From positions 620,001 through 684,000 of the forward strand of contig CANLQL010000001.1 in NCBI GenBank assembly GCA_947493265.1: DNA of 64,000 nt, in the 5' to 3' direction. Shown here piece after piece: positions 1 to 64,000 of this stretch. The number at the start of each line of letters is the position of its first letter. The first letter of the stretch is position 1. Origin of the DNA: an uncultured Litoreibacter sp. (GTDB lineage: Bacteria > Pseudomonadota > Alphaproteobacteria > Rhodobacterales > Rhodobacteraceae). The notes below the pieces were generated by a model. That model was not told the origin of the DNA. It searched no databases and saw nothing but the letters and a program-made list of their open reading frames with translations. A program made the translations under genes and the position numbers.

Positions 1-171
1 AATAACGCAGAACACCTCATTTTCAGCAATTTTGCCCTTGGGCGCGTCGATATTTTTATGGCGCAGGACGTTGTGAACCGGGATGGGCCTTGGTAGAGAC
101 TGGTCAACGCTCGGCCCTATTCCAGGGCGGAAAGTGACTTTGTGAGCCTGCCTCTGCTGAAAGGAAATTTC
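1..171. other. Leader region upstream of phaA
   Basis: No gene can be assigned. On the plus strand frame 1 is open from base 1 to a TAG at 94-96 and could be the last 31 codons of a gene entering from the left, but the peptide resembles nothing I recognise. The remainder is probably the promoter and leader of phaA, with an AAGGA-type ribosome site at about 161-166. Confidence 0.4.
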
Positions 172-1347
172 ATGACAAATGTTGTAATCGCCTCCGCTGC
201 CCGAACCGCCGTCGGTAGCTTTCTTGGGTCCTTTGCGAACACGCCCGCCCATGATCTGGGCGCAACTGTTCTGGACGCTGTTGTGTCCCGCGCCGGGATC
301 GACAAGGGCGAAGTCTCTGAAACGATCTTGGGACAAGTTCTGACAGCCGGCCAAGGCCAAAACCCGGCCCGCCAAGCGCATATTAATGCAGGCCTCCCGC
401 AAGAAAGCGCTGCTTGGGGCATCAATCAGGTTTGTGGATCTGGTCTGCGGGCCGTTGCGCTGGGCGCGCAGCATATCCAGCTTGGCGATGCCGATATCGT
501 CGCAGCAGGCGGTCAGGAAAATATGAGCATGTCACCCCATGTCGCCAACCTGCGTGGCGGTCAAAAAATGGGCGATATGAAGTATATCGACAGCATGATC
601 CGGGACGGTCTTTGGGACGCATTCAACGGCTACCACATGGGGCAAACCGCCGAAAACGTCGCCGAAAAATGGCAGATCAGCCGCGAGATGCAGGATGAAT
701 TTGCGGTTGGATCGCAAAACAAGGCAGAAGCTGCCCAGAAAGCCGGCAAGTTTGCTGACGAGATTGCACCGTTCACTGTGAAAACCCGCAAGGGCGACAT
801 CGTGGTCGATCAGGACGAGTATATTCGTCATGGCGCGACGATGGAGGCGATGCAGAAGCTGCGCCCTGCCTTCACCAAAGACGGATCGGTGACTGCGGCA
901 AACGCATCTGGTCTGAACGATGGCGCGGCCGCGACCTTGCTGATGAGCACTGCCAACGCCGAAAAACGCGGTATTGAGCCAATGGCGCGCATTGCATCCT
1001 ATGCGACAGCAGGTCTGGACCCGTCGATCATGGGTGTCGGCCCGATTTACGCGTCCCGCAAAGCACTGGAAAAGGCTGGCTGGAAGGCCGAGGATCTGGA
1101 CCTTGTGGAAGCCAACGAAGCCTTTGCTGCCCAAGCCTGCGCGGTGAACAAAGACATGGGTTGGGACCCATCGATCGTGAACGTCAATGGCGGTGCAATC
1201 GCGATTGGCCACCCAATCGGTGCCTCAGGGTGCCGTGTTTTGAACACTCTGCTCTTTGAAATGGTACGCCGGGACGCGAAAAAAGGCCTCGCAACGCTTT
1301 GCATCGGCGGCGGTATGGGCGTTGCCCTCTGCGTCGAGCGCGACTAA
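172..1347 (+). CDS. phaA: Acetyl-CoA C-acetyltransferase (beta-ketothiolase)
   Basis: Condenses two acetyl-CoA to acetoacetyl-CoA in the cytoplasm, the first step towards polyhydroxybutyrate and an entry to the ethylmalonyl-CoA pathway. The 391-residue length is normal for biosynthetic thiolases. The nucleophilic cysteine is Cys88 in NQVCGSG, the histidine lies in GHPIGASG, and the second cysteine in CIGGGMG near the C-terminus. The ATG at 172 is preferred over an in-frame GTG at 142 because AAAGGAAA sits about 6 bases before it and the protein then begins like other thiolases. phaB follows 87 bases downstream on the same strand, the classical PHB pair. A degradative role is possible, but the neighbour argues for PHB synthesis. 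Confidence 0.93.
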
Positions 1348-1359
1348 GCCATGAAATAG

Positions 1360-1384
1360 GGTTGCGCATTAAAATTGCGCAACC
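1360..1384 (+). promoter_or_regulatory. Inverted repeat between phaA and phaB
   Basis: A perfect 9-bp inverted repeat, GGTTGCGCA (1360-1368) and TGCGCAACC (1376-1384), has a 7-base AT loop. It lies in the phaA-phaB gap and is followed by a short T run at 1392-1396. It may be an intercistronic RNA hairpin or partial terminator. The TTGCGCA half-sites could also be a protein operator, since PHB regulators of the PhaR type bind TGC/GCA dyads; that alternative is inference. Confidence 0.5.
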
Positions 1385-1434
1385 TATAAAATTTTTGACA
1401 TAAAATTACTTTCCAGATTCAGGAGGAATCATCC

Positions 1435-2160
1435 ATGTCCAGAGTTGCTCTCGTCACCGGCGGATCACGCGGTATCGGCGCTGCTATTTCAAAAGCCTTG
1501 CAAGCCGACGGTCACGCTGTCGCAGCGACCTATGCGGGAAACGATGAAAAAGCCGCTGCATTCACCGCGGAAACCGGGATCAAAACCTACAAATGGGACG
1601 TCGCGGATTACGCAGCGTGCGCAGAGGGCATCGCGCAGGTCGAAGGCGACCTTGGCCCGATCGATATTCTGGTGAACAACGCAGGCATCACGCGCGACGC
1701 GCCATTCCACAAAATGAGCCCTGAGCAGTGGAAAGAGGTGATGGACACCAACCTTTCCGGTGTTTTCAACATGACCCATCCTGTCTGGCCCGGAATGCGC
1801 GAGCGTAAGTTTGGTCGTGTCATCACGATCTCTTCAATCAACGGTCAAAAAGGCCAATTCGCGCAGGCAAACTATGCCGCTGCGAAAGCGGGTGACATTG
1901 GGTTCACCAAAGCGCTGGCGCAAGAAGGCGCGCGGGCTGGCATCACTGTGAACGTGATCGCGCCGGGCTATATCAATACTGAAATGATGAGCACGATCCC
2001 TGAAAAAGTCATGAACGAAGTGATCTTGCCGCAAATCCCGGTGGGCCGTCTAGGCGAGGCGTCGGAGATTGCACGTTGTGCAGCTTTCCTTGCCTCAGAT
2101 GACGCGGGTTTCATCACTGGCAGCACAATCTCTGCCAATGGTGGTCAGTATCTGGCCTAA
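1435..2160 (+). CDS. phaB: Acetoacetyl-CoA reductase, NADPH-dependent
   Basis: Reduces acetoacetyl-CoA to (R)-3-hydroxybutyryl-CoA for PHB synthesis. This is a classical short-chain dehydrogenase of 241 residues. The N-terminal TGGSRGIG motif is the Rossmann glycine motif, NNAG follows near residue 81, and the catalytic Ser-Tyr-Lys appear as ISSINGQKGQ and NYAAAKA. Sequence around ITRD and GQFAQANY matches PhaB/PhbB rather than FabG. An excellent AGGAGGAA site at 1421 fixes the start. It is very likely co-transcribed with phaA and ends at a strong terminator. phaC synthase is not in this window. Confidence 0.92.
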   Translation: MSRVALVTGGSRGIGAAISKALQADGHAVAATYAGNDEKAAAFTAETGIKTYKWDVADYAACAEGIAQVEGDLGPIDILVNNAGITRDAPFHKMSPEQWKEVMDTNLSGVFNMTHPVWPGMRERKFGRVITISSINGQKGQFAQANYAAAKAGDIGFTKALAQEGARAGITVNVIAPGYINTEMMSTIPEKVMNEVILPQIPVGRLGEASEIARCAAFLASDDAGFITGSTISANGGQYLA

Positions 2161-2183
2161 CCAGACCAGTCACAAAAACACGA

Positions 2184-2215
2184 GGGTCGGCCCATTTCGG
2201 ACCGGCCCTTTTTTG
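2184..2215 (+). terminator. Rho-independent terminator after phaB
   Basis: GGGTCGG (2184-2190) pairs with CCGGCCC (2202-2208) with one G-U pair. Six T residues follow directly (2209-2214). It lies 24 bases after the phaB stop, so it should end the phaAB transcript. Confidence 0.8.
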
Positions 2216-2266
2216 TTGCAAAGCGCTGGGGTAAGTCAGGCTGGGGTAACTGAGGGTTGGGATTGA

Positions 2267-3136
2267 ATGTCACGTAACCGCGCAACGTTGATTGGATTTG
2301 GAGCAGTATTGCTTTGGGCGGTTCTGGCGTTGTTTACGGTCGGCTCAGCGCCGGTGCCACCGTTTCAGCTAACAGCGATGTGTTTTGCGATTGGCGGTGT
2401 GTTGGGTCTGATCGTTGCATTCAAAACCAACAATCCGGCGAAGCTTCTGCGGGAAACGCCGTTGATGGTTTGGGTCTTGGGTGTTGGCGGGCTCTTTGGG
2501 TATCACGCGCTTTACTTCTCAGCGCTTCGCCTTGCACCCGCCGCAGAGGCGGGCTTGATCGCCTATCTGTGGCCGCTGCTGATCGTTTTGTTTTCAGGAC
2601 TTCTACCGGGTGAAAAGCTTGGCAAAGGCCATGTCATCGGGGCGCTGATCGCGTTTGCAGGGGCGGCGTTGATCATCTTGCAAGGTGCAAGTGGGTTTGA
2701 TGCAGGCGCGCTGCCTGGCTATGGGTTGGCGTTTTTATGTGCGCTGACCTGGTCCGGATATTCGGTCCTGTCACGCCGGGCAGCAGCGGTACCGACGGAA
2801 ACCGTGGCTCTGTTCTGCCTTTGCGTTGCTGTCCTGTCAGGGATTGCCCATGTCATCTTCGAACAGACGATTTGGCCGGAAACGATGTTGCAATGGCTTT
2901 CGGTTGCAGGGCTTGGCGCTGGGCCCGTCGGCCTTGCATTTTATTTGTGGGATGTCGGTGTAAAGCGCGGCGACATTCAGATGCTTGGTGTCGCATCCTA
3001 TGCCGCCCCGCTGCTGTCGACACTCGTCTTGATCGGTGCCGGATACGCTGTTGCGTCATTTTCGCTGGTTGTGGCCGCTTGTCTGATCGCAGCCGGAGCT
3101 GCTATCGCGGCCTATTCTAGCTCGCGAGCCTCGTAA
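2267..3136 (+). CDS. DMT-superfamily transporter (EamA, YddG-like)
   Basis: An inner-membrane protein of 289 residues with about ten hydrophobic helices, built as two EamA repeats (roughly residues 5-135 and 150-285). The family exports metabolites; the N-terminal RATLIG...LLW pattern is closest to the YddG aromatic amino-acid exporter group, but the substrate cannot be read from sequence. The charged GVKRGD loop in the second half is typical of EamA proteins. Its last 20 bases overlap the convergent ydcH gene. It stands alone after the phaB terminator. Confidence 0.85.
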   Translation: MSRNRATLIGFGAVLLWAVLALFTVGSAPVPPFQLTAMCFAIGGVLGLIVAFKTNNPAKLLRETPLMVWVLGVGGLFGYHALYFSALRLAPAAEAGLIAYLWPLLIVLFSGLLPGEKLGKGHVIGALIAFAGAALIILQGASGFDAGALPGYGLAFLCALTWSGYSVLSRRAAAVPTETVALFCLCVAVLSGIAHVIFEQTIWPETMLQWLSVAGLGAGPVGLAFYLWDVGVKRGDIQMLGVASYAAPLLSTLVLIGAGYAVASFSLVVAACLIAAGAAIAAYSSSRAS

Positions 3137-3281
3137 TTTCCTCTTTGAGGCGAAGCTTCTGTTTCTTCAGTTCCACAATCGACAAATCATCGGTAGCTGG
3201 GTTTCGCTGTGCAAGCTCGACCTGTTCCGACAAGGCAGCATGCTTTCGTTTCAGCTCCGTAAGATGCGAACTGATAGACAT
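3117..3281 (-). CDS. YdcH family protein (DUF465)
   Basis: A 54-residue, highly charged, helical protein. The central stretch rich in Lys, Glu and Leu predicts a coiled coil, as in the small YdcH/SlyX-like DUF465 proteins of unknown function. The start at 3281 is chosen over an upstream in-frame ATG because AGGAGG lies about 6 bases before it. Its stop end overlaps the DMT transporter gene by 20 bases on the opposite strand. Confidence 0.82.
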   Translation of the reverse strand: MSISSHLTELKRKHAALSEQVELAQRNPATDDLSIVELKKQKLRLKEEITRLAS

Positions 3282-3376
3282 TGGCGTTCCTCCTGTAATG
3301 TATCGATGTGATGACAGTGCAGCATAAATTTGCCGCTCTGTCATCAAATTCGAACATTTCAGCCGTTAAGACTTCG

Positions 3377-4126
3377 TTAAAATAGGAGGGGTTTTGCGTG
3401 CCGCAGAATGCCTTCAGCGGTCTCAGTATAGTCATTTTGATCTGCCAGATGCGCCGCACCTTCATGCAAAATCAAAGCGTTGCAGAGGCGCAAAGGTGTC
3501 TTGCTGGTCTTGCGCGCACGCAAAATAAAGCGGTTTGCGTCCCGACCGGGGCGCGGGGTTAATGGCTTAATTTCTATGCAACCAACGCGTGATCCCAGAC
3601 CCGCCAGCACAGCTTGAAGCGCTTCCGTGCGATGAATCACTGTCAAATGCCCCTTCGGTTGGAGCCTCTTGAGGCCCTGATCCAGCCAGATCGCCAGATC
3701 GGTTTCTGCGCGCATGGCCGTGTCCCGACCGGGATCCGTGCTTGGAGTGCCGGGACCAAAATAGGGCGGGTTCATGATCACATGATCAAAGCTGCGCGCG
3801 CCAAGATCCTTTGGCATATGCGCCAGATCAGCGGCGATGACCTCAAGCTCCAAATTGTTTTCTTTTGCGTTCTGAGCGGCAAGATCAGCATAGTCTGACT
3901 GAAGCTCTATTCCGGTTGCTTTGACCTCCACCCGCTGCGCCAAACAGAGGGAGGCAACGCCAGCCCCACACCCCAGTTCCAGAACCGTGTCGCCGGTTTT
4001 CGCAGGGCAAGCGGCGGCTAGCAAAACAGGGTCGGTCGCGGCGCGGTAGCCGGCTTTCGGTTGCCAAAGCTGCAATGCACCGCCCAGAAACGCGTCTTGC
4101 GTCAGATCGTCATTGTGGAAGGGCAT
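3377..4126 (-). CDS. tRNA1(Val) adenine-N6 methyltransferase-like (TrmN6/YfiC)
   Basis: A 249-residue class I SAM-dependent methyltransferase. The SAM-binding loop is VLELGCGAGVASL near residue 50, and the NPPYFGPG motif near residue 120 is the N6-adenine methylase signature (NPPY) also used by TrmN6, which modifies A37 of tRNA1(Val). The N-terminus LTQDAFLGG...LWQPKAGYR is typical of TrmN6 relatives. The start codon overlaps the stop of the upstream DUF2007 gene by one base, so the two are translationally coupled. The exact RNA target is inferred from family only. Confidence 0.8.
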   Translation of the reverse strand: MPFHNDDLTQDAFLGGALQLWQPKAGYRAATDPVLLAAACPAKTGDTVLELGCGAGVASLCLAQRVEVKATGIELQSDYADLAAQNAKENNLELEVIAADLAHMPKDLGARSFDHVIMNPPYFGPGTPSTDPGRDTAMRAETDLAIWLDQGLKRLQPKGHLTVIHRTEALQAVLAGLGSRVGCIEIKPLTPRPGRDANRFILRARKTSKTPLRLCNALILHEGAAHLADQNDYTETAEGILRHAKPLLF

Positions 4127-4347
4127 TAGGATGCGTCGGTGGTGACGATATCGTTGTCCCGCATGATCGCGCGGGCCAGGAACATGTCCTTTTCGACCAC
4201 CATAAGCCGACGCGGCAATACGCCCACTGATCCTTCAAGAACGCTCATATGGACGTCCATTTCAAACACGCCTATACCTTCGCCCTGAAGCAAGGCGGAT
4301 GCAAAGGCGATGACCGTTGGGTCGTTGCTACGCAGAAGTTCTTTCAT
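4126..4347 (-). CDS. DUF2007 domain protein (putative signal-transducing protein)
   Basis: A 73-residue protein beginning MKELLRSNDP and containing the short ferredoxin-like DUF2007 fold (residues 1-70), annotated in databases only as putative signal transducing. The start is placed at the ATG at 4347 because family members begin there; an upstream ATG at 4416 would extend it into the ispB start. It is divergent from ispB, sharing a 67-base promoter region, and is coupled to the TrmN6-like gene. Confidence 0.78.
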   Translation of the reverse strand: MKELLRSNDPTVIAFASALLQGEGIGVFEMDVHMSVLEGSVGVLPRRLMVVEKDMFLARAIMRDNDIVTTDAS

Positions 4348-4414
4348 GCGCAGAGATAACGGCAGTCCAGCGGGAATGTCGAGAGAAGAGGCACACAAGT
4401 TGAACAGCCACGAC

Positions 4415-5404
4415 ATGGCAACGCTAAAACCCCATGACGCCCTTCAAGCGGCGTTGAAAGACGATCTGGATGCAGTTGGTGTCCTCATTCGGGAACGAAT
4501 GGCGTCTGAGCACGCCCCCCGCATCCCGGAAGTGACAGCGCATCTGGTGGAAGCTGGCGGCAAGCGGGTGCGCCCGATGATGACGTTGGCTGCGGCCCGA
4601 ATTTGTGGCTACGGTGGCCCGTATCACGTGCATCTGGCGGCCACTGTTGAGTTCATTCATACGGCGACATTGCTGCATGATGATGTTGTTGATGAAAGCC
4701 AGCAGCGGCGCGGAAAACCTGCCGCCAACTTACTTTGGGACAACAAATCCAGTGTATTAGTAGGGGATTACCTGTTTGCCCGCTCCTTCCAGTTGATGAC
4801 GGAAACCGGGCGTCTGGATGTTCTGCGCGTCTTGTCTGATGCGGCGGCCACGATTGCCGAGGGCGAGGTGCTGCAGCTTAGCGCGGCGCAGGATTTGGCA
4901 ACGACAGAAGACATCTATTTGAAAATTGTCCGTGGCAAAACCGCTGCGTTATTTTCAGCGGCCACGGAAGTTGGTGGCATGATCGCGGATGCCGATCCGG
5001 ATGTGGTTGCGGCCTTGCATGAATATGGTGACGCGCTGGGGATCAGCTTTCAGATCGCGGATGATATTCTGGACTATGGTGGTGCGGGCGATCAGATCGG
5101 CAAGAATATCGGTGACGACTTCCGCGAGCGGAAGTTGACCCTGCCGTTGATCAAGGCCGTCGCCGCGGCAAGCGATGCGGAATTGGCATTCTGGTCCCGC
5201 GTGATCGAAAAAGGTGACCAACGTGACGGCGATCTTGATCATGCGTTGGAACTTCTGGCGGCGCATAGCGCGCTTGATCTGGCGCGCCGGGATGCGCTGG
5301 GGTGGTCCGCGAAAGCCAAGACGGCTTTGGATCGGATTCCTGATCACCCAATGCGCGAAATGCTGCGTGGGCTGGCTGACTACGTGGTCGCGCGCTTGAA
5401 CTGA
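4415..5404 (+). CDS. ispB: All-trans polyprenyl diphosphate synthase (quinone side chain)
   Basis: Elongates farnesyl diphosphate with isopentenyl diphosphate to the long isoprenoid tail of ubiquinone; in this group the product is usually the C50 decaprenyl chain. The 329-residue protein has the first aspartate-rich motif DDVVD at residues 89-93 and the second as DDILD in QIADDILDYGG. The ATG at 4415 gives the usual family length. It overlaps ispE by 25 bases tail to tail, placing two isoprenoid genes together. Chain length cannot be determined from sequence by eye. Confidence 0.9.
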   Translation: MATLKPHDALQAALKDDLDAVGVLIRERMASEHAPRIPEVTAHLVEAGGKRVRPMMTLAAARICGYGGPYHVHLAATVEFIHTATLLHDDVVDESQQRRGKPAANLLWDNKSSVLVGDYLFARSFQLMTETGRLDVLRVLSDAAATIAEGEVLQLSAAQDLATTEDIYLKIVRGKTAALFSAATEVGGMIADADPDVVAALHEYGDALGISFQIADDILDYGGAGDQIGKNIGDDFRERKLTLPLIKAVAAASDAELAFWSRVIEKGDQRDGDLDHALELLAAHSALDLARRDALGWSAKAKTALDRIPDHPMREMLRGLADYVVARLN

Positions 5405-6276
5405 CCCTTCGGCAAGATCGCGTCAAACGGGGTTTGCATCGCGCCGCGGCTGCACCACCAGCTGGGATGATCTATTCGCAATTTGTCGATGGCTGCGACG
5501 GCTTGGTCTTGCGTTGCGAACAGGCCGAAACATGTCGCCCCGGATCCTGACATCCGCGCAAAGGCGCAATCGGGAAGCGCTTCCAAAGCGTCTAGAACCT
5601 TGCCGATGTCAGGGACCTCAGCGATTGCCGGTGCTTGCAGATCGTTACGCCCCGCGGCAATGAACGACACCAAATCGTCGAACTTTGACAGATCCGGCAG
5701 TTCTTCCGGCATAGGGTCGTTTTCCTTGCGTTGCAGCGTTTTGAAAATGGCGGGCGTTGGTGTGGAAATACGCGGATTGACCAGAACCATCTTCCCATTG
5801 CCCGGAAAGCTCGTCAGGGGATTGAGTTTTTCGCCAATACCGCGCATCCGCAGCGGCATGGAAATCGCGCAAGCTGGCACATCCGCACCAATAGCCAGCA
5901 GGTTGTCGAGGAAGGCTTGATCGGGAACCAACTCGTCATCGCGCATAATCGGAGCGGTGCGCATCGTGGCCCCCGCATTGGCCGAGCCTCCCCCGATCCC
6001 ACCGGCAACCGGCAGGTCCTTGTAAAGATCAACCTGTAGCGTCTGGTCAGGCATGGTCAAATCGGCCGTTTTCAAAACCAGATTTGTGCGATCTGTTGGT
6101 ACGGAATGCCCCATGCCATGCACCGTGAGAGTTGTCTGATCGGCAGGCTGGAAGGTCAGTTTGTCCCCGATTTCAGGAAAGCAAACGAGCGAATCTAGCA
6201 AGTGATAGCCATCGTCCCGTTGGCCTGTCACATGCAGTGTCAAATTGACCTTCGCGGGCGAGAATACCGTGATCAC
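5380..6276 (-). CDS. ispE: 4-diphosphocytidyl-2-C-methyl-D-erythritol kinase
   Basis: Phosphorylates CDP-methylerythritol in the non-mevalonate (MEP) pathway. The 298-residue protein is a GHMP kinase: SPAKVNLTLHV at the N-terminus, the ATP loop PVAGGIGGGSANAGA near residue 90, and a C-terminal RMSGSGATCFGLF glycine motif. A GTG at 6276 is chosen as the start because the protein then begins VITVFSPAK as in homologues; it lies 7 bases after the stop of the upstream TPR gene, so both are probably one transcript. Its 3' end overlaps ispB by 25 bases. Confidence 0.9.
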   Translation of the reverse strand: MITVFSPAKVNLTLHVTGQRDDGYHLLDSLVCFPEIGDKLTFQPADQTTLTVHGMGHSVPTDRTNLVLKTADLTMPDQTLQVDLYKDLPVAGGIGGGSANAGATMRTAPIMRDDELVPDQAFLDNLLAIGADVPACAISMPLRMRGIGEKLNPLTSFPGNGKMVLVNPRISTPTPAIFKTLQRKENDPMPEELPDLSKFDDLVSFIAAGRNDLQAPAIAEVPDIGKVLDALEALPDCAFARMSGSGATCFGLFATQDQAVAAIDKLRIDHPSWWCSRGAMQTPFDAILPKGQFKRATT

Positions 6277-6283
6277 GGGGTGA

Positions 6284-7975
6284 TTATTCCTTGGCGGTCT
6301 CGGTCGTGCCGAGGGCGGCCTCCTTCGCCAGGACCTCTTCCAGACCGACCTGCAGTTTCTTGCGAATTCGTTCGGCCTCTGCCTCTTCCGGATCAAAGGA
6401 CAGGGCGCGTTTCCACTGAAACTCCGCCTCGCGGTAGCGACCGACCATGTAGTACACGTCGCCCAGATGATCATTCACAATTGGGTCGACTGGCAAAAGA
6501 GAAACTGCCTTCTCCATCGGCTCGACGGCGTCCTCAAACCGGCCTAACCGGTAATAGACCCAGCCAAGGCTGTCTGCGATATAGCCGCTATTGGGACGTT
6601 CTGCGACGGCGGTTTCGATCATGCCCAAGGCTTCATCAAGCTTGATCTGCTGTTCAACCAAAGCGTAGCCCAGATAGTTCAGCACATCAGGTTGGTCAGG
6701 CGACAACTCAAGCGCTTTGCGGAAGTCTTCTTCCATGCTTGTCATGTTTTTCTGCCGCTCGTGAACGATGCCGCGGGCATAGAATATCGGCCAGGCGCTG
6801 CGGTCGATCGTGGCGCGTTGTTCGATGGATCTTGTGTAAGCCGCCACCGCTTCATCATCGCGGCGAACCCGGCTGAGCATGTCGCCATGCGCCGCGTGTA
6901 CCATCGCGATATCGCCGTGACTTTTGCTAAGCGCGGTCAGAACCTCGACGGCGGCCTCTTCATGGTCATCGGCAAAAAGTGCATCGGCCCGGCCCATCTC
7001 GGCGAGAAAGAAGGATGGGTGATCCAGCGGAACTTTTGAATAGGCTTCGGTCGCAAGATCGTATTGCTTGATCTCTTCAAGCAATTCTGCGGTCAAAAGA
7101 AGTGTTGCCACGTGGCCAGGGGCTAGATGCTGGGCCATGCGGGCATAGATCAGAACGGTTTCGACAGCGGCGCGGCCATTTACGATCAACGCCATGTTAT
7201 ACAGAACTTCAGCAGCGCCGTCCTGCGGGGACGTGATGAAATCAAACGCGATGTCTTCCCCGGAATTGATCCGGTCTTGCAGATCAAGAAGTTCTGCGCT
7301 GAACCGCTGATCAAGCGAGGCCTGAATGAGCGCCAGGGCATCATCGCGCCGTTCAAGCTGGATTAAAACCTGCGCGTGGGTCTCGATGCCGCGCGGGCTG
7401 ACGGTCAGCGGGCCGTATTTCGTTCCTGACAGGATCGCGTCCGCCGCTTCGAAATCGCCAACCAAGGATAGGGCCAAGGCTTCGTGGTAGTAGGCAAAAC
7501 TGGCGAAGTCTTCGGTTGCCGCAACTTCTGCAAAGGCCGCAAGCGCATCCGACATTTTGCCTTGCCCGAATATTGCCCAGCCTTTCAGCAACCCATCAAG
7601 AAGTTGGGCAAGACTGTCTTCTATCGGGCGCAGATTAGCGACGCGGTCATAGTCTTCATCCTTGAGCGCGGTCGTGTTGAGCACCAGATCCGTGACCTGG
7701 TTGGACATCTCGGCCGCTTCAAGACGTTTGGCAACCCGTTCAGCCGCGTCAATATCACCACGTCCGATATAAGCCATGATGGCCTCGGCCTGAAGGCTCA
7801 GATTTTGCGGCCCGGACGCGATGGCTTTGTTGTAGTAGCGCGCGGCGACGTCATAGTCCGACTGCATCGCAGCTTGGCGCGCAGCCAGATAGGACCCGGC
7901 ATCCTGTGCAAATGTGGGCAAGGACATCGCGGCGCATACCGCAAGTAACGTCGCGAGTTTGGTCTTCTGAGCCAT
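6284..7975 (-). CDS. Exported TPR-repeat protein
   Basis: A 563-residue protein with an N-terminal signal peptide (hydrophobic core about residues 7-20, likely cleavage after TFA) and tetratricopeptide repeats over most of its length, clearest from about residue 390 to 530 (for example the repeats around YFARGIVH, LNYLGYAL, ADSLGWVYYRLG and NDHLGDVYYMVG). TPR arrays bind proteins, so a periplasmic or outer-membrane-associated scaffold is likely, but the partner is unknown. It precedes ispE by 7 bases on the same strand, an arrangement that I believe is common in Rhodobacterales. Confidence 0.82.
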   Translation of the reverse strand: MAQKTKLATLLAVCAAMSLPTFAQDAGSYLAARQAAMQSDYDVAARYYNKAIASGPQNLSLQAEAIMAYIGRGDIDAAERVAKRLEAAEMSNQVTDLVLNTTALKDEDYDRVANLRPIEDSLAQLLDGLLKGWAIFGQGKMSDALAAFAEVAATEDFASFAYYHEALALSLVGDFEAADAILSGTKYGPLTVSPRGIETHAQVLIQLERRDDALALIQASLDQRFSAELLDLQDRINSGEDIAFDFITSPQDGAAEVLYNMALIVNGRAAVETVLIYARMAQHLAPGHVATLLLTAELLEEIKQYDLATEAYSKVPLDHPSFFLAEMGRADALFADDHEEAAVEVLTALSKSHGDIAMVHAAHGDMLSRVRRDDEAVAAYTRSIEQRATIDRSAWPIFYARGIVHERQKNMTSMEEDFRKALELSPDQPDVLNYLGYALVEQQIKLDEALGMIETAVAERPNSGYIADSLGWVYYRLGRFEDAVEPMEKAVSLLPVDPIVNDHLGDVYYMVGRYREAEFQWKRALSFDPEEAEAERIRKKLQVGLEEVLAKEAALGTTETAKE

Positions 7976-8075
7976 GATACTTGCCTATGCCTTACCTGAG
8001 CCTTCGAGTTTGGTTCCGCCATATCTAGGGCGCGCTGGGTCCCATGTCCATGCGCAGGCCGATCACAACCGGTCA

Positions 8076-9722
8076 CTACATGTTGGGATAATTCGGCCCA
8101 TCGCCACCTTGCGGGGTCGTCCAGACGATGTTCTGGCTGGGGTCCTTGATGTCACATGTCTTGCAGTGAACGCAGTTCTGGAAGTTTATCTGGAACTTCG
8201 TGTCCGCACCTTCACCGACAAATTCATAGACGCCGGCCGGGCAATACCGTGCAGATGGACCGCCGAATTTCGGCAGGTTCACATCAACCGGAATGGACGC
8301 ATCTTTCAGCTTCAGATGCGCAGGCTGGCTTTCTTCATGGTTTGTCATCGCAAAGGACACGTTGGTCAGCCGGTCAAAGCTCAGCACACCATCGGGCTTG
8401 GGATAGTCGATTTCTTTGTGCTTGGATGCCTCGCCAGTGGCTTCGGCGTCGGATTTGCCATGCTTGATTGTGCCCAGAAGGGAAAAGCCCAGCGTGTTGG
8501 TCCACATATCCATACCGCCCAGACCCAGCGACGCCATCAGGCCGTATTTCGACCAAAGTGGTTTGACGTTGCGCACTTTCTTGAGGTCTTTGCCGATTGG
8601 CCCCGTGCGGACTTCGGTATCATACCCGTCCAGCGTATCGCCCGAGCGTCCTTCGCCGATTGCTTCAAACGCAGCCTCTGCGGCGGCTTTGCCGGACAGC
8701 ATTGCGTTGTGATTGCCCTTGATGCGCGGCACGTTGACCATGCCCGCGGAACAGCCCAAAAGCGCCCCGCCCGGAAAGACGGTTTTTGGCAAGGCTTGCC
8801 AACCGCCCTCGGTGATCGCCCGCGCGCCGTAGGCCACGCGTTTGCCGCCTTTCAGAAGCTCCGCCACCATCGGGTGATGCTTGAACCGCTGGAATTCCAT
8901 GTAGGGGAACAGATGCGGGTTTTCGTAGTTCAGATGCACCACGAAGCCGACATAGACCTGATTGTTGTCCAAGTGATAGATGAACGAACCGCCGCCTGCG
9001 TTTTTGCCCAACGGCCATCCCATTGTGTGGGTGACGGTACCTTCTTGGTGCTTTTCCGGGTCGATTTCCCAGATCTCTTTCATACCAAGGCCGTATTTTT
9101 GCGGCGCTGAATCGGCATCAAGGTTGTATTTCTCGATCACCTGTTTGGACAGGGAGCCGCGCACGCCCTCAGACAGGAACACGTATTTGCCGTGCAACTC
9201 CATGCCGGGTTCGGTGTTTTCACCGATGGAGCCGTCTGCTTCCAGACCGAAGACGCCTGCGACAACGCCTTTGACCTCGCCATTGTCTCCATAAACCAGA
9301 TCAGAACATGCCATGCCGGGGAAGATTTCAACGCCCATGCCTTCCGCTTGTTCCGCCATCCAGCGGCAAACATTGCCCATGGAGACGATGTAGTTGCCGT
9401 GATTGTTCATCAGCGGGGGCATTGGGAAGTTCGGGATACGGATCTGGCCCGCTTCGCCCAGCATGTAGAAATTGTCTTTTTTCACCGGAACCGTGATCGG
9501 GGCACCCATGTCACGCCAGTCGGGAAGCAAAGCATCCAGGCCACAAGGATCAAGCACTGCGCCAGACAGGATATGCGCGCCTACTTCGGAGCCTTTTTCC
9601 AAAACAACCACGTTCAGATCAGCGTCCAGCTGTTTCAGGCGGATCGCAGCGCTTAGGCCTGCGGGACCCGCTCCGACGATCACAACGTCATATTCCATGC
9701 TTTCGCGTTCAATCTCAGCCAT
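8076..9722 (-). CDS. etfD: Electron transfer flavoprotein-ubiquinone oxidoreductase
   Basis: Passes electrons from reduced electron transfer flavoprotein (etfAB, found at 49-51 kb) to ubiquinone at the inner membrane. The 548-residue length matches ETF-QO. The FAD-binding motif VIVGAGPAGLSAA lies at residues 14-26. The C-terminal 4Fe-4S domain shows RYCPAGVYE and CVHCKTCDIKDP, giving four cysteines. A GGGAG ribosome site precedes the ATG. No gene is coupled to it. It serves acyl-CoA dehydrogenases such as the mcd product. Confidence 0.94.
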   Translation of the reverse strand: MAEIERESMEYDVVIVGAGPAGLSAAIRLKQLDADLNVVVLEKGSEVGAHILSGAVLDPCGLDALLPDWRDMGAPITVPVKKDNFYMLGEAGQIRIPNFPMPPLMNNHGNYIVSMGNVCRWMAEQAEGMGVEIFPGMACSDLVYGDNGEVKGVVAGVFGLEADGSIGENTEPGMELHGKYVFLSEGVRGSLSKQVIEKYNLDADSAPQKYGLGMKEIWEIDPEKHQEGTVTHTMGWPLGKNAGGGSFIYHLDNNQVYVGFVVHLNYENPHLFPYMEFQRFKHHPMVAELLKGGKRVAYGARAITEGGWQALPKTVFPGGALLGCSAGMVNVPRIKGNHNAMLSGKAAAEAAFEAIGEGRSGDTLDGYDTEVRTGPIGKDLKKVRNVKPLWSKYGLMASLGLGGMDMWTNTLGFSLLGTIKHGKSDAEATGEASKHKEIDYPKPDGVLSFDRLTNVSFAMTNHEESQPAHLKLKDASIPVDVNLPKFGGPSARYCPAGVYEFVGEGADTKFQINFQNCVHCKTCDIKDPSQNIVWTTPQGGDGPNYPNM

Positions 9723-9900
9723 CTTGCATACTCCCGGCGCAACAATATTTCTTCGTCAATATCGTTCAACAGGCCCCTTGTAAAATAGGCAAATGCGACG
9801 TTGCGTCGAAGCGGCGCGGCGTAGCGTAACAGGCACAGGGTTTTACATGCGCAGGATTTGCAATAGATCGTCTTGAAACACGGTGTCCAAGGGGATGAAA

Positions 9901-10218
9901 ATGTCCGTTTTACGCATGATTTACTTGGGTCTCGCCATCTGGGGCGCGATCCATCCAATGAGCTGGTTTCTGGCCTGGTTTGATGAAAACGGCTTCAGCC
10001 TGTCCGGGATGGTCGACGCTTGGCATGTCAACGCGGCCACATCGGGCTTGGTCTGGGACTTGACCATTGCCGCGGTCGCTTTGACCGTCTGGATCATCGC
10101 AGAGGTCTATGCCCGTAAGAACTGGTCTGCTTTGATCGCGATACCTGCAACGTTTTGTATCGGCGTCAGCTGCGGCCTGCCGCTTTATCTTTTCCTCCGG
10201 ACAAGGCCAGTGACCTGA
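9901..10218 (+). CDS. DUF2834 membrane protein
   Basis: A small integral membrane protein of 105 residues with three hydrophobic segments (about 5-22, 45-70 and 78-98). The WDLTIAAVAL pattern in the middle is typical of DUF2834, a family without known function. The ATG at 9901 has AAGGGG six bases upstream and is preferred over the earlier GTG at 9883. Its TGA overlaps the lysA start (TGATG), so it is translationally coupled to lysA, though nothing suggests a role in lysine synthesis. Confidence 0.72.
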   Translation: MSVLRMIYLGLAIWGAIHPMSWFLAWFDENGFSLSGMVDAWHVNAATSGLVWDLTIAAVALTVWIIAEVYARKNWSALIAIPATFCIGVSCGLPLYLFLRTRPVT

Positions 10219-11483
10219 TGGACCATTTCCTTTACAAAAACGGCGTTTTGCACGCAGAAGATGTGCCTGTGCCAGATATCGCTGCTGCGGTTGGCGCGCC
10301 GTTCTATGTCTATTCGACAGCAACACTGACCCGCCATTTCAAGCTGTTTGACGACGCGCTGGACGGGATGGAGCATTTGGTGTGCTACGCGATGAAGGCC
10401 AATTCCAACCAGGCTGTTCTGAAACTGCTGGGCGATCTGGGCGCGGGAATGGATGTTGTGTCGGGTGGCGAATACCGCCGTGCCAAGGCCGCTGGCGTTC
10501 CGGGGGATCGGATTGTGTTTTCAGGTGTTGGAAAAACGCGGGAAGAGATGGAGCTGGCCCTGACTGGCGGTATCCGTCAGTTCAACATCGAATCTGAACC
10601 GGAAATGCAGCTTCTCAGCAAGGTTGCTACGGAACTGGGCAAAGAAGTTCCTGTGACGATCCGGGTTAATCCGGATGTGGATGCGAAAACGCACGAAAAA
10701 ATTGCGACAGGAAAATCGGACAACAAGTTTGGTATTCCGATCAGCCGCGCCCGGGAAGTCTATGCCCAAGCAGCCGCGCTGCCGGGTTTGAAAGTCATCG
10801 GCATCGACGTGCATATCGGCAGCCAGTTGACACAGCTTGAGCCGTTTGAACTGGCATTTCAAAAAGTAGCTGAACTGACCGAGGTGCTGCGTGCCGACGG
10901 GCATGAAATCTCGCGCCTTGATCTGGGTGGTGGGCTTGGCATTCCGTATGAGCGGTCGAACGAGGCACCGCCGTTGCCGGTGGAATTCGGGGCGCTGGTC
11001 AAGAAAATGGTCGGCCATCTTGGCTGTGAGATTGAAATTGAGCCGGGCCGCCTGATTGCAGGCAATGCCGGATTAATGGTGTCTGAAGTGATCTATGTGA
11101 AATCCGGTGAGGACCGGGATTTTCTGATCATTGATGCGGCAATGAACGATCTGATCCGCCCTGCAATGTATAGCGCGCATCACGACATCATTCCCGTGAC
11201 AGAGGCCGCGCCGGGCGCGGAACCGGCGACTTATGATGTGGTCGGTCCGGTTTGCGAAAGTGGCGATACCTTTGCAAAGCGTCGCGTCATGCCGGCCGTG
11301 GGGCCCGGTGATTTGGTGGCATTTCGTTCGGCCGGTGCATATGGCGCGGTCATGTCGTCTGAATATAATTCCCGGCTGATGATCCCGGAAGTTCTGGTCC
11401 ATGGCGATCAATTCGCTGTCATCAGGCCTCGTCCGACCTTTGACGAAATGATAAATCGAGATACCATTCCTTCATGGCTTTGA
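10218..11483 (+). CDS. lysA: Diaminopimelate decarboxylase
   Basis: Decarboxylates meso-diaminopimelate to lysine, the last step of lysine biosynthesis. The 421-residue PLP enzyme of the alanine racemase-like fold III group has its cofactor lysine at Lys60 in CYAMKANSN. The HIGSQ motif, the glycine-rich LDLGGGLGIPY and EPGRLIAGNAG bind PLP phosphate, and GPVCESGD carries the active-site cysteine from the second subunit. The ATG at 10218 overlaps the stop of the DUF2834 gene. TIGR02302 follows 31 bases later. Confidence 0.94.
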   Translation: MDHFLYKNGVLHAEDVPVPDIAAAVGAPFYVYSTATLTRHFKLFDDALDGMEHLVCYAMKANSNQAVLKLLGDLGAGMDVVSGGEYRRAKAAGVPGDRIVFSGVGKTREEMELALTGGIRQFNIESEPEMQLLSKVATELGKEVPVTIRVNPDVDAKTHEKIATGKSDNKFGIPISRAREVYAQAAALPGLKVIGIDVHIGSQLTQLEPFELAFQKVAELTEVLRADGHEISRLDLGGGLGIPYERSNEAPPLPVEFGALVKKMVGHLGCEIEIEPGRLIAGNAGLMVSEVIYVKSGEDRDFLIIDAAMNDLIRPAMYSAHHDIIPVTEAAPGAEPATYDVVGPVCESGDTFAKRRVMPAVGPGDLVAFRSAGAYGAVMSSEYNSRLMIPEVLVHGDQFAVIRPRPTFDEMINRDTIPSWL

Positions 11484-11514
11484 CGCTATCACGCGCAGGC
11501 CACGGGAGTATCGG

Positions 11515-14079
11515 ATGACGAAGACGCCCATTCCCGCCGGATTGAAGGCTTTGAAAACCCCGCTGAGGTTAACTTGGGCGGGGCTTCTGGCCGAGCGTGT
11601 GACACAGGCATTTTGGCCGCTTTGGACCGTTTTGCTGGCGATTTGGGCGGTTTTGATGTTCGAAACGCTCGCAGATGCCTCAAAAACGGTTATTTGGGGG
11701 GCGGTGGCCGTTGCCGCGATTGCGTTGACAGCCGCGTCTTTCTACGCAGCCCGACGGTTTCGTTGGCCCAGCCAAGGCGATGCAATGGCCCGTCTGGATG
11801 CGGCGATGCCCGGAAACCCGATTACTGCGTATTTTGATTCCCCCGCGATTGGGCGGGAAGATAATGCCGCACTGGGTGTCTGGCAGGCACATTTGGCGCG
11901 TATGGAAGACAAGTTGCGCGATGCCAAGCCAGTGGGTGGGGATTTGCGGGTATCGCGCCGTGATCCCTACGCTTTGCGCTACATCGCGCTTCTTGGGTTC
12001 GTAATGGCGCTTGGGTTCGGGTCGGTTTGGCGATCCGATGTGGGCCTTGGCCCTGCGACCGCTGGCAGCGGGGCACTGGCCACCGGCCCAAGTTGGGAAA
12101 TCTGGATCGAACCGCCGCTCTATACAGGTAAACCCAGCCTCTACCTGAATGATATCGAACAAGCCCGGCTCAGCGTGCCGAAAGGCAGTGATGTCATCGT
12201 GCGTCTTTACGGTGACCTCAGCCAACTGACGCTGTCTGAATCCATCTCTGACGGCGCGGTGATTGAACCGGGTCAGCCCAGCTATGATCTAACCGTCGAA
12301 CAGGCGGGCAGTCTTGCTATTGATGGGGCGGACGGTACGCGGTGGGACATTGGTGTGCTGCTTGACGCCCGGCCAACTGTTGAGATGAACGGCGCTTTGG
12401 AGCGGAAGGTTAATGGCGAACTGGCGCTGCCCTTCGCGGCATCTGATGATTACAGCGTGGAACGTGGACAGGTCAAAATAACCCTCGATCTGCCAGGTAT
12501 CGAACGTCGCTACGGGCAAGTCGTTGACCCGGAGGCGCGCCCTGATCTGATTTTGGATCTGCCGATGCCGTTTGCGGGCGATAGATCCGAATTTACCGAA
12601 ACGCTGATCGAAAACCTGTCGGAACATCCCTGGGCAGGGCTTGCAGTCCAGTTTGAGCTGACCGTTGAGGACGCGCTGGATCAATCCAGCGATATTCTGG
12701 TCGTGAACGAGGTGTTGCCGGGGCGGCGGTTCTTCCAGCCCATTGCGAAGGCCGTTGTCGAACAGCGGCGCGATATCCTTTGGTCGATGGAAAACGCGGA
12801 ACGTGTGGGGGATATCCTGCGTACGATCACCTTTGATCCCGAAGGCTTCTTTCCAAACGAACAGGCGTTTCTGACGATCCGGCGCGCGATCACGATCCTT
12901 GATTTGACCCGCGAATATGGGCTGGATCTGGAGAAGCGTGACGAAGTGGCTGAGATGCTGTGGAACGCCGCAATGCTGCTGGAACTGGGTCGGGTCAAAG
13001 ACGCGCTTGAGCGGTTGCAACGCGCGCAAGAACGCTTGTCGGAGGCCATGAAAGACGGTGCGACCGACGAAGAGATCGCCGAGCTTATGCAAGAGCTGTC
13101 AGAGGCGATGCAGGAATATATGAACCAGCTCGCGCAGAATTCGGAGCCTCAGGATCAGCAAAACGCGCAGAACCAGCAAAGCCAGGAAATCACCGGCGAT
13201 CAGTTGCAAGAAATGCTCGACCGTATTCAGGAGCTAATGGAAGAAGGCCGCATGGAAGAGGCCGAACAGCTGCTGGCTGAGCTGATGGAAATGATGGAAA
13301 ATATGCAGGTCGCTGAAGGCCAGCAAGGCCAAGGCCAACAAGGGCAGCAGGGCCAGCAGTCGATGGAAGACCTTCAGCAAACATTGCGCGACCAGCAAGG
13401 CCTCAGCGATGAGGCGTTTCGCGACCTTCAGGAACAATTCAACCCAGACGCGCAAGCCGGTGAAAACCAAGACAATGAAGGGCGCAACGGCGGTCAGGGG
13501 CGCGGCCAAAGCCATGAAGGCCAAGGGGGCCAAGGTCAGGCAGAAGGACAAGGTGACGGACAAGAAAGTCAGGACGGCCAACAGGGCAGTGAAGGGTCAC
13601 TGGCCGATCGTCAGGAACAATTGCGCCGCGAATTGAACCGCCAAAGACAAAACCTGCCAGGAGCAGGTACGCCGGAAGGCGATGCCGCCCGGGAAGCTTT
13701 GGGTCGCGCCGGTGAAGCGATGGATGATGCCGAAGAGGCATTGCGCGATGACCGGACAGCGGACGCGCTAGGGGCCCAATCAGAAGCGATGGATGCCCTG
13801 CGGGAAGGCCTGCGCAATTTGGGCGAAGCAATGGCGCAGCAGCAACAAGGCGGGCAGCAAGGCCAGAATGACGGTCAGTTCTCTGAGCAGACACGCGACC
13901 CGTTGGGGCGCGATTCCGGGCAGTCCGGCCAGATTGGCTCAGAGGGCAATATGCTGCAAAGTGAAGATTCTCGGCGCAAGGCGCGTGAATTGATGGACGA
14001 AATTCGCAAAAGATCGTCCGAGCAGAACCGCCCAGAGCTGGAAAAAGACTATCTTAACAGGTTGCTGGACCGCTTTTAG
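11515..14079 (+). CDS. TIGR02302/DUF4175 family large membrane protein
   Basis: An 854-residue protein of an alphaproteobacterial family with no established function. Two transmembrane helices lie at about residues 30-80 and another at about 150-170, followed by a likely periplasmic beta-rich domain to about residue 420, a helical part, and a long low-complexity C-terminal region (about 540-790) very rich in Gln, Gly, Glu and Asp with QGQ and EGQGGQG runs. A GGGAG site precedes the ATG. It follows lysA closely, an arrangement I believe is conserved in this group. The name is by recognition of layout, not by search. Confidence 0.75.
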   Translation: MTKTPIPAGLKALKTPLRLTWAGLLAERVTQAFWPLWTVLLAIWAVLMFETLADASKTVIWGAVAVAAIALTAASFYAARRFRWPSQGDAMARLDAAMPGNPITAYFDSPAIGREDNAALGVWQAHLARMEDKLRDAKPVGGDLRVSRRDPYALRYIALLGFVMALGFGSVWRSDVGLGPATAGSGALATGPSWEIWIEPPLYTGKPSLYLNDIEQARLSVPKGSDVIVRLYGDLSQLTLSESISDGAVIEPGQPSYDLTVEQAGSLAIDGADGTRWDIGVLLDARPTVEMNGALERKVNGELALPFAASDDYSVERGQVKITLDLPGIERRYGQVVDPEARPDLILDLPMPFAGDRSEFTETLIENLSEHPWAGLAVQFELTVEDALDQSSDILVVNEVLPGRRFFQPIAKAVVEQRRDILWSMENAERVGDILRTITFDPEGFFPNEQAFLTIRRAITILDLTREYGLDLEKRDEVAEMLWNAAMLLELGRVKDALERLQRAQERLSEAMKDGATDEEIAELMQELSEAMQEYMNQLAQNSEPQDQQNAQNQQSQEITGDQLQEMLDRIQELMEEGRMEEAEQLLAELMEMMENMQVAEGQQGQGQQGQQGQQSMEDLQQTLRDQQGLSDEAFRDLQEQFNPDAQAGENQDNEGRNGGQGRGQSHEGQGGQGQAEGQGDGQESQDGQQGSEGSLADRQEQLRRELNRQRQNLPGAGTPEGDAAREALGRAGEAMDDAEEALRDDRTADALGAQSEAMDALREGLRNLGEAMAQQQQGGQQGQNDGQFSEQTRDPLGRDSGQSGQIGSEGNMLQSEDSRRKARELMDEIRKRSSEQNRPELEKDYLNRLLDRF

Positions 14080-14082
14080 AGG

Positions 14083-14850
14083 CTAGGAACCTTCGCCCGT
14101 CTCGCCGGTCATTTGCTGAACTAGGCCTTGCGCAATGCCATCTAGCCAGATCCGCGCCGCATTCACGCTGGCAACATAGCTTTCCATGACCCCTGCAAGC
14201 GACGGCACGCTTTCCACAATTTGCGGCGCAAGGACGTAAAGCAGAAACAGCACAACAACCACGAAGATAATCAGCAGGAAGCCTGTTCTGAACCCGCTTT
14301 TATGGGCAGCGACCGCTTCTTCATCGACAATCTCGTTCTCATCGCCTGATGCGGCTTCAAGTGTTGAGTTAATTTCATCGATATCGGGGAAGATGCCGCC
14401 TTTTTGTGCTTGCTCACCCTTTGTGGGGGCCGCTGCAAGCGGGGCAACATCCTCATCCTCAAAGTCTTCCAAAGCTTCTGAATTCTCGCTGACCATATCG
14501 GACAGGTCGGAGAACAGCTTTTCGTCATCTTGCGCGTCATTCAGACCCAGATCAGTCTGGGTTTCCAGATTGCCTGCCTCGGCTGCACGCGCTTGGGTTT
14601 CGCGCTCCACTTCTTCGTGGATAATGCTCAGCGCTTCGGGATCAATGCTTGAACGCTGGGACGGCTCCGGGTCTTCTGGGGTCTCAGATGGGGCGTCCAT
14701 TGCAGGTGCGGGTTCCGGCGTCGTTTCCTTTGCGCCTGGCTGAAACCATGTATTGTCGCAGTTCGAACACTGCACGTCCCGGCCTTCGATCGGGATCAGA
14801 TCAGCTTCAACTTCGTACTCTGCGTTGCAATTTGGGCAAATCAGCCGCAT
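14083..14850 (-). CDS. Zinc-ribbon (MJ0042-type) membrane protein
   Basis: A 255-residue protein with an N-terminal zinc ribbon: Cys5, Cys8, Cys28 and Cys31 in the pattern CPNC...CSNC of MJ0042/zinc-ribbon_5 domains. A long acidic, probably disordered middle (about 45-180) is followed by a single transmembrane helix at about 187-208 and a short C-terminal tail. The start at 14850 begins directly at MRLICPNC as in homologues. In related bacteria this gene lies beside ftsE, as here; a role in envelope or division is only suggested by that position. Confidence 0.75.
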   Translation of the reverse strand: MRLICPNCNAEYEVEADLIPIEGRDVQCSNCDNTWFQPGAKETTPEPAPAMDAPSETPEDPEPSQRSSIDPEALSIIHEEVERETQARAAEAGNLETQTDLGLNDAQDDEKLFSDLSDMVSENSEALEDFEDEDVAPLAAAPTKGEQAQKGGIFPDIDEINSTLEAASGDENEIVDEEAVAAHKSGFRTGFLLIIFVVVVLFLLYVLAPQIVESVPSLAGVMESYVASVNAARIWLDGIAQGLVQQMTGETGEGS

Positions 14851-15008
14851 GATTGTTCCCGTTTCTGTATTCTTGGGTTCGCGCATCCCACTGTCATTGG
14901 CCGACCTTATCGCGGCAAAACTCCTAATCCAAGCATTGTTGTCGCTGCCCGGTTGTAACTGCGCCGTGGCGTGGCATAACTGTGTCAAATGAACGGGAGC
15001 AACCCTGC

Positions 15009-15686
15009 GTGCTAGAGCTAGACAACATCTCCTACAGCTATGGCGGTGAGGACATTCTGACGGATGTGAACCTGACCATGGCACCGGGGTCATTTCATTT
15101 TCTGACAGGCCCATCCGGGACGGGTAAATCGACAATCCTGAAACTTTGCTACCAGGAATTGATGCCGGATCGCGGTGCTGTGCGCGTGTTTGACCAAGAC
15201 GTCAAAACCCTGACGCGGGACGAAATCGCCCTCAGTCGGAGGCGGATCGGTGTCGTGCATCAGGACTGCCAATTCCTTGATCATCTGAGCGTGGAGGAAA
15301 ACATCCTCTTGCCCTTGGTGGTCGCCCGGCGGGATGTTTCAGATCAGCAGGAAAACCTGAACGAATTGCTTGCATGGGTTGGTCTTGAGAAAGTGCGCCG
15401 TGCGAAACCACCATCCCTGTCAGGCGGCGAACGTCAGCGGATGGCTGTCGCCCGTGCGGTGATAATGGATCCCGACATTATTTTGGCTGATGAGCCGACT
15501 GGCAACGTTGATTGGGATATGTCGGTGCGACTTCTCACGCTATTGATAGAATTGAACAAAATGGGAAAATCGGTGTTGCTTGCAACGCATGATCTGAACC
15601 TGATCCGAACGGCAAAGTCCAATATCCCTGTGCGTGTATTGCGGATTGCCAACAAAAACCTTCAATCCGGTGGGGCAGACCTGTGA
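15009..15686 (+). CDS. ftsE: Cell division ATP-binding protein FtsE
   Basis: The ATPase of the FtsEX complex, which links the Z-ring to activation of septal cell-wall hydrolases. Walker A is GPSGTGKST, the signature LSGGERQRMA and Walker B ILADEPTG are intact. A GTG at 15009 is chosen as start (225 residues, beginning MLELDNISYSYGG) because GGGAG lies about 9 bases upstream and the length fits the family; an in-frame GTG at 14982 would add nine residues. It overlaps ftsX by 4 bases. Confidence 0.93.
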   Translation: MLELDNISYSYGGEDILTDVNLTMAPGSFHFLTGPSGTGKSTILKLCYQELMPDRGAVRVFDQDVKTLTRDEIALSRRRIGVVHQDCQFLDHLSVEENILLPLVVARRDVSDQQENLNELLAWVGLEKVRRAKPPSLSGGERQRMAVARAVIMDPDIILADEPTGNVDWDMSVRLLTLLIELNKMGKSVLLATHDLNLIRTAKSNIPVRVLRIANKNLQSGGADL

Positions 15687-16603
15687 ACGCGTTGGCCCGC
15701 CTTCAGGAGGTCGTTGGAAAACTGCCAGCGATGTCTGAGCCACCGCAATCGGACCGGTTGGTGCCGCCAACGGGTTTCACGGCCCTTCTCACCACATTTA
15801 CGGCTGGTGCGATGGCGTTTCTGGCGGTGTTCACCTTGGCACTTTCCCTGGCCACGGGACGGGTTGCGGATCGCTGGGCCAACGAGTTGAGCCAAAGCTC
15901 AACAATTCGCATTTCCGCCCCGGCCGAAGAGATGGAGGCGCAGACAAGCGCTGTTTTGCAAGTGCTGGAGACAACAAGCGGTGTCGCTTTCGCGCGGGTT
16001 CTGGGCAACGAGGAACAGCGCGTTCTGCTCGAGCCTTGGTTCGGTGCGGATTTGCCTCTGGATGATCTGCCGATCCCGCGTTTGATCGAGGTGATCGAGG
16101 AAGAAGATGGCTATGACCCGGAGGGGCTGCGTTTGCGTCTTTCAGCCGAAGCCCCGGGGGCGTTTCTGGACGATCACACCCGCTGGCGCAGGCCGCTGGT
16201 GTCGGCTGCAAACTCGCTCAGAATGCTTGGCTGGACAGCCCTTGTGCTTATTGGTCTATCGATGGCTGCAATGGTGACGCTTGCTGCGCGCGCAGCACTC
16301 GCGGCCAATGCGCAAGTGATCCGGGTGACCCGCCTGGTCGGCGCGCGCGATACCTATATTGCCAGTGCATTTGTGCGCCGTTTCACGCTTCGCGCCTTCT
16401 ACGGCTCACTTCTGGGGGCCGCATTAGCGATGATCATCGTTGCGTTCTTGCCGGAGCCTTCGGACCGGGACGCGTTTTTGACCGGAATTGGATTTCGCGG
16501 GTGGTCCTGGATCTTACCGCTGCTGATCCCGCCATTTTGTGCAATTGTCGCATTCTTGGCCACCAGACGAGCGGCATTTCGCACTTTGAACGAGGTTACC
16601 TGA
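15683..16603 (+). CDS. ftsX: Cell division protein FtsX
   Basis: The membrane partner of FtsE. The 306-residue protein shows an N-terminal helix (about 35-58), a periplasmic domain to about residue 175, and three further helices (about 180-203, 235-260 and 268-292), the usual four-helix FtsX topology. It starts at a GTG overlapping the ftsE stop (GTGA), so the subunits are translationally coupled. Sequence similarity within FtsX is low; topology and gene order carry the call. Confidence 0.88.
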   Translation: MNALARLQEVVGKLPAMSEPPQSDRLVPPTGFTALLTTFTAGAMAFLAVFTLALSLATGRVADRWANELSQSSTIRISAPAEEMEAQTSAVLQVLETTSGVAFARVLGNEEQRVLLEPWFGADLPLDDLPIPRLIEVIEEEDGYDPEGLRLRLSAEAPGAFLDDHTRWRRPLVSAANSLRMLGWTALVLIGLSMAAMVTLAARAALAANAQVIRVTRLVGARDTYIASAFVRRFTLRAFYGSLLGAALAMIIVAFLPEPSDRDAFLTGIGFRGWSWILPLLIPPFCAIVAFLATRRAAFRTLNEVT

Positions 16604-16606
16604 TAC

Positions 16607-17344
16607 ATGGCATATGCGATCCAATGGCTCCGCTCGCTGGTGTTCAACGCCAATATCTATGTCGCAATGCTGGTTTTGGGCATCGTCTTTTTCCCCTACG
16701 CGCTGGCGTCGCGCGAAGGTGCGCGGAAAGCCTGCCTGACCTATTGCCGCTGGGTCAGATGGAGCGCGAGCTGGATGATCGGGCTACATACGGAAATTCG
16801 GGGAATCCCACCGCAGGACGCCGCACTTGTCGCGGCAAAGCACCAGTCCTTTCTGGACGTCATCTTGATTTTCGGCTCTGTGCCGCGTGGCAAGTTCATC
16901 ATGAAAGCGCTGCTGAGCTATGCACCGATTATCGGGCAATACGGACTGCGGATCGGCTGTGTGCCCGTTAATCGCGGGAAACGCGGGGCCGCCATCGACA
17001 AGATGCTGGAAGACGTCCGATCGGGCGCGCAAGACCCCGGGCAATTGATTATTTATCCGCAAGGAACGCGCGTCGCGCCGGGCAGCTACAAGCCCTACAA
17101 GATTGGCACATTTCTTCTTTACGATCAGATGAAACAACCCTGCGTTCCAGTGGCTATCAATGCGGGTGTGTTCTGGCCGAAACGGGGCGTCTACCGCAAG
17201 CCCGGCACAGTCGTGATTGAATACCTGCCCGCGATTGAACCGGGGTTGGGCAAGGCTGAATTTCTGGCGCGATTGGAAAGCGACGTTGAGGGAAATTCCA
17301 ACCGATTGATGGCAGAAGCCGGTTTCAAAATGGCCGCCGAATGA
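16607..17344 (+). CDS. plsC: 1-acyl-sn-glycerol-3-phosphate acyltransferase
   Basis: Adds the second acyl chain to lysophosphatidic acid, making phosphatidic acid for membrane lipids. The 245-residue protein has an N-terminal membrane helix (about 12-35), the catalytic HX4D motif as His79 to Asp84 (HQSFLD), and the substrate motif YPQGTR near residue 150. It starts 3 bases after the ftsX stop and overlaps the next gene by 4 bases (ATGA), giving an ftsE-ftsX-plsC-oxidase operon. A second, more divergent acyltransferase lies at 46.4 kb. Confidence 0.92.
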   Translation: MAYAIQWLRSLVFNANIYVAMLVLGIVFFPYALASREGARKACLTYCRWVRWSASWMIGLHTEIRGIPPQDAALVAAKHQSFLDVILIFGSVPRGKFIMKALLSYAPIIGQYGLRIGCVPVNRGKRGAAIDKMLEDVRSGAQDPGQLIIYPQGTRVAPGSYKPYKIGTFLLYDQMKQPCVPVAINAGVFWPKRGVYRKPGTVVIEYLPAIEPGLGKAEFLARLESDVEGNSNRLMAEAGFKMAAE

Positions 17345-17946
17345 CGGAGTTCGTCGAAACGACCGAGGCGCTGGAAGCGATATATGGCACGCCGGGTGAC
17401 GCGTCCTTGGTCAAGGTTGCGCGACAAATGACCCCGCTTTATCGCGCCTGGATCATGGCGTCGAAATTCTGCGTTCTCAGCACGGTTGGCCCAGACGGCA
17501 CGGATGCCTCCCCCCGCGGTGATGACGGCCCGGTTGTTCAGGAGCTTGATCCCCAGACGCTTGCGATGCCGGATTGGCGCGGCAATAACCGTTTGGATTC
17601 GCTTCGAAATATCGTCACCGACGGTCGGGTGTCGCTGATGTTTATGGTGCCCGGGTCAAACAATGTTGTGCGTATTAACGGTACAGCGAAGTTGTCCGTG
17701 GAACCTGAACTGCGCCAGCGGTTTGCCCGCAATGACGTGCTGCCAGCGACTGTAATTGTGGTGTATATCGCCGAGATCTATACCCAATGCGCCCGGGCCT
17801 TGCTGCGGTCTGGTCTTTGGACAGGGGATCAAAGTGACGGTCTTCCCAGCGTCGGGGATATCCTTCGGGAAATGACCGACGGGCGCATTGACGGGGCCGC
17901 CTATGATGCGGAATGGCCGGGCAGGGCGTCAAAAACGATGTGGTAG
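17341..17946 (+). CDS. Pyridoxamine 5'-phosphate oxidase-like FMN-binding protein
   Basis: A 201-residue protein with the split-barrel flavin fold. The stretch FCVLSTVGPDGTDASPRGD and the RGNNRLDSLRNI segment match the MSMEG_1061-type family, whose members bind FMN and act on unknown substrates; it is not PdxH. It is coupled to plsC by an ATGA overlap. The 3' end nearly touches accA (6 bases) from the other strand. Confidence 0.78.
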   Translation: MTEFVETTEALEAIYGTPGDASLVKVARQMTPLYRAWIMASKFCVLSTVGPDGTDASPRGDDGPVVQELDPQTLAMPDWRGNNRLDSLRNIVTDGRVSLMFMVPGSNNVVRINGTAKLSVEPELRQRFARNDVLPATVIVVYIAEIYTQCARALLRSGLWTGDQSDGLPSVGDILREMTDGRIDGAAYDAEWPGRASKTMW

Positions 17947-17952
17947 CCCAGC

Positions 17953-18915
17953 TTACGCAGCGAGGCCCTTTTTCCCGAGACCTAGGTACTTCTCACGGCG
18001 ATCTTTGACCAGATCAGCCGGGTTCATCCCGTCCATTTCAGCCAGAAGGTTGATGATCGTTTTGCCGACAGATTTGATCGTATCGGACTTGCCACGCTGG
18101 GCCCCGCCGAACGGCTCCTTGATGATCATGTCGCATACGCCAAGCTTTTTGAGGTCTTGCGCGGTCAGGCGCAGCGCTTCGGCTGCTTCGCGCATTTTCT
18201 CTGCGTCTTTCCACAGGATCGAGGCGCAGCCTTCGGGGCTGATCACGGAATAGATCGAATGCTCCAACATCGCGACTTTGTTGGCTGTTGCGAAGGCCAC
18301 CGCCCCGCCAGATCCGCCTTCACCAATGATAACTGAAACCAGCGGCACGCCGATTTCCAGGCATTTCTGTGTGGACCGCGCGATGGCTTCCGACTGGCCG
18401 CGTTCTTCCGCGCCTTTTCCGGGATATGCGCCGGGGGTATCGACCAGTGTGACGACGGGCAGGCCAAACTTGTTCGCCAGCTCCATCAGGCGGATTGCCT
18501 TGCGGTAGCCTTCCGGGCGCGCCATGCCAAAATTGCGTTCGATCCGGGTTTTGGTGTCATGGCCTTTTTCATGGCCCATCACGATCACGGATCGTCCGTC
18601 GATGCGGCCCAATCCCCCCATGACCGAATGGTCGTCGGCAAAGTTCCTGTCACCGGCAAGCGGCGTGTATTCGTCAAACAGCGCTTCAATATAGTCTTTG
18701 CAATGGGGTCTATCAGGATGACGGGCCACCTGACATTTGCGCCAAGGTGTGAGGTCCTTGTAAAGGTCGGCCAGCAGCTTTTCGGCTTTGTCGTCCAGTG
18801 CTTTGGCCTCAGCCTCCACGTCCATATCTTCATTTGCGCGCGCAAGGGCCCGAAGCTCTTCGGCTTTGCCTTCGATCTCTGCCAAAGGTTTTTCAAAATC
18901 AAGGTAGTGTGTCAC
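17953..18915 (-). CDS. accA: Acetyl-CoA carboxylase carboxyltransferase subunit alpha
   Basis: Forms with AccD the carboxyltransferase that makes malonyl-CoA, the first committed step of fatty acid synthesis. The 320-residue length is standard. Recognisable blocks are [14 protein letters not shown] at the N-terminus, [16 protein letters not shown], and the oxyanion-hole region [14 protein letters not shown]. No partner subunit is adjacent. A charged coiled segment at residues 10-60 is usual in AccA. Confidence 0.95.
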
Positions 18916-18985
18916 GTGTTGCTCCCGCCGCGTTGTGACCCCCTATATGGCGTCGCAAACGGGCGGATGCAACAATTGGAAGAGC

Positions 18986-19942
18986 TCAGCGATTGATCAT
19001 TTCATATTGTTTGACGATCACTTCGGCCTGTTTGATCGATGCGATATCGACCAAGCGGCCTTTGTAGACCGTCGCCCCTTCGCCGTTGGCTTTTGCAGTT
19101 TCCATTGCGGCAAGGATTTCGCGCGCTTCGGTTACTTGGGCATCTGAGGGGGTAAAAACCTCGTTCGACAGGGCGATTTGTTTGGGGTGGATTGCCCATT
19201 TGCCGACCATTCCCAGCACGGCAGACCGGCGGGCCTGCGCCCGAAACCCTTCATCATCGGAGAAATCACCGAACGGGCCGTCTACTGGCAAAACACCATG
19301 TGTTCGGGCTGCTGCCACGATCTTGGCTTGTGCCCAATGCCACGGGTCAGACCAATGGTGATTGCCGTCTTGCAGCATGTAGTAGTTTTCCTGCGTCCCG
19401 CCAATCCCGGTGGTCTGCATCCCCATGGAGGCGGCGAAATCCGCAGCCCCGAGGCTGATCGCCTGCAAGCGTGGAGACGCTGCCGCGATCTCGTTTACAT
19501 TTGCGATGCCAGCGGCGCTTTCGATGATGACCTCGAAGCTGATTTGTTTCTTGCGCCCTTTCGCGGCCTCAATCGCCGTGACCAAAGCGTCGACCGCATA
19601 GATGTCCGCAGCACAGCCCACCTTTGGGATCATGATCTGGTCGAGCCGTTCTGAAGAATTTTCCAACAAATCAACAACATCACGATACCAGTATGGCGTG
19701 TCCAACCCGTTGATCCGAACGGACAGATGCTTGGTATTCCAATCCACATCGCCAATGGCTTGGATGATATTCTCACGCGCCTGCGCCTTGTCGTCCGGGG
19801 CGACGCTGTCTTCCAGATCAAGGTTAATGACGTCCGCAGCTGAGGCCGCCATCTTTTCGAACAGAGCCGTGCGGGATCCAGGCCCAAACAATTGACAACG
19901 GTTCGGGCGGGCAGGTGTGGCGGGTTGCAGGCGAAAGCTCAT
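18986..19942 (-). CDS. mcl1: L-malyl-CoA / beta-methylmalyl-CoA lyase
   Basis: Cleaves methylmalyl-CoA to glyoxylate and propionyl-CoA in the ethylmalonyl-CoA pathway and makes or splits malyl-CoA. The 318-residue CitE-like protein begins MSFRLQPATPARPNR, essentially the start of Rhodobacter Mcl1. It keeps the acidic LDLEDSVAPDDK metal region, the VIIESAAGI glutamate and GAADFAASMG. It stands alone on the minus strand, with mcd, phaA-phaB and the cobalamin adenosyltransferase elsewhere in the window. A generic CoA-ester lyase is the alternative, but the match to Mcl1 is close. Confidence 0.9.
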   Translation of the reverse strand: MSFRLQPATPARPNRCQLFGPGSRTALFEKMAASAADVINLDLEDSVAPDDKAQARENIIQAIGDVDWNTKHLSVRINGLDTPYWYRDVVDLLENSSERLDQIMIPKVGCAADIYAVDALVTAIEAAKGRKKQISFEVIIESAAGIANVNEIAAASPRLQAISLGAADFAASMGMQTTGIGGTQENYYMLQDGNHHWSDPWHWAQAKIVAAARTHGVLPVDGPFGDFSDDEGFRAQARRSAVLGMVGKWAIHPKQIALSNEVFTPSDAQVTEAREILAAMETAKANGEGATVYKGRLVDIASIKQAEVIVKQYEMINR

Positions 19943-20055
19943 GATCTGGATTCTCTAAGTAAGGAAATTACGCTGTGGTTGCGTATTCTGTTAGGATATT
20001 GCGTGCCATCGCGCAAGTGCTGCGCTGCGGCAATTCCCTACCCCGTCCGAATTCC

Positions 20056-21228
20056 CTACTGCAAATCGCTGAATGCCTTTGTCATCCGTGCAACGGCGTC
20101 TTCGATATAGCTGCGTGGCATCGCAAGGTTGAACCTGTGGAAGGTCTCCCCTCCTGTGCCGAAGGTTGAACCGGGGCTGCCACCAATTTTGGCGTCCTTG
20201 CGGATACGGTTGGTGATCTCATCCGGGGTCATTCCCGTGCCAGAGAAATCTACCCAGGCAAGATAGGTGGATTCCAAATTCATGGAGGACAGGCCAGGCA
20301 GCGCATTGATCCCGGCGTCAAAAACCTCCCGATTGCCTTTCAGGTATTCGCAAAGGGCGGTGACGTAGTCTTCCCCTTCTGGCGTATAGGCTGCTTTCGT
20401 CGCCACGATCCCCGGGGCGGCCGCCTGATATTCGGTCATCACGATGCGACGTTTGTAAGCGGCATGCAGCACCGGGTCAGCGATGATCGTTTGGCCCGTC
20501 CGAAGACCCGGCAAGTTGAAGGTTTTCGAGGCGGCTGTCACGGTGACGATCCGGTCACGATGTTCCGGTGCGGCCAGGTCCATCGGGATATGTTTTGCCG
20601 GGGCGTAAACCAGATCTGCATGAATTTCGTCGGAAATGATGATCAGGTTATGCGCGGCTGCGAAATCAGCGATCTGGCGCATTTCGTCTTTCGTCCAGAC
20701 GCGGCCAGAAGGGTTTTGCGGCGCGCAGACCAGAAGCAGCTTTACGCCAGGGTCCAACGCAGCAGCGGCGCGATCCAAATCAAGCTCATACCGACCGTCG
20801 ACCAAGGCAAGCGGCAATTCGATGGGGCGGCGTTCAGCCCGAAGGGTTTTGAGGCGGAATTCATGGTAAACGGGTGTGAAATAGGCGACGCCTTCGCCGA
20901 TCTCGGTCCAGGTATCAATCGCCATGCCGATCGCGTGGCCCAACCCTTGTACGGTAATGATCCAGTCAGGATCAATTTCCCAGCCGTGTCGGTGGTTCAT
21001 CCACCACACAATTGCGTTGTTATAACCGTCCTCGTCGAAGCCGTATCCATAAAGTGCGTGGTCGGCATAGGTGCGCATGGCATCTGCGACGCAAGGCGCT
21101 GTTTCAAAGTCACTGTCAGCGATCCACATGGCCAAGCCATCGTCAGGGGAAACTCCGGAAAATGCTTCAAGCTTGTCCCATTTGCCGCAGTATGTGCCGC
21201 GGCGTTCGATGATTTTGTCAAAGTTCAT
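20056..21228 (-). CDS. MalY/PatB-type C-S lyase (PLP aminotransferase fold)
   Basis: A 390-residue fold-type I PLP enzyme of the MalY/PatB group, which cleaves cystathionine or related thioethers to pyruvate, ammonia and a thiol. The cofactor lysine is in TAASKTFNLPGLRTG, the Asp and Tyr that contact the pyridine ring are in IISDEIHADLVY, and a C-terminal arginine lies in HRFNLA. AGGAGG directly before the ATG at 21228 fixes the start. It is divergent from the def cluster. In roseobacters such lyases can act on sulfur compounds; the physiological substrate is not visible. Confidence 0.85.
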   Translation of the reverse strand: MNFDKIIERRGTYCGKWDKLEAFSGVSPDDGLAMWIADSDFETAPCVADAMRTYADHALYGYGFDEDGYNNAIVWWMNHRHGWEIDPDWIITVQGLGHAIGMAIDTWTEIGEGVAYFTPVYHEFRLKTLRAERRPIELPLALVDGRYELDLDRAAAALDPGVKLLLVCAPQNPSGRVWTKDEMRQIADFAAAHNLIIISDEIHADLVYAPAKHIPMDLAAPEHRDRIVTVTAASKTFNLPGLRTGQTIIADPVLHAAYKRRIVMTEYQAAAPGIVATKAAYTPEGEDYVTALCEYLKGNREVFDAGINALPGLSSMNLESTYLAWVDFSGTGMTPDEITNRIRKDAKIGGSPGSTFGTGGETFHRFNLAMPRSYIEDAVARMTKAFSDLQ

Positions 21229-21332
21229 GGGGGGCCTCCTGTTGTTGCACGGAAACTCGCGCCGTTCGGATCGAAGTACAAGGGGAAAACCTCTGGCTTG
21301 CGGTAACCTTTTTGAGCGACTATTTGGGAGCC

Positions 21333-21851
21333 ATGAAATTGCCGATCCTGATCCATCCCGACCCACGGTTGAAGAAGAAAGCCGCCCCGGTGGCCGATAT
21401 TTCGGACAAGCTTCGGGTGTTGGCGGACAATATGTTGTCGACGATGTATGACGCGCCGGGGATCGGCCTGGCCGCACCGCAGGTTGGCATCCTTGAACGC
21501 CTGATTGTGCTGGATTGCGTGAAGGGCGAAGGCGAAGCGCCGCGCCCGCTGGTGATGTTCAACCCGGAAGTGGTTGCCGCGTCGGATGATCTGAATACCT
21601 ATGAAGAAGGATGTTTGTCCATTCCGGAACAATTCGCCGATGTCACCCGCCCCGCAGAGGTGACAGTTGCCTGGCTTGATGCGGACGGCAATCCACAGCA
21701 AGAAGACTTCGACGGGCTATGGGCGACCTGTGTGCAGCACGAGATCGATCACCTTGAGGGCAAGTTGTTCATCGACTACCTCAAGCCGTTGCGTCGCCAG
21801 ATGATCACCCGCAAGATGGTCAAACTTAAGCGCGAGATGGCGCGGACGTGA
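21333..21851 (+). CDS. def: Peptide deformylase (active type)
   Basis: Removes the formyl group from new polypeptides. All three motifs are canonical: GIGLAAPQ at residues 43-50, EGCLS with metal-ligand Cys94, and HEIDH with His136, catalytic Glu137 and His140. Length 172 is normal. The ATG at 21333 is chosen; an in-frame TTG at 21312 would add seven residues and the ribosome site spacing for the ATG is short. First of three tandem deformylase genes followed by fmt, each overlapping the next by 4 bases. Confidence 0.93.
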   Translation: MKLPILIHPDPRLKKKAAPVADISDKLRVLADNMLSTMYDAPGIGLAAPQVGILERLIVLDCVKGEGEAPRPLVMFNPEVVAASDDLNTYEEGCLSIPEQFADVTRPAEVTVAWLDADGNPQQEDFDGLWATCVQHEIDHLEGKLFIDYLKPLRRQMITRKMVKLKREMART

Positions 21852-22306
21852 TCCGCTCGATCGTTCAGCATCCGGACGCACGACTGCGGGAGGTTTGCAC
21901 GCCGGTTCTTGAGGTAGATGCGGACCTTCGCGCTTTGGCAGCAGATATGCTTGAGACGATGTATGATGCGCCCGGTCGCGGGCTGGCCGCCCCTCAGGTT
22001 GGTGTCTTGGCCCGCCTTTTCGTGATGGATGCCACGTGGAAAGACGGGGAGCCATCACCATACGTTTTCATCAATCCAGAAATTCTTGCCGAGGCGCAGG
22101 ACATGCAAACGAATACCGAAGCTTGCCTGTCCATCGCAGACACTGAAATTGAGGTGACGCGCCCTGCCTGGGTCACGCTGATGTGGATGGATTTAGACGG
22201 CGAGGTTCAGCGTCGCAGGTTTGACGGGTTTGAAGCGGCCTGTATTTGTCATGAAATTGATCACCTGCACGGTCGGTTGATCGTCGATTTTGAGGAGGCT
22301 GCATGA
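21848..22306 (+). CDS. Peptide deformylase paralogue with EACLS motif
   Basis: A 152-residue deformylase-fold protein. GRGLAAPQ (43-50) and HEIDH (His135, Glu136, His139) are intact and the metal cysteine Cys93 is present, but motif II reads EACLS instead of EGCLS. The key chemistry residues are therefore kept and it may be active, perhaps with altered rate or specificity. It begins at a GTG overlapping the first def and its stop overlaps the third gene. It is about 20 residues shorter at the C-terminus than the first. Confidence 0.88.
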   Translation: MIRSIVQHPDARLREVCTPVLEVDADLRALAADMLETMYDAPGRGLAAPQVGVLARLFVMDATWKDGEPSPYVFINPEILAEAQDMQTNTEACLSIADTEIEVTRPAWVTLMWMDLDGEVQRRRFDGFEAACICHEIDHLHGRLIVDFEEAA

Positions 22307-22797
22307 GCTATTCATTCCTGCCCTGGCCCGATAAGCGCCTGAAAACACCCGCCGAGCCGGTCGCCGAGATCACTGACGAGACGCGTGCAATCTGGAATGA
22401 AATGATCGAAATGATGGATGCGATGCCCGGTGTCGGGCTGGCAGCGCCTCAGATTGGGGTGATGCAACGCTTGATCGTGGTCGATGCGTCTGACGAACGG
22501 GGCAAGGCAATTCGCATGGCGAACCCGGAAATTCTGCATGCCAGCGAGTTTATGCGTGATCATGAAGAAGGCAGTCCAAATCTGGAAGGTGTGTCCGCCA
22601 CGGTGTCGCGCCCACGGGCAGTAACGATCCGTTATATGAATGAAGATGGCGTGATGGATCGCAAGGATTTCGTCGATCTTTGGGCCACGTCGGTGCAGCA
22701 CCAGATCGATCATCTGGACGGGAAAATGTATTTTGACCGGATCAGCCGAACCAAACGCGACATGCTGATCAAGAAGGCCAGAAAGCGCGCGAAATGA
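22303..22797 (+). CDS. Deformylase-like protein lacking catalytic residues
   Basis: A 164-residue protein of the peptide deformylase family, third in the tandem array. Motif I GVGLAAPQ (43-50) is intact, but motif II reads EGSPN (89-93), so the metal-binding cysteine is Ser91, and motif III reads HQIDH, so the catalytic glutamate is Gln134. His133 and His137 remain. By family knowledge it should bind the iron poorly and not hydrolyse formyl groups. The reading frame is intact and overlaps both neighbours by 4 bases, which argues for a kept, repurposed protein rather than a decaying one. Confidence 0.88.
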
Positions 22798-23693
22798 AGA
22801 TCGTGTTCATGGGCACTCCGGAGTTTTCAGTTCCGGTGCTTGAGGCGTTGGTTTCCGCGGGCCACGAAGTCTTGTGCGCATATTGTCAGCCGCCCCGGCC
22901 GGCAGGGCGTGGCAAGAAAGACCGTCGATCCCCGGTTCAGAACATGGCAGAGGCTTTGGGGATCGATGTTCGGCACCCGGTCAGTTTGAAGACCGCAGAC
23001 GCGCAGGCGGAATTTGCGGCGCTTGACGCTGATATCGCCGTGGTCGTGGCCTACGGGTTGATCCTGCCGCAGGTAGTTTTGGATGCGCCGAAACATGGCT
23101 GTCTGAATATTCACGCATCACTTTTGCCAAGATGGCGGGGGGCGGCCCCGATCCACCGGGCGATCATGGCAGGAGATGCAAAAACCGGGGTTTGCGTGAT
23201 GCAGATGGAAGCCGGTTTGGATACGGGTCCGGTGCTTTTGCAGCGCGACATCGACATTGGTCCTGAGGAAACAACCGGCGCGCTGCATGATCGTCTCTCG
23301 GCGCTTGGGGCGGCTGCGATTGTTGATGCGTTGGTGCAATTTGACGGGTTGGTGCCCGTGCCACAGCCCTCTGACGGGGTAACTTATGCGGACAAGATCG
23401 ACAAAGCGGAAGCGCGCGTCGATTGGTCAAAGCCTGCCGCAGAGATTGATCGCCAGATCCGCGGGCTATCCCCGTTCCCCGGCGCGTGGTGCGAAATCAG
23501 CGGGGAGCGGGTGAAACTGCTTGGATCGCGCGTCTGTGATGGCTCCGGTCAGCCGGGGCAGGTCCTTGGTGGCTTTTGCGTCGCCTGCGGCGATGGTGCG
23601 GTTGAGATCACGCGGGCCCAGCGGGCCGGAAAACGTGCGGTAACAGCAGAGGAACTTTTGCATGGCGCGCCGCTTCCGGACACGCTTGGTTAG
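22794..23693 (+). CDS. fmt: Methionyl-tRNA formyltransferase
   Basis: Formylates initiator Met-tRNA using 10-formyltetrahydrofolate. The 299-residue protein has the N-terminal formyltransferase domain with the catalytic block [16 protein letters not shown] (around residues 105-120) and SLKTADAQ, and a C-terminal OB-like tRNA-binding domain. It overlaps the third deformylase by 4 bases, giving one def-def-def-fmt operon that covers addition and removal of the formyl group. Its stop overlaps that of rnhA on the other strand by 3 bases. Confidence 0.95.
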
Positions 23694-24142
23694 GGTTTAA
23701 ACGGGGCCATTCCAGCGCGGGCCAGCTCATCCGCGCGTTCGTTTTCCGGATGGCCTGCATGGCCTTTGACCCATTCCCATGTAACCTGGTGGCGCGATTG
23801 CGCTTCATCCAACCTGCGCCACAGATCTTCGTTTTTGACAGGCTTCTTGGTGGAGGTTTTCCAGCCTCGCCGTTTCCATCCGAAGATCCATTCGGTGATT
23901 CCGCCTTTCACATAGGCACTGTCGGTGACGATGGTCAGTTGGCTTGGGCGCTCCAAGGCTTCCAATGCGTTGATCGCTGCCAAAAGCTCCATGCGATTGT
24001 TGGTTGTGTCCGCCTCACCGCCCTGCAATTCGCGGGTTTTTACGACCGTGTCGCCGTCGCGCGCGATCAAGAGCGCACCCCAACCACCGGGACCGGGATT
24101 GCCCGAACAGGCTCCGTCTGTGTAGGCAAAAAGTTCAGCCAT
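23690..24142 (-). CDS. rnhA: Ribonuclease HI
   Basis: Degrades the RNA strand of RNA-DNA hybrids. The 150-residue protein shows the catalytic carboxylates: Asp in [12 protein letters not shown] near residue 9, Glu in [10 protein letters not shown], Asp in [11 protein letters not shown] and the late Asp in NERADELAR, with His in [10 protein letters not shown]. The start is placed at [13 protein letters not shown] at 24142, as in homologues; it overlaps the upstream methyltransferase gene by 8 bases on the same strand. Confidence 0.95.
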
Positions 24143-24725
24143 CCGACAGGACGATAATAAATGGCGCAACGGTGCCATCAAGGCCGGGTTCTTCGCCTTT
24201 GCGCCGAGTGCGCGGGACAAAGCCGGCATCGCTGAGCAATCCGATCAACTCGTCCTCTTGATAGTAGCTGTAGAAACGCCCGATCTTGTCGCGGGCGACG
24301 TCATCGCCAAGCTTGGTGCCGATGTGGAACATTCCGCCTGGTTTCAGAGCGTCGCGCAAAGCCGCCAAGTGGCGCGGCATATCCGCCTTTGGCGCATGAA
24401 GAAGCGAAAAGTTCGCCCAGATACCGTCGTAGATATCGGTGCCACTGATGTCGTCGAACAGAGCCAGTTTTGCATTGATCCCGTAGGTGTCCCGGGCGAA
24501 CCGGACCATTTCCTCGGACGCATCGGTTGCTGTGACTTGAAAGCCTGCATTTTGCATCATCGCCGCAGAATTGCCGGGGCCGCAGCCTAGATCCAGCACG
24601 TGACCCCCCGGCGCAACAGCGTCCATGAAGGCCAGCAGATCTGCGCTGGGCACGTCGTCGCCCAAAATTTTGGCGTAGTCATTCACGCGCGCGTTGTAGA
24701 CGGCAATGGTTTCGTCATCACTCAT
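24135..24725 (-). CDS. Class I SAM-dependent methyltransferase
   Basis: A 196-residue methyltransferase. The SAM-binding glycine motif [13 protein letters not shown] lies near residues 40-53, followed by the acidic [11 protein letters not shown] turn and [15 protein letters not shown], as in Methyltransf_11/25 proteins. The substrate is unknown. The start at 24725 overlaps the stop of the DUF3429 gene (ATGA). It sits in an ispH-DUF3429-methyltransferase-rnhA minus-strand run. Confidence 0.82.
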
Positions 24726-25165
24726 GCCAGAAAGCCCACAAACAGACAGGCCAGCACGATCACGGTGAGAAGTGCCCGCAGCTTTATCCACCACGGAGGG
24801 GTGAGCCCCCAGCCTGCAAATTGCACATCACATGTGAAGACGAAAACATACCCTGCAAGCAGCGCCGACATTGCCCGGGCCTCACCGCCGCCTACGGTAA
24901 AGAACGCCCAGAGCGCGGGCAGGGTGCTTAGCGCATAAGGCTTCCAGCCATCGGATTTGGTGGCATAGCCCCACAACACGCCGGACATGAAGCACAGGAT
25001 GACAGTGCCGTAAGAAATCAGGATGAACCGCGCATTGAACCGTTGGCCAAGCAGATCGGTCGTGAAATCTGACAATGCCGGGACCAGCACGCCCAATGCG
25101 CCCCACAGAAATGGCAGCAGGCCTGCAAGACCAAGATATAGCGCAGGGCGAGGTATCTGGCTCAT
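24722..25165 (-). CDS. DUF3429 membrane protein
   Basis: A 147-residue integral membrane protein with about five hydrophobic segments and a short N-terminus [20 protein letters not shown]. The layout and the [19 protein letters not shown] segment match DUF3429, a family of unknown function also found in mitochondria-containing eukaryotes as TMEM69. Start and stop overlap ispH and the methyltransferase gene by 4 bases each, so it is made from the same transcript. Confidence 0.78.
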
Positions 25166-26115
25166 GCGGCAGGCTCGCGCAGGACGCGAGGGACTTTGAA
25201 TTCGACGTTTTCCACGGCTGTTTCGACGATCTCTACTTTCGTGTCGTAGCGGGATTTGAAGGCGTCGATCACCTCGTTGATTAGAACTTCCGGGGCAGAG
25301 GCCCCAGCAGTAATGCCCATAGACGTGATGCCATCAAGCGCGCGCCAGTCAATATCGTCTGCGCGTTGAACCAATTGGCTATAGCTGCATCCGGCCTTTG
25401 CGCCCACTTCGACCAACCTTTTGGAATTGGACGAATTTGGTGCTCCGATCACCAACATAGCGTCTGTTTTTTGTGCCATCGCTTTGACGGCTTCTTGCCG
25501 GTTGGTGGTGGCGTAGCAGATGTCTTCTTTGTGCGGTCCGACGATATTGGGAAAGCGGGCTTGCAGCGCCGCGACGATATCGATCGTGTCGTCAACAGAC
25601 AGGGTCGTCTGGGTCACGAAAGCCAGCTTATCCGGATCGCGCGGTGTGATGGTTGCCACATCCTGCGGGGTTTCCACCAGGATCACTTCACCTTCGGGCA
25701 ACTGGCCCATCGTGCCAACAGTTTCAGGGTGACCTTCATGGCCGATCATGACCATTTGAAGGCCGTTCTGATGGTGTCGGTCCGCTTCGATATGGACCTT
25801 GGACACAAGCGGGCAGGTGGCATCAACATAGACCATTTCGCGGCTTACCGCCTCGGCCGGGACGGATTTCGGAACACCATGGGCAGAGAAGATCACCGGC
25901 CGGTCATCGGGGCATTCTTCAAGCTCTTCGACGAAGATCGCCCCTTTGTCGCGCAACGCGTCGACCACGAATTTGTTGTGAACGATTTCGTGGCGCACGT
26001 AGACCGGAGCGCCCCATTTCTCCAACGCCATTTCGACGATCTTGATCGCACGGTCCACGCCTGCGCAAAATCCGCGCGGGGCTGCCAAATATAGGGTCAG
26101 AGGGGGTTTGGTCAT
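25162..26115 (-). CDS. ispH: 4-hydroxy-3-methylbut-2-enyl diphosphate reductase
   Basis: Last enzyme of the MEP pathway, giving isopentenyl and dimethylallyl diphosphate. The 317-residue protein holds the three iron-sulfur cysteines: Cys17 in [10 protein letters not shown], Cys101 in DATCPLV and Cys200 in [10 protein letters not shown]. The diphosphate-binding histidines appear in the HEIVHN and GHEGHPE motifs, and the SAPEVLI loop is present near the C-terminus. It leads a minus-strand run with DUF3429, a methyltransferase and rnhA; ispE and ispB are elsewhere in the window. Confidence 0.95.
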
Positions 26116-26220
26116 ATCTCGGCACTCCTGCTTGTTACAGGTAAATGCTTGTGCAGGTCAGGTCCAGAGGTATGAGGTGAAAACCGGCGCGCCAAAGGCT
26201 GCGCCGGGTTTCGCAATTTG

Positions 26221-26796
26221 TTAATCGGCTTGTTCTTCGACAGCTTCGTTCGGCGCGAAATCGCCTTCACGTGGTGGTCTGCCAATGACGTCGCGCAATT
26301 CGTCCAATTCGATGAAATTGTCGGCCTGGCGGCGAAGCTCGTCCGAGATCATTGGCGGGTTGGAACGGATCGTTGACACAACCGACACCCTAACGCCTTT
26401 GCGCTGCACAGCCTCGATCAGCGGTCTGAAGTCGCCGTCTCCGGAAAACAGCACGATATGATCGACGTAGGGTGCGAGTTCCATCGCATCCACAGTCAAT
26501 TCGATATCCATGTTGCCTTTGACTTTACGGCGGCCTTCGCGGTCCGTGTATTCCTTGGCTGGCTTGGTCACCATGGTGAAGCCATTGTAGTGCAGCCAAT
26601 CAACCAGCGGGCGAATTGGAGAGTAGTCGTCGTTTTCCAGAAGTGCTGTGTAATAAAAAGCACGCAACATCTTTCCGCGACGCATGAATTCGTGCCTAAG
26701 AAGTTTGTAATCTATATCAAACCCCAAAGACTTTGCAGCGGCATACAAATTTGACCCATCAATAAACAAGGCCAACCGCTCGTCTTTATAGAACAT
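26221..26796 (-). CDS. NYN (PIN-like) domain protein, LabA/DUF88 type
   Basis: A 191-residue protein with the NYN nuclease-like fold: LFIDGSNLYAAAKSLG at residues 10-25 holds the first conserved Asp and Asn, DIELTVDAME the middle acidic residue, and LFSGDGDFRPLIEAVQRKG the last cluster. LabA-like NYN proteins are thought to act in RNA processing or regulation, but this one has no known target. It is divergent from folK across a 98-base promoter region. Confidence 0.82.
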   Translation of the reverse strand: MFYKDERLALFIDGSNLYAAAKSLGFDIDYKLLRHEFMRRGKMLRAFYYTALLENDDYSPIRPLVDWLHYNGFTMVTKPAKEYTDREGRRKVKGNMDIELTVDAMELAPYVDHIVLFSGDGDFRPLIEAVQRKGVRVSVVSTIRSNPPMISDELRRQADNFIELDELRDVIGRPPREGDFAPNEAVEEQAD

Positions 26797-26894
26797 TAAT
26801 TATCCTTCCGATCAGGGCTATAGTGATCAATGTACCGTGAGTGTGTTTGGTTCGAAATCTTTAGCCCGCCGACTATACATAAGGAAAAATAAAA

Positions 26895-27485
26895 TTGTCA
26901 CAATACACGTTTAGCGGTAACACCACCTTCGTAGCCTATGTGGCGCTAGGAAGTAACGCAACGTCACCGGACAAATCGCGTGTAGAAGTCATCCTTGAAG
27001 CAATCGGGACGCTTGAAGGTGAGTCTATCAAAATTCTCTCCCAAAGTCGATTGTTTGAAACGCCCGCGTTTCCGCCAGGCAATGGTCCGGACTTCATCAA
27101 CGCTGCGATTTGCTTGGAAACCGACCTGTCTGCCGAAGACTTGTTGGCCCGCCTTCACGCCGTTGAAAACGATTTCGGCAGACAGCGTCGGGTGCGTTGG
27201 GAAGCCCGCAGCCTGGACTTGGATTTGTTGGCCTACGGGGACGAAGTTTTGCCGGATCACGATACCTTTGTGCGGTGGTCCGGCCTGCCTTTGGAGCAGC
27301 AAATGGTCGAAGCCCCTGACACGCTTTTGTTGCCGCATCCGCGCTTGCAGGACAGGGGTTTTGTGCTTGTCCCGCTGAATGACATTGCCCCAGATTGGCG
27401 TCACCCGATCCTTGGAAAGACCGTCTCGGAAATGCTTGCAGACCGTCCAGAGGCCGAAAAAGCGGAAATTCTGCCTGTTTCCTGA
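26895..27485 (+). CDS. folK: HPPK: 6-hydroxymethyl-dihydropterin diphosphokinase
   Basis: Transfers pyrophosphate to 6-hydroxymethyl-7,8-dihydropterin in folate synthesis. The 196-residue protein shows the HPPK signature ALGSNATSPDKSR at the N-terminus, FETPAFPPGNGPDFINAA, and RRVRWEARSLDLDLLAYGD with the magnesium-binding Asp pair. The start is a TTG at 26895 with AAGGA about 9 bases upstream; no better ATG precedes the conserved ALGSN. folB and folP are not beside it. rpoZ follows 88 bases later. Confidence 0.9.
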   Translation: MSQYTFSGNTTFVAYVALGSNATSPDKSRVEVILEAIGTLEGESIKILSQSRLFETPAFPPGNGPDFINAAICLETDLSAEDLLARLHAVENDFGRQRRVRWEARSLDLDLLAYGDEVLPDHDTFVRWSGLPLEQQMVEAPDTLLLPHPRLQDRGFVLVPLNDIAPDWRHPILGKTVSEMLADRPEAEKAEILPVS

Positions 27486-27506
27486 TGGATTAACGGGGTT
27501 TTGAGG

Positions 27507-27534
27507 TTGTCAACGCCAAGCTGAGGGCATAAAT
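27507..27534 (+). promoter_or_regulatory. Putative sigma-70 promoter of rpoZ
   Basis: A TTGTCA hexamer (27507-27512) is separated by 16 bases from ATAAAT (27529-27534). It lies about 40 bases before the rpoZ start, in the folK-rpoZ gap. Called from matches to consensus only. Confidence 0.4.
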
Positions 27535-27573
27535 CAACAGCTTGAACATTCCTGCAAATGACTGGAGTCGCTT

Positions 27574-27927
27574 ATGGCCCGCGTAACGGTAGAAGATTGC
27601 GTCGATAAAGTTCCGAACCGCTTTGAGCTGGTGATGCTTGCGTCGCATCGGGCGCGTGAAATCTCGGCGGGTGATGCGGTCACCGTTGATCGTGACAATG
27701 ACAAGAACCCTGTCGTGTCCTTGCGTGAGATCGCGGAAGAGACCCAGACAGCGGACGCATTGCGCGAGCGGATGATCGAAAGCAACCAGACACAGATCGA
27801 AGTTGATGAGCCTGAAGAAGACGCAATGGCGCTTCTCATGGGTGTTGAGCAGGACAAGCCTGCCTCTGACGACATGTCGGAAGAGAAATTGTTGCGCGCG
27901 CTGATGGAAGCTCAGGAGCAGAAGTAA
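27574..27927 (+). CDS. rpoZ: RNA polymerase omega subunit
   Basis: Small subunit that supports assembly of RNA polymerase through the beta-prime subunit. The 117-residue protein begins [29 protein letters not shown], the omega signature, and ends in an acidic tail longer than in E. coli, as is usual in alphaproteobacteria. It lies 28 bases upstream of the rsh gene, the conserved rpoZ-spoT pair. Confidence 0.95.
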
Positions 27928-27955
27928 GCCCCGCAAGGAAGGTGGCGGACCAAGA

Positions 27956-30079
27956 ATGATTGATGTCGAAGACCTGATCAATCTGGTCCGTAACTACAAC
28001 CCAAATACAAATGATGCGCTGATCCGTGAGGCTTATGCCTACGGGATGAAGATGCATGAAGGGCAGACGCGCCATTCCGGCGAGCCCTATTTCAGCCACC
28101 CGATCGAAGTGGCCGCACTTCTGACCGAACAACAGCTGGACGATGCGACGATCATCACGGCGCTGCTCCATGATACGATCGAAGACACGAAATCGACTTT
28201 TGGCGAGGTTGAGAAACGTTTCGGTCTGGAAATCGCGGAACTTGTCGATGGCGTGACAAAGCTGACCAACCTGCAATTGTCCTCGTCCGAGGCCAAGCAG
28301 GCTGAAAACTTCCGCAAACTGTTCATGGCAATGTCGAAGGACTTGCGGGTGATCCTGGTCAAACTCGCTGACCGTCTGCACAACATGCGCACGATCAAGC
28401 ACATGGTCCCGGAGAAGCAGGTCAAGAAATCCCGTGAGACGATGGATATCTACGCGCCACTAGCCGGCCGCATGGGGATGCATTGGATGCGCGAAGAGCT
28501 TGAAGACCTGTCTTTTCGGGTTCTCAACCCGGAAGCGCGGGCCTCGATCATTCGACGTTTCATTACTTTGCAAAAAGAAACCGGCAATCTGGTGCCAAAG
28601 ATCACCGAAGACATTCGCACTGTTCTGGGGCGTGCTGATCTTGAGGCTGATGTTTCCGGGCGTGCAAAGAAGCCCTATTCGATCTGGCGCAAGATGGAAG
28701 AAAAGAAGCAAGGCTTCTCGCGGCTGTCCGATATTTACGGCTTCCGGGTGATCACCAGCTCTGACGAAGACTGCTACCGCGTGCTTGGGGCGATCCATGG
28801 GCGCTGGCGGTCTGTGCCGGGGCGTTTCAAAGACTATATCAGCCAGCCAAAATCCAATGGCTACCGCTCCATCCATACAACCGTGTCAGGCCGTGATGGT
28901 AAACGGGTTGAGGTGCAGATCCGCACCCGACAAATGCACGAAGTGGCCGAAGCCGGTGTTGCTGCCCACTGGGCTTACCGCGACGGTGTGCGCGTTTCCA
29001 ACCCGTTTGCGGTTGATCCGACGACCTGGATATCCAGTCTCACCGAACGGTTTGAGCAGGAAGAAGATCACGATGATTTTCTGGAACACGTCAAGCTTGA
29101 GATGTATTCCGATCAGGTCTTCTGCTTCACCCCGAAAGGCGATGTTATCAAACTGCCGCGCGGTGGGACCCCGCTTGATTTCGCATTCGCGATCCACACG
29201 CGGATCGGCTCGTCTTGCGTGGGTGCAAAAGTCGACGGGCTTCGGGTGCCGCTGTGGACCCGGCTTCGCAATGGTCAATCGGTGGAGATTATCACCGCCG
29301 AAGGGCAAAAGCCGCAGCCGACCTGGATGGATATTGCCGTCACCGGGCGGGCGAAATCCGCGATCCGCAAATCTTTGCGCGAAGAACATCGCGACCGCTT
29401 CATCAAGCTGGGGCGCGAACTGACACGGGTTGCGTTTGAGCATGTCGGCAAACGCGCGACGCAAAAGGCGCTGGATACGGCGGCCAAGGAACTTAGCCTT
29501 GAAGACGCGTCACAGCTGCTGGAATTTGTAGGCTCGACCGAACTGTCTGCGCGCGATGTTGTCACAGCGCTTTACCCCGATCTGGCCGAGAAGAAAGAGG
29601 TCGTCGAGATTTCTGCCGAGCGGTCTGTTGTTGGTCTTCCGCAAGGGGCCAATGTGTCCCGCGCGCAATGCTGTCAGGCAGTCCCCGGCGAGCGCATTAT
29701 CGGCATCAAACATCCGGGATCAGGCGTGTTTGTGCATTCCATTGCCTGTCAGGCCTTGGAAGATTTCGAAGAAGAATCCGAGCGCTGGGTCGATCTGCGC
29801 TGGCATGATGGCCAATATGCCGCCGACTTTTCGGTGACGCTCAACATCACAATGGGCAATTCCTTTGGCGTATTGGGACGAATTTGCACCTTAATCGGAG
29901 AACAAAAGGCCAATATTTCGGATTTGCATTTCATCGACCGGAAACCGGACTACTTTAGGGTTCTGATCGATGTGGAGGTGCGTGATGCAGAACACTTACA
30001 TGGCGTGCGCACGTCAATAGAAGCGGATACGGATGTTGCCTCACTGGAACGCCACAGAGATCTGAGCCGCAAACCGTAA
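27956..30079 (+). CDS. rsh: Bifunctional (p)ppGpp synthetase/hydrolase (RelA/SpoT)
   Basis: Makes and degrades the stringent-response alarmone. The 707-residue length and domain order are those of alphaproteobacterial Rsh: HD hydrolase domain (about 45-150) with HSGEPYFSHP and LLHDTIEDT, synthetase domain (about 230-350) with KPYSIWRKM and the SDIYGFRVI block, TGS (about 385-450), and a C-terminal ACT domain (about 625-705). Both the HD residues and the synthetase residues are present, so both activities are expected. Probably co-transcribed with rpoZ and DUF2062, pdxJ and acpS downstream. Confidence 0.95.
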   Translation: MIDVEDLINLVRNYNPNTNDALIREAYAYGMKMHEGQTRHSGEPYFSHPIEVAALLTEQQLDDATIITALLHDTIEDTKSTFGEVEKRFGLEIAELVDGVTKLTNLQLSSSEAKQAENFRKLFMAMSKDLRVILVKLADRLHNMRTIKHMVPEKQVKKSRETMDIYAPLAGRMGMHWMREELEDLSFRVLNPEARASIIRRFITLQKETGNLVPKITEDIRTVLGRADLEADVSGRAKKPYSIWRKMEEKKQGFSRLSDIYGFRVITSSDEDCYRVLGAIHGRWRSVPGRFKDYISQPKSNGYRSIHTTVSGRDGKRVEVQIRTRQMHEVAEAGVAAHWAYRDGVRVSNPFAVDPTTWISSLTERFEQEEDHDDFLEHVKLEMYSDQVFCFTPKGDVIKLPRGGTPLDFAFAIHTRIGSSCVGAKVDGLRVPLWTRLRNGQSVEIITAEGQKPQPTWMDIAVTGRAKSAIRKSLREEHRDRFIKLGRELTRVAFEHVGKRATQKALDTAAKELSLEDASQLLEFVGSTELSARDVVTALYPDLAEKKEVVEISAERSVVGLPQGANVSRAQCCQAVPGERIIGIKHPGSGVFVHSIACQALEDFEEESERWVDLRWHDGQYAADFSVTLNITMGNSFGVLGRICTLIGEQKANISDLHFIDRKPDYFRVLIDVEVRDAEHLHGVRTSIEADTDVASLERHRDLSRKP

Positions 30080-30130
30080 AGAGCACGCCCACAGGGTTCC
30101 GGGCAAAAAGAAAGAACAGGACGAGACTTC

Positions 30131-30784
30131 GTGGTATTCAAACGCCGAGATCCAAAATCCTGGGCCTTATGGGCCTGGCATTTGATCTGGCCGCAAGGCG
30201 GCTGGGCGCGGGCGTTTAACTACGTAAAACACCGTGTGCGGCGCCTGCCAGACAGTCCGAACCGGATTTCGCGCGGTATCATGATGGGCGTGTTCACCAC
30301 GTTCACGCCGTTCTATGGCCTGCATTTCTTTATCGCGGCCGGGTTGGCGCGGGTTTTCAACGGCAACATTCTGGCCGCATTGATGGCAACTTTCTTTGGC
30401 AACCCGCTGACCTATCTTCCAATCGGGGTGATTTCGCTACAAACAGGGCATTTCATTCTGGGAACCGAGTTTCATGAAGACATGCATATCGGGCGAAGAT
30501 TCGCAGGCGCTGGACGGGATCTGAAAGACAATTTCGTCGCCATGTTCACGAATGATCGCGCGGATTGGATGCGGTTGCACAATTTTTATGACGAGGTGTT
30601 CTTTCCCTACATGATCGGCGGTATCCTCCCCGGGCTGGTCTTTGGTATCGGGGCCTATTTCCTGAGTGTGCCGGTGATCACCGCCTACCAAAACCGTAGG
30701 CGCGGGCGGCTCAAGGCAAAGTTTGCAGAATTGCGGGCGAAGCAGGCGCTCAAGAAGGCCAGCAAAACGGAAGATGGGCTTTAG
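30131..30784 (+). CDS. DUF2062 membrane protein
   Basis: A 217-residue membrane protein of DUF2062, with the conserved block [19 protein letters not shown] (about 57-75), the [10 protein letters not shown] motif, and two to three helices. The family has no established function. The start is a GTG at 30131. It sits 51 bases after rsh and 17 before pdxJ, in a conserved rsh-DUF2062-pdxJ-acpS order that I recall from other Rhodobacterales. Confidence 0.8.
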
Positions 30785-30801
30785 GCCGGAAAGGGACGGG
30801 A

Positions 30802-31551
30802 ATGGACTATCTTGGACGGTTGAGACTGGGCGTTAACATTGATCACGTGGCAACTGTGCGCAATGCGCGCGGTGGCAATGTGCCTGACCCGGTCCGCGCT
30901 GCAAAGCTGGCCGAGGAATTTGGCGCGGATGGCGTGACAGCGCATTTGCGCGAAGACCGTCGCCATATGGTCGATGAGGACATCGAAGCGCTGGTGGACG
31001 CCCTGACAGTGCCGCTGAATTTTGAGATGGCGGCCACCGACGAGATGCAGAAGATTGCATTGCGCCACAAGCCGCACGCCGTTTGTATCGTGCCTGAGCG
31101 GCGCGAAGAACGGACAACCGAAGGCGGTCTGGAAGTCGCGCGGGAAGAAAACAAACTGGCGCATTTCATCGCGCCTTTGGCTGACGCTGGATGTCGCGTG
31201 TCGATTTTCATCGCCGCCGACCCGCGCCAGATCGAAGCGGCTGCGCGCATCGGCGCTGCAGTGGTTGAACTGCATACAGGCGCTTATTGTGACGCGCATG
31301 CGGAAGGCCGTTTTGACGAACGCGACGCGGAATTGGCGCGCCTGCGCGACATGTCCAGTTTTGCCCATTCGCTGGGTCTGGAAGTACATGCAGGCCACGG
31401 ATTGACCTATGACACGGTGCAGCCTGTTGCTGCGTTCCCCGAGGTGATGGAGCTGAATATCGGGCATTTCCTGATCGGTGAGGCGATTTTTGTCGGATTG
31501 GGCTCTGCCATGCAGAAAATGCGCAAACTGATGGACGAGGCGCGGACGTGA
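30802..31551 (+). CDS. pdxJ: Pyridoxine 5'-phosphate synthase
   Basis: Condenses 1-deoxyxylulose 5-phosphate with 3-amino-2-oxopropyl phosphate, forming pyridoxine phosphate. The 249-residue TIM-barrel protein shows [17 protein letters not shown] at the N-terminus, [25 protein letters not shown] and the closing HAGHGL and [10 protein letters not shown] blocks. It overlaps the LysE gene by 4 bases. Deoxyxylulose phosphate is also the MEP pathway precursor. Confidence 0.95.
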
Positions 31552-32171
31552 CCGGGGTCGAACTGGCGCTTCTTTTGGTTGCATGGATGATCGCGGGCGG
31601 GTCTCCGGGACCGGCCACGCTTGCCATTGCGGGCACATCGATGAACCAGGGGCGCAAGTTGGGGTTGGTGTTTTCCTGCGGTATTCTTGCAGGCAGCGCC
31701 TTTTGGGGCATCGCCGCTGCCTTGGGGATGAGTGCTGTGATGATGGCCAATGCCTGGATTTTCACGACGCTGAAATATCTTGGTGCAGCATATCTGCTTT
31801 ATTTGGCTGTGAAGTCCTTGCGATCCGCCTTTCAGGAAAAATCCACTTTGATGAAACGCGGCCATCAGGGAAGTGTTCCGACCGTGTTTCTCAAAGGAGC
31901 TTTGATCCACTTGACCAATCCGAAAGCGATCTTGGGTTGGGGTGCGGTCTACGCCATTGCGCTGCCAGTTGGCGCATCTGTCGGGCAAGTTTTTGCGATG
32001 TTTGCGTTTCTTTACGCAGGCTCAATCACGGTGTTCATCGGCTACGCCTTCATCTTTTCGACTTCGGGTGTTGTGAATGTCTATGCAAAGCTCCGGCGTT
32101 GGTTTGATCTGGTCTTTGCAGCCCTGTTCGGAGCTGCCAGCTTGCGCATTCTGACGGTGCGGGTCGAATGA
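31548..32171 (+). CDS. LysE-family exporter
   Basis: A 207-residue inner-membrane protein with six hydrophobic segments. The stretch [24 protein letters not shown] near residues 16-38 is the LysE/RhtB family signature, and [15 protein letters not shown] the second conserved block. Members export amino acids or similar; the substrate here is unknown. It starts at GTG overlapping pdxJ and overlaps acpS by 4 bases. Confidence 0.85.
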
Positions 32172-32572
32172 TCCTGGGCATCGGCACCGACCTTGCCAAT
32201 ATCGAGCGTATTCAAGGCACGCTGGACCGCTTTGGTGACCGGTTCAAGAACCGGGTTTTTACTGAGATCGAACAGAAGAAAGCCGAACGTCGGCGCGACG
32301 TTGCCGGCACCTATGCGAAGCGTTGGGCGGCCAAGGAAGCGTGCTCGAAGGCGCTGGGCACTGGGTTGGCCATGGGCATCTCGTGGAAGGATATGGCGGT
32401 GCGCAATATGCGGTCGGGCCAGCCGATCATGGATGTCACAGGATGGGCGGCGGAACGCTTGGCCGAAATGACCCCTGAAGGCCATGAGGCGATTATCCAC
32501 GTCACCTTGACCGATGATCACCCTTGGGCGCAGGCCTTTGTTGTGATCGAAGCCCGGCCCAAGCACGCTTGA
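32168..32572 (+). CDS. acpS: Holo-[acyl-carrier-protein] synthase
   Basis: Transfers 4'-phosphopantetheine from CoA to apo-ACP. The 134-residue protein starts [15 protein letters not shown], with the magnesium-binding Asp in GTDL, and has the catalytic [15 protein letters not shown] block near residue 50. It overlaps the LysE gene by 4 bases and precedes lepB by 57 bases, matching the acpS-lepB-rnc-era order seen in alphaproteobacteria. Confidence 0.94.
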
Positions 32573-32629
32573 CACCCGACTAAGCGACCCGCATTTAGCG
32601 ATTAACCAACGATACCCACGAGGCAAGAG

Positions 32630-33418
32630 ATGGCAAGCAAGGCAGAAAAACCTGACGGAATTTTGGAAACCGTCAAAACCGTGGTCTATGCGCTGCTGAT
32701 TGCAGGGGTATTCCGCACGTTGTTCTTCCAACCGTTCTGGATTCCCTCAGGGTCGATGAAAGACACGTTGCTGGTGGGCGATTTTCTGTTCGTCAACAAG
32801 ATGGCCTATGGGTATTCGCAATATTCCTGCCCGTTTGGCATATGCCCAATATCGGGCCGTCTGCTTGGGTCGGAGCCTTTGCGCGGTGACGTCGTCGTCT
32901 TCCGCCACCCGGTCAGCGGACAAGACTATATCAAACGCCTCATTGGCCTGCCGGGTGATACGGTTCAGATGAAGGCCGGCGTCTTATACTTGAACGGCAA
33001 AGAGCAGGTGCAAACCCCTGCGGGTGATTTCGTCGAAGTCTATGAAGCTCAAGGATCCATTGGTGGGTTCCCGGCCTGTTCCGGTGGTGCCGCAGGCATC
33101 GGTGCAGACTGCGCAAAAGAAAAGTCCATCGAGGCGTTGGAGGACGCAGGTAGCCACTCCGTCCTTAACATTCGCGACGGGCTTCCGGGCGATGATACAG
33201 GCGTGTTTACAGTGCCTGAAGGCAACTACTTCTTCATGGGCGATAACCGCGACAATTCCGTGGATTCCCGGTTCCCGCAGACCGCCGGTGGTGTAGGTTT
33301 TGTACCGTTTGAAAACTTGCTGGGCCGCGCGGACCGCGTGTTGTTTTCGTCTGCGGGGGCGCGGATGCTCTATTTCTGGACCTGGCGGTCCGACAGATTT
33401 TACAAAGCCGTGGAGTGA
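32630..33418 (+). CDS. lepB: Signal peptidase I (active)
   Basis: Cleaves signal peptides of exported proteins on the periplasmic side of the inner membrane. The 262-residue protein has one N-terminal transmembrane helix (about 15-33), the nucleophile Ser42 in PSGSM, the general base Lys102 in DYIKRLIGLPGD, and the GDNRDNSVDSR box near residue 205. Both catalytic residues are present. A divergent paralogue starts 10 bases after its stop. Confidence 0.94.
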   Translation: MASKAEKPDGILETVKTVVYALLIAGVFRTLFFQPFWIPSGSMKDTLLVGDFLFVNKMAYGYSQYSCPFGICPISGRLLGSEPLRGDVVVFRHPVSGQDYIKRLIGLPGDTVQMKAGVLYLNGKEQVQTPAGDFVEVYEAQGSIGGFPACSGGAAGIGADCAKEKSIEALEDAGSHSVLNIRDGLPGDDTGVFTVPEGNYFFMGDNRDNSVDSRFPQTAGGVGFVPFENLLGRADRVLFSSAGARMLYFWTWRSDRFYKAVE

Positions 33419-33428
33419 TGCAGCGCTC

Positions 33429-34163
33429 GTGATCAAGAAGCGTCGGATATTTTTCTTACTGGGCTTGTCGCCGCTGGTGCTGGCATTTGTGCTCAGCCTG
33501 ATTGTCTACCGCGCCTACTGGGTCCCGACCGGTGATATGAAACCGACGCTTTTGGTGGGTGACTATATCCTGGCCAACCGTGCGGCTTATGGTTTCCCGG
33601 CGCTGAGTTGCAGTTTGAAGCTGTGCAAAAACGGGATCCCGCCGCTGGGAAAACTGCCAGAGCGTGGGGATGTCGTGACGTTTCTGCATCCTACGCGGGA
33701 CTATCACTTTATCCGTCGCGTTATTGGGCTGCCCGGGGATCGCATCCAGATGGTGGACGGCCATTTGCACCTGAACGGGGTCGCGGTCCCACAGGTGCAA
33801 GCTGGTCAGTATTCCGAAACCTTCGATCTTGAAGACGGCTCTCTGGCTTGTCTGAACGCGCCTGTCGCGCTGGGTGAGGAATGCGTCCGCAATCGGTTCG
33901 CTGAAGCGATGCCCAACGGGGCGATGTATCATGTTCTTGATATTATCGGCGAAACCAAAGGCGATACGACGCCGGAATTCATCGTGCCGGACAACCAGCT
34001 ATTCGTCCTTGGTGACAACCGTGACATCACTGCAGACAGCCGCACTGATCCAAGTGAAGGCGGTGTGGGCTATGTTCCGCTGGATCATCTGGTGGCACGG
34101 GTGGATGTGATCATGTTTTCGCTTCTGGGCGAAGACGGGCGCGAAATTCGGTGGGTACGATGA
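33429..34163 (+). CDS. Signal peptidase I-like protein without catalytic dyad
   Basis: A 244-residue S26 family protein with a transmembrane helix at about 7-28. Fold landmarks are kept: [21 protein letters not shown] and [11 protein letters not shown]. However, the position of the nucleophilic serine reads PTGDM, so Ser is Asp36, and the general-base lysine is Arg96 in [11 protein letters not shown]. By the known Ser-Lys mechanism it should not cut peptides. The GTG at 33429 is the start; an ATG at 33418 stops after four codons in its frame. It is flanked tightly by lepB and rnc (ATGA overlap), so it is maintained in the operon. Confidence 0.88.
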
Positions 34164-34840
34164 AACTGTCAGCCGAATTGCAGAAGTTCTGCGGCACGAT
34201 TGGCTACTCGTTTGGCCAAACAGAATTGCTGGTGCGTGCCTTGACCCATGCGTCGATTTCTTCCGGGACGCGGCCGGATAATCAGCGATTGGAATTCTTG
34301 GGCGACCGGGTGCTTGGATTAGTGATGGCGGAAGCGCTGCTCGCCAAGGATGTGGTGGCAGCCGAAGGGATATTGGCACCGCGGTTCAATGCCTTGGTGC
34401 GCAAGGAAACCTGCGCGGATGTTGCGCGTCAGATCGACCTCGGGTCCGTCCTGAAGCTTGGTAAATCCGAAATGGTATCGGGCGGGCGGCGTAAGGAAGC
34501 GCTTCTGGGTGATGCGATGGAAGCCCTGATCGCGGCGGTCTATCTGGACGGTGGTTTCGAAGCCGCACGGGATTTCATTTTGCGCCATTGGGGTGCGCGT
34601 ATCGATGGTGTCGAGGCTGATGCGCGCGACGCCAAGACCGCACTTCAGGAATTGGTGCAGGCGAAAGGGGATGTGCCCCCGATCTACGAGGTGACCAAAC
34701 GCTCCGGCCCGGATCACGCGCCGCAATTTACAATTGAAGTTCGGCTGCAATCAGGCGAAAGCGCAGTGGCGCAGGCAGGGTCCAAGCGGCAGGCAGAACA
34801 AGCTGCCGCCAAAGCGCTACTGGAAAGGCTAGAGACATGA
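34160..34840 (+). CDS. rnc: Ribonuclease III
   Basis: Cuts double-stranded RNA in rRNA and mRNA processing. The 226-residue protein has the RNase III signature [13 protein letters not shown] near residues 38-50, the second acidic site in [16 protein letters not shown], and a C-terminal double-stranded RNA binding domain (about 155-225) ending [16 protein letters not shown]. The ATG at 34160 overlaps the preceding stop. It is coupled to era by a 4-base overlap, as in many proteobacteria. Confidence 0.95.
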
Positions 34841-35751
34841 GCGATACGACACGCGCGGGCTTTATTGCCCTCATCGGGGAGCCGAACGCGGGCAAATCCA
34901 CGCTGCTCAACCGGATGGTCGGTGCGAAAGTGGCGATTGTCACGCATAAGGTTCAAACCACGCGGGCGCGTATTCGCGGGGTGGCGATGGAAGGCCAGGC
35001 GCAGTTGGTTTTCGTGGACACGCCGGGGTTGTTCAAACCGCGGCGCAGGCTGGATCGTGCGATGGTCGCGGCGGCTTGGTCCGGGGCGTCTGACGCCGAT
35101 ATCGTTGTGGTCATGGTAGAGGCCCATCGTGGTATCACCGAAGGGGTGACGGCGATCCTTGAGGGTCTGAAAGACCGCGCAGGTGAAACCAAGATTGCGC
35201 TTGCGATCAACAAGATTGACCGGGTGAAATCCGATGTGCTTCTGGGCCTGACAAAAGACCTGAATGATGCGTTTGAGTTCGCGGAAACCTTCATGATTTC
35301 TGCAGAAAAAGGACATGGCGTGGACCATCTGCGGGAATGGCTGGCAGGACAGGTTCCCGAAGGGCCTTGGTTCTACCCGGAAGACCAGATTGCTGATCTG
35401 CCGATGCGGATGATTGCCGCGGAAATGACCCGCGAAAAACTGACGCTGCGGCTGCATCAAGAGTTGCCTTACCAGATGACTGTTGAGACGGAAAACTGGG
35501 AAGAACGCCCCGACGGATCGGCCAAGATCGATCAGGTGATCTATGTGGTGCGCGACGGGCATAAAGGCATCGTTTTGGGCAACAAGGGCGAGACGATCAA
35601 GGCCGTGGGCAAAGCTGCGCGGGAAGATATTTGCGAATTTCTGGGTCGGAAAGTGCATCTGTTTTTACAGGTCAAAGTGCGGCCCGGATGGTTGGAAGAA
35701 AGCGAGCGCTACTCAGAAATGGGTCTCGATTTCAAAGACGGAAATGTCTGA
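34837..35751 (+). CDS. era: GTPase Era
   Basis: Assembly GTPase for the small ribosomal subunit, binding the 3' end of 16S rRNA. The 304-residue protein shows G1 [10 protein letters not shown]2 TTRARIRG, G3 DTPGLF, G4 NKID, and a C-terminal KH domain with [20 protein letters not shown]. It overlaps rnc by 4 bases. A stretch of 11-base repeats follows its stop. Confidence 0.95.
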
Positions 35752-35752
35752 G

Positions 35753-35810
35753 ATCCGGGGTAAATCCGGGGTCGGATTTGCGTCGGACTTGCGTCGGACT
35801 TCTGTCGGAC
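35753..35810 (+). repeat. Short 11-bp tandem repeats between era and DUF1491
   Basis: ATCCGGGGT occurs at 35753 and 35764, and GTCGGA-type units start at 35771, 35782, 35793 and 35804, all spaced by 11 bases. The core of the second type is GTCGGACTTGC with changes in each copy. It fills the 78-base gap. Not coding in any supported frame. Function unknown; see findings. Confidence 0.75.
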
Positions 35811-35829
35811 CCCAGAGAACGGTGCGTTC

Positions 35830-36162
35830 ATGGCGCGTTTAACCTCTGAATTTTGGGTTCAGGCGTATCTCGCGCGGCTCAGGCTTCTGGAAATTCCGGC
35901 GTTTGTGACCTCCAAAGGGGATCTGACGGCGGGGGCGGTGTTGATCAAGATGAACACGCTGGATGGCAAGGCGGTGGCCTACCAACGCTCTTTCGATTTG
36001 ATGACCGGGGCGCGGGCGTGGATCACGCTTGCGGAGGGTTCCGAAGACGACGTCGACGCGGCCTTGCGCCGACAATCGGAATTCGACCCGGACCTTTGGG
36101 TCATTGAGGTCGAAGATAAACAGGGCCGCCATCTCCTGGACGAGCCGGGATTGGCCGACTGA
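35830..36162 (+). CDS. DUF1491 family protein
   Basis: A 110-residue cytoplasmic protein of DUF1491, a small alphaproteobacterial family without known function. The N-terminus [15 protein letters not shown] and the segments [12 protein letters not shown] and [16 protein letters not shown] are typical. It lies between era and recO; its stop and the recO start overlap by one base (TGATGG), so it is coupled to recO. Confidence 0.82.
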
Positions 36163-36887
36163 TGGAGTGGCGCGCTGACGGAGTTTTACTGGCTGTCCGC
36201 CGCCACGGTGAAAACGCCGCCATTATCGAAGTGTTCACCCGCGACTATGGCCTGCATGCGGGTGTTGTGCGCGGTGGTGCGTCCCGAAAACAGGCCCCAA
36301 TCCTGCAACCCGGCGCGCAGCTGGATGTGTCCTGGCGCGCGCGGCTGGAAGATCACTTGGGCGCGTTCACCGTGGAGCCTGTTCGGTCCCGTGCCGCGCA
36401 AGTGATGGATGACCGGCTGGCGCTGGCCGGGCTAAACGCGATCTGCGGCCTGCTGCAGTTCGCATTGGCTGAGCGTGATCCCCACCCGGAGCTTTATGCC
36501 CGGTCGCTGGCCTTGTTCGACAAGTTGGGGACGGACCCGAACTGGCCTCTTGCCTATTTGCATTGGGAATTGGCGTTGCTGGATGATCTGGGCTTTGGCC
36601 TTGATCTGGGATCGTGCGCTGTCACGGGCACGCGCGATGATCTGGCTTATGTATCGCCGAAATCAGGTCGGGCGGTTAGCCGGAAAGGCGCGGGCGACTG
36701 GGCCGACAAATTGCTGCCCTTGCCCTATTGCCTGATGGGTCAGGGACCTTGGGAACCGCTGGAACTTGCCGCAGGCCTTCGCGTCACGGGGCATTTTCTG
36801 ACCCATTGGATCGCGCCGGAACTGGGCGACAAACCATTGCCTGCATCCCGTCAAAGGCTAATTGATGCGCTGGCGCGCAAAGCTTAA
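36162..36887 (+). CDS. recO: DNA repair protein RecO
   Basis: Works with RecF and RecR in loading RecA at single-stranded gaps. The 241-residue protein has the N-terminal OB fold (about 1-80) with [25 protein letters not shown] and GVVRGG, and a helical C-terminal domain with [20 protein letters not shown]. Four cysteine zinc site is not evident. The era-recO arrangement is widespread. It overlaps the META protein gene tail to tail by 4 bases. Confidence 0.92.
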
Positions 36888-37276
36888 CGCGATTCAAATA
36901 CGATTTCGTCGCCGTCTTTGTCGGTCATGATCATGACGGTGCCTGCCACCTCAATCTCGGTGACCATGCCAAGGCGGATAAAGAAGATTTGTTCTTCCTG
37001 AATGCCACGGCAGGCGGCTTTGGTTGCGACGATGTTTTCGGCCTTGAACCACGGGTAGGGTTCTGTCTGCGTCGCGGAGAAGGTATTGCAAGGCCCTTTG
37101 CCCCGGATCACGCCTTCTTCGGGAAACTCGACATAAATTTCGGTGGTTGTCGGGCGACCCTTCATCGAAATCGCATACCATGTTTTTCCGTCCGGCACGA
37201 AGGCGGAGACGGTTTCATCTTTGCTACATTCGACCAGCCCGAACAGGGCGGCGGCCAGGAAAAGGGTGAGTTTCAA
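36884..37276 (-). CDS. META-domain (HslJ-like) exported protein
   Basis: A 130-residue protein with an N-terminal hydrophobic signal (about 3-16) ending LVEC. The remaining 110 residues match the META/HslJ pattern: [39 protein letters not shown] and a closing beta strand. HslJ-like proteins are envelope proteins of uncertain role. The cysteine after the signal suggests a lipoprotein, but Glu just before it is unusual for a lipobox, so simple secretion is also possible. It overlaps mcd by 4 bases on the same strand. Confidence 0.7.
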
Positions 37277-38964
37277 TCCAATAACCTTCGAGCGATGACT
37301 TGCGCTTGTATCTCGGCAGCCCCTTCGAAGATGTTAAGAATTCGGGCATCGCACAGGATACGAGAGATAGAATACTCTAATGCGAAGCCGTTGCCACCGT
37401 GGATTTGCAGACCGTTGTCAGCTGCGGCCCAAGCGACACGCGCGCCCAGCAACTTCGCCATGCCAGCTTCCAGATCGCAGCGGCGGTCATTGTCCTTTTC
37501 CTCGGCCGAGAAATAGGTGAGCTGTCGGGCGACCATGATCTCAACGGCCATCATCGCCAGTTTGCCGGAGACGCGTGGGAAGTCGATGAGGCTTTTGCCG
37601 AATTGCTTGCGGTCGATGGCGTATTGCATCGACACATCCAGTGCAGATTGCGCGACGCCAATGGCGCGGGCGGCTGTTTGGATGCGCGCGGATTCGAACG
37701 TTTGCATCAGCTGTTTGAAGCCTTGTCCTTCTTGCCCACCCAGAAGGTTTTCACCTTTGACGTGGAAGTTGTCGAAGGCCAGTTCGTATTCTTTCATACC
37801 GCGGTAGCCCAGCACTTCGATCTCGCCGCCGGACATGCCGTCGGTCGGGAAGGGCGCTTCATCGGTGCCGGGGGTTTTTTCCGCCAGAAACATGCTGAGA
37901 CCTTTGTAGTTGGAGGTCTCGGGGTCAGTGCGCGCCAGTAGCGTCATCACTTGCGTGCGCGCGGCGTGGGTGATCCATGTCTTGTTGCCGGTGATCTTGT
38001 AGTCGTCGCCGTCTTTCACAGCGCGGGTCCGCAAACTGCCCAGATCGGAGCCAGTGTTGGGTTCCGTGAACACTGCGGTTGGCAGAGTTTCGGCAGAGGC
38101 CAGTTGCGGCAACCACTTTTGCTTCTGCTCTTCGGTGCCGCCACAGATGATCAGCTCGGCCGCGATTTCGGACCGGGTGCCAAGGGACCCGACACCGATA
38201 TAGCCGCGTGACAGTTCTTCGGACACGACCACCATGGAGGCTTTCGACAGACCAAACCCGCCATATTCCTCGGGGATGGTCAGGCCGAAGACACCCATTT
38301 CCGCCAATTCTTCGATGATCTCCATCGGGATTAGCTCGTCCTTGAGGTGCCATTCATGGGCGTGCGGTTCGACCCGATCCACGGAGAAACGGCGGAACTG
38401 TTCGCGGATCATCTCCAGTTCGTCATCCAGGCCAGACGCGCCGACGGTGATGTTTGCAGATTGCTCCTGCATCAGTTCCACAAGTCGCGTGCGCGCGGCT
38501 TGGGTATTGCCTTGCTGGGACAGGGTCATGATTTCGGGGATCATCATGGCGCGCTGATCGTCTTGTGACAGGCCGATATCTTGCAGGCGCAGAATTTCCC
38601 CCTGGGACATCGGGATGCCGCCATAGATCTGCCAGAGGTATTCGCCGAAGGCGATTTGGTGGATCAGTTGCTCCACCTCACCGAATTTGCCTTCGGCTTG
38701 CAGTTTTTCGGCCCAGCGTTGCATCTGTGTCAGCGATTGCGCGTAGGTTGCGAGCCAGGCAACGCCATGGGCAGCGGTTTGATTTTGTTCAATTAATGCG
38801 CCAGAGATACGGCCATCGGAGGTCACGAGTTCGCGCAAAGCGTCTTTCGCCTTGTCCAACACAGACGCCACAGCAGGGGCTGCCTTTCCAGTCAGTTCCA
38901 ACAGGTTCGCAAGCACGATGCTTTGTGCGGTTTCCAGAGGCATTTCCTGTCCATCATGTGCCAT
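37273..38964 (-). CDS. mcd: (2S)-Methylsuccinyl-CoA dehydrogenase
   Basis: Oxidises (2S)-methylsuccinyl-CoA to mesaconyl-CoA in the ethylmalonyl-CoA pathway, passing electrons to ETF. The 563-residue protein is an acyl-CoA dehydrogenase with an extra N-terminal helical domain of about 150 residues (HGVAWLATYAQSLTQMQRWAEKL), which is characteristic of Mcd and not of ordinary members. FAD/acyl blocks include TAVFTEPNTGSDLGSLRTRA, YKITGNKTWITHA and HGGNGFALEYSISRILCDARI. The ATG at 38964 has AAAGG upstream at proper spacing; an ATG at 38973 is too close to it. Generic acyl-CoA dehydrogenase is the alternative. Confidence 0.87.
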   Translation of the reverse strand: MAHDGQEMPLETAQSIVLANLLELTGKAAPAVASVLDKAKDALRELVTSDGRISGALIEQNQTAAHGVAWLATYAQSLTQMQRWAEKLQAEGKFGEVEQLIHQIAFGEYLWQIYGGIPMSQGEILRLQDIGLSQDDQRAMMIPEIMTLSQQGNTQAARTRLVELMQEQSANITVGASGLDDELEMIREQFRRFSVDRVEPHAHEWHLKDELIPMEIIEELAEMGVFGLTIPEEYGGFGLSKASMVVVSEELSRGYIGVGSLGTRSEIAAELIICGGTEEQKQKWLPQLASAETLPTAVFTEPNTGSDLGSLRTRAVKDGDDYKITGNKTWITHAARTQVMTLLARTDPETSNYKGLSMFLAEKTPGTDEAPFPTDGMSGGEIEVLGYRGMKEYELAFDNFHVKGENLLGGQEGQGFKQLMQTFESARIQTAARAIGVAQSALDVSMQYAIDRKQFGKSLIDFPRVSGKLAMMAVEIMVARQLTYFSAEEKDNDRRCDLEAGMAKLLGARVAWAAADNGLQIHGGNGFALEYSISRILCDARILNIFEGAAEIQAQVIARRLLD

Positions 38965-39053
38965 GAGTCGCATCCTTTATAACAGCTTGGGCCTTGATAA
39001 TCCTTTCGCAAGCGCAGCGCAATTATAATTCAAGTTGATTGCCTTGATTGTAC

Positions 39054-39059
39054 TATAAT
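39054..39059 (+). promoter_or_regulatory. Likely -10 box for the TauE gene
   Basis: A perfect TATAAT lies 54 bases before the chosen start of the TauE gene, in an AT-rich stretch of the mcd-tauE divergent region. No good -35 at 16-18 bases is seen. The same region also has TATAAT on the minus strand at 39022-39027, which could serve mcd. Confidence 0.4.
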
Positions 39060-39112
39060 GTCGCAGCGGAATTCTGTGGTGCGGCAGGGGCGTCCGGGTG
39101 TATCAGGCAAGA

Positions 39113-39877
39113 ATGGAGATGCAGCTGCTTGAAATACCCTTCACCCTTGCGGTTTACGGTGCCTTCGTCGCGGTAATGGCGGGGTTTATCAAAGGCGTTG
39201 TCGGATTTGCGATGCCGATGGTGTTCATCTCGGGGCTGACGCTGGTTTTGCCGCCTGATCTGGCGCTGGCAGGCCTGATCCTTCCCACATTGGTGACAAA
39301 CATCTGGCAAGCACTGCGCCAGGGGCCACGTGCGGCTTGGGCTGCCATCAAAGAGTTCCGGGTCTTTCTGGGCGTGGGCGGGGTCATTCTGGTGTTGGCG
39401 GCACAGCTTGTCACCAGCCTGTCGGACCGGGTCTTCCTGTTGGGTATTGGCATCCCGATCACGATCTTTGCCTTGATCCAGGTCTTTGGCTGGGCCCCGC
39501 GGTTCCGACCGTCAAAGATGGCTGAAACGCTGATCGGTGTTCTGGCAGGGTTCACGGGCGGAATTTCGGGCGTCTGGGGGCCGCCAACAGTGGCCTATCT
39601 GACCGCAATCGACACCCCGAAAGAGGCGCAGATGCGGGTGCAAGGCGTGGTGTACGGAATGGGGGCTGTGCTGCTGGTGGCGGCGCATCTGAAATCGGGA
39701 ATTCTGAACGCGCAAACCGTGCCTTTTTCAGCAGCGTTCATCTTGCCTGCGCTTTTGGGTATTTGGCTGGGCTTCAAGGTGCAGGACCGGGTCGATCAGG
39801 CGACGTTCCGCAAAGCGACGCTTTGGGTGGTTTTGATCGCGGGTCTTAACCTGATCCGGCGCGGTCTGTTCGTCTGA
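39113..39877 (+). CDS. TauE/SafE-family sulfite exporter-like permease
   Basis: An inner-membrane protein of about 254 residues with seven to eight helices. It has the paired TauE/SafE pattern: GFIKGVVGFAMPM near residue 20 and the matching GFTGGISGVWGPP in the second half. Family members export sulfite, sulfoacetate or other organic anions; the substrate here is unknown. The ATG at 39113 is preferred over an upstream GTG at 39098. It converges on pckA across a shared terminator. Confidence 0.82.
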   Translation: MEMQLLEIPFTLAVYGAFVAVMAGFIKGVVGFAMPMVFISGLTLVLPPDLALAGLILPTLVTNIWQALRQGPRAAWAAIKEFRVFLGVGGVILVLAAQLVTSLSDRVFLLGIGIPITIFALIQVFGWAPRFRPSKMAETLIGVLAGFTGGISGVWGPPTVAYLTAIDTPKEAQMRVQGVVYGMGAVLLVAAHLKSGILNAQTVPFSAAFILPALLGIWLGFKVQDRVDQATFRKATLWVVLIAGLNLIRRGLFV

Positions 39878-39892
39878 CCTGGTCAAATAGAA

Positions 39893-39918
39893 ACGCCCCG
39901 CGCTTTCGCGCAGGGCGT
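39893..39918. terminator. Bidirectional terminator between the TauE gene and pckA
   Basis: ACGCCC-C-GCGC and GCGC-A-GGGCGT form a stem with a TTTC loop. It lies 16 bases after the TauE stop and just before the pckA stop on the other strand. T runs are short on both sides, but the position between convergent genes supports termination in both directions. Confidence 0.6.
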
Positions 39919-39940
39919 TGCATGAACTTTTATTCGTCCC

Positions 39941-41539
39941 CTAGCCGATCGCGGCGGCTTTCACATCGGCGTCGATATAGGGGACATATTGCTCAAAATT
40001 CGCGGAGAACATGTCGACCAGCTTTGCAGCCTGCGCGTCATAGGCGGCGGTGTCATCCCACGTGCGACGTGGATCAAGCAGGATTTTCGCGACGCCGTTG
40101 CACTCAGTCGGAACCTCAAAGCCGAAATTCGGATCCTTGCGGAATTCCCCCTTGTTGAGGGAGCCGTCCAGCGCCGCCGTCAGAAGCGCACGTGTCGCCT
40201 TGATCGGCATCCGGGAACCAGTGCCATAAGCGCCGCCTGTCCAGCCGGTGTTCACCAGCCAGCAGCTGGAGCCGTGCTTGGCGATCTTGTCGCGCAGCAG
40301 ATTGCCGTAAACTTCCGGACGGCGCGGCATGAAAGGTGCGCCGAAACAGGTGGAAAATGTCGGTTGTGGTTCGGTGACGCCTTGTTCTGTGCCTGCAACC
40401 TTTGAGGTGAAGCCGGACAGGAAGTGGTACATCGCCTGCGCGGGTGTCAGGCGCGCAATCGGCGGCAGAACGCCGTAGGCATCGCAGGTCAGCATGATGA
40501 TGTTTTTCGGATGACCCGCCATCGCAGTGTCCGAGGCGTTCGAGATATAGTGCAGCGGATAGGCGCAGCGCATGTTTGCGGTCAGGCTGTCATCCTCGAA
40601 ATCCAATTCCAGCGTGTCTTTGTCCCAGACCATGTTTTCGATCACAGTGCCGAATTTCTCGGTCGTGGCGAAAATCTCAGGCTCGGCTTCGGCGCTGAGG
40701 CTGATGGTTTTGGCGTAGCAGCCGCCCTCGAAGTTGAAGGTGCCACGGTCGGACCAGCCATGCTCGTCATCGCCCAGGAGCGTGCGGGCGGGGTCAGCGG
40801 ACAGCGTGGTTTTCCCTGTGCCGGAGAGGCCAAAGAATATCGCGGCGTCTGCTGGGTTGTTTGGTGCGTGGTTTGCCGAACAATGCATCGGCATGATACC
40901 TTTTTCGGGCAGAAGGAAGTTCAGGACCGAGAAAACAGATTTCTTGTTTTCACCCGCATAGCCGGTATTGCCGATCAGGATCAGCTTCTTGTCGAAGTTG
41001 ACGGCGACGACGGTTTCAGACCGGCAGCCGTGTTTCTTTGGATCAGCCTTGAAGGTTGGGCAGTTGATGATGGTGAATTCTGGCGTGAAGGTTTCCAGCT
41101 CACGCGCTTCGGGGCGGCGCAGCATGTGGCGGATAAAAAGACCGTGCCAAGCCAATTCGTTGACCACGCGCACGTCCAGCCGATGGGCCGGATCAGCGCC
41201 ACCAAAAAGGTCCTGGACGAAGTAATCGCCGCCTTTCATATGCTCCAGCATATCGGCATGCAGAACGTCAAAATGTTCCGGCGTCATTGCGGCGTTGTTG
41301 TCCCACCAGATCTTGTCTTCAACAGACGGTGTGCGGACGGTGAATTTGTCTTTCGGAGACCGGCCCGTATGGGAGCCCGTTTCAACGAGCATCGTGCCGC
41401 CTTTTCCGAGATTGCCTTCGCCGCGTTTCAGGCTTTCTTCGATCAGCGCGGGTTCGAGATAGTTGTAGTAGACATTTGCGAGACCCGAGATGCCTTGAGT
41501 TTCCAGGGTTTGAGACGGATTAACGCGTCCTTTGATCAT
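39941..41539 (-). CDS. pckA: Phosphoenolpyruvate carboxykinase (ATP)
   Basis: Converts oxaloacetate and ATP to phosphoenolpyruvate, the entry to gluconeogenesis during growth on organic acids. The 532-residue protein has [14 protein letters not shown] (phosphate loop), HCSANHAP, the DDEHGWSD metal site, and the NTGWTGG block. The ATG at 41539 follows a GGAG site. Upstream on the minus strand lie two leader hairpins and paired operator-like sites. Divergent from chvI, as is common in rhizobia and relatives. Confidence 0.95.
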
Positions 41540-41592
41540 GTCTTGATCTCCAAATGGCGGGGTGGGAAGCCCGCGGAAAATATATGTTTGGT

Positions 41593-41629
41593 GTCTGAAA
41601 AACAGACGGGGTGCTCCGACGAAGCACCC
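41593..41629 (-). promoter_or_regulatory. Two hairpins in the pckA leader
   Basis: Read on the minus strand, GGGTGCT and AGCACCC (41609-41629 on plus coordinates) form a perfect 7-bp stem with a 7-base loop. Directly downstream, GTCTG and CAGAC (41593-41607) form a 5-bp stem with a TTTTT loop. They lie about 55-90 bases before the pckA start. They resemble a leader or attenuator structure, but no riboswitch class is recognised. Confidence 0.5.
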
Positions 41630-41670
41630 TAGGACAGTATACAACAGCGCAGTGGGCCTGCGAAACTGTC

Positions 41671-41694
41671 GTTAGCGGCAACGTTAGCGTTATC
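41671..41694 (-). promoter_or_regulatory. Tandem CceR-like operator pair upstream of pckA
   Basis: GTTAGCGGCAAC (41671-41682) and GTTAGCGTTATC (41683-41694) directly abut. Each matches the palindromic pattern GTTANCGNTAAC at 11 of 12 positions; that pattern is what I recall for CceR, a LacI-family regulator of central carbon metabolism described in Rhodobacter sphaeroides. They lie about 132-155 bases before the pckA start, between pckA and chvI. Confidence 0.6.
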
Positions 41695-41861
41695 ATGGGG
41701 CTATCTTGGGGCAAGACTGCGGCAAATTAGTCAAACCTTCCGTCTGAAAAGGCAAAATCGAGCCTCTGACGGGGTGATTCGGAACAAAGTCATTGATTCC
41801 AAGCCTGTGACGGAAGAAATTAGATGAAAATAAAAATTGAGAGCAGAAAGTGGGAGCTACA

Positions 41862-42563
41862 ATGTCGAGAATCGCGCTCGTAGATGACGATCGAAATATT
41901 CTGACGTCTGTCCAAATGACCCTTGAGGCTGAGGGTTTTGAGGTCGAAACTTACAATGACGGCCAGTCAGCGCTGGACGCGTTTAACCGTAAATTGCCCG
42001 ATATGGCCGTTCTGGATATCAAGATGCCCCGCATGGACGGGATGGACCTGTTGCAGCGTCTTCGCCAGAAGACTGATATGCCGGTGATCTTCCTGACCTC
42101 GAAAGATGACGAGATCGACGAGGTTCTGGGCCTGCGGATGGGTGCGGATGACTATGTGCGCAAACCCTTTTCTCAGCGCCTTCTGGTAGAACGCATTCGG
42201 GCGCTTCTGCGTCGCAAGGAAGCGATTGAAAGCGATGACCGCGGCGAGCCTGAAGCAAGCCAGGTGATGCAACGCGGGGAGCTGACGATGGACCCTCTGC
42301 GCCACACCGTGGTCTGGAAGGGCAATGACGTGTCTTTGACAGTGACCGAGTTCTTGCTGCTGCAAGCGCTGGCACAACGTCCGGGATTTGTGAAAAGCCG
42401 CGATCAATTGATGGATGTGGCCTATGACGATCAGGTGTATGTCGATGACAGAACCATCGACAGTCACATCAAGCGTTTGCGTAAAAAGATGCGGACCGCG
42501 GATGATGATTTCAACGCGATCGAAACTCTGTATGGCATTGGCTACAGGTACAACGAAGAGTAA
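41862..42563 (+). CDS. chvI: Response regulator ChvI (OmpR family)
   Basis: DNA-binding partner of the ChvG sensor, which in rhizobia controls envelope, acid-stress and carbon genes. The 233-residue protein has a receiver domain with the phosphorylated Asp52 in [12 protein letters not shown] and a C-terminal winged helix with [22 protein letters not shown] before the ATG at 41862 fixes the start. It lies directly before chvG and divergent from pckA, the conserved alphaproteobacterial order. Confidence 0.93.
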
Positions 42564-42565
42564 TT

Positions 42566-44359
42566 ATGGCGACTTCGTCGAAACTTAAGCCTGCGCGCGG
42601 ACGATCCGGGCGCACTGCTGACCTTGTCATGGGCGACGACTGGACGGACCTCGAAGAGGCCGTCGAGACGGAGCTTCAGACAAAGCGTGCGCAACGCAAT
42701 CTGATTTCCCTCAACCGATCGCCCCTGGCGCGCAAGATCATCACGTTCAATCTGCTGGCGCTGATTGTCTTGGTGTCGGGCGTTTTGTTCGTGAACCCGT
42801 TTCGCGACAGTCTTGTTGCGCAGCGCGAAGCGGGGCTTGTGTCGGAAGTTGAACTGATTGCCGATGTGTTCGAGGCACGGCTCAGCCCGTCGGCGGCGGT
42901 TGCCCCGCCTGCAGAAGACGCAGCCGCGACGGACGCGCAAGCCACCGCTGAGCCTGAAACTGCCCCGCAAGCGCAGTCGCCCTTCTGGAACGCCGAAGAA
43001 ACGCTGGCCGGATTGGATATAGCGCCCGGCACCGATGTTTATGTGTTCGATCTGGATGGTGCGTTGATCGCGACCACCCAAGGTCAGGACCGGACCCCGC
43101 TGGAAGAAGTTGAAAACCTGCAGCCAGAGGGAAGTAGTACGATCATCACCGATTTCCTGAACTCTGTCTGGAATACAATCTCGATCCTGTTCGGCTCCAC
43201 CGATGGGGAGGTGACCAGTCTGACGGGCGAGGACGAAACCCGGCTTCTGCTGAAGGCCGCGCTTGCAGGCGAAACGGCTGTTCGAAATGGCCGGCAGGAA
43301 ACCGGCGAAAGCCTGTTTTCCGTCGCAACGCCCGTGGTTGAGGATGGCGTGATCCTGGGTGTGATCGGTCTGACGACGATTGCCGGAGAGGTCGACACGC
43401 TTGTCCGGATCGAGCGTGAACAGGTTTTGCAGATGTTCGTGATCGCCATTCTGGTGTCCATCGGCCTGTCGCTTGTTCTGGCCAGCACCATTGCGAACCC
43501 GCTGTCTGATCTGGCGGCTGCGGCTGAGATTGGCCGCGACAAGCATGCCCGAAAGATGACACCGAGCCGGGTGAAAATCCCCGATTTGACCGCGCGCCCA
43601 GATGAGATCGGACGCCTGTCGGGGGCGATGCGCGGCATGGTGACCGCCCTTTATGAACGGATCGATGCGAACGAACAGTTTGCCGCTGATGTCGCTCATG
43701 AGATCAAGAACCCGCTGGCATCGCTCAGGTCAGCGGTGGGCACGATGCGGCTTGCCAAGACTGACGAGCAGCGTACGCGTCTATTGGATGTGATCGAACA
43801 TGATGTGCGGCGTCTGGACCGGTTGGTCAGCGATATCTCCAATGCCTCACGGCTCGATTCCGAGTTGGTGAAGGAAGAGGAAGAGCAGTTCGATCTGATG
43901 AAGATGATCAACAACCTGACCGAATATCTGGGACAGGAAGCGTCCGAGCGGGGGGTGGAGTTCATCAAGGACATCCCGGAAGACCCGATCGTGATCAGCG
44001 GTCTGGAAGCGCGTTTGGCACAGGTCTTTGTGAACCTGATCACCAATGCGACGTCGTTTTGCGAAGACGGTGACGCGGTGCGGATCTGGGCACGGCGCCG
44101 GGACAACCGGGTTCTGGTTGTTGTTGAAGATACAGGACCGGGCATCCCTGAGGAGGCTTTGACGAAAGTCTTCAAGCGCTTTTATTCGGAGCGGCCTGAA
44201 GTGCAGTTCGGCAACCACTCCGGTCTTGGTTTGGCGATTTCAAAGCAAATCATCGAGGCCCATGGCGGCGTGATCTGGGCCGAAAATATCAGGCCCACAG
44301 ATGCCGATATCACCTCCGAACCGCTGGGTGCGCGATTTGTCGTTGGTCTGCCGACCTAG
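42566..44359 (+). CDS. chvG: Sensor histidine kinase ChvG
   Basis: A 597-residue membrane kinase, partner of ChvI. Helices lie at about 52-75 and 290-312, with a 215-residue periplasmic domain that contains an Ala/Pro/Glu-rich segment (about 105-135). A HAMP region follows, then the phosphorylated His378 in DVAHEIKNPL and the ATP-binding domain with NLITNATSF, DTGPGIPEE and HSGLGLAISKQI. It starts 2 bases after chvI. hprK follows after 12-18 bases. Confidence 0.93.
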   Translation: MATSSKLKPARGRSGRTADLVMGDDWTDLEEAVETELQTKRAQRNLISLNRSPLARKIITFNLLALIVLVSGVLFVNPFRDSLVAQREAGLVSEVELIADVFEARLSPSAAVAPPAEDAAATDAQATAEPETAPQAQSPFWNAEETLAGLDIAPGTDVYVFDLDGALIATTQGQDRTPLEEVENLQPEGSSTIITDFLNSVWNTISILFGSTDGEVTSLTGEDETRLLLKAALAGETAVRNGRQETGESLFSVATPVVEDGVILGVIGLTTIAGEVDTLVRIEREQVLQMFVIAILVSIGLSLVLASTIANPLSDLAAAAEIGRDKHARKMTPSRVKIPDLTARPDEIGRLSGAMRGMVTALYERIDANEQFAADVAHEIKNPLASLRSAVGTMRLAKTDEQRTRLLDVIEHDVRRLDRLVSDISNASRLDSELVKEEEEQFDLMKMINNLTEYLGQEASERGVEFIKDIPEDPIVISGLEARLAQVFVNLITNATSFCEDGDAVRIWARRRDNRVLVVVEDTGPGIPEEALTKVFKRFYSERPEVQFGNHSGLGLAISKQIIEAHGGVIWAENIRPTDADITSEPLGARFVVGLPT

Positions 44360-44377
44360 CCTGATCCGGGGGTGCTG

Positions 44378-44797
44378 ATGACATCAGAAATCCTCCATGC
44401 AACCGCGGTTTCTTTTGAAGACAAGGGCGTGTTGATCCTTGGGGCCTCGGGTTCCGGGAAATCCGCGTTGGCGTTGGAGCTGATGGCGCTGGGCTTTGGT
44501 CTGATCGCCGACGACCGCACGGAAGTGACGCGCAAGGCGGATGATCTTTGGCTGGGCTGTCCCGCCAGCCTGCCGCCCTTGATAGAGGCGCGGGGCGTGG
44601 GGCTGCTGAATGCCCGGCTTGTTCCACCTGCAAAGCTGGCGTTGGTCGTCGATCTTGACCAGCTTGAAAGCGACCGCCTGCCCCTGCGGCGCGAAATATC
44701 CCTGCTGGGCATTTCTGCCGCGTTACAAAATCGTGTAGACGGGCGCCATTTTCCTTTCGCAATTCTTCACTATCTTAAGGCAGGAAGATCCGCATAG
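44378..44797 (+). CDS. hprK: HPr kinase/phosphorylase, short alphaproteobacterial form
   Basis: Phosphorylates or dephosphorylates the serine of HPr. At 139 residues it holds only the catalytic domain, about half the length of the Gram-positive enzyme, as is typical in alphaproteobacteria. The Walker A is GASGSGKSALALEL near residue 25, followed by LIADDRTEV. The ATG at 44378 is chosen; a GTG lies two codons earlier. The substrate HPr gene is 1.3 kb downstream in the same run and retains Ser46. Confidence 0.9.
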   Translation: MTSEILHATAVSFEDKGVLILGASGSGKSALALELMALGFGLIADDRTEVTRKADDLWLGCPASLPPLIEARGVGLLNARLVPPAKLALVVDLDQLESDRLPLRREISLLGISAALQNRVDGRHFPFAILHYLKAGRSA

Positions 44798-44806
44798 GGG
44801 AACGTC

Positions 44807-45715
44807 ATGTCACAAGGGCCGTCACAGTCTCGGCCACGCGTTGTCGTGGTGACCGGTCCGTCAGGGGCCGGACGCTCGACTGCGATCCACGCGCTGGAGG
44901 ATCTGGGGTTTGAGGCGATTGACAACCTTCCCCTGTCCTTGATCCCGCGCCTGTTTTCTGGCCCGCCACTGGACCGGCCTCTGGCTTTGGGGGTTGATCC
45001 GCGCAACCGTGATTTCACCACCAACACCGTGATCGAGATGATCGATAAGGTCAGCGCCAACGCTGATCTGGATTCAGCGGTGCTTTATCTGGATGCCCGC
45101 GATGATGTGTTGATCCGGCGTTTCTCGGAAACGCGCCGCCGTCATCCTTTGGCCCCCGACGATGCGCCACAAGATGGAATCGCGCGCGAGTTTGAGTTGT
45201 TGGCCCCGGTGAAGGCGCGGGCAGAGTTTCTGATCGATACCTCTGACCTCAGCCCGCACGACCTGCGCGCCGAGATTGAACGCTGGTTTGGATCAAGTGA
45301 TGAACCGACGTTGGCGGTATCGGTGCAATCGTTTTCCTATAAACGGGGCCTTCCGCGCGGTCTGGACATGGTTTTTGATTGCCGGTTTCTGAAAAACCCG
45401 CATTGGATCAAGGAGTTGCGCCCGCTGGATGGCCGGGACGTGGCAGTGTCCACCTATATCGCCGAGGACGAAAACTTCGCGCCGTTCATGGAAAAGGTTT
45501 CCGACCTGACCGGGTTCTTGCTGCCTGCGTTCAAGGCGGAAGGCAAAAGCCATCTGAGCATCGGATTTGGCTGTACCGGAGGGCAACACCGTTCCGTTGC
45601 CGTGACGGAAATCTTGGCCGAAGACCTTGCAAATAAAGGGTGGCAGGTGTCTATAAGACACCGGGAACTAGAGCGGCGGGCGCGTGGCGTCGGTATTGAT
45701 AAGCAGGGTGCTTAA
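44807..45715 (+). CDS. rapZ: RNase adapter protein RapZ
   Basis: A nucleotide-binding protein of 302 residues; in E. coli the homologue links cell-envelope sugar sensing to RNase E through small RNAs. The N-terminal kinase-like domain has the loop GPSGAGRST, with Arg23 where Walker A normally has lysine, then [16 protein letters not shown]. The C-terminal domain carries [21 protein letters not shown] and [10 protein letters not shown]. It lies between hprK and the PTS genes. The E. coli RNA targets are not expected in this lineage, so the role is uncertain. Confidence 0.9.
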
Positions 45716-45718
45716 CGC

Positions 45719-46117
45719 GTGATTGGGATTGTTATCGTAGCGCATGGCGGGCTGGCGAAAGAGTATCTTTCGGCGGTCGAACATGTCGTGGGCAAGCAGG
45801 CCGGTATTCGCGCGATCACAATCGAAGAAAATCATGACCGCGGGGCCAAACAGACAGAGATTTGCGCCGCGGCAGATGATGTCGATACCGGAAGCGGTGT
45901 CGTGGTTGTTACGGACATGTTTGGCGGGTCTCCGTCCAATCTGTCGCTCAAGGCGTGCCGCAAGGTGGAGCGTCGAATTTTGAGCGGGGCAAACTTGCCG
46001 ATGCTGATCAAGCTTGCCAAATCTCGCGATCTTGAGGTCGGCGAGGCGGTCGAAAGTGCTGTGAAAGCCGGCAAGAAGTACATCCACAGTTTCAACGGTT
46101 TGTCCGACGATGGCTGA
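45719..46117 (+). CDS. PTS EIIA-Man-like component
   Basis: A 132-residue protein of the mannose-family EIIA domain. It starts MIGIVIVAHGGLA, with the phosphorylated histidine as His9, and has the TDMFGGSPSN block near residue 65. No sugar permease (EIIB, EIIC or EIID) lies near, so a regulatory rather than transport PTS is implied. GTG start at 45719. It overlaps HPr by 8 bases. Confidence 0.9.
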   Translation: MIGIVIVAHGGLAKEYLSAVEHVVGKQAGIRAITIEENHDRGAKQTEICAAADDVDTGSGVVVVTDMFGGSPSNLSLKACRKVERRILSGANLPMLIKLAKSRDLEVGEAVESAVKAGKKYIHSFNGLSDDG

Positions 46118-46379
46118 ACGGGTTCTCCAGATCGTCAACGAAAAGGGTCTGCACGCCCGCGCCTCGGCCAAGTTTGTAGAGGTTGTCGAAAAGTTTGACG
46201 CCTCGGCGATTGTGTCCAAGGATGGGCTGGACGCTTCGGGGGACAGTATCATGGGGTTGTTGATGCTTGCGGCATCGCGCGGGACGGAGATTAGCATCGT
46301 GACCAAAGGCAGTGCGGCAGATGATCTGGCCGACGCCCTGCAAGAGCTTGTCGCCGCCCGATTTGGGGAAGACTTCTAA
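46110..46379 (+). CDS. ptsH: Phosphocarrier protein HPr
   Basis: The 89-residue phosphocarrier has the PEP-dependent site His15 in GLHARAS and the regulatory Ser46 in SIMGLLML, so both the enzyme I and the HPr kinase sites are kept. It sits after the EIIA-Man-like gene (8-base overlap) and one base before the acyltransferase gene. Enzyme I is not in the window. Confidence 0.94.
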   Translation: MAERVLQIVNEKGLHARASAKFVEVVEKFDASAIVSKDGLDASGDSIMGLLMLAASRGTEISIVTKGSAADDLADALQELVAARFGEDF

Positions 46380-46380
46380 G

Positions 46381-47271
46381 ATGGAGGACCGGCGCGCAGA
46401 TACCCAAGCAAAAGACCGCGCCGTGGTTGCTGGAGAAATTCAGCCGGATTACGTGCCCTATGACAAACGCAATCTGTCCTATGCCAACACGTTTACCAAT
46501 CCTTGGAAAGCCAACACGATCCGGGTGATGGAATGGTGCACCGGCAAGCTGCGCCTGTTGATGCTGGTGCGCAAGTTTGAGCGTGGCGGCGTGCGCTACG
46601 GCCAAGGGTTCTGGGCTGATGCTTTGGGCGTCATGGGCATCGAATTGCAGACCCCGCAGGATCAGATCGAGAATATCCCGGCAACAGGTCCAGTGATCAT
46701 CGTGGCCAACCACCCGCATGGTCTGGTGGATGGCATGGTTCTTGCCGAATTGATCGGGCGGGTGCGCACCGATTACAAGATCCTGACCCGGTCGCTGCTG
46801 ACAGGCGTTGAGGCGATTGACCAATTCATGATCCCGGTGCCATTTCCCCATGAAGAAGATGCCTTGCAGCAAAACCTGGAGATGCGGCGCAAAGCGATGG
46901 AGCATCTGAAAAACGACGGTGTGATCGTGTTGTTCCCATCCGGCGTGGTTGCCACCTCCGAGACGGCGTTCGGGGATGTGGTGGAGGCGGATTGGAACCC
47001 GTTTACAGCAAAGATGATCCACCGGTCCGGTGCAAAGGTCGTGCCGGTGTTCTTCCAAGGCCAGAACTCAAGGTTCTACCAGCTTGCCAATCAGGTTTCT
47101 GCGACTCTGCGGCAGGGGTTGTTGATCTATGAAGTGGCGCATTCGCTTAACAAGCCGCAGGCCCCGATTGTCGGCAAGCCGTTCGAAGACGAAGAGATCA
47201 AAAACTGGGCTGCCAATCCACGCGGGTTCGTGGCTTGGTTGCGCGAACGGACGTTGGCCCTGAAACCCTAG
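46381..47271 (+). CDS. PlsC-type lysophospholipid acyltransferase
   Basis: A 296-residue glycerolipid acyltransferase-like protein. The catalytic block is ANHPHGLVDGMVLAE near residue 115, an HX5D spacing seen in the divergent group of bacterial acyltransferases, and the second motif is LFPSGVV. A strongly basic N-terminus and few hydrophobic segments suggest peripheral membrane association. It begins one base after ptsH and overlaps hbd tail to tail by 4 bases. The acyl acceptor is not known; an ornithine-lipid or hemolysin-type O-acyltransferase role is possible. Confidence 0.78.
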   Translation: MEDRRADTQAKDRAVVAGEIQPDYVPYDKRNLSYANTFTNPWKANTIRVMEWCTGKLRLLMLVRKFERGGVRYGQGFWADALGVMGIELQTPQDQIENIPATGPVIIVANHPHGLVDGMVLAELIGRVRTDYKILTRSLLTGVEAIDQFMIPVPFPHEEDALQQNLEMRRKAMEHLKNDGVIVLFPSGVVATSETAFGDVVEADWNPFTAKMIHRSGAKVVPVFFQGQNSRFYQLANQVSATLRQGLLIYEVAHSLNKPQAPIVGKPFEDEEIKNWAANPRGFVAWLRERTLALKP

Positions 47272-48143
47272 CGGGTCGGTTTCGGCGGATCTTGCGTGTA
47301 ATCGTAGAAGCCACGCTGGGTTTTCCGCCCGAGCCATCCAGCCTCCACATATTTTGTCAAAAGCGGGCAGGGGCGATATTTCGTGTCTGCCAGGCCGTCA
47401 TGCAGCACGTTCATAATCGCCAGACAGGTGTCCAGACCGATGAAATCGGCAAGCTCCAGCGGCCCCATCGGATGGTTCGCGCCCAACCTTAGGGAGCTGT
47501 CGATCGACGACACGGACCCGACGCCTTCGTAAAGGGTGTAAACGGCCTCGTTGATCATCGGCATCAGGATGCGGTTGACGATGAAGCCCGGAAAATCCTC
47601 GGCGCTGGCCCCGGTTTTTTCCAGCTTTTCAACGACAGTTTGGCAAGAATTGTAAGTATCTTCGTCGGTGGCGATGCCGCGGATCAACTCCACCAGTTGC
47701 ATCACGGGCACCGGGTTCATGAAGTGGAACCCCATGAATTTTTCTGGCCGATCCGTGCGCGAAGCGAGTCGCGTGATCGAAATCGACGAAGTGTTCGATG
47801 TCAGGATCGTGTGCGGTCGCAGATGCGGGACCAAATCCTCAAAGATCGCGGTCTTGACGCTTTCACGCTCGGTTGCCGCCTCAATGACCAGATCCGTTTG
47901 GCCAAGGTCGGGCAGTTTTATTGTTGTCTCAATGCGGTTTAGCGTGTCCTGACGGGCCTTTTCGGTGATCTTTTCGCGGCTGACCTGGCGTTCCAGATTG
48001 CTGTCGATCAACAGCATCGCGGTTTCCAACGCTTCGGGCGAGATATCGTTCAGGACCACGTCATAACCTGCAAGCGCCAACACATGCGCGATGCCGTTGC
48101 CCATTTGCCCGGCCCCGATCACGCCAACTTTCTTGATGTCCAT
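47268..48143 (-). CDS. hbd: 3-Hydroxybutyryl-CoA dehydrogenase
   Basis: Interconverts (S)-3-hydroxybutyryl-CoA and acetoacetyl-CoA with NAD. The 291-residue protein has the dinucleotide loop VGVIGAGQMGNGIAHV at residues 6-21, the catalytic HFMNPVPVM histidine near residue 138, and the C-terminal GPLELADFIGLD. The ATG at 48143 gives the family start. It is complementary to the (R)-specific PhaB; both act on acetoacetyl-CoA. PaaH-like use in aromatic degradation is an alternative. Confidence 0.92.
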   Translation of the reverse strand: MDIKKVGVIGAGQMGNGIAHVLALAGYDVVLNDISPEALETAMLLIDSNLERQVSREKITEKARQDTLNRIETTIKLPDLGQTDLVIEAATERESVKTAIFEDLVPHLRPHTILTSNTSSISITRLASRTDRPEKFMGFHFMNPVPVMQLVELIRGIATDEDTYNSCQTVVEKLEKTGASAEDFPGFIVNRILMPMINEAVYTLYEGVGSVSSIDSSLRLGANHPMGPLELADFIGLDTCLAIMNVLHDGLADTKYRPCPLLTKYVEAGWLGRKTQRGFYDYTQDPPKPTR

Positions 48144-48303
48144 GCTTATCCGCCCGCTCAAATCCAATGGGCACACGATAGGCGCTGCGCTGCGGCAGGT
48201 GCAAGGGCTTGCAGCGCGTAAAAGTTACCGAAAATTGCGCGTTTAGGAAAATCGAAATCTCTGAGTCGCTAGAGATATTGAGCGAGTTTTTGGAGGTGGG
48301 ATT

Positions 48304-49125
48304 ATGGCCTACGAACGGATGGGCGAAAGCCCGATAGATTACTATCAGTGCCGCTACGGTAAGTCGAAGCTTCTGTTTCGCGGCCCGAAGAAGGACCTCA
48401 AGAAAGGGTATTATGCCTTTATCGGCGGGTCGGAAACCTTCGGCAAATATGTGGCTGAACCTTTTTCCGAACTGATCGAGGCGAAGGTTGACTGGCCTTG
48501 CGTCAATTTGGGTGCGGTGAACGCTGGTGTGGACGCGTTTGTTGGCGATCCGGCAATTACCGATATTTGCAGCGGTGCAAAGACGACATTTATTCAGGTG
48601 ATGGGTGCGCAAAACCTGTCAAACCGTCTGTATTCCGTGCATCCGCGCCGCAATGACCGGTTCCTCAAATCTTCGGCCATGCTGGAGACGTTGTTTCGCG
48701 AAATCGACTTCACGGAATTTTCCTTCACGCGCCATTTGCTAAGTTCACTGCGGGACTTGTCGCCAGAAAAATTCACGGTTGTAGAAGCCGAATTGCGGGA
48801 AGCCTGGGTCGCCCGCATGAAAGGGTTTGTCACCAGAATTACGGGTCGGACAGTGCTGTTTTGGGTGTCGGAACGCGATCCTGACACTCTGGAAATGTCT
48901 GACGCTTCGCCGTTGGGGTTGGATCCGCTGTTTATCGACCGGGAAATGATCGAAGAAATTCGCCCGTTGGTCACTGAAGTTGTCGAGGTGAAAATCCCGA
49001 AGCCATTGGCAAATTCCGGCGTCTCCGGAATGCAATTTCCGCCGATGGAGCAGGGGGTCGCAGAAGAAATGTACGGACCGGACGTGCACAAATTTATTGC
49101 CGAAAGGCTGCAAGCGGCGGTTTGA
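48304..49125 (+). CDS. DUF6473 family protein
   Basis: A 273-residue cytoplasmic-looking protein that I recognise as a roseobacter-type family (DUF6473) with no known function. The N-terminal part holds GYYAFIGGSETFGKYV and CVNLGAVNAGVDAF, reminiscent of a SGNH-like strand-loop, but no Ser-Asp-His triad can be assigned by eye. A good GGAGGTGGG ribosome site precedes the ATG. It lies alone on the plus strand between hbd and etfA. Confidence 0.65.
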   Translation: MAYERMGESPIDYYQCRYGKSKLLFRGPKKDLKKGYYAFIGGSETFGKYVAEPFSELIEAKVDWPCVNLGAVNAGVDAFVGDPAITDICSGAKTTFIQVMGAQNLSNRLYSVHPRRNDRFLKSSAMLETLFREIDFTEFSFTRHLLSSLRDLSPEKFTVVEAELREAWVARMKGFVTRITGRTVLFWVSERDPDTLEMSDASPLGLDPLFIDREMIEEIRPLVTEVVEVKIPKPLANSGVSGMQFPPMEQGVAEEMYGPDVHKFIAERLQAAV

Positions 49126-49134
49126 CATAAAAAA

Positions 49135-49161
49135 GGCGCGCCCGAAAAGCTCCGGCGCGCC
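49135..49161. terminator. Terminator between DUF6473 and etfA
   Basis: Two copies of the self-complementary GGCGCGCC (49135-49142 and 49154-49161) form a hairpin. On the minus strand the stem is followed by six T residues, a good terminator for etfA-etfB. On the plus strand it follows the DUF6473 stop by 9 bases but has no T run. Confidence 0.75.
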
Positions 49162-49183
49162 CTGTGATTTTCTGTACGGCTGA

Positions 49184-50110
49184 TTACAGCGCGTCGATCA
49201 AGGCTGGGACCGCGTCGAAGAGGTCTGCAACTAGGCCATAGTCCGCAACTTGGAAGATCGGTGCTTCTTCGTCCTTGTTGATCGCTACGATGACCTTGGA
49301 GTCTTTCATCCCGGCCAAGTGTTGGATCGCCCCGGAAATACCGACAGCGACATACAAATCAGGTGCCACAACCTTACCGGTTTGGCCAACTTGCCAGTCA
49401 TTTGGCGCATAGCCGGAATCGACCGCGGCGCGGGATGCACCGACAGCTGCCCCCAGCTTGTCTGCCAGTTTTTCGATCAGCGCGAAGTCGTCTTCTGAGC
49501 CGACACCGCGACCACCAGACACAACGATGCCAGCGGATGTCAGTTCTGGACGATCAGATTCTGCAACCTTGTCTTCGACCCATTCGGAAAGGCCAGGATC
49601 TGCAGCTGCCGAGATTTTCTCAACCGACGCAGATCCGCCTTCGCCAGCAGCGTCAAAATTCGCTGTCCGAACCGTGAGGACTTTCTTGCCGTCACCGGTT
49701 TGAACGGTCTGGATCGCGTTGCCCGCATAGATCGGACGCTCAAAAGTTGATCCATCGACCACGGCTGTGATGTCGGAGATGACCATCGCATCCAGCAACG
49801 CGGCAACGCGCGGCAGGATGTTTTTCGCTGTCGCTGTCGCTGGTGCAACGATATGCTCATAGTCGCCCGCCAAGGAAACGATCAGGTCAGAAACAGGTTC
49901 CGCCAAATCATTGCCGTAAGCCGCGTCATCTGCGCAAAGCACTTTGGAAACACCGTCCAATTTCGCGGCCGCATCTGCGGCCCCGCCACAAGCTGCGCTG
50001 GCGCACAGGACAGTGATATCACCCAGCGGTTTTGCCGCTGTGACCGCTTTTGCGGTTGCATCAACGGCCAGCTCGCTGCCGTTCACTTCTGCCAGTACAA
50101 GAACAGCCAT
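49184..50110 (-). CDS. etfA: Electron transfer flavoprotein alpha subunit
   Basis: With EtfB accepts electrons from acyl-CoA and related dehydrogenases and gives them to ETF-QO. The 308-residue protein shows the C-terminal FAD region [39 protein letters not shown] and [16 protein letters not shown]. Start and etfB stop overlap by one base. The ETF-QO gene lies at 8-9.7 kb. Confidence 0.95.
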
Positions 50111-50871
50111 CAGAGGACCCCCGCTTCGTCTTTGAGTTTCGCCACAAGCTCATCCACCGATCCGACTTTAACGCCTGCTTTGCGGCTTTCCGGTTCTGTG
50201 GTTTTGACAACAGTCAGACGCGGTGAGACGTCGACGCCGTAATCTGCCGGTGTTTTCTCATCCAGAGGCTTCTTTTTCGCCTTCATGATGTTTGGCAGGG
50301 ACGCGTAGCGCGGCTCGTTCAGGCGCAGGTCAACCGTAACAACAGTTGGCATGTTCACCTTGATTGTCTGCAGACCGCCATCGACTTCGCGGGTCACAAC
50401 GGCTTTGTCGCCGTCGATGTCCAGCTCGGACGCGAATGTGGCCTGGCTCCAGCCCAGAAGGGCGGACAGCATCTGGCCGGTCGCGTTCATGTCATTGTCG
50501 ATGGCTTGCTTGCCGCACAAAACGATGCCCGGCTGTTCTTCATCAACAACACCTTTGAGCAGTTTGGCGACGGTCAGCGGCTCAAGATCGGTATGCACGT
50601 CGTCGGCTGCAACGATCAGGATGGCCCGGTCGGCCCCCATCGCAAGCGCTGTACGCAATGTTTCCTGAGACTGTTTCACACCGATGGAAACCGCGACCAC
50701 TTCTTCAGCTTTGCCGGCTTCTTTCAAACGGATCGCTTCTTCAACAGCGATCTCATCGAACGGGTTCATGGACATTTTCACGTTGGCCAGATCGACGCCG
50801 CTACCATCCGCTTTTACGCGGACTTTCACGTTATAGTCGATGACACGTTTGACCGGTACGAGGACCTTCAT
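50110..50871 (-). CDS. etfB: Electron transfer flavoprotein beta subunit
   Basis: Binds AMP and forms the ETF heterodimer with EtfA. The 253-residue protein begins [19 protein letters not shown] and has the family signatures [17 protein letters not shown] and [23 protein letters not shown]. It is first in the etfB-etfA operon. The start is placed at the ATG at 50871. The 163-base upstream region contains an inverted repeat that may be regulatory. Confidence 0.95.
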
Positions 50872-50991
50872 CTGCGGTATCTCCCAAAAGTTAACGCCGA
50901 AACGGCGTCCTGATATCATGCGAAGGGCTTAGCTGAGCGTGGCCCTGAAAAATAGTTCAAAATCGACGCAGCCGTCCGATATGACGTCGCG

Positions 50992-51022
50992 TTCGTGAAA
51001 TTTTCACAGATTTTTTCACGAA
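50992..51022. promoter_or_regulatory. Inverted repeat upstream of etfBA
   Basis: TTCGTGAAA (50992-51000) is repeated inverted as TTTCACGAA (51014-51022). Nested inside is GTGAAA-T-TTTCAC (50995-51007), so three TTTCAC-like half-sites occur within 31 bases. It sits about 120-150 bases before etfB and just after the adenosyltransferase stop. It looks like an operator; no known regulator can be named. Confidence 0.5.
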
Positions 51023-51034
51023 ATACTAGGTGGG

Positions 51035-51610
51035 TTATTCCCGGTTTGCGCCCGGCACCCACAGAACGTCGTCTTTTCCGTCATTATTGGCAATTCGGGA
51101 GGCAACGAAAAACCAATCTGACAACCGGTTCAAGTATTTCACGGCTGATGGGTTCACTGATTCTTCTCCGCTAAGCTCCACGGCCAGTCTTTCTGCCCGG
51201 CGGGACACTGTCCGGCACAGGTGCAGATGTGCAGCCAGTGCAGATCCGCCCGGCAAGACGAAAGACCGGAGAGGTTCCAGCGCGTCGTTCATGGCGTCGA
51301 TTTCTGTCTCCAGACGCTCAACCTGGGTGGGTGTCATCCGCAACGGGGGATATTCAGCGTCGGCATCTTTTTCCATGTCGGGTCGGCACATATCGGCCCC
51401 AAGGTCGAAAAGGTCGTTCTGGATCGCTGCAAGATGGGCATCCATTTCACCCGTTGCGTGAAGGCGGGCAAGGCCGACGGTCGCGTTGGTTTCGTCAACC
51501 GTGCCATAGGCCGTGACCCGGGCGGAATGTTTGGCAACGCGGGTGCCATTGCCCAATGCGGTTTCGCCCGCATCGCCAGTTCGCGTATAAATCTTATTTA
51601 GAACAACCAT
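51035..51610 (-). CDS. Cob(I)alamin adenosyltransferase, PduO type
   Basis: Makes adenosylcobalamin from cob(I)alamin and ATP. The 191-residue protein has the PduO signature TRTGDAGETALGNG near residues 8-21, AYGTVDETNATVG, and CRTVSRRAERLAV with VKYLNRLSDWFF in the C-terminal helices. Adenosylcobalamin is the cofactor of ethylmalonyl-CoA and methylmalonyl-CoA mutases, which links it to mcd and mcl1. It begins directly before the stop of the twin-TM gene on the same strand. Confidence 0.9.
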   Translation of the reverse strand: MVVLNKIYTRTGDAGETALGNGTRVAKHSARVTAYGTVDETNATVGLARLHATGEMDAHLAAIQNDLFDLGADMCRPDMEKDADAEYPPLRMTPTQVERLETEIDAMNDALEPLRSFVLPGGSALAAHLHLCRTVSRRAERLAVELSGEESVNPSAVKYLNRLSDWFFVASRIANNDGKDDVLWVPGANRE

Positions 51611-51820
51611 TTAGGCACCCCATACTCGGCGGACAAAGACAAATAGCAGGATCAGCAAGACAGCGACAAACTGCGCCCCAATCCGGTAGCGCATAATCTT
51701 GTTGGCGTGTTTTCGATTGAAATCGCCGCCTTTTGCAAAGCCGCCTATGCCAATCAACAGAATGATCAGAACGGCAATACAAGCGATTGCAACAACGATA
51801 AAGAGCGGGTCATTGGCCAT
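51611..51820 (-). CDS. Twin-transmembrane HIG1-like small protein
   Basis: A 69-residue membrane protein with two helices (about 5-25 and 48-66) separated by a polar loop GGDFNRKHANKIMRYRIGAQ. This layout is that of the alphaproteobacterial twin-transmembrane family, related to HIG1/Rcf1-type proteins that associate with respiratory complexes in mitochondria. Function here is unproven. It is immediately followed by the adenosyltransferase gene, no spacer, so both are co-translated. Confidence 0.75.
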   Translation of the reverse strand: MANDPLFIVVAIACIAVLIILLIGIGGFAKGGDFNRKHANKIMRYRIGAQFVAVLLILLFVFVRRVWGA

Positions 51821-51893
51821 TATGTGGTCTCACGTTTTTCCGTTGCTTTTGCATCTAGCGGCCTGTCGCAGAAAAGCGAACCGAAAATTCGCG

Positions 51894-52724
51894 TCAGGCT
51901 TTCGACAGCACCCAATCCAATGCGCGGGTCGGAAGAATTCTGCGCAAAAACCCCATCATGTAGGTCGGCTTGGTCACATAATAACGCGGCTTCGGGTTTG
52001 GATGTTCCAAGGCATGGATGATTTTCTTCGAACAGGCGCTGGCGGGCAGCTCGAACGTGTCGGGCCCGGAGCTTTCATAAAGCCGCTTGATCAGCCGGTT
52101 TTCATAGTCGGCGGCGCGTTGCGATGATTTCCAATCGATCCATTTTTCGAAATGCGGGATGGAGTTTTCGCGGATTTTTGAGGTGATCGGACCGGGTTCC
52201 AGCAGAATCAGTTTGATATCGGTGCCGCGCATCTCAACCCGCATTGTGTCTGTCAGACCTTCCAGTGCGAATTTTGTCGAGTTATACGCCCCGCGCCACG
52301 GCAGCGTGACAAATCCGAGAACTGATGAGCAATTGATGATCCGACCGTGGCCTTGGGACTGCATGGCAGGAAGGACCGCGCGGGTCAGCGTGTGGTATCC
52401 GAAGAAATTGGTTTCAAAGATTTCGCGCAGCGCGTCTGTCGGCAAGTCCTGCACCAGACCTGGGGTGCCGTATGCGCCGTTGTTAAACAAAGCATCAAGC
52501 GTGCCGCCCGTGCGGTCCAGGCAGGTTTGCACCGCGGCGTCGATCGTGTCGGGTTTCGTGTAGTCCAACACGAAACTGTCCAACCCTTCTTCGCGCAGAC
52601 GCACGCAATCGGCTTCCTTGCGGCAGGTTGCAAAGACCTGCCAGCCACGGCTTTTCAGCGCGTGCGCAGCGTCATAGCCGATGCCGGAGGAGCATCCGGT
52701 GATGAGAATAGATTTGGGTTGCAT
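51894..52724 (-). CDS. Short-chain dehydrogenase/reductase
   Basis: A 276-residue classical SDR. The N-terminal ITGCSSGIGYDAA is the cofactor loop, FNNGAYG stands where NNAG is usual, and the catalytic Ser, Tyr and Lys appear in NCSSVLGF and YNSTKFALEG. A long C-terminal segment resembles the 11-beta/17-beta HSD-like group. The substrate is unknown. No operon partner on either side is evident. Confidence 0.82.
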   Translation of the reverse strand: MQPKSILITGCSSGIGYDAAHALKSRGWQVFATCRKEADCVRLREEGLDSFVLDYTKPDTIDAAVQTCLDRTGGTLDALFNNGAYGTPGLVQDLPTDALREIFETNFFGYHTLTRAVLPAMQSQGHGRIINCSSVLGFVTLPWRGAYNSTKFALEGLTDTMRVEMRGTDIKLILLEPGPITSKIRENSIPHFEKWIDWKSSQRAADYENRLIKRLYESSGPDTFELPASACSKKIIHALEHPNPKPRYYVTKPTYMMGFLRRILPTRALDWVLSKA

Positions 52725-52780
52725 GTTTTCCTCCGCGTTGGCTGTTGTTTAGGACAGCCACGCGGGGAAAGGTAGTGTGA

Positions 52781-53362
52781 TCAGCTTTCGGCCAAAAAGC
52801 GGGAGGCGATGAAGCCGCGTAAGTTGCTGTCCTCGACAGAGATTTTTGACCAGCCGTTGCCCAGATCATCCACCAGTACTGCCTCTGTTCCGCGTTTCAA
52901 GGATCCAAGGATGCTGTGTCCGGTTGAAGGACCAGCCCGCAGGTTTACGGATCGGGCTGTGACCGTGACGGTGGGTTTCTCGGGCGCTGTTTCGACGCTT
53001 GCTTCGGGCAGCACGATGTCGACCTCAGGTGTGCGCGCCGGTGTGCGCATCGGTGCAATAAACGAGATATCGCGCATCACAACTTCCGGACGCTTTGATT
53101 TGGTGGGTGCGTCCAGCGACGTTTCAGTGATCGCAACAGGTTGCGGGGACACGTCCTGCGCAGGTGTTGCGGCGTCATTTGGATCGAATGCAGCTTGGAT
53201 AACTTCAGGGCGCGGTGCGGGCTTTACGATTGACGCCAAGACGACTTCGGGGGTTTCAGCCACGATTTCGGCTTGCTCCACGTTCTCGGCCTTTTCAGCC
53301 GGGCCCACAAGAAGCGCCAAGCCGTACATCGCCGCGCATAAACAAAATACCATTTTCCACAT
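52781..53362 (-). CDS. Exported SH3-domain protein
   Basis: A 193-residue protein with an N-terminal hydrophobic signal or anchor (about 3-18), a low-complexity middle rich in Pro, Val and Thr, and a C-terminal bacterial SH3 domain (about 125-190) with VTARSVNLRAGPSTGHSILGSL and WSKISVEDSNLRGFI. SH3b domains often bind peptidoglycan, so an envelope role is likely. GGGAG precedes the ATG at 53362. Divergent from parC. Confidence 0.8.
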   Translation of the reverse strand: MWKMVFCLCAAMYGLALLVGPAEKAENVEQAEIVAETPEVVLASIVKPAPRPEVIQAAFDPNDAATPAQDVSPQPVAITETSLDAPTKSKRPEVVMRDISFIAPMRTPARTPEVDIVLPEASVETAPEKPTVTVTARSVNLRAGPSTGHSILGSLKRGTEAVLVDDLGNGWSKISVEDSNLRGFIASRFLAES

Positions 53363-53498
53363 AATCTCGACTCCCAGGTTGCGGAAATACAACTACCGGG
53401 TGTGGCCTTTGGTTCCACGGGGAAAGAAATTTGACTTATCCCCGCTCAAGTCGCGGTGACCGCTGGACCTGACGATTGCGCTTGGGTACACACGATCT

Positions 53499-55805
53499 AT
53501 GAGCAGCGAAACAGACGACCCCAAGATAGGGTCGCACGATCTGGCAGAACCTTTGCGCCGCGCCATTGGCGAGCGGTACCTGACCTATGCGCTGTCGACG
53601 ATTATGCACCGGGCGTTGCCGGATGCGCGTGACGGCCTGAAACCTGTTCATCGGCGGATACTTTACGCAATGCGGGAACTTCGGCTGTCTGCAACCGGTG
53701 GTTTCCGCAAATCGGCGAAGATTTCCGGCGACGTGATGGGCAATTACCACCCGCATGGGGACGCCGCGATTTACGACGCGATGGCGCGCCTGGCGCAGGA
53801 TTTCAACGTCCGCTATCCGCTGGTCGATGGCCAAGGGAATTTCGGCAATATCGACGGCGATAACCCGGCGGCTGCACGCTACACGGAAGCGCGAATGACC
53901 GAAGCGGCTGAAGCGCTGTTGGAAGGTCTGAACGAAAACGCGGTGGATTACCGCGACAATTACGATGGCACGCTGACGGAACCTGTGGTGCTGCCCGCGA
54001 CCTTCCCAAATCTGTTGGCCAACGGATCGTCCGGGATCGCTGTGGGGATGGCCACCAACATCCCACCGCACAATATTGAAGAGCTGTGCAATGCCTGCAT
54101 CCACCTGATCAAGGCCCCGAATGCGCGCGATGAAACTTTGCTGGAATATGTGCCCGGGCCGGACTTCCCGACGGGTGGCACGATTGTTGAACCTGCCGAG
54201 AATATCGCTGAAGCCTATCGCACAGGGCGCGGGTCGTTTCGCCTGCGGGCCAACTGGTCGGTCGAAGATCTGGGACGGGGGCAGTGGCAGGTCGTCGTCA
54301 CGGAGATCCCGTACCAGGTGCAGAAGTCGAAGCTGATTGAAAAGATCGCCGACCTGATCCAGACCAAGAAGATACCTATTCTGGCTGATATTCGCGACGA
54401 AAGTGCCGAAGATATCCGCGTGGTGCTGGAGCCGCGCTCAAAGAATGTCGATCCGGAAGTGCTGATGGGCATGATGTTCCGCAACTCCGATCTGGAGGTG
54501 CGGTTCTCGCTGAATATGAACGTGCTGATTGACGGGCTCACACCGAAAGTGTGTTCGCTGAAGGAAGTCTTGCGCGCGTTTCTGGATCACCGTCAGGATG
54601 TATTGCTGCGCCGGTCGCAGCATCGGCTGGAAAAAATCGATCACCGCTTGGAAGTGTTGGAAGGCTTCATTGTCGCGTTCCTGAACCTTGACCGTGTGAT
54701 CGACATCATCCGCTATGATGACGACCCGAAACAGGCGCTGATGTTTGAGGATTGGGGCAAGGAACATCCGCGTGCAATGTCGGAGGCGGATTATAAACCG
54801 CCGATGCCCTCAGACGATCCGTCCCTGACCGAAGTTCAGGTCGATGCGATTTTGAACATGCGCCTGCGGTCGTTGCGGCGTCTGGAAGAGCTTGAACTGA
54901 AGCAGGAACGCGATGACCTGATGATCGAACGCGCCGCTTTGGAGGATCTTCTGGAAGATGAGGGCCTGCAGTGGAAAACCATCGCGGATCAGCTGCGCGA
55001 GACCCGCAAGAAGTTCGGTAAGGATTATGAGGGCGGCGCGCGGCGCACGCTTTTCGCAGAAGCCACAGAAGTGGAAGAGGTCCCGCTTGAAGCGATGATC
55101 GACCGCGAACCGATCACGGTCGTCTGCTCCCAAATGGGCTGGGTGCGGGCGATGACAGGCCATATTGATCTGACGCGCGAGCTGAAATTCAAGGACGGCG
55201 ACGGGCCGCGGTTCATCTTTCATGCGGAAACGACTGACAGGCTGCTGGTCTTTGGCTCAAACGGGCGGTTTTACACGGTCTCTGCGTCGAACCTGCCAGG
55301 TGGGCGCGGCATGGGGGAACCTCTGCGCTTGATGGTCGATCTGCCCAATGAGGCGGAGATTGTGGACATGTTCATCCATGATTCTACGCGTAAACTGTTG
55401 GTTGCCTCCACGGCGGGGGACGGATTTATCGTCGCAGAACAAGAAGTCGCGGCCCAAACCCGCGCGGGCAAGCAGGTATTGAACGTGCGCGGCGATACGA
55501 AAGCCGTATTGTGCAAACCGGCGGATGGCGATCACGTTGCGGTCGTCGGCGAGAACCGCAAAGTGCTGGTTTTCCCACGTGATGAGCTTCCCGAGATGGG
55601 CCGTGGTAAAGGTGTTCGGCTGCAGAAATACAAAGATGGTGGTCTGTCCGATGCACGTTTGTTCACGCTGGCCGAAGGGCTAAGCTGGACTGATCCGGCA
55701 GGTCGGACCCGCACCGAAACAGAGCTTGTCGAGTGGATCGGCAAACGTGCCAGCGCCGGGCGTATGGCCCCGCGTGGCTTCCCAAGAGACAATAAATTTA
55801 CCTGA
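53499..55805 (+). CDS. parC: DNA topoisomerase IV subunit A
   Basis: Decatenates daughter chromosomes with ParE. The 768-residue protein has the quinolone-region [12 protein letters not shown] and the cleaving Tyr128 in [10 protein letters not shown], with a C-terminal domain of GyrA-like blades ([42 protein letters not shown]). At this length and with EVALE-type linkers it fits ParC rather than the longer GyrA. parE is not in the window. The DUF6778 gene follows 23 bases later. Confidence 0.9.
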
Positions 55806-55828
55806 GATCAGAGTAGAGGCGTCGTACC

Positions 55829-56494
55829 ATGTATATAAAACGTTTTTTGAGCCTGCTGGCCGTCTTGGCCCTGTCCGCCTGTGCGGTTGCAAATCCTGAT
55901 ACGGACCCCTTGGTCGATCTGGGCGATTTCAGGCTGGGGCATAATGTGGTCGTCACCAAGAATGCACAAAAGATCGGGCCTTCACGGACCTTTGATCTTG
56001 AAGCGATGGATGTCGTGTTGACGGAAGCGATGCAAAAACGGTTTGGGAGGTATCAGGGCGATAAGCTTTACCACATTGGCGTCAATGTTGATGGTTATGC
56101 GTTGGCTGTCCCGGGGGTCCCGGTGGTGCTGTCGCCAAAATCTGCGATCGTGGTCAGTGTGACGGTCTGGGATGACGCGGCTGGCAACGAGGAAAGCGGC
56201 GGCAAGCTGAACGATCCGCCCCGCCAGTTGACGGTTTTGGAACAGCTGGATGGCGGGACGATCTTTGGATCTGGACTGACACGTTCGAAAGAAGTTCAGC
56301 TTGATAACCTGGCCGCGCAAATGGCGGCAGCTGTCGAACGGTTCCTGCTGGAAAACGGCGAATGGTTCGGTGTCACCCCGATTGAGGCTTTGCCAGAACC
56401 TGATCTTGCTGCGGCGGGCAGCGTGCCGGAAGGCGGTCTGCCGGTCGTCGATGGTGAGATCATTGCGACACCATTGCCAGAACCTGACGCTTAG
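55829..56494 (+). CDS. DUF6778 family lipoprotein
   Basis: A 221-residue protein with a clear lipoprotein signal: hydrophobic core 6-17 and lipobox LSAC with Cys18. The mature part has no motif I can assign; layout (LVDLGDFRLGHNVVVTKNAQKIGPSRTFD) matches a Rhodobacteraceae-specific family, which I believe is DUF6778. It lies between parC and tuf, and probably ends the parC transcript. Confidence 0.65.
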   Translation: MYIKRFLSLLAVLALSACAVANPDTDPLVDLGDFRLGHNVVVTKNAQKIGPSRTFDLEAMDVVLTEAMQKRFGRYQGDKLYHIGVNVDGYALAVPGVPVVLSPKSAIVVSVTVWDDAAGNEESGGKLNDPPRQLTVLEQLDGGTIFGSGLTRSKEVQLDNLAAQMAAAVERFLLENGEWFGVTPIEALPEPDLAAAGSVPEGGLPVVDGEIIATPLPEPDA

Positions 56495-56509
56495 CGTGCC
56501 AACTGAGCC

Positions 56510-56538
56510 TTGATTTTCTTCGCGTCACTGAATAGGTA
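56510..56538 (+). promoter_or_regulatory. Putative tuf promoter
   Basis: TTGATT (56510-56515) and TAGGTA (56533-56538) are spaced by 17 bases and lie about 57 bases before the tuf start. The -10 match is weak; the call rests on spacing and position. Confidence 0.35.
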
Positions 56539-56594
56539 GCGCGCGAGACGAAATCAGGGCAATGACGCCCCGCAAGCAGAAGGCGCCTTTAGAC

Positions 56595-57770
56595 ATGGCT
56601 AAGGAAAAGTTTGAACGTAATAAGCCGCACGTAAACATTGGCACGATTGGTCACGTTGACCATGGTAAGACGACGTTGACGGCGGCGATCACGAAGTATT
56701 TTGGCGACTTTCAGGCGTATGACCAGATTGATGGTGCGCCTGAGGAGAAAGCGCGCGGGATCACGATCTCGACGGCGCATGTTGAGTATGAAACAGACGC
56801 GCGTCACTACGCGCATGTTGATTGCCCAGGCCACGCGGACTACGTCAAGAACATGATCACCGGTGCTGCTCAGATGGACGGCGCTATCTTGGTGGTGAAC
56901 GCGGCTGACGGCCCGATGCCTCAGACCCGTGAGCACATCTTGCTGGGCCGCCAGGTCGGTATCCCGAAGATGGTCGTTTACATGAACAAAGTTGATCAGG
57001 TTGACGACGAAGAGCTTCTGGAGCTCGTTGAAATGGAGATCCGTGAGCTGCTGTCCAGCTACGAATATCCTGGCGACGACATTCCTGTGATCCCTGGCTC
57101 TGCGCTGGCGGCGATGGAAGGCAACAACCCTGAGATCGGTGAGGAATCCATCCGCAAACTGATGGCGGCTGTCGACGAGTATATCCCGACACCTGAGCGG
57201 GCTGTTGACCAGCCGTTCCTGATGCCGATCGAGGACGTGTTCTCGATCTCTGGTCGCGGGACAGTTGTGACGGGCCGTGTTGAGCGTGGCGTGATCAATG
57301 TCGGCGACGAGATTGAGATCGTGGGGATCCGTGACACATCCAAGACCACATGTACCGGTGTTGAAATGTTCCGCAAGCTGCTGGATCGCGGTGAAGCTGG
57401 CGACAACATCGGCGCGCTTCTGCGTGGTGTGGACCGGGAAGGTGTTGAGCGGGGCCAGATCCTGTGTAAGCCGGGTTCCGTGAAGCCGCACACAAAGTTC
57501 GAGGCGGAAGCCTATATCCTGACCAAGGAAGAGGGTGGCCGTCACACGCCGTTCTTCGCGAACTACCGTCCACAGTTCTACTTCCGGACCACAGACGTTA
57601 CCGGCACTGTTGAGCTGCCATCCGGCACCGAAATGGTGATGCCAGGCGACAACCTGAAGTTCGACGTTGAGCTGATCGCGCCGATCGCGATGGAGCAAGG
57701 CCTGCGCTTCGCGATCCGCGAAGGCGGCCGCACAGTTGGTGCGGGCGTCGTGTCCAAGATCACGGAGTAA
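56595..57770 (+). CDS. tuf: Elongation factor Tu
   Basis: Delivers aminoacyl-tRNA to the ribosome. The 391-residue protein begins [20 protein letters not shown] and has the GTPase motifs [16 protein letters not shown] and NKVD, plus the beta-barrel domains with [22 protein letters not shown]. The ATG at 56595 is the standard start. Alphaproteobacteria usually have two nearly identical copies; this one stands alone, with a strong terminator after it and tRNA-Trp 1.6 kb downstream. Confidence 0.97.
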
Positions 57771-57798
57771 CGACGGCTCCGCCGTCGGGTGAGCGACA

Positions 57799-57819
57799 GG
57801 TGATCCCTAAAGGATCACC
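57799..57819 (+). promoter_or_regulatory. Perfect hairpin in the tuf 3' region
   Basis: GGTGATCC (57799-57806) and GGATCACC (57812-57819) form a perfect 8-bp stem with a 5-base loop, 28 bases after the tuf stop and before the main terminator. It could stabilise or process the tuf message. No T run follows. Confidence 0.4.
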
Positions 57820-57845
57820 GAGCACCGCACTCGGCAGAAACAAAG

Positions 57846-57876
57846 AAGGCCGCTCCCGAAACGGGGCGGCCTTTTT
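57846..57876. terminator. Rho-independent terminator after tuf
   Basis: AAGGCCGCTCC and GGGGCGGCCTT form an 11-bp stem with one wobble pair, followed by TTTTT. It lies about 75 bases after tuf and 27 before the convergent GNAT stop, and may act for both. Confidence 0.85.
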
Positions 57877-57902
57877 GATGGGTCGGGGGCGTGGAAAGCG
57901 GA

Positions 57903-58658
57903 TCAATCCGGTATGGTAATCTGAACAAGCCGGTGTTCGGAAACGAAGCCCGCTTTTTCCAACGCGGCTTTTGATGCCAGATTGGATTCGGCACAGCCGC
58001 AAATGGGTCTTTTGCCGTTCCGTTCCAGCAGATCCGCAAGCTCGGCGACAATCAGACTTGCGAACCCTTTGTTGCGCTGACTGCGCCGGGTGACCATTCC
58101 GACATCAACAACATGACCTGATCCGTCCACGGGTATTGTGACCCCGTTGCCGACCATTTGCCCGTCATTGAACCCGATCCAAAGCCCGTTGGATCGAAAA
58201 ATCTGATCAACCTCGTCCTTGCTATCGTAAAAGTCGCCCCCGATTTTCCAGGCTTCGTTCAGATCGGTTGGCCTTGCTTTCGCGAGCTGGAAGGTTTCCG
58301 TCTTTTTCAAAGCAACTCGGTTGCGTTTGCGAAACAGGAAACCGGTTTCAACCAAGGTCCAACCGTTTTCATTGGCCAGGGTCATCACAACATGATCGAA
58401 AGATTTGCAAAGAATCTTCCTGAAGGGTCGTTGCCGGATGAGGTTGGACATGTGCAGGTGCGCGTCGCCTGCGTTTTCCGCATAGAATTCGACCAGCGTA
58501 TCGCCGTCAAAAACGGCGTATCCTTCGCCAAAAAAATCCCAAGCCTCACCTGACCTGACGCGGTCTTCGAGGAACCATTCTTGCGGCTCCGGCAGAGATT
58601 CGAGGTAGCGGCGACGCATCGCCTGCGGCAGGTCTGAAAGCTGCTGATAAGAACTCAT
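57903..58658 (-). CDS. GNAT family N-acetyltransferase
   Basis: A 251-residue acetyltransferase. The acetyl-CoA binding region in the C-terminal half has VVDVGMVTRRSQRNKGFASLIVAELADLLE, the V-to-G-x-A pattern of GNAT. The N-terminal 120 residues are another domain with no clear match. The substrate is unknown. It converges on tuf and is followed by a long non-coding stretch, in a part of the window that looks accessory. Confidence 0.78.
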   Translation of the reverse strand: MSSYQQLSDLPQAMRRRYLESLPEPQEWFLEDRVRSGEAWDFFGEGYAVFDGDTLVEFYAENAGDAHLHMSNLIRQRPFRKILCKSFDHVVMTLANENGWTLVETGFLFRKRNRVALKKTETFQLAKARPTDLNEAWKIGGDFYDSKDEVDQIFRSNGLWIGFNDGQMVGNGVTIPVDGSGHVVDVGMVTRRSQRNKGFASLIVAELADLLERNGKRPICGCAESNLASKAALEKAGFVSEHRLVQITIPD

Positions 58659-59103
58659 AGTCTATCGTTACGCGTCTCAGATGGGACGAACAATACGTCC
58701 CGTTGGCCCCAAAGCAGCGATTTAACCACCGCCACTGGTCGTTTCGACCAAGGCGACGTCAGCAGATATATTGAGCGCTTTGGGGAATTTCTGCGTGAAA
58801 GCGCCGGATACTGCGCGGTTTGCAAAATCAAGCCTTGTTTTGACCGTTTGGTCTATTTTGCACACTCACTGTGCATGGATGAGGGCAGCCGAGTTTTTCA
58901 AATAGTGCAGTAGCTAAATATAATAAAAACAATATATTAGTTGCGATTTACGCTTTTCGAACTGGATCAAATTCGCCGTCTCAAATCCGCGTGAGCGGGA
59001 GTGAGCAAAACGTGTCTTCAAAAATGCCTGCGATGACCCACATAAGCTTTATCAACACACGAGAGCGCGTCGGGGTCCCCCTGACGCAAAAAGGAACAAG
59101 ACG
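58659..59103. other. 445-base gap before the small exported protein
   Basis: No gene is supported here. The first 200 bases include a 6-bp inverted repeat (GGGACG at 58683 and CGTCCC at 58696). The middle (about 58900-58960) is AT-rich compared with its surroundings. Just before the ribosome site of the 53-residue gene, GCGTCGGGG and CCCCTGACGC (59067-59087) form a stem that could influence its translation. Confidence 0.6.
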
Positions 59104-59265
59104 ATGAAAACCCTCTTTTTAACTTTGGCGGTATCAGCCTCTCTCTTGGCTGGGTCCGTTTCTGCCCAAACAGCCAGCGCGGGAAATGATGTGGATTTGA
59201 GCACATTGTCCGATGATCAACTGGATTCGCTGGTTGCGATCCTGTCTGGCCTTCCGCGCCAGTAA
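59104..59265 (+). CDS. 53-residue exported hypothetical protein
   Basis: A short gene reading MKTLFLTLAVSASLLAGSVSA, a textbook signal peptide with cleavage predicted after SVSA. The mature 32 residues are QTASAGNDVDLSTLSDDQLDSLVAILSGLPRQ in short blocks: polar start, acidic helix and a hydrophobic end. AAGGA lies about 9 bases before the ATG. I recognise no family. Mature part has two leucine-rich turns (LSTLSDDQLDSLVAIL), suggesting one amphipathic helix. Confidence 0.65.
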   Translation: MKTLFLTLAVSASLLAGSVSAQTASAGNDVDLSTLSDDQLDSLVAILSGLPRQ

Positions 59266-59292
59266 CGGCAAATTTCTAACTGATTTACTGAG

Positions 59293-59323
59293 TGGGCCGG
59301 CATGGATTTTCATGTCCGGCCCA
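59293..59323 (+). terminator. Strong hairpin after the 53-residue gene
   Basis: TGGGCCGG (59293-59300) pairs with CCGGCCCA (59316-59323) and CATG with CATG inside. It lies 27 bases after the stop. No T run follows, so termination would be weak or aided; an RNA-stability role is possible. Confidence 0.55.
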
Positions 59324-59375
59324 TATCATGTCTTGCAAAGCGGGCGGCGGCTGTCTAATCAGCTTGCTCAAGCGC

Positions 59376-59451
59376 AGGGGCTTAGCTCAGTTGGTAGAGC
59401 ATCGGTCTCCAAAACCGAGGGTCGTGGGTTCGAGTCCCTCAGCCCCTGCCA
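59376..59451 (+). tRNA. trnW: tRNA-Trp (CCA anticodon)
   Basis: A full 76-base cloverleaf: acceptor AGGGGCT (59376-59382) with AGCCCCT (59441-59447), anticodon stem TCGGT/ACCGA with loop CTCCAAA and anticodon CCA at 59409-59411, T-arm GTGGG-TTCGAGT-CCCTC, and encoded 3' CCA at 59449-59451. In alphaproteobacteria this gene is normally directly before secE and nusG; here a recombinase cassette follows instead. Confidence 0.95.
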
Positions 59452-59632
59452 AACACTTCCATGTTTTCAGACGCTGTATCTTTGCCGGGCAAATGTCGCG
59501 TGATTTCGGGCGTTTGGTAGGCAACATAATCTACAGAGACGCAGAATGGCGCAAGTACCGTGCAGTTATCTTGCCGTGGTCTCCGTTTCCACTTCCGGCG
59601 GTACGAGTTTGCGGACGCTAGGTTGCTTTGTT

Positions 59633-61261
59633 TCAGAGAGCAGTGAACTGAGCGCACTGCTCTGACCAGACTGCAGAGAAGCGGGTTTTGATCAGATAGT
59701 CCGTGGTGAGGCCCACAGGCTGCTCGCCAGTAGCGACGCGGTCGAGAACGTCTGGCGAGAGTAACGCAAGATTGGTTACATCCTGAACACGGCGTTTCGA
59801 GACGTTTTCGACATCGGCGATCTCAGAAAAGGTTTTGCCCGCGATGACCATTGCCAGCCATTTGCGTCCCTTCATGATGTTCTGCACCAACGTTTTGTCG
59901 AACTCTGCCGGCGCCTCACCCAGATGCAATTTCAGCTCCACGCCTCGCCGGCGCGTCTGGAATGGAGCTTCGATCGTCAATTCCATATCATTCATTCGAT
60001 CTGGGTTGCAGCCAAGATGGTCTGCAAGCATTGCTTTATCCAGTTGTAGAGTCAGTGAGCCTGGTTGCAGATCAAGCCGTTCAACGAGGGCCAAGCGTTC
60101 CAATACAGCGTCTCGCTGCAGAAGCCTTTTCGATACGTCTGTAAGTTCAGCTGCCATCAGTCCTTCCGTCATCGCCACTGCTGCACCGGGTCTGGTCAGA
60201 TGCCGCTCGATAAGTTCAGCCAGCAAGCCCTCAACCCGCTCTGCGGGCAACCGCCAGGCATTGGGATGCTTCTGGCTGCGATCTTTGACCAGCCTGCGGG
60301 AGATATAATAGCGAAGCCGTCGTCCGTTCTTGCGAGTGTGACTGGGCGTCAGACGATCGCCGGTTTCATCAAAGAGTTTGCCTGCCAGAAGTGATCTGGT
60401 TGCCTTTTGTCTAGAGCCGCGAGCAACCGCTGCGCCGTTCTGCAGCATGCCCTGAACTTTTTCCCATACTATCGGGTCTATGATGGCTGGATGCTTTCCC
60501 TCATAGATCTGCTGTTTGTGACGGATGCGCCCCGCATAGACCGGGTTACTCAAAATATGTTGAAGGTGACCCCGGTCGAAGTAATTGCCACCTGAAATCC
60601 TTCCGTCCGTTCCCTCACGGCACCGCGACCTAAGCTCGAGATCTTCCGCGCATTCTTTCACATCACGCAGAGAGTGATGTTCCAGATACAGGTCATAAAG
60701 CGTCCTAATCGTTTCAGCTTCAGTCTCCTCAACCTTTAGTGTTCGGCCATCTGGTTGATAACCCAGAGGAGCACTTCCGCCCATCCACATGCCTTTCCGC
60801 TTGGACGCGGCGATCTTGTCGCGGATGCGCTCCGCCGTGACCTCGCGCTCGAACTGCGCAAAGCTGAGCAGCATATTCAACGTAAGGCGCCCCATGCTGG
60901 TGGCGGTGTTGAAGCTCTGCGTGACAGATACAAAAGAGGTTTCCGCGGCATCCAAACGGTCGACTAACTTGGCAAAATCGGCCAGGGAACGCGTCAACCT
61001 GTCGATTTTATAGACCACAATCTGATCGATGCGTTTCTCGTCTACAGCCTGCATTAGCTTTTGAAGCGCCGGGCGATCCAGATGACCACCCGATATGCCA
61101 CCATCGTCATAGTGATTGGACAGTAGTTCCCAACCCTCGTGTTTCTGGCTTGCGATATAGGCCTCACAGGCTTCACGTTGGGCATCCAACGAATTGAAGT
61201 CCTGCTCAAGCCCCTCTTCCGAGCTTTTGCGGGTATATATGGCGCAGCGGATCCGGCGCAT
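59633..61261 (-). CDS. Large serine recombinase
   Basis: A 542-residue site-specific recombinase. The N-terminal catalytic domain (about 1-150) has the nucleophile Ser13 in AIYTRKSSEEG, DGGISGGHLDRPALQ and VYKIDRLTRSLADFAK. A recombinase domain (about 170-270) and a long C-terminal part with a basic helix-turn-helix-like segment (about 480-520) follow. The ATG at 61261 has GGAG 7 bases upstream; an upstream ATG at 61339 is less likely. It overlaps the DUF2924 gene by one base. Probably mobilises this locus; the target site is unknown. Confidence 0.9.
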   Translation of the reverse strand: MRRIRCAIYTRKSSEEGLEQDFNSLDAQREACEAYIASQKHEGWELLSNHYDDGGISGGHLDRPALQKLMQAVDEKRIDQIVVYKIDRLTRSLADFAKLVDRLDAAETSFVSVTQSFNTATSMGRLTLNMLLSFAQFEREVTAERIRDKIAASKRKGMWMGGSAPLGYQPDGRTLKVEETEAETIRTLYDLYLEHHSLRDVKECAEDLELRSRCREGTDGRISGGNYFDRGHLQHILSNPVYAGRIRHKQQIYEGKHPAIIDPIVWEKVQGMLQNGAAVARGSRQKATRSLLAGKLFDETGDRLTPSHTRKNGRRLRYYISRRLVKDRSQKHPNAWRLPAERVEGLLAELIERHLTRPGAAVAMTEGLMAAELTDVSKRLLQRDAVLERLALVERLDLQPGSLTLQLDKAMLADHLGCNPDRMNDMELTIEAPFQTRRRGVELKLHLGEAPAEFDKTLVQNIMKGRKWLAMVIAGKTFSEIADVENVSKRRVQDVTNLALLSPDVLDRVATGEQPVGLTTDYLIKTRFSAVWSEQCAQFTAL

Positions 61262-61674
61262 CACCGAACTCCGAAGAATCGTGGACCAGACCATCGGGCG
61301 CCAGTGATATGCCGGGCAATTGCTGACAAGGACCGCCACGTCTCATTCTCCATGACATAGCCTCCGTCGACCACTTCAACCCGATAGGTGCGCCCGTTCC
61401 ATTCCCGAACCAGGTGCGATCCTGGCTTTGATTGTGCGCGCGAAGTTTTGCCAGACGCAATTTGTTTCAGTTGGCGTTCAGTTTTGCCTGACAATCCCCC
61501 AAGTTCGCTGCTTTGCAGATCCCAGATCAGAACCCGTTTCATGAATTGAGGCGATAGATATTTCGGCGGAGATCGCCCGAATGCCTCCTTCCAGCGATCA
61601 AGACAGCCTAGCCGATCCAGTTGCTCGATATCGGTGATTGCCTGTTCGAGTTTTGATGTGCATGCGTTCATCAT
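61261..61674 (-). CDS. DUF2924 family protein
   Basis: A 137-residue basic protein that fits DUF2924, found next to serine recombinases in many alphaproteobacteria: RWKEAFGRSPPKYLSPQFMKRVLIWDLQ in the N-terminal half and GSHLVREWNGRTYRVEVVDGGYVMENETWRSLSAIARHITG in the C-terminal half, the latter a short strand-rich DNA-binding-like unit. The ATG at 61674 is four bases after the upstream stop; ATGs at 61671 and 61692 are alternatives. The stop overlaps the recombinase start. Probably helps the recombinase, by inference from linkage. Confidence 0.82.
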   Translation of the reverse strand: MMNACTSKLEQAITDIEQLDRLGCLDRWKEAFGRSPPKYLSPQFMKRVLIWDLQSSELGGLSGKTERQLKQIASGKTSRAQSKPGSHLVREWNGRTYRVEVVDGGYVMENETWRSLSAIARHITGARWSGPRFFGVR

Positions 61675-61678
61675 AGAC

Positions 61679-61930
61679 TCAGACCGTCGCATCGATACGA
61701 TAGACTGCCCCTTTATCTGTGTCGGAGCGTTCTACAGGAAATCCAGCTTTGCGCAGCGTGGATATCGCGGCTCGTGCCGTATGTGTCTTCCAAGCAAATG
61801 GATTCTGCATTTGTGGACTCGTAGCGCCGGACTTACGACTAAGTAGTCTGGTCAATTGATCAAGCCACAAAGGCTGCGCCGTAGCGGTATTAGCCTTCGT
61901 TACATCGGTTATTTTTGCTGCTTCTGCCAT
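61679..61930 (-). CDS. DUF3489 family protein
   Basis: An 83-residue winged-helix-like protein that fits DUF3489. The segment LWLDQLTRLLSRKSGATSPQM, NPFAWKTHTARAAISTLRKAGFPVERS and a closing AVYRID reads as three helices and a wing. The ATG at 61930 follows GGAG at 6 bases; a much longer in-frame version from 62116 has no ribosome site. It is the third member of the cassette with DUF2924 and the recombinase. Confidence 0.75.
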   Translation of the reverse strand: MAEAAKITDVTKANTATAQPLWLDQLTRLLSRKSGATSPQMQNPFAWKTHTARAAISTLRKAGFPVERSDTDKGAVYRIDATV

Positions 61931-62215
61931 CATTTCTCTCCACGCATTTACGAAGGCCAATCCTTCGCCTCGTACTGAGTGGAGCCCGGAGATCCCGGGC
62001 GATGTTTTGTGACGACAGTACTGCTCTAAAAATTCTACAAGTCCAGCGACAAATTTAGAAAGGGCGGAAACCGGACCTTCGCTGCAAATGCAAAACCCAG
62101 AGGATCGCGCAAACAATTGGCAGCAGCAAATGTTCTTAGTACACGTGTAGAATTACGATTGTATGCTGGAGTGCTTCGAGTTTTTGCCCATAGTTATCCA
62201 TTTATCCAAGACGGC

Positions 62216-62833
62216 TCAGAACAGATGCCGTTCTTTGGCCAAGAGAGCCGCCTGCGTTCTGTTTGAAACACCGAGTTTTGCGAGCAGGTTTTTGACGTGT
62301 AGCTTCACCGTGACCTCTTGGATGTCTAAATTTCGGGCGATCTCTTTATTGGACAGTCCAATGCAAAGCTGTTCCAAGGTCTGCAATTCCCGGGACGATA
62401 GCTTGGAAAACTCCCCTTTTGCCTGTGCCTCTACCTGAGCGGTTCCAAAATCAAATGGCAGGTATCTTTCGCCAGAAAGGACGAATTTGATAGCATTGAC
62501 CAAAGAAGCGGCGGTGAGTGATTTCGGGATGAAGCCGTTTGCGCCCCGAGCCATAGCGTTGTTGGCCACATCGCGGTTCGCGACACCTGACATCAAAGCA
62601 ACTTTGCTGGCCGGATAGGCCTGCCGCGCGCGGTCCAGTCCTTCGAGTCCGTTCATTCCAGGCATGTTGTAGTCAAGGATCAAAAGGTCGATGGGATCCA
62701 GCCCGCCCATCAGTTCCAGAGCGCCATCCAGATTAGAAGCGGTGAGGACCTTAAAATCATCGATTGTTTCGAGATACGCCGCGATCGTGTCACGGACCAA
62801 ATCGTGGTCATCGGCGAGAAGGATATTTGGCAT
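62216..62833 (-). CDS. LuxR/NarL-type response regulator
   Basis: A 205-residue two-component regulator. Receiver domain 1-120 with acidic pocket LLADDHD, the phosphorylated Asp in LILDYNMPGMNG and Lys in FIPKSL; C-terminal LuxR helix-turn-helix (about 140-200) with LSSRELQTLEQLCIGLSNKEIARNL and VTVKLHVKNLLAKLG. No kinase partner lies upstream, but the truncated sensor-like gene at 63.5 kb is divergent and close. A 16-bp palindrome in the shared promoter region may be its binding site. Confidence 0.88.
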   Translation of the reverse strand: MPNILLADDHDLVRDTIAAYLETIDDFKVLTASNLDGALELMGGLDPIDLLILDYNMPGMNGLEGLDRARQAYPASKVALMSGVANRDVANNAMARGANGFIPKSLTAASLVNAIKFVLSGERYLPFDFGTAQVEAQAKGEFSKLSSRELQTLEQLCIGLSNKEIARNLDIQEVTVKLHVKNLLAKLGVSNRTQAALLAKERHLF

Positions 62834-62897
62834 GGCTTCATCTTTCTTGAATTCTAGCGCCCAATACAGTGAGAAAAATGATCAAAAAATGGCACAT

Positions 62898-62913
62898 CTA
62901 TACTTAAGTATAG
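62898..62913. promoter_or_regulatory. 16-bp perfect palindrome in divergent promoter
   Basis: CTATACTTAAGTATAG reads the same on both strands. It lies 65 bases before the response regulator start and 78 before the molybdopterin-fold gene start. TACTATCCCTATAC follows at 62917-62930, repeating the TAC/TATAC core. NarL-type regulators bind inverted heptamers with TAC cores, so an autoregulated operator is plausible. Confidence 0.6.
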
Positions 62914-62990
62914 GTTACTATCCCTATACCCCCAACAGGTTCATGCAAATACGGCTAACACAGTCACAGCTGCGCAATGGGAACCTGATC

Positions 62991-63485
62991 ATGACCAAAA
63001 ACTACCACTCACGGATACTTGCAACGTTACTTGTGACGTTGAGCTATTCAGTTGCCCCCGCAACTGGGCAGGATGTGATGGGGCTGCAGGTGACAGCGAC
63101 CTCATCACAATCCGTTCCGGTCGACTTGAGCTTGGAGTCACTAGACGCCTTGGATCAGGTCGAATTTACAACAAGCACCATCTGGACAGATGGCGAGACG
63201 CAGTTTTCGGGCGTTTCGCTCAAGGTGTTGCTTGCGCATCTTGATGCTGACGGCGAGACCATCGAAATGGTTGCACTGAATGACTACGCCGTCACCATGC
63301 CGATGGCTGAGCTGGAAGATGACGCCCCCATAGTTGCCACCCGTATGGATGGTGAGACCATGTCGGTTCGTGACAAGGGTCCATACTGGGTGGTGTTTCC
63401 GTATGACAGGGACCTGAAATACAGCACCGAGACCAACTATTCGCGCAGCATTTGGCAACTTAACCGCCTAAAGGTCATAGATTGA
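62991..63485 (+). CDS. Exported molybdopterin-binding-fold protein
   Basis: A 164-residue protein with a signal peptide (hydrophobic core about 9-24, cleavage near ATG-QD). The mature part follows the oxidoreductase molybdopterin-binding fold in a short form: FSGVSLKVLLAHLDADGE, VALNDYAVTMPMAEL, and GPYWVVFPYDRD. The molybdenum-ligand cysteine of sulfite-oxidase types is absent, so it is probably a ligand-binding, non-enzymatic version. It is followed 43 bases later by the sensor-like gene, suggesting that it presents a signal to it. Confidence 0.7.
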   Translation: MTKNYHSRILATLLVTLSYSVAPATGQDVMGLQVTATSSQSVPVDLSLESLDALDQVEFTTSTIWTDGETQFSGVSLKVLLAHLDADGETIEMVALNDYAVTMPMAELEDDAPIVATRMDGETMSVRDKGPYWVVFPYDRDLKYSTETNYSRSIWQLNRLKVID

Positions 63486-63528
63486 GAACCGGTTGGCCAA
63501 TATGGTGACCCCGAATTGGAGGTCCCAT

Positions 63529-64000
63529 ATGAAAACCCGGCGTGGCGGATACAGAGCAGCGATACTGGCAGGCTTAGGCCTTCTGGCCTTGTTGTTGGGG
63601 CTTATGGTATCAAATCTGCTGTCGCAACTGCGCGATCTGTCGACCGCCGCGGGGGACAACACACAGTGGAGCATCTCGCAACTCGACACTGAGTTTGCCA
63701 ATTTGAATGCCACCCTGTCTGATCAAATTGCGGATGGCGGGCCGCCCGAAGATGACATCCAGCTGCGCATTGATATCGCCCTGAGCCGCCTGAATATTGT
63801 CAATTCCGGTCGTGCAGGTGTGGTGTTTGGCGAAAGCGACGAAGCAAAGGCGCTAATCGCACCACTGAACGCGTTTGCTGCTGATGCGATTGCCATCTCG
63901 GATAAACCCGGCCCTTTGACCGGGCAGGATCTGCGTAACCTTCGCGGGATGGTGCAAGCCGTCCGCCCGAATGTCCGCAAGATTGCGCTTTTAGGCGTTA
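63529..64000 (+). CDS. N-terminus of a membrane sensor protein (cut by window end)
   Basis: The first 157 residues of a gene that leaves the window. GGAGG precedes the ATG. A basic N-terminus and one transmembrane helix (about 9-30) are followed by a helical periplasmic domain with heptad-like spacing (WSISQLDTEFANLNATL, DIQLRIDIALSRLNIV), typical of histidine kinases or chemoreceptors. Given the neighbouring response regulator and the molybdopterin-fold protein, a hybrid or simple histidine kinase is the best guess; the kinase domain is not in view. Confidence 0.65.
   Translation, partial: MKTRRGGYRAAILAGLGLLALLLGLMVSNLLSQLRDLSTAAGDNTQWSISQLDTEFANLNATLSDQIADGGPPEDDIQLRIDIALSRLNIVNSGRAGVVFGESDEAKALIAPLNAFAADAIAISDKPGPLTGQDLRNLRGMVQAVRPNVRKIALLGV

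Follow-up and report, generated by a model that had tools for sequence, protein, structure and literature searches.

Replacement of both catalytic residues in a second signal peptidase I gene of a Litoreibacter species, probably a lineage-specific inactivation

The signal peptidase I paralogue lepB2 of an uncultured Litoreibacter sp. carries Asp36 and Arg96 in place of the catalytic serine and lysine, a pair seen in this species only among the genus genomes searched. Relatives in the genus have catalytically intact second copies, and further losses of catalytic residues occur across the family. We consider it likely, with a probability of roughly 0.75, that lepB2 is a fast-evolving, dispensable lepB duplicate that was ancestrally a working second signal peptidase and was inactivated in the lineage of this species. 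The gene lies in a stretch of 64,000 nucleotides (contig CANLQL010000001.1, positions 620,001 to 684,000), hereafter the window. No description of this lepB2 locus was found in the open-licence papers searched.

The open reading frame of lepB2 occupies window positions 33429 to 34163 on the plus strand, starting with GTG at 33429 and comprising 244 codons. Profile searches showed that its protein exceeds the cut-offs of both Peptidase_S26 (PF10502; E 2.7e-33, 115.7 bits against a curated cut-off of 22.9) and the bacterial signal peptidase I model TIGR02227 (117.8 bits against 47), indicating that it is a member of the signal peptidase I family. The host genome gave two PF10502 matches at E ≤ 0.001, namely lepB and lepB2. 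LepB (32630 to 33418, plus strand; 262 aa), identified by its open reading frame, profile match and alignment, has the Ser-Lys dyad, and LepB2 is 40% identical to it over 222 aa. None of the named loci was more than 46% identical to lepB2, LepB was at most 71.3% identical among its best seven named loci, and 133 plasmid records gave solely matches below 60% identity. A profile scan of the window protein showed LepB2 to be without an N-terminal extension domain.

The preliminary description had reported the replacement of both catalytic residues within preserved surroundings, and our results confirmed this. Codon 36 is gat (33534 to 33536, plus strand) and codon 96 is cgt (33714 to 33716, plus strand). 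Asp36 and Arg96 aligned with the positions of the nucleophilic serine and the general-base lysine of the window's LepB, of the E. coli signal peptidase chains in the PDB, which lepB2 matches by sequence, and of ten other copies from the genus. At least two base changes separate a serine codon from gat, and three separate a lysine codon from cgt, so that one miscalled base in each codon is no explanation. The family match and the conserved boxes, including those flanking positions 36 and 96 and the GDNRD box, are common to LepB2 and LepB, but the dyad of active signal peptidase I is absent from LepB2, and the two residues after GDNRD are Ile200-Thr201 instead of the Asn-Ser found in the other nine aligned rows. 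In E. coli numbering, position 200 presumably corresponds to Asn277. With both catalytic residues replaced, LepB2 most likely cannot cleave signal peptides and is probably a non-cleaving protein.

The genes around lepB2 follow on the plus strand in the order acpS, lepB, lepB2, rnc, era and recO. Ten bases separate the lepB stop from the lepB2 start, and the lepB2 stop overlaps at 34160 (ATGA) the ATG of rnc, the ribonuclease III gene identified from the open reading frame list and a profile match (34160 to 34840, plus strand; alternative GTG at 34151). The window also encodes a DUF2062 protein (30131 to 30784), flanked by a RelA/SpoT-type gene and pdxJ.

We searched 21 genomes of the genus for a second copy beside lepB. 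The results showed a copy between lepB and rnc in 11 genomes and none there in the other 10, in which rnc follows lepB with 6 to 58 bases between the matched stretches. The earlier claim that the gene is locked between lepB and rnc is thus true of the window's genome but not of the genus. Both serine and lysine were kept in nine of the 11 copies. Eight of these (G129, G131, G132 and G134 to G138) group with the window's copy in the tree, but the ninth (G125) groups with lepB. One further copy (G133) keeps the serine and has serine in place of the lysine, and the Asp/Arg pair occurs in the window's species alone. The intact majority and the genomes lacking a copy both speak for inactivation in this one lineage. 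The absence of a second genome with Asp/Arg among those searched counts against it. A conserved Asp/Arg pair across relatives, which the preliminary description had looked to, is rejected by its presence in one of 11 copies, and the orthologues with an intact dyad that it had named as evidence against its own reading make up the majority of the genus copies. Of its proposal of a non-cleaving regulator or chaperone, the loss of cleavage would follow from the residues; a conserved role as regulator or chaperone is not supported, given the single Asp/Arg copy and the genomes with none.

Phylogenetic analysis placed 38 of 41 second copies outside the lepB rows; the three inside (P_G125, P_G201 and P_G241) fit recent copies of lepB. 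That lepB2 itself is a recent lepB copy was rejected by its 40% identity and its place outside the lepB rows. The G125 copy (L050) shares 73.5% identity with the LepB of its genome, a likeness concentrated in the later part and lacking at the N-terminus, suggesting a recent copy or conversion. In the protein tree, the window's copy has a tip length of 1.16, compared with 0.04 to 0.58 in the eight intact genus copies, which is consistent with inactivation. The second-copy tree puts it, with weak support, among these eight (94/65; 80/73 in another tree), whereas the LepB rows of the eight genomes form one clade (100/99) with the window's LepB outside. This conflict, which might tentatively be ascribed to a long-branch effect or to transfer, counts against our reading.

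We extended the search to 120 genomes of the family including the host, of which 118 gave a match, leaving 117 others. We inspected the downstream side of lepB in all of these but G004, 116 genomes in total, and a second LepB-like frame adjoined lepB in 10, indicating a sporadic distribution. One of the 10 is truncated where its contig ends (G008), and another (G063; L173:1335-1577) is an 81-aa remnant that lies between lepB and rnc and keeps the GDNRD box. Eighteen further tandem copies came from genomes picked, among 394 searched, for two matches at E ≤ 1e-40, and are therefore not a random sample. Together with the 11 genus copies and eight from the family search, 37 tandem copies were readable at both positions. 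The dyad was intact in 28 and had lost serine, lysine or both in nine: besides Asp/Arg in the window's species (G000) and Lys to Ser in G133, Ser/Lys was replaced by His/Met in G065 and by Glu/Gly in G324, and lysine by Gly in G089, by Ala in G178, G183 and G305, and by Gln in G186. Four second copies lie away from lepB, one intact (G226) and three not (G003, G092 and G225). The frames of G225 and G003 (L200 and L201) are S26-like, have 228 residues, share CICL near the N-terminus and are changed at the catalytic positions; they are perhaps a separate family. LepB itself keeps serine and lysine in 154 of 155 rows; in the exception (G119) the match is spread over two overlapping frames, probably because a frame change has split the gene.

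The losses required seven changes on the tree (bootstrap 7 to 8), four of them forced by well supported branches. Shuffled dyad labels required a mean of 8.3 changes, with 72 of 500 shuffles as low as observed, indicating that the losses are scattered about as by chance; the rows of G065, G324 and G112 are long and unsure in placement. In 19 of the 26 readable tandem copies outside the genus, the peptidase part is preceded by an open frame longer than 100 residues, and in the three scanned (L174, L197 and L199, from G410, G370 and G032) this extension is a DUF805 domain. The genus second copies adjoin lepB in the tree (83/84). In this unrooted tree one branch, along with three recent copies, divides them and the DUF805 copies from lepB, and a single duplication may or may not lie behind both groups. 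It is unlikely, in our assessment, that the lepB-adjacent second signal peptidases of this family, many of which carry a long N-terminal extension, repeatedly became non-cleaving as a series of separate pseudoenzymes sharing a binding role.

One rival reading is that lepB2 is decaying and that its place in the operon, where the stop overlaps the rnc start, helps to keep the frame open. The long protein tip, the 10 copy-less genus genomes and the G063 remnant point to decay, as does the finding that, outside the eight intact-copy genomes of the genus, the only non-recent copies found (G000 and G133) have both lost catalytic residues. Under a custom two-ratio codon model, neutral evolution was rejected both for the window's lepB2 branch (2 × lnL difference 51.0) and for that of G133 (18.8). 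The free codon ratio was 0.005 on the window branch and 0.064 in the relatives (2 × lnL 8.57 against one ratio), the former value not being trusted because this saturated branch has a length near its bound; counts at third positions rest on 13 sites. Since the window-branch ratio lies below that of the relatives, the model shows no relaxation. Because the branch is saturated and part of it predates the inactivation, what is shown is constraint along its whole length and not at the present day. Of 100 residues invariant in the eight intact genus copies, LepB2 keeps 80 and G133 keeps 75; the 20 changed sites in LepB2 include both catalytic positions and the Asn-Ser after GDNRD, and several of the changes are conservative. 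The rejected neutrality, the codon ratio that is not raised and the conservative changes argue against decay, which we hold to be a serious candidate at somewhat under even odds.

The codon model and the 80 kept invariant residues also weigh against simple inactivation and speak for a retained role. In line with the preliminary description, LepB2 could be a genuine pseudoenzyme maintained by selection, one that tunes export through non-cleaving binding of signal peptides, pre-proteins or LepB. Besides the codon model and the kept invariant residues, its open frame and predicted structure are consistent with this. The model, built from 45 aligned sequences, was confident (mean pLDDT 86.7, pTM 0.85), which is also compatible with our preferred reading. 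It consists of one N-terminal helix (codons 3 to 26; 33435 to 33506, plus strand), presumably a membrane anchor, followed by strands. Further support comes from SipA of Streptococcus pyogenes, on which pilus assembly is reported to depend although its two catalytic positions hold Asp and Gly (PMC4049620). However, the Asp/Arg pair is not conserved, the other genus members having no copy, an intact one or a different loss (G133), and the Asp of SipA is described there as mutable without effect (PMC4049620). We therefore regard this role as possible, although we lean against it.

LepB2 shares with the pseudoenzymes SipA and SpsA membership of the family without the dyad. Like SipA, it has Asp at the serine position and a replaced lysine, and it would likewise be non-cleaving, a property measured for SipA and predicted for LepB2. 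Unlike SipA, which has Gly at the lysine position and belongs to a pilus cluster, LepB2 has Arg there and its gene sits beside lepB and rnc (PMC4049620); no pilus families were found among 14 window proteins scanned around lepB2. According to a 2026 superfamily analysis, SipA is changed at E. coli position Asn277 (PMC12984324). SpsA of Staphylococcus aureus is described as a dispensable second homologue without two conserved catalytic residues, as LepB2 appears to be (PMC12445088). The host of SpsA is Gram-positive, unlike that of LepB2. A peptidase with changed chemistry, still cleaving through Asp and Arg or other residues, would fit the preserved boxes around both positions, but no lysine lies within five residues of position 96 in the alignment, and SipA, whose serine position is likewise occupied by Asp, is reported to have no detectable peptidase activity (PMC4049620). 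This makes continued cleavage highly improbable.

We return to lineage-specific inactivation as the preferred reading. The ancestral lepB2 of the genus would have been a working but dispensable second signal peptidase, both catalytic residues would have been replaced in the lineage of the window's species, and cleavage of signal peptides would then most likely have ceased. The membrane-anchored LepB2 may still bind signal peptides in its kept cleft, as proposed for SipA (PMC4049620), or may be on its way to loss. By analogy, some binding role may remain, and the selected role and the decay weighed above would be the two halves of this end state.

The signal peptidase pseudoenzymes in the literature consulted, SipA and SpsA, are Gram-positive, and LepB2 is alphaproteobacterial and lies beside the active enzyme. 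Orthologues with an intact dyad occur in its own genus, and the family shows several losses that appear to be separate. With matched pairs of this kind, one active and one inactive, it would be possible to test whether a dead signal peptidase retains a function.
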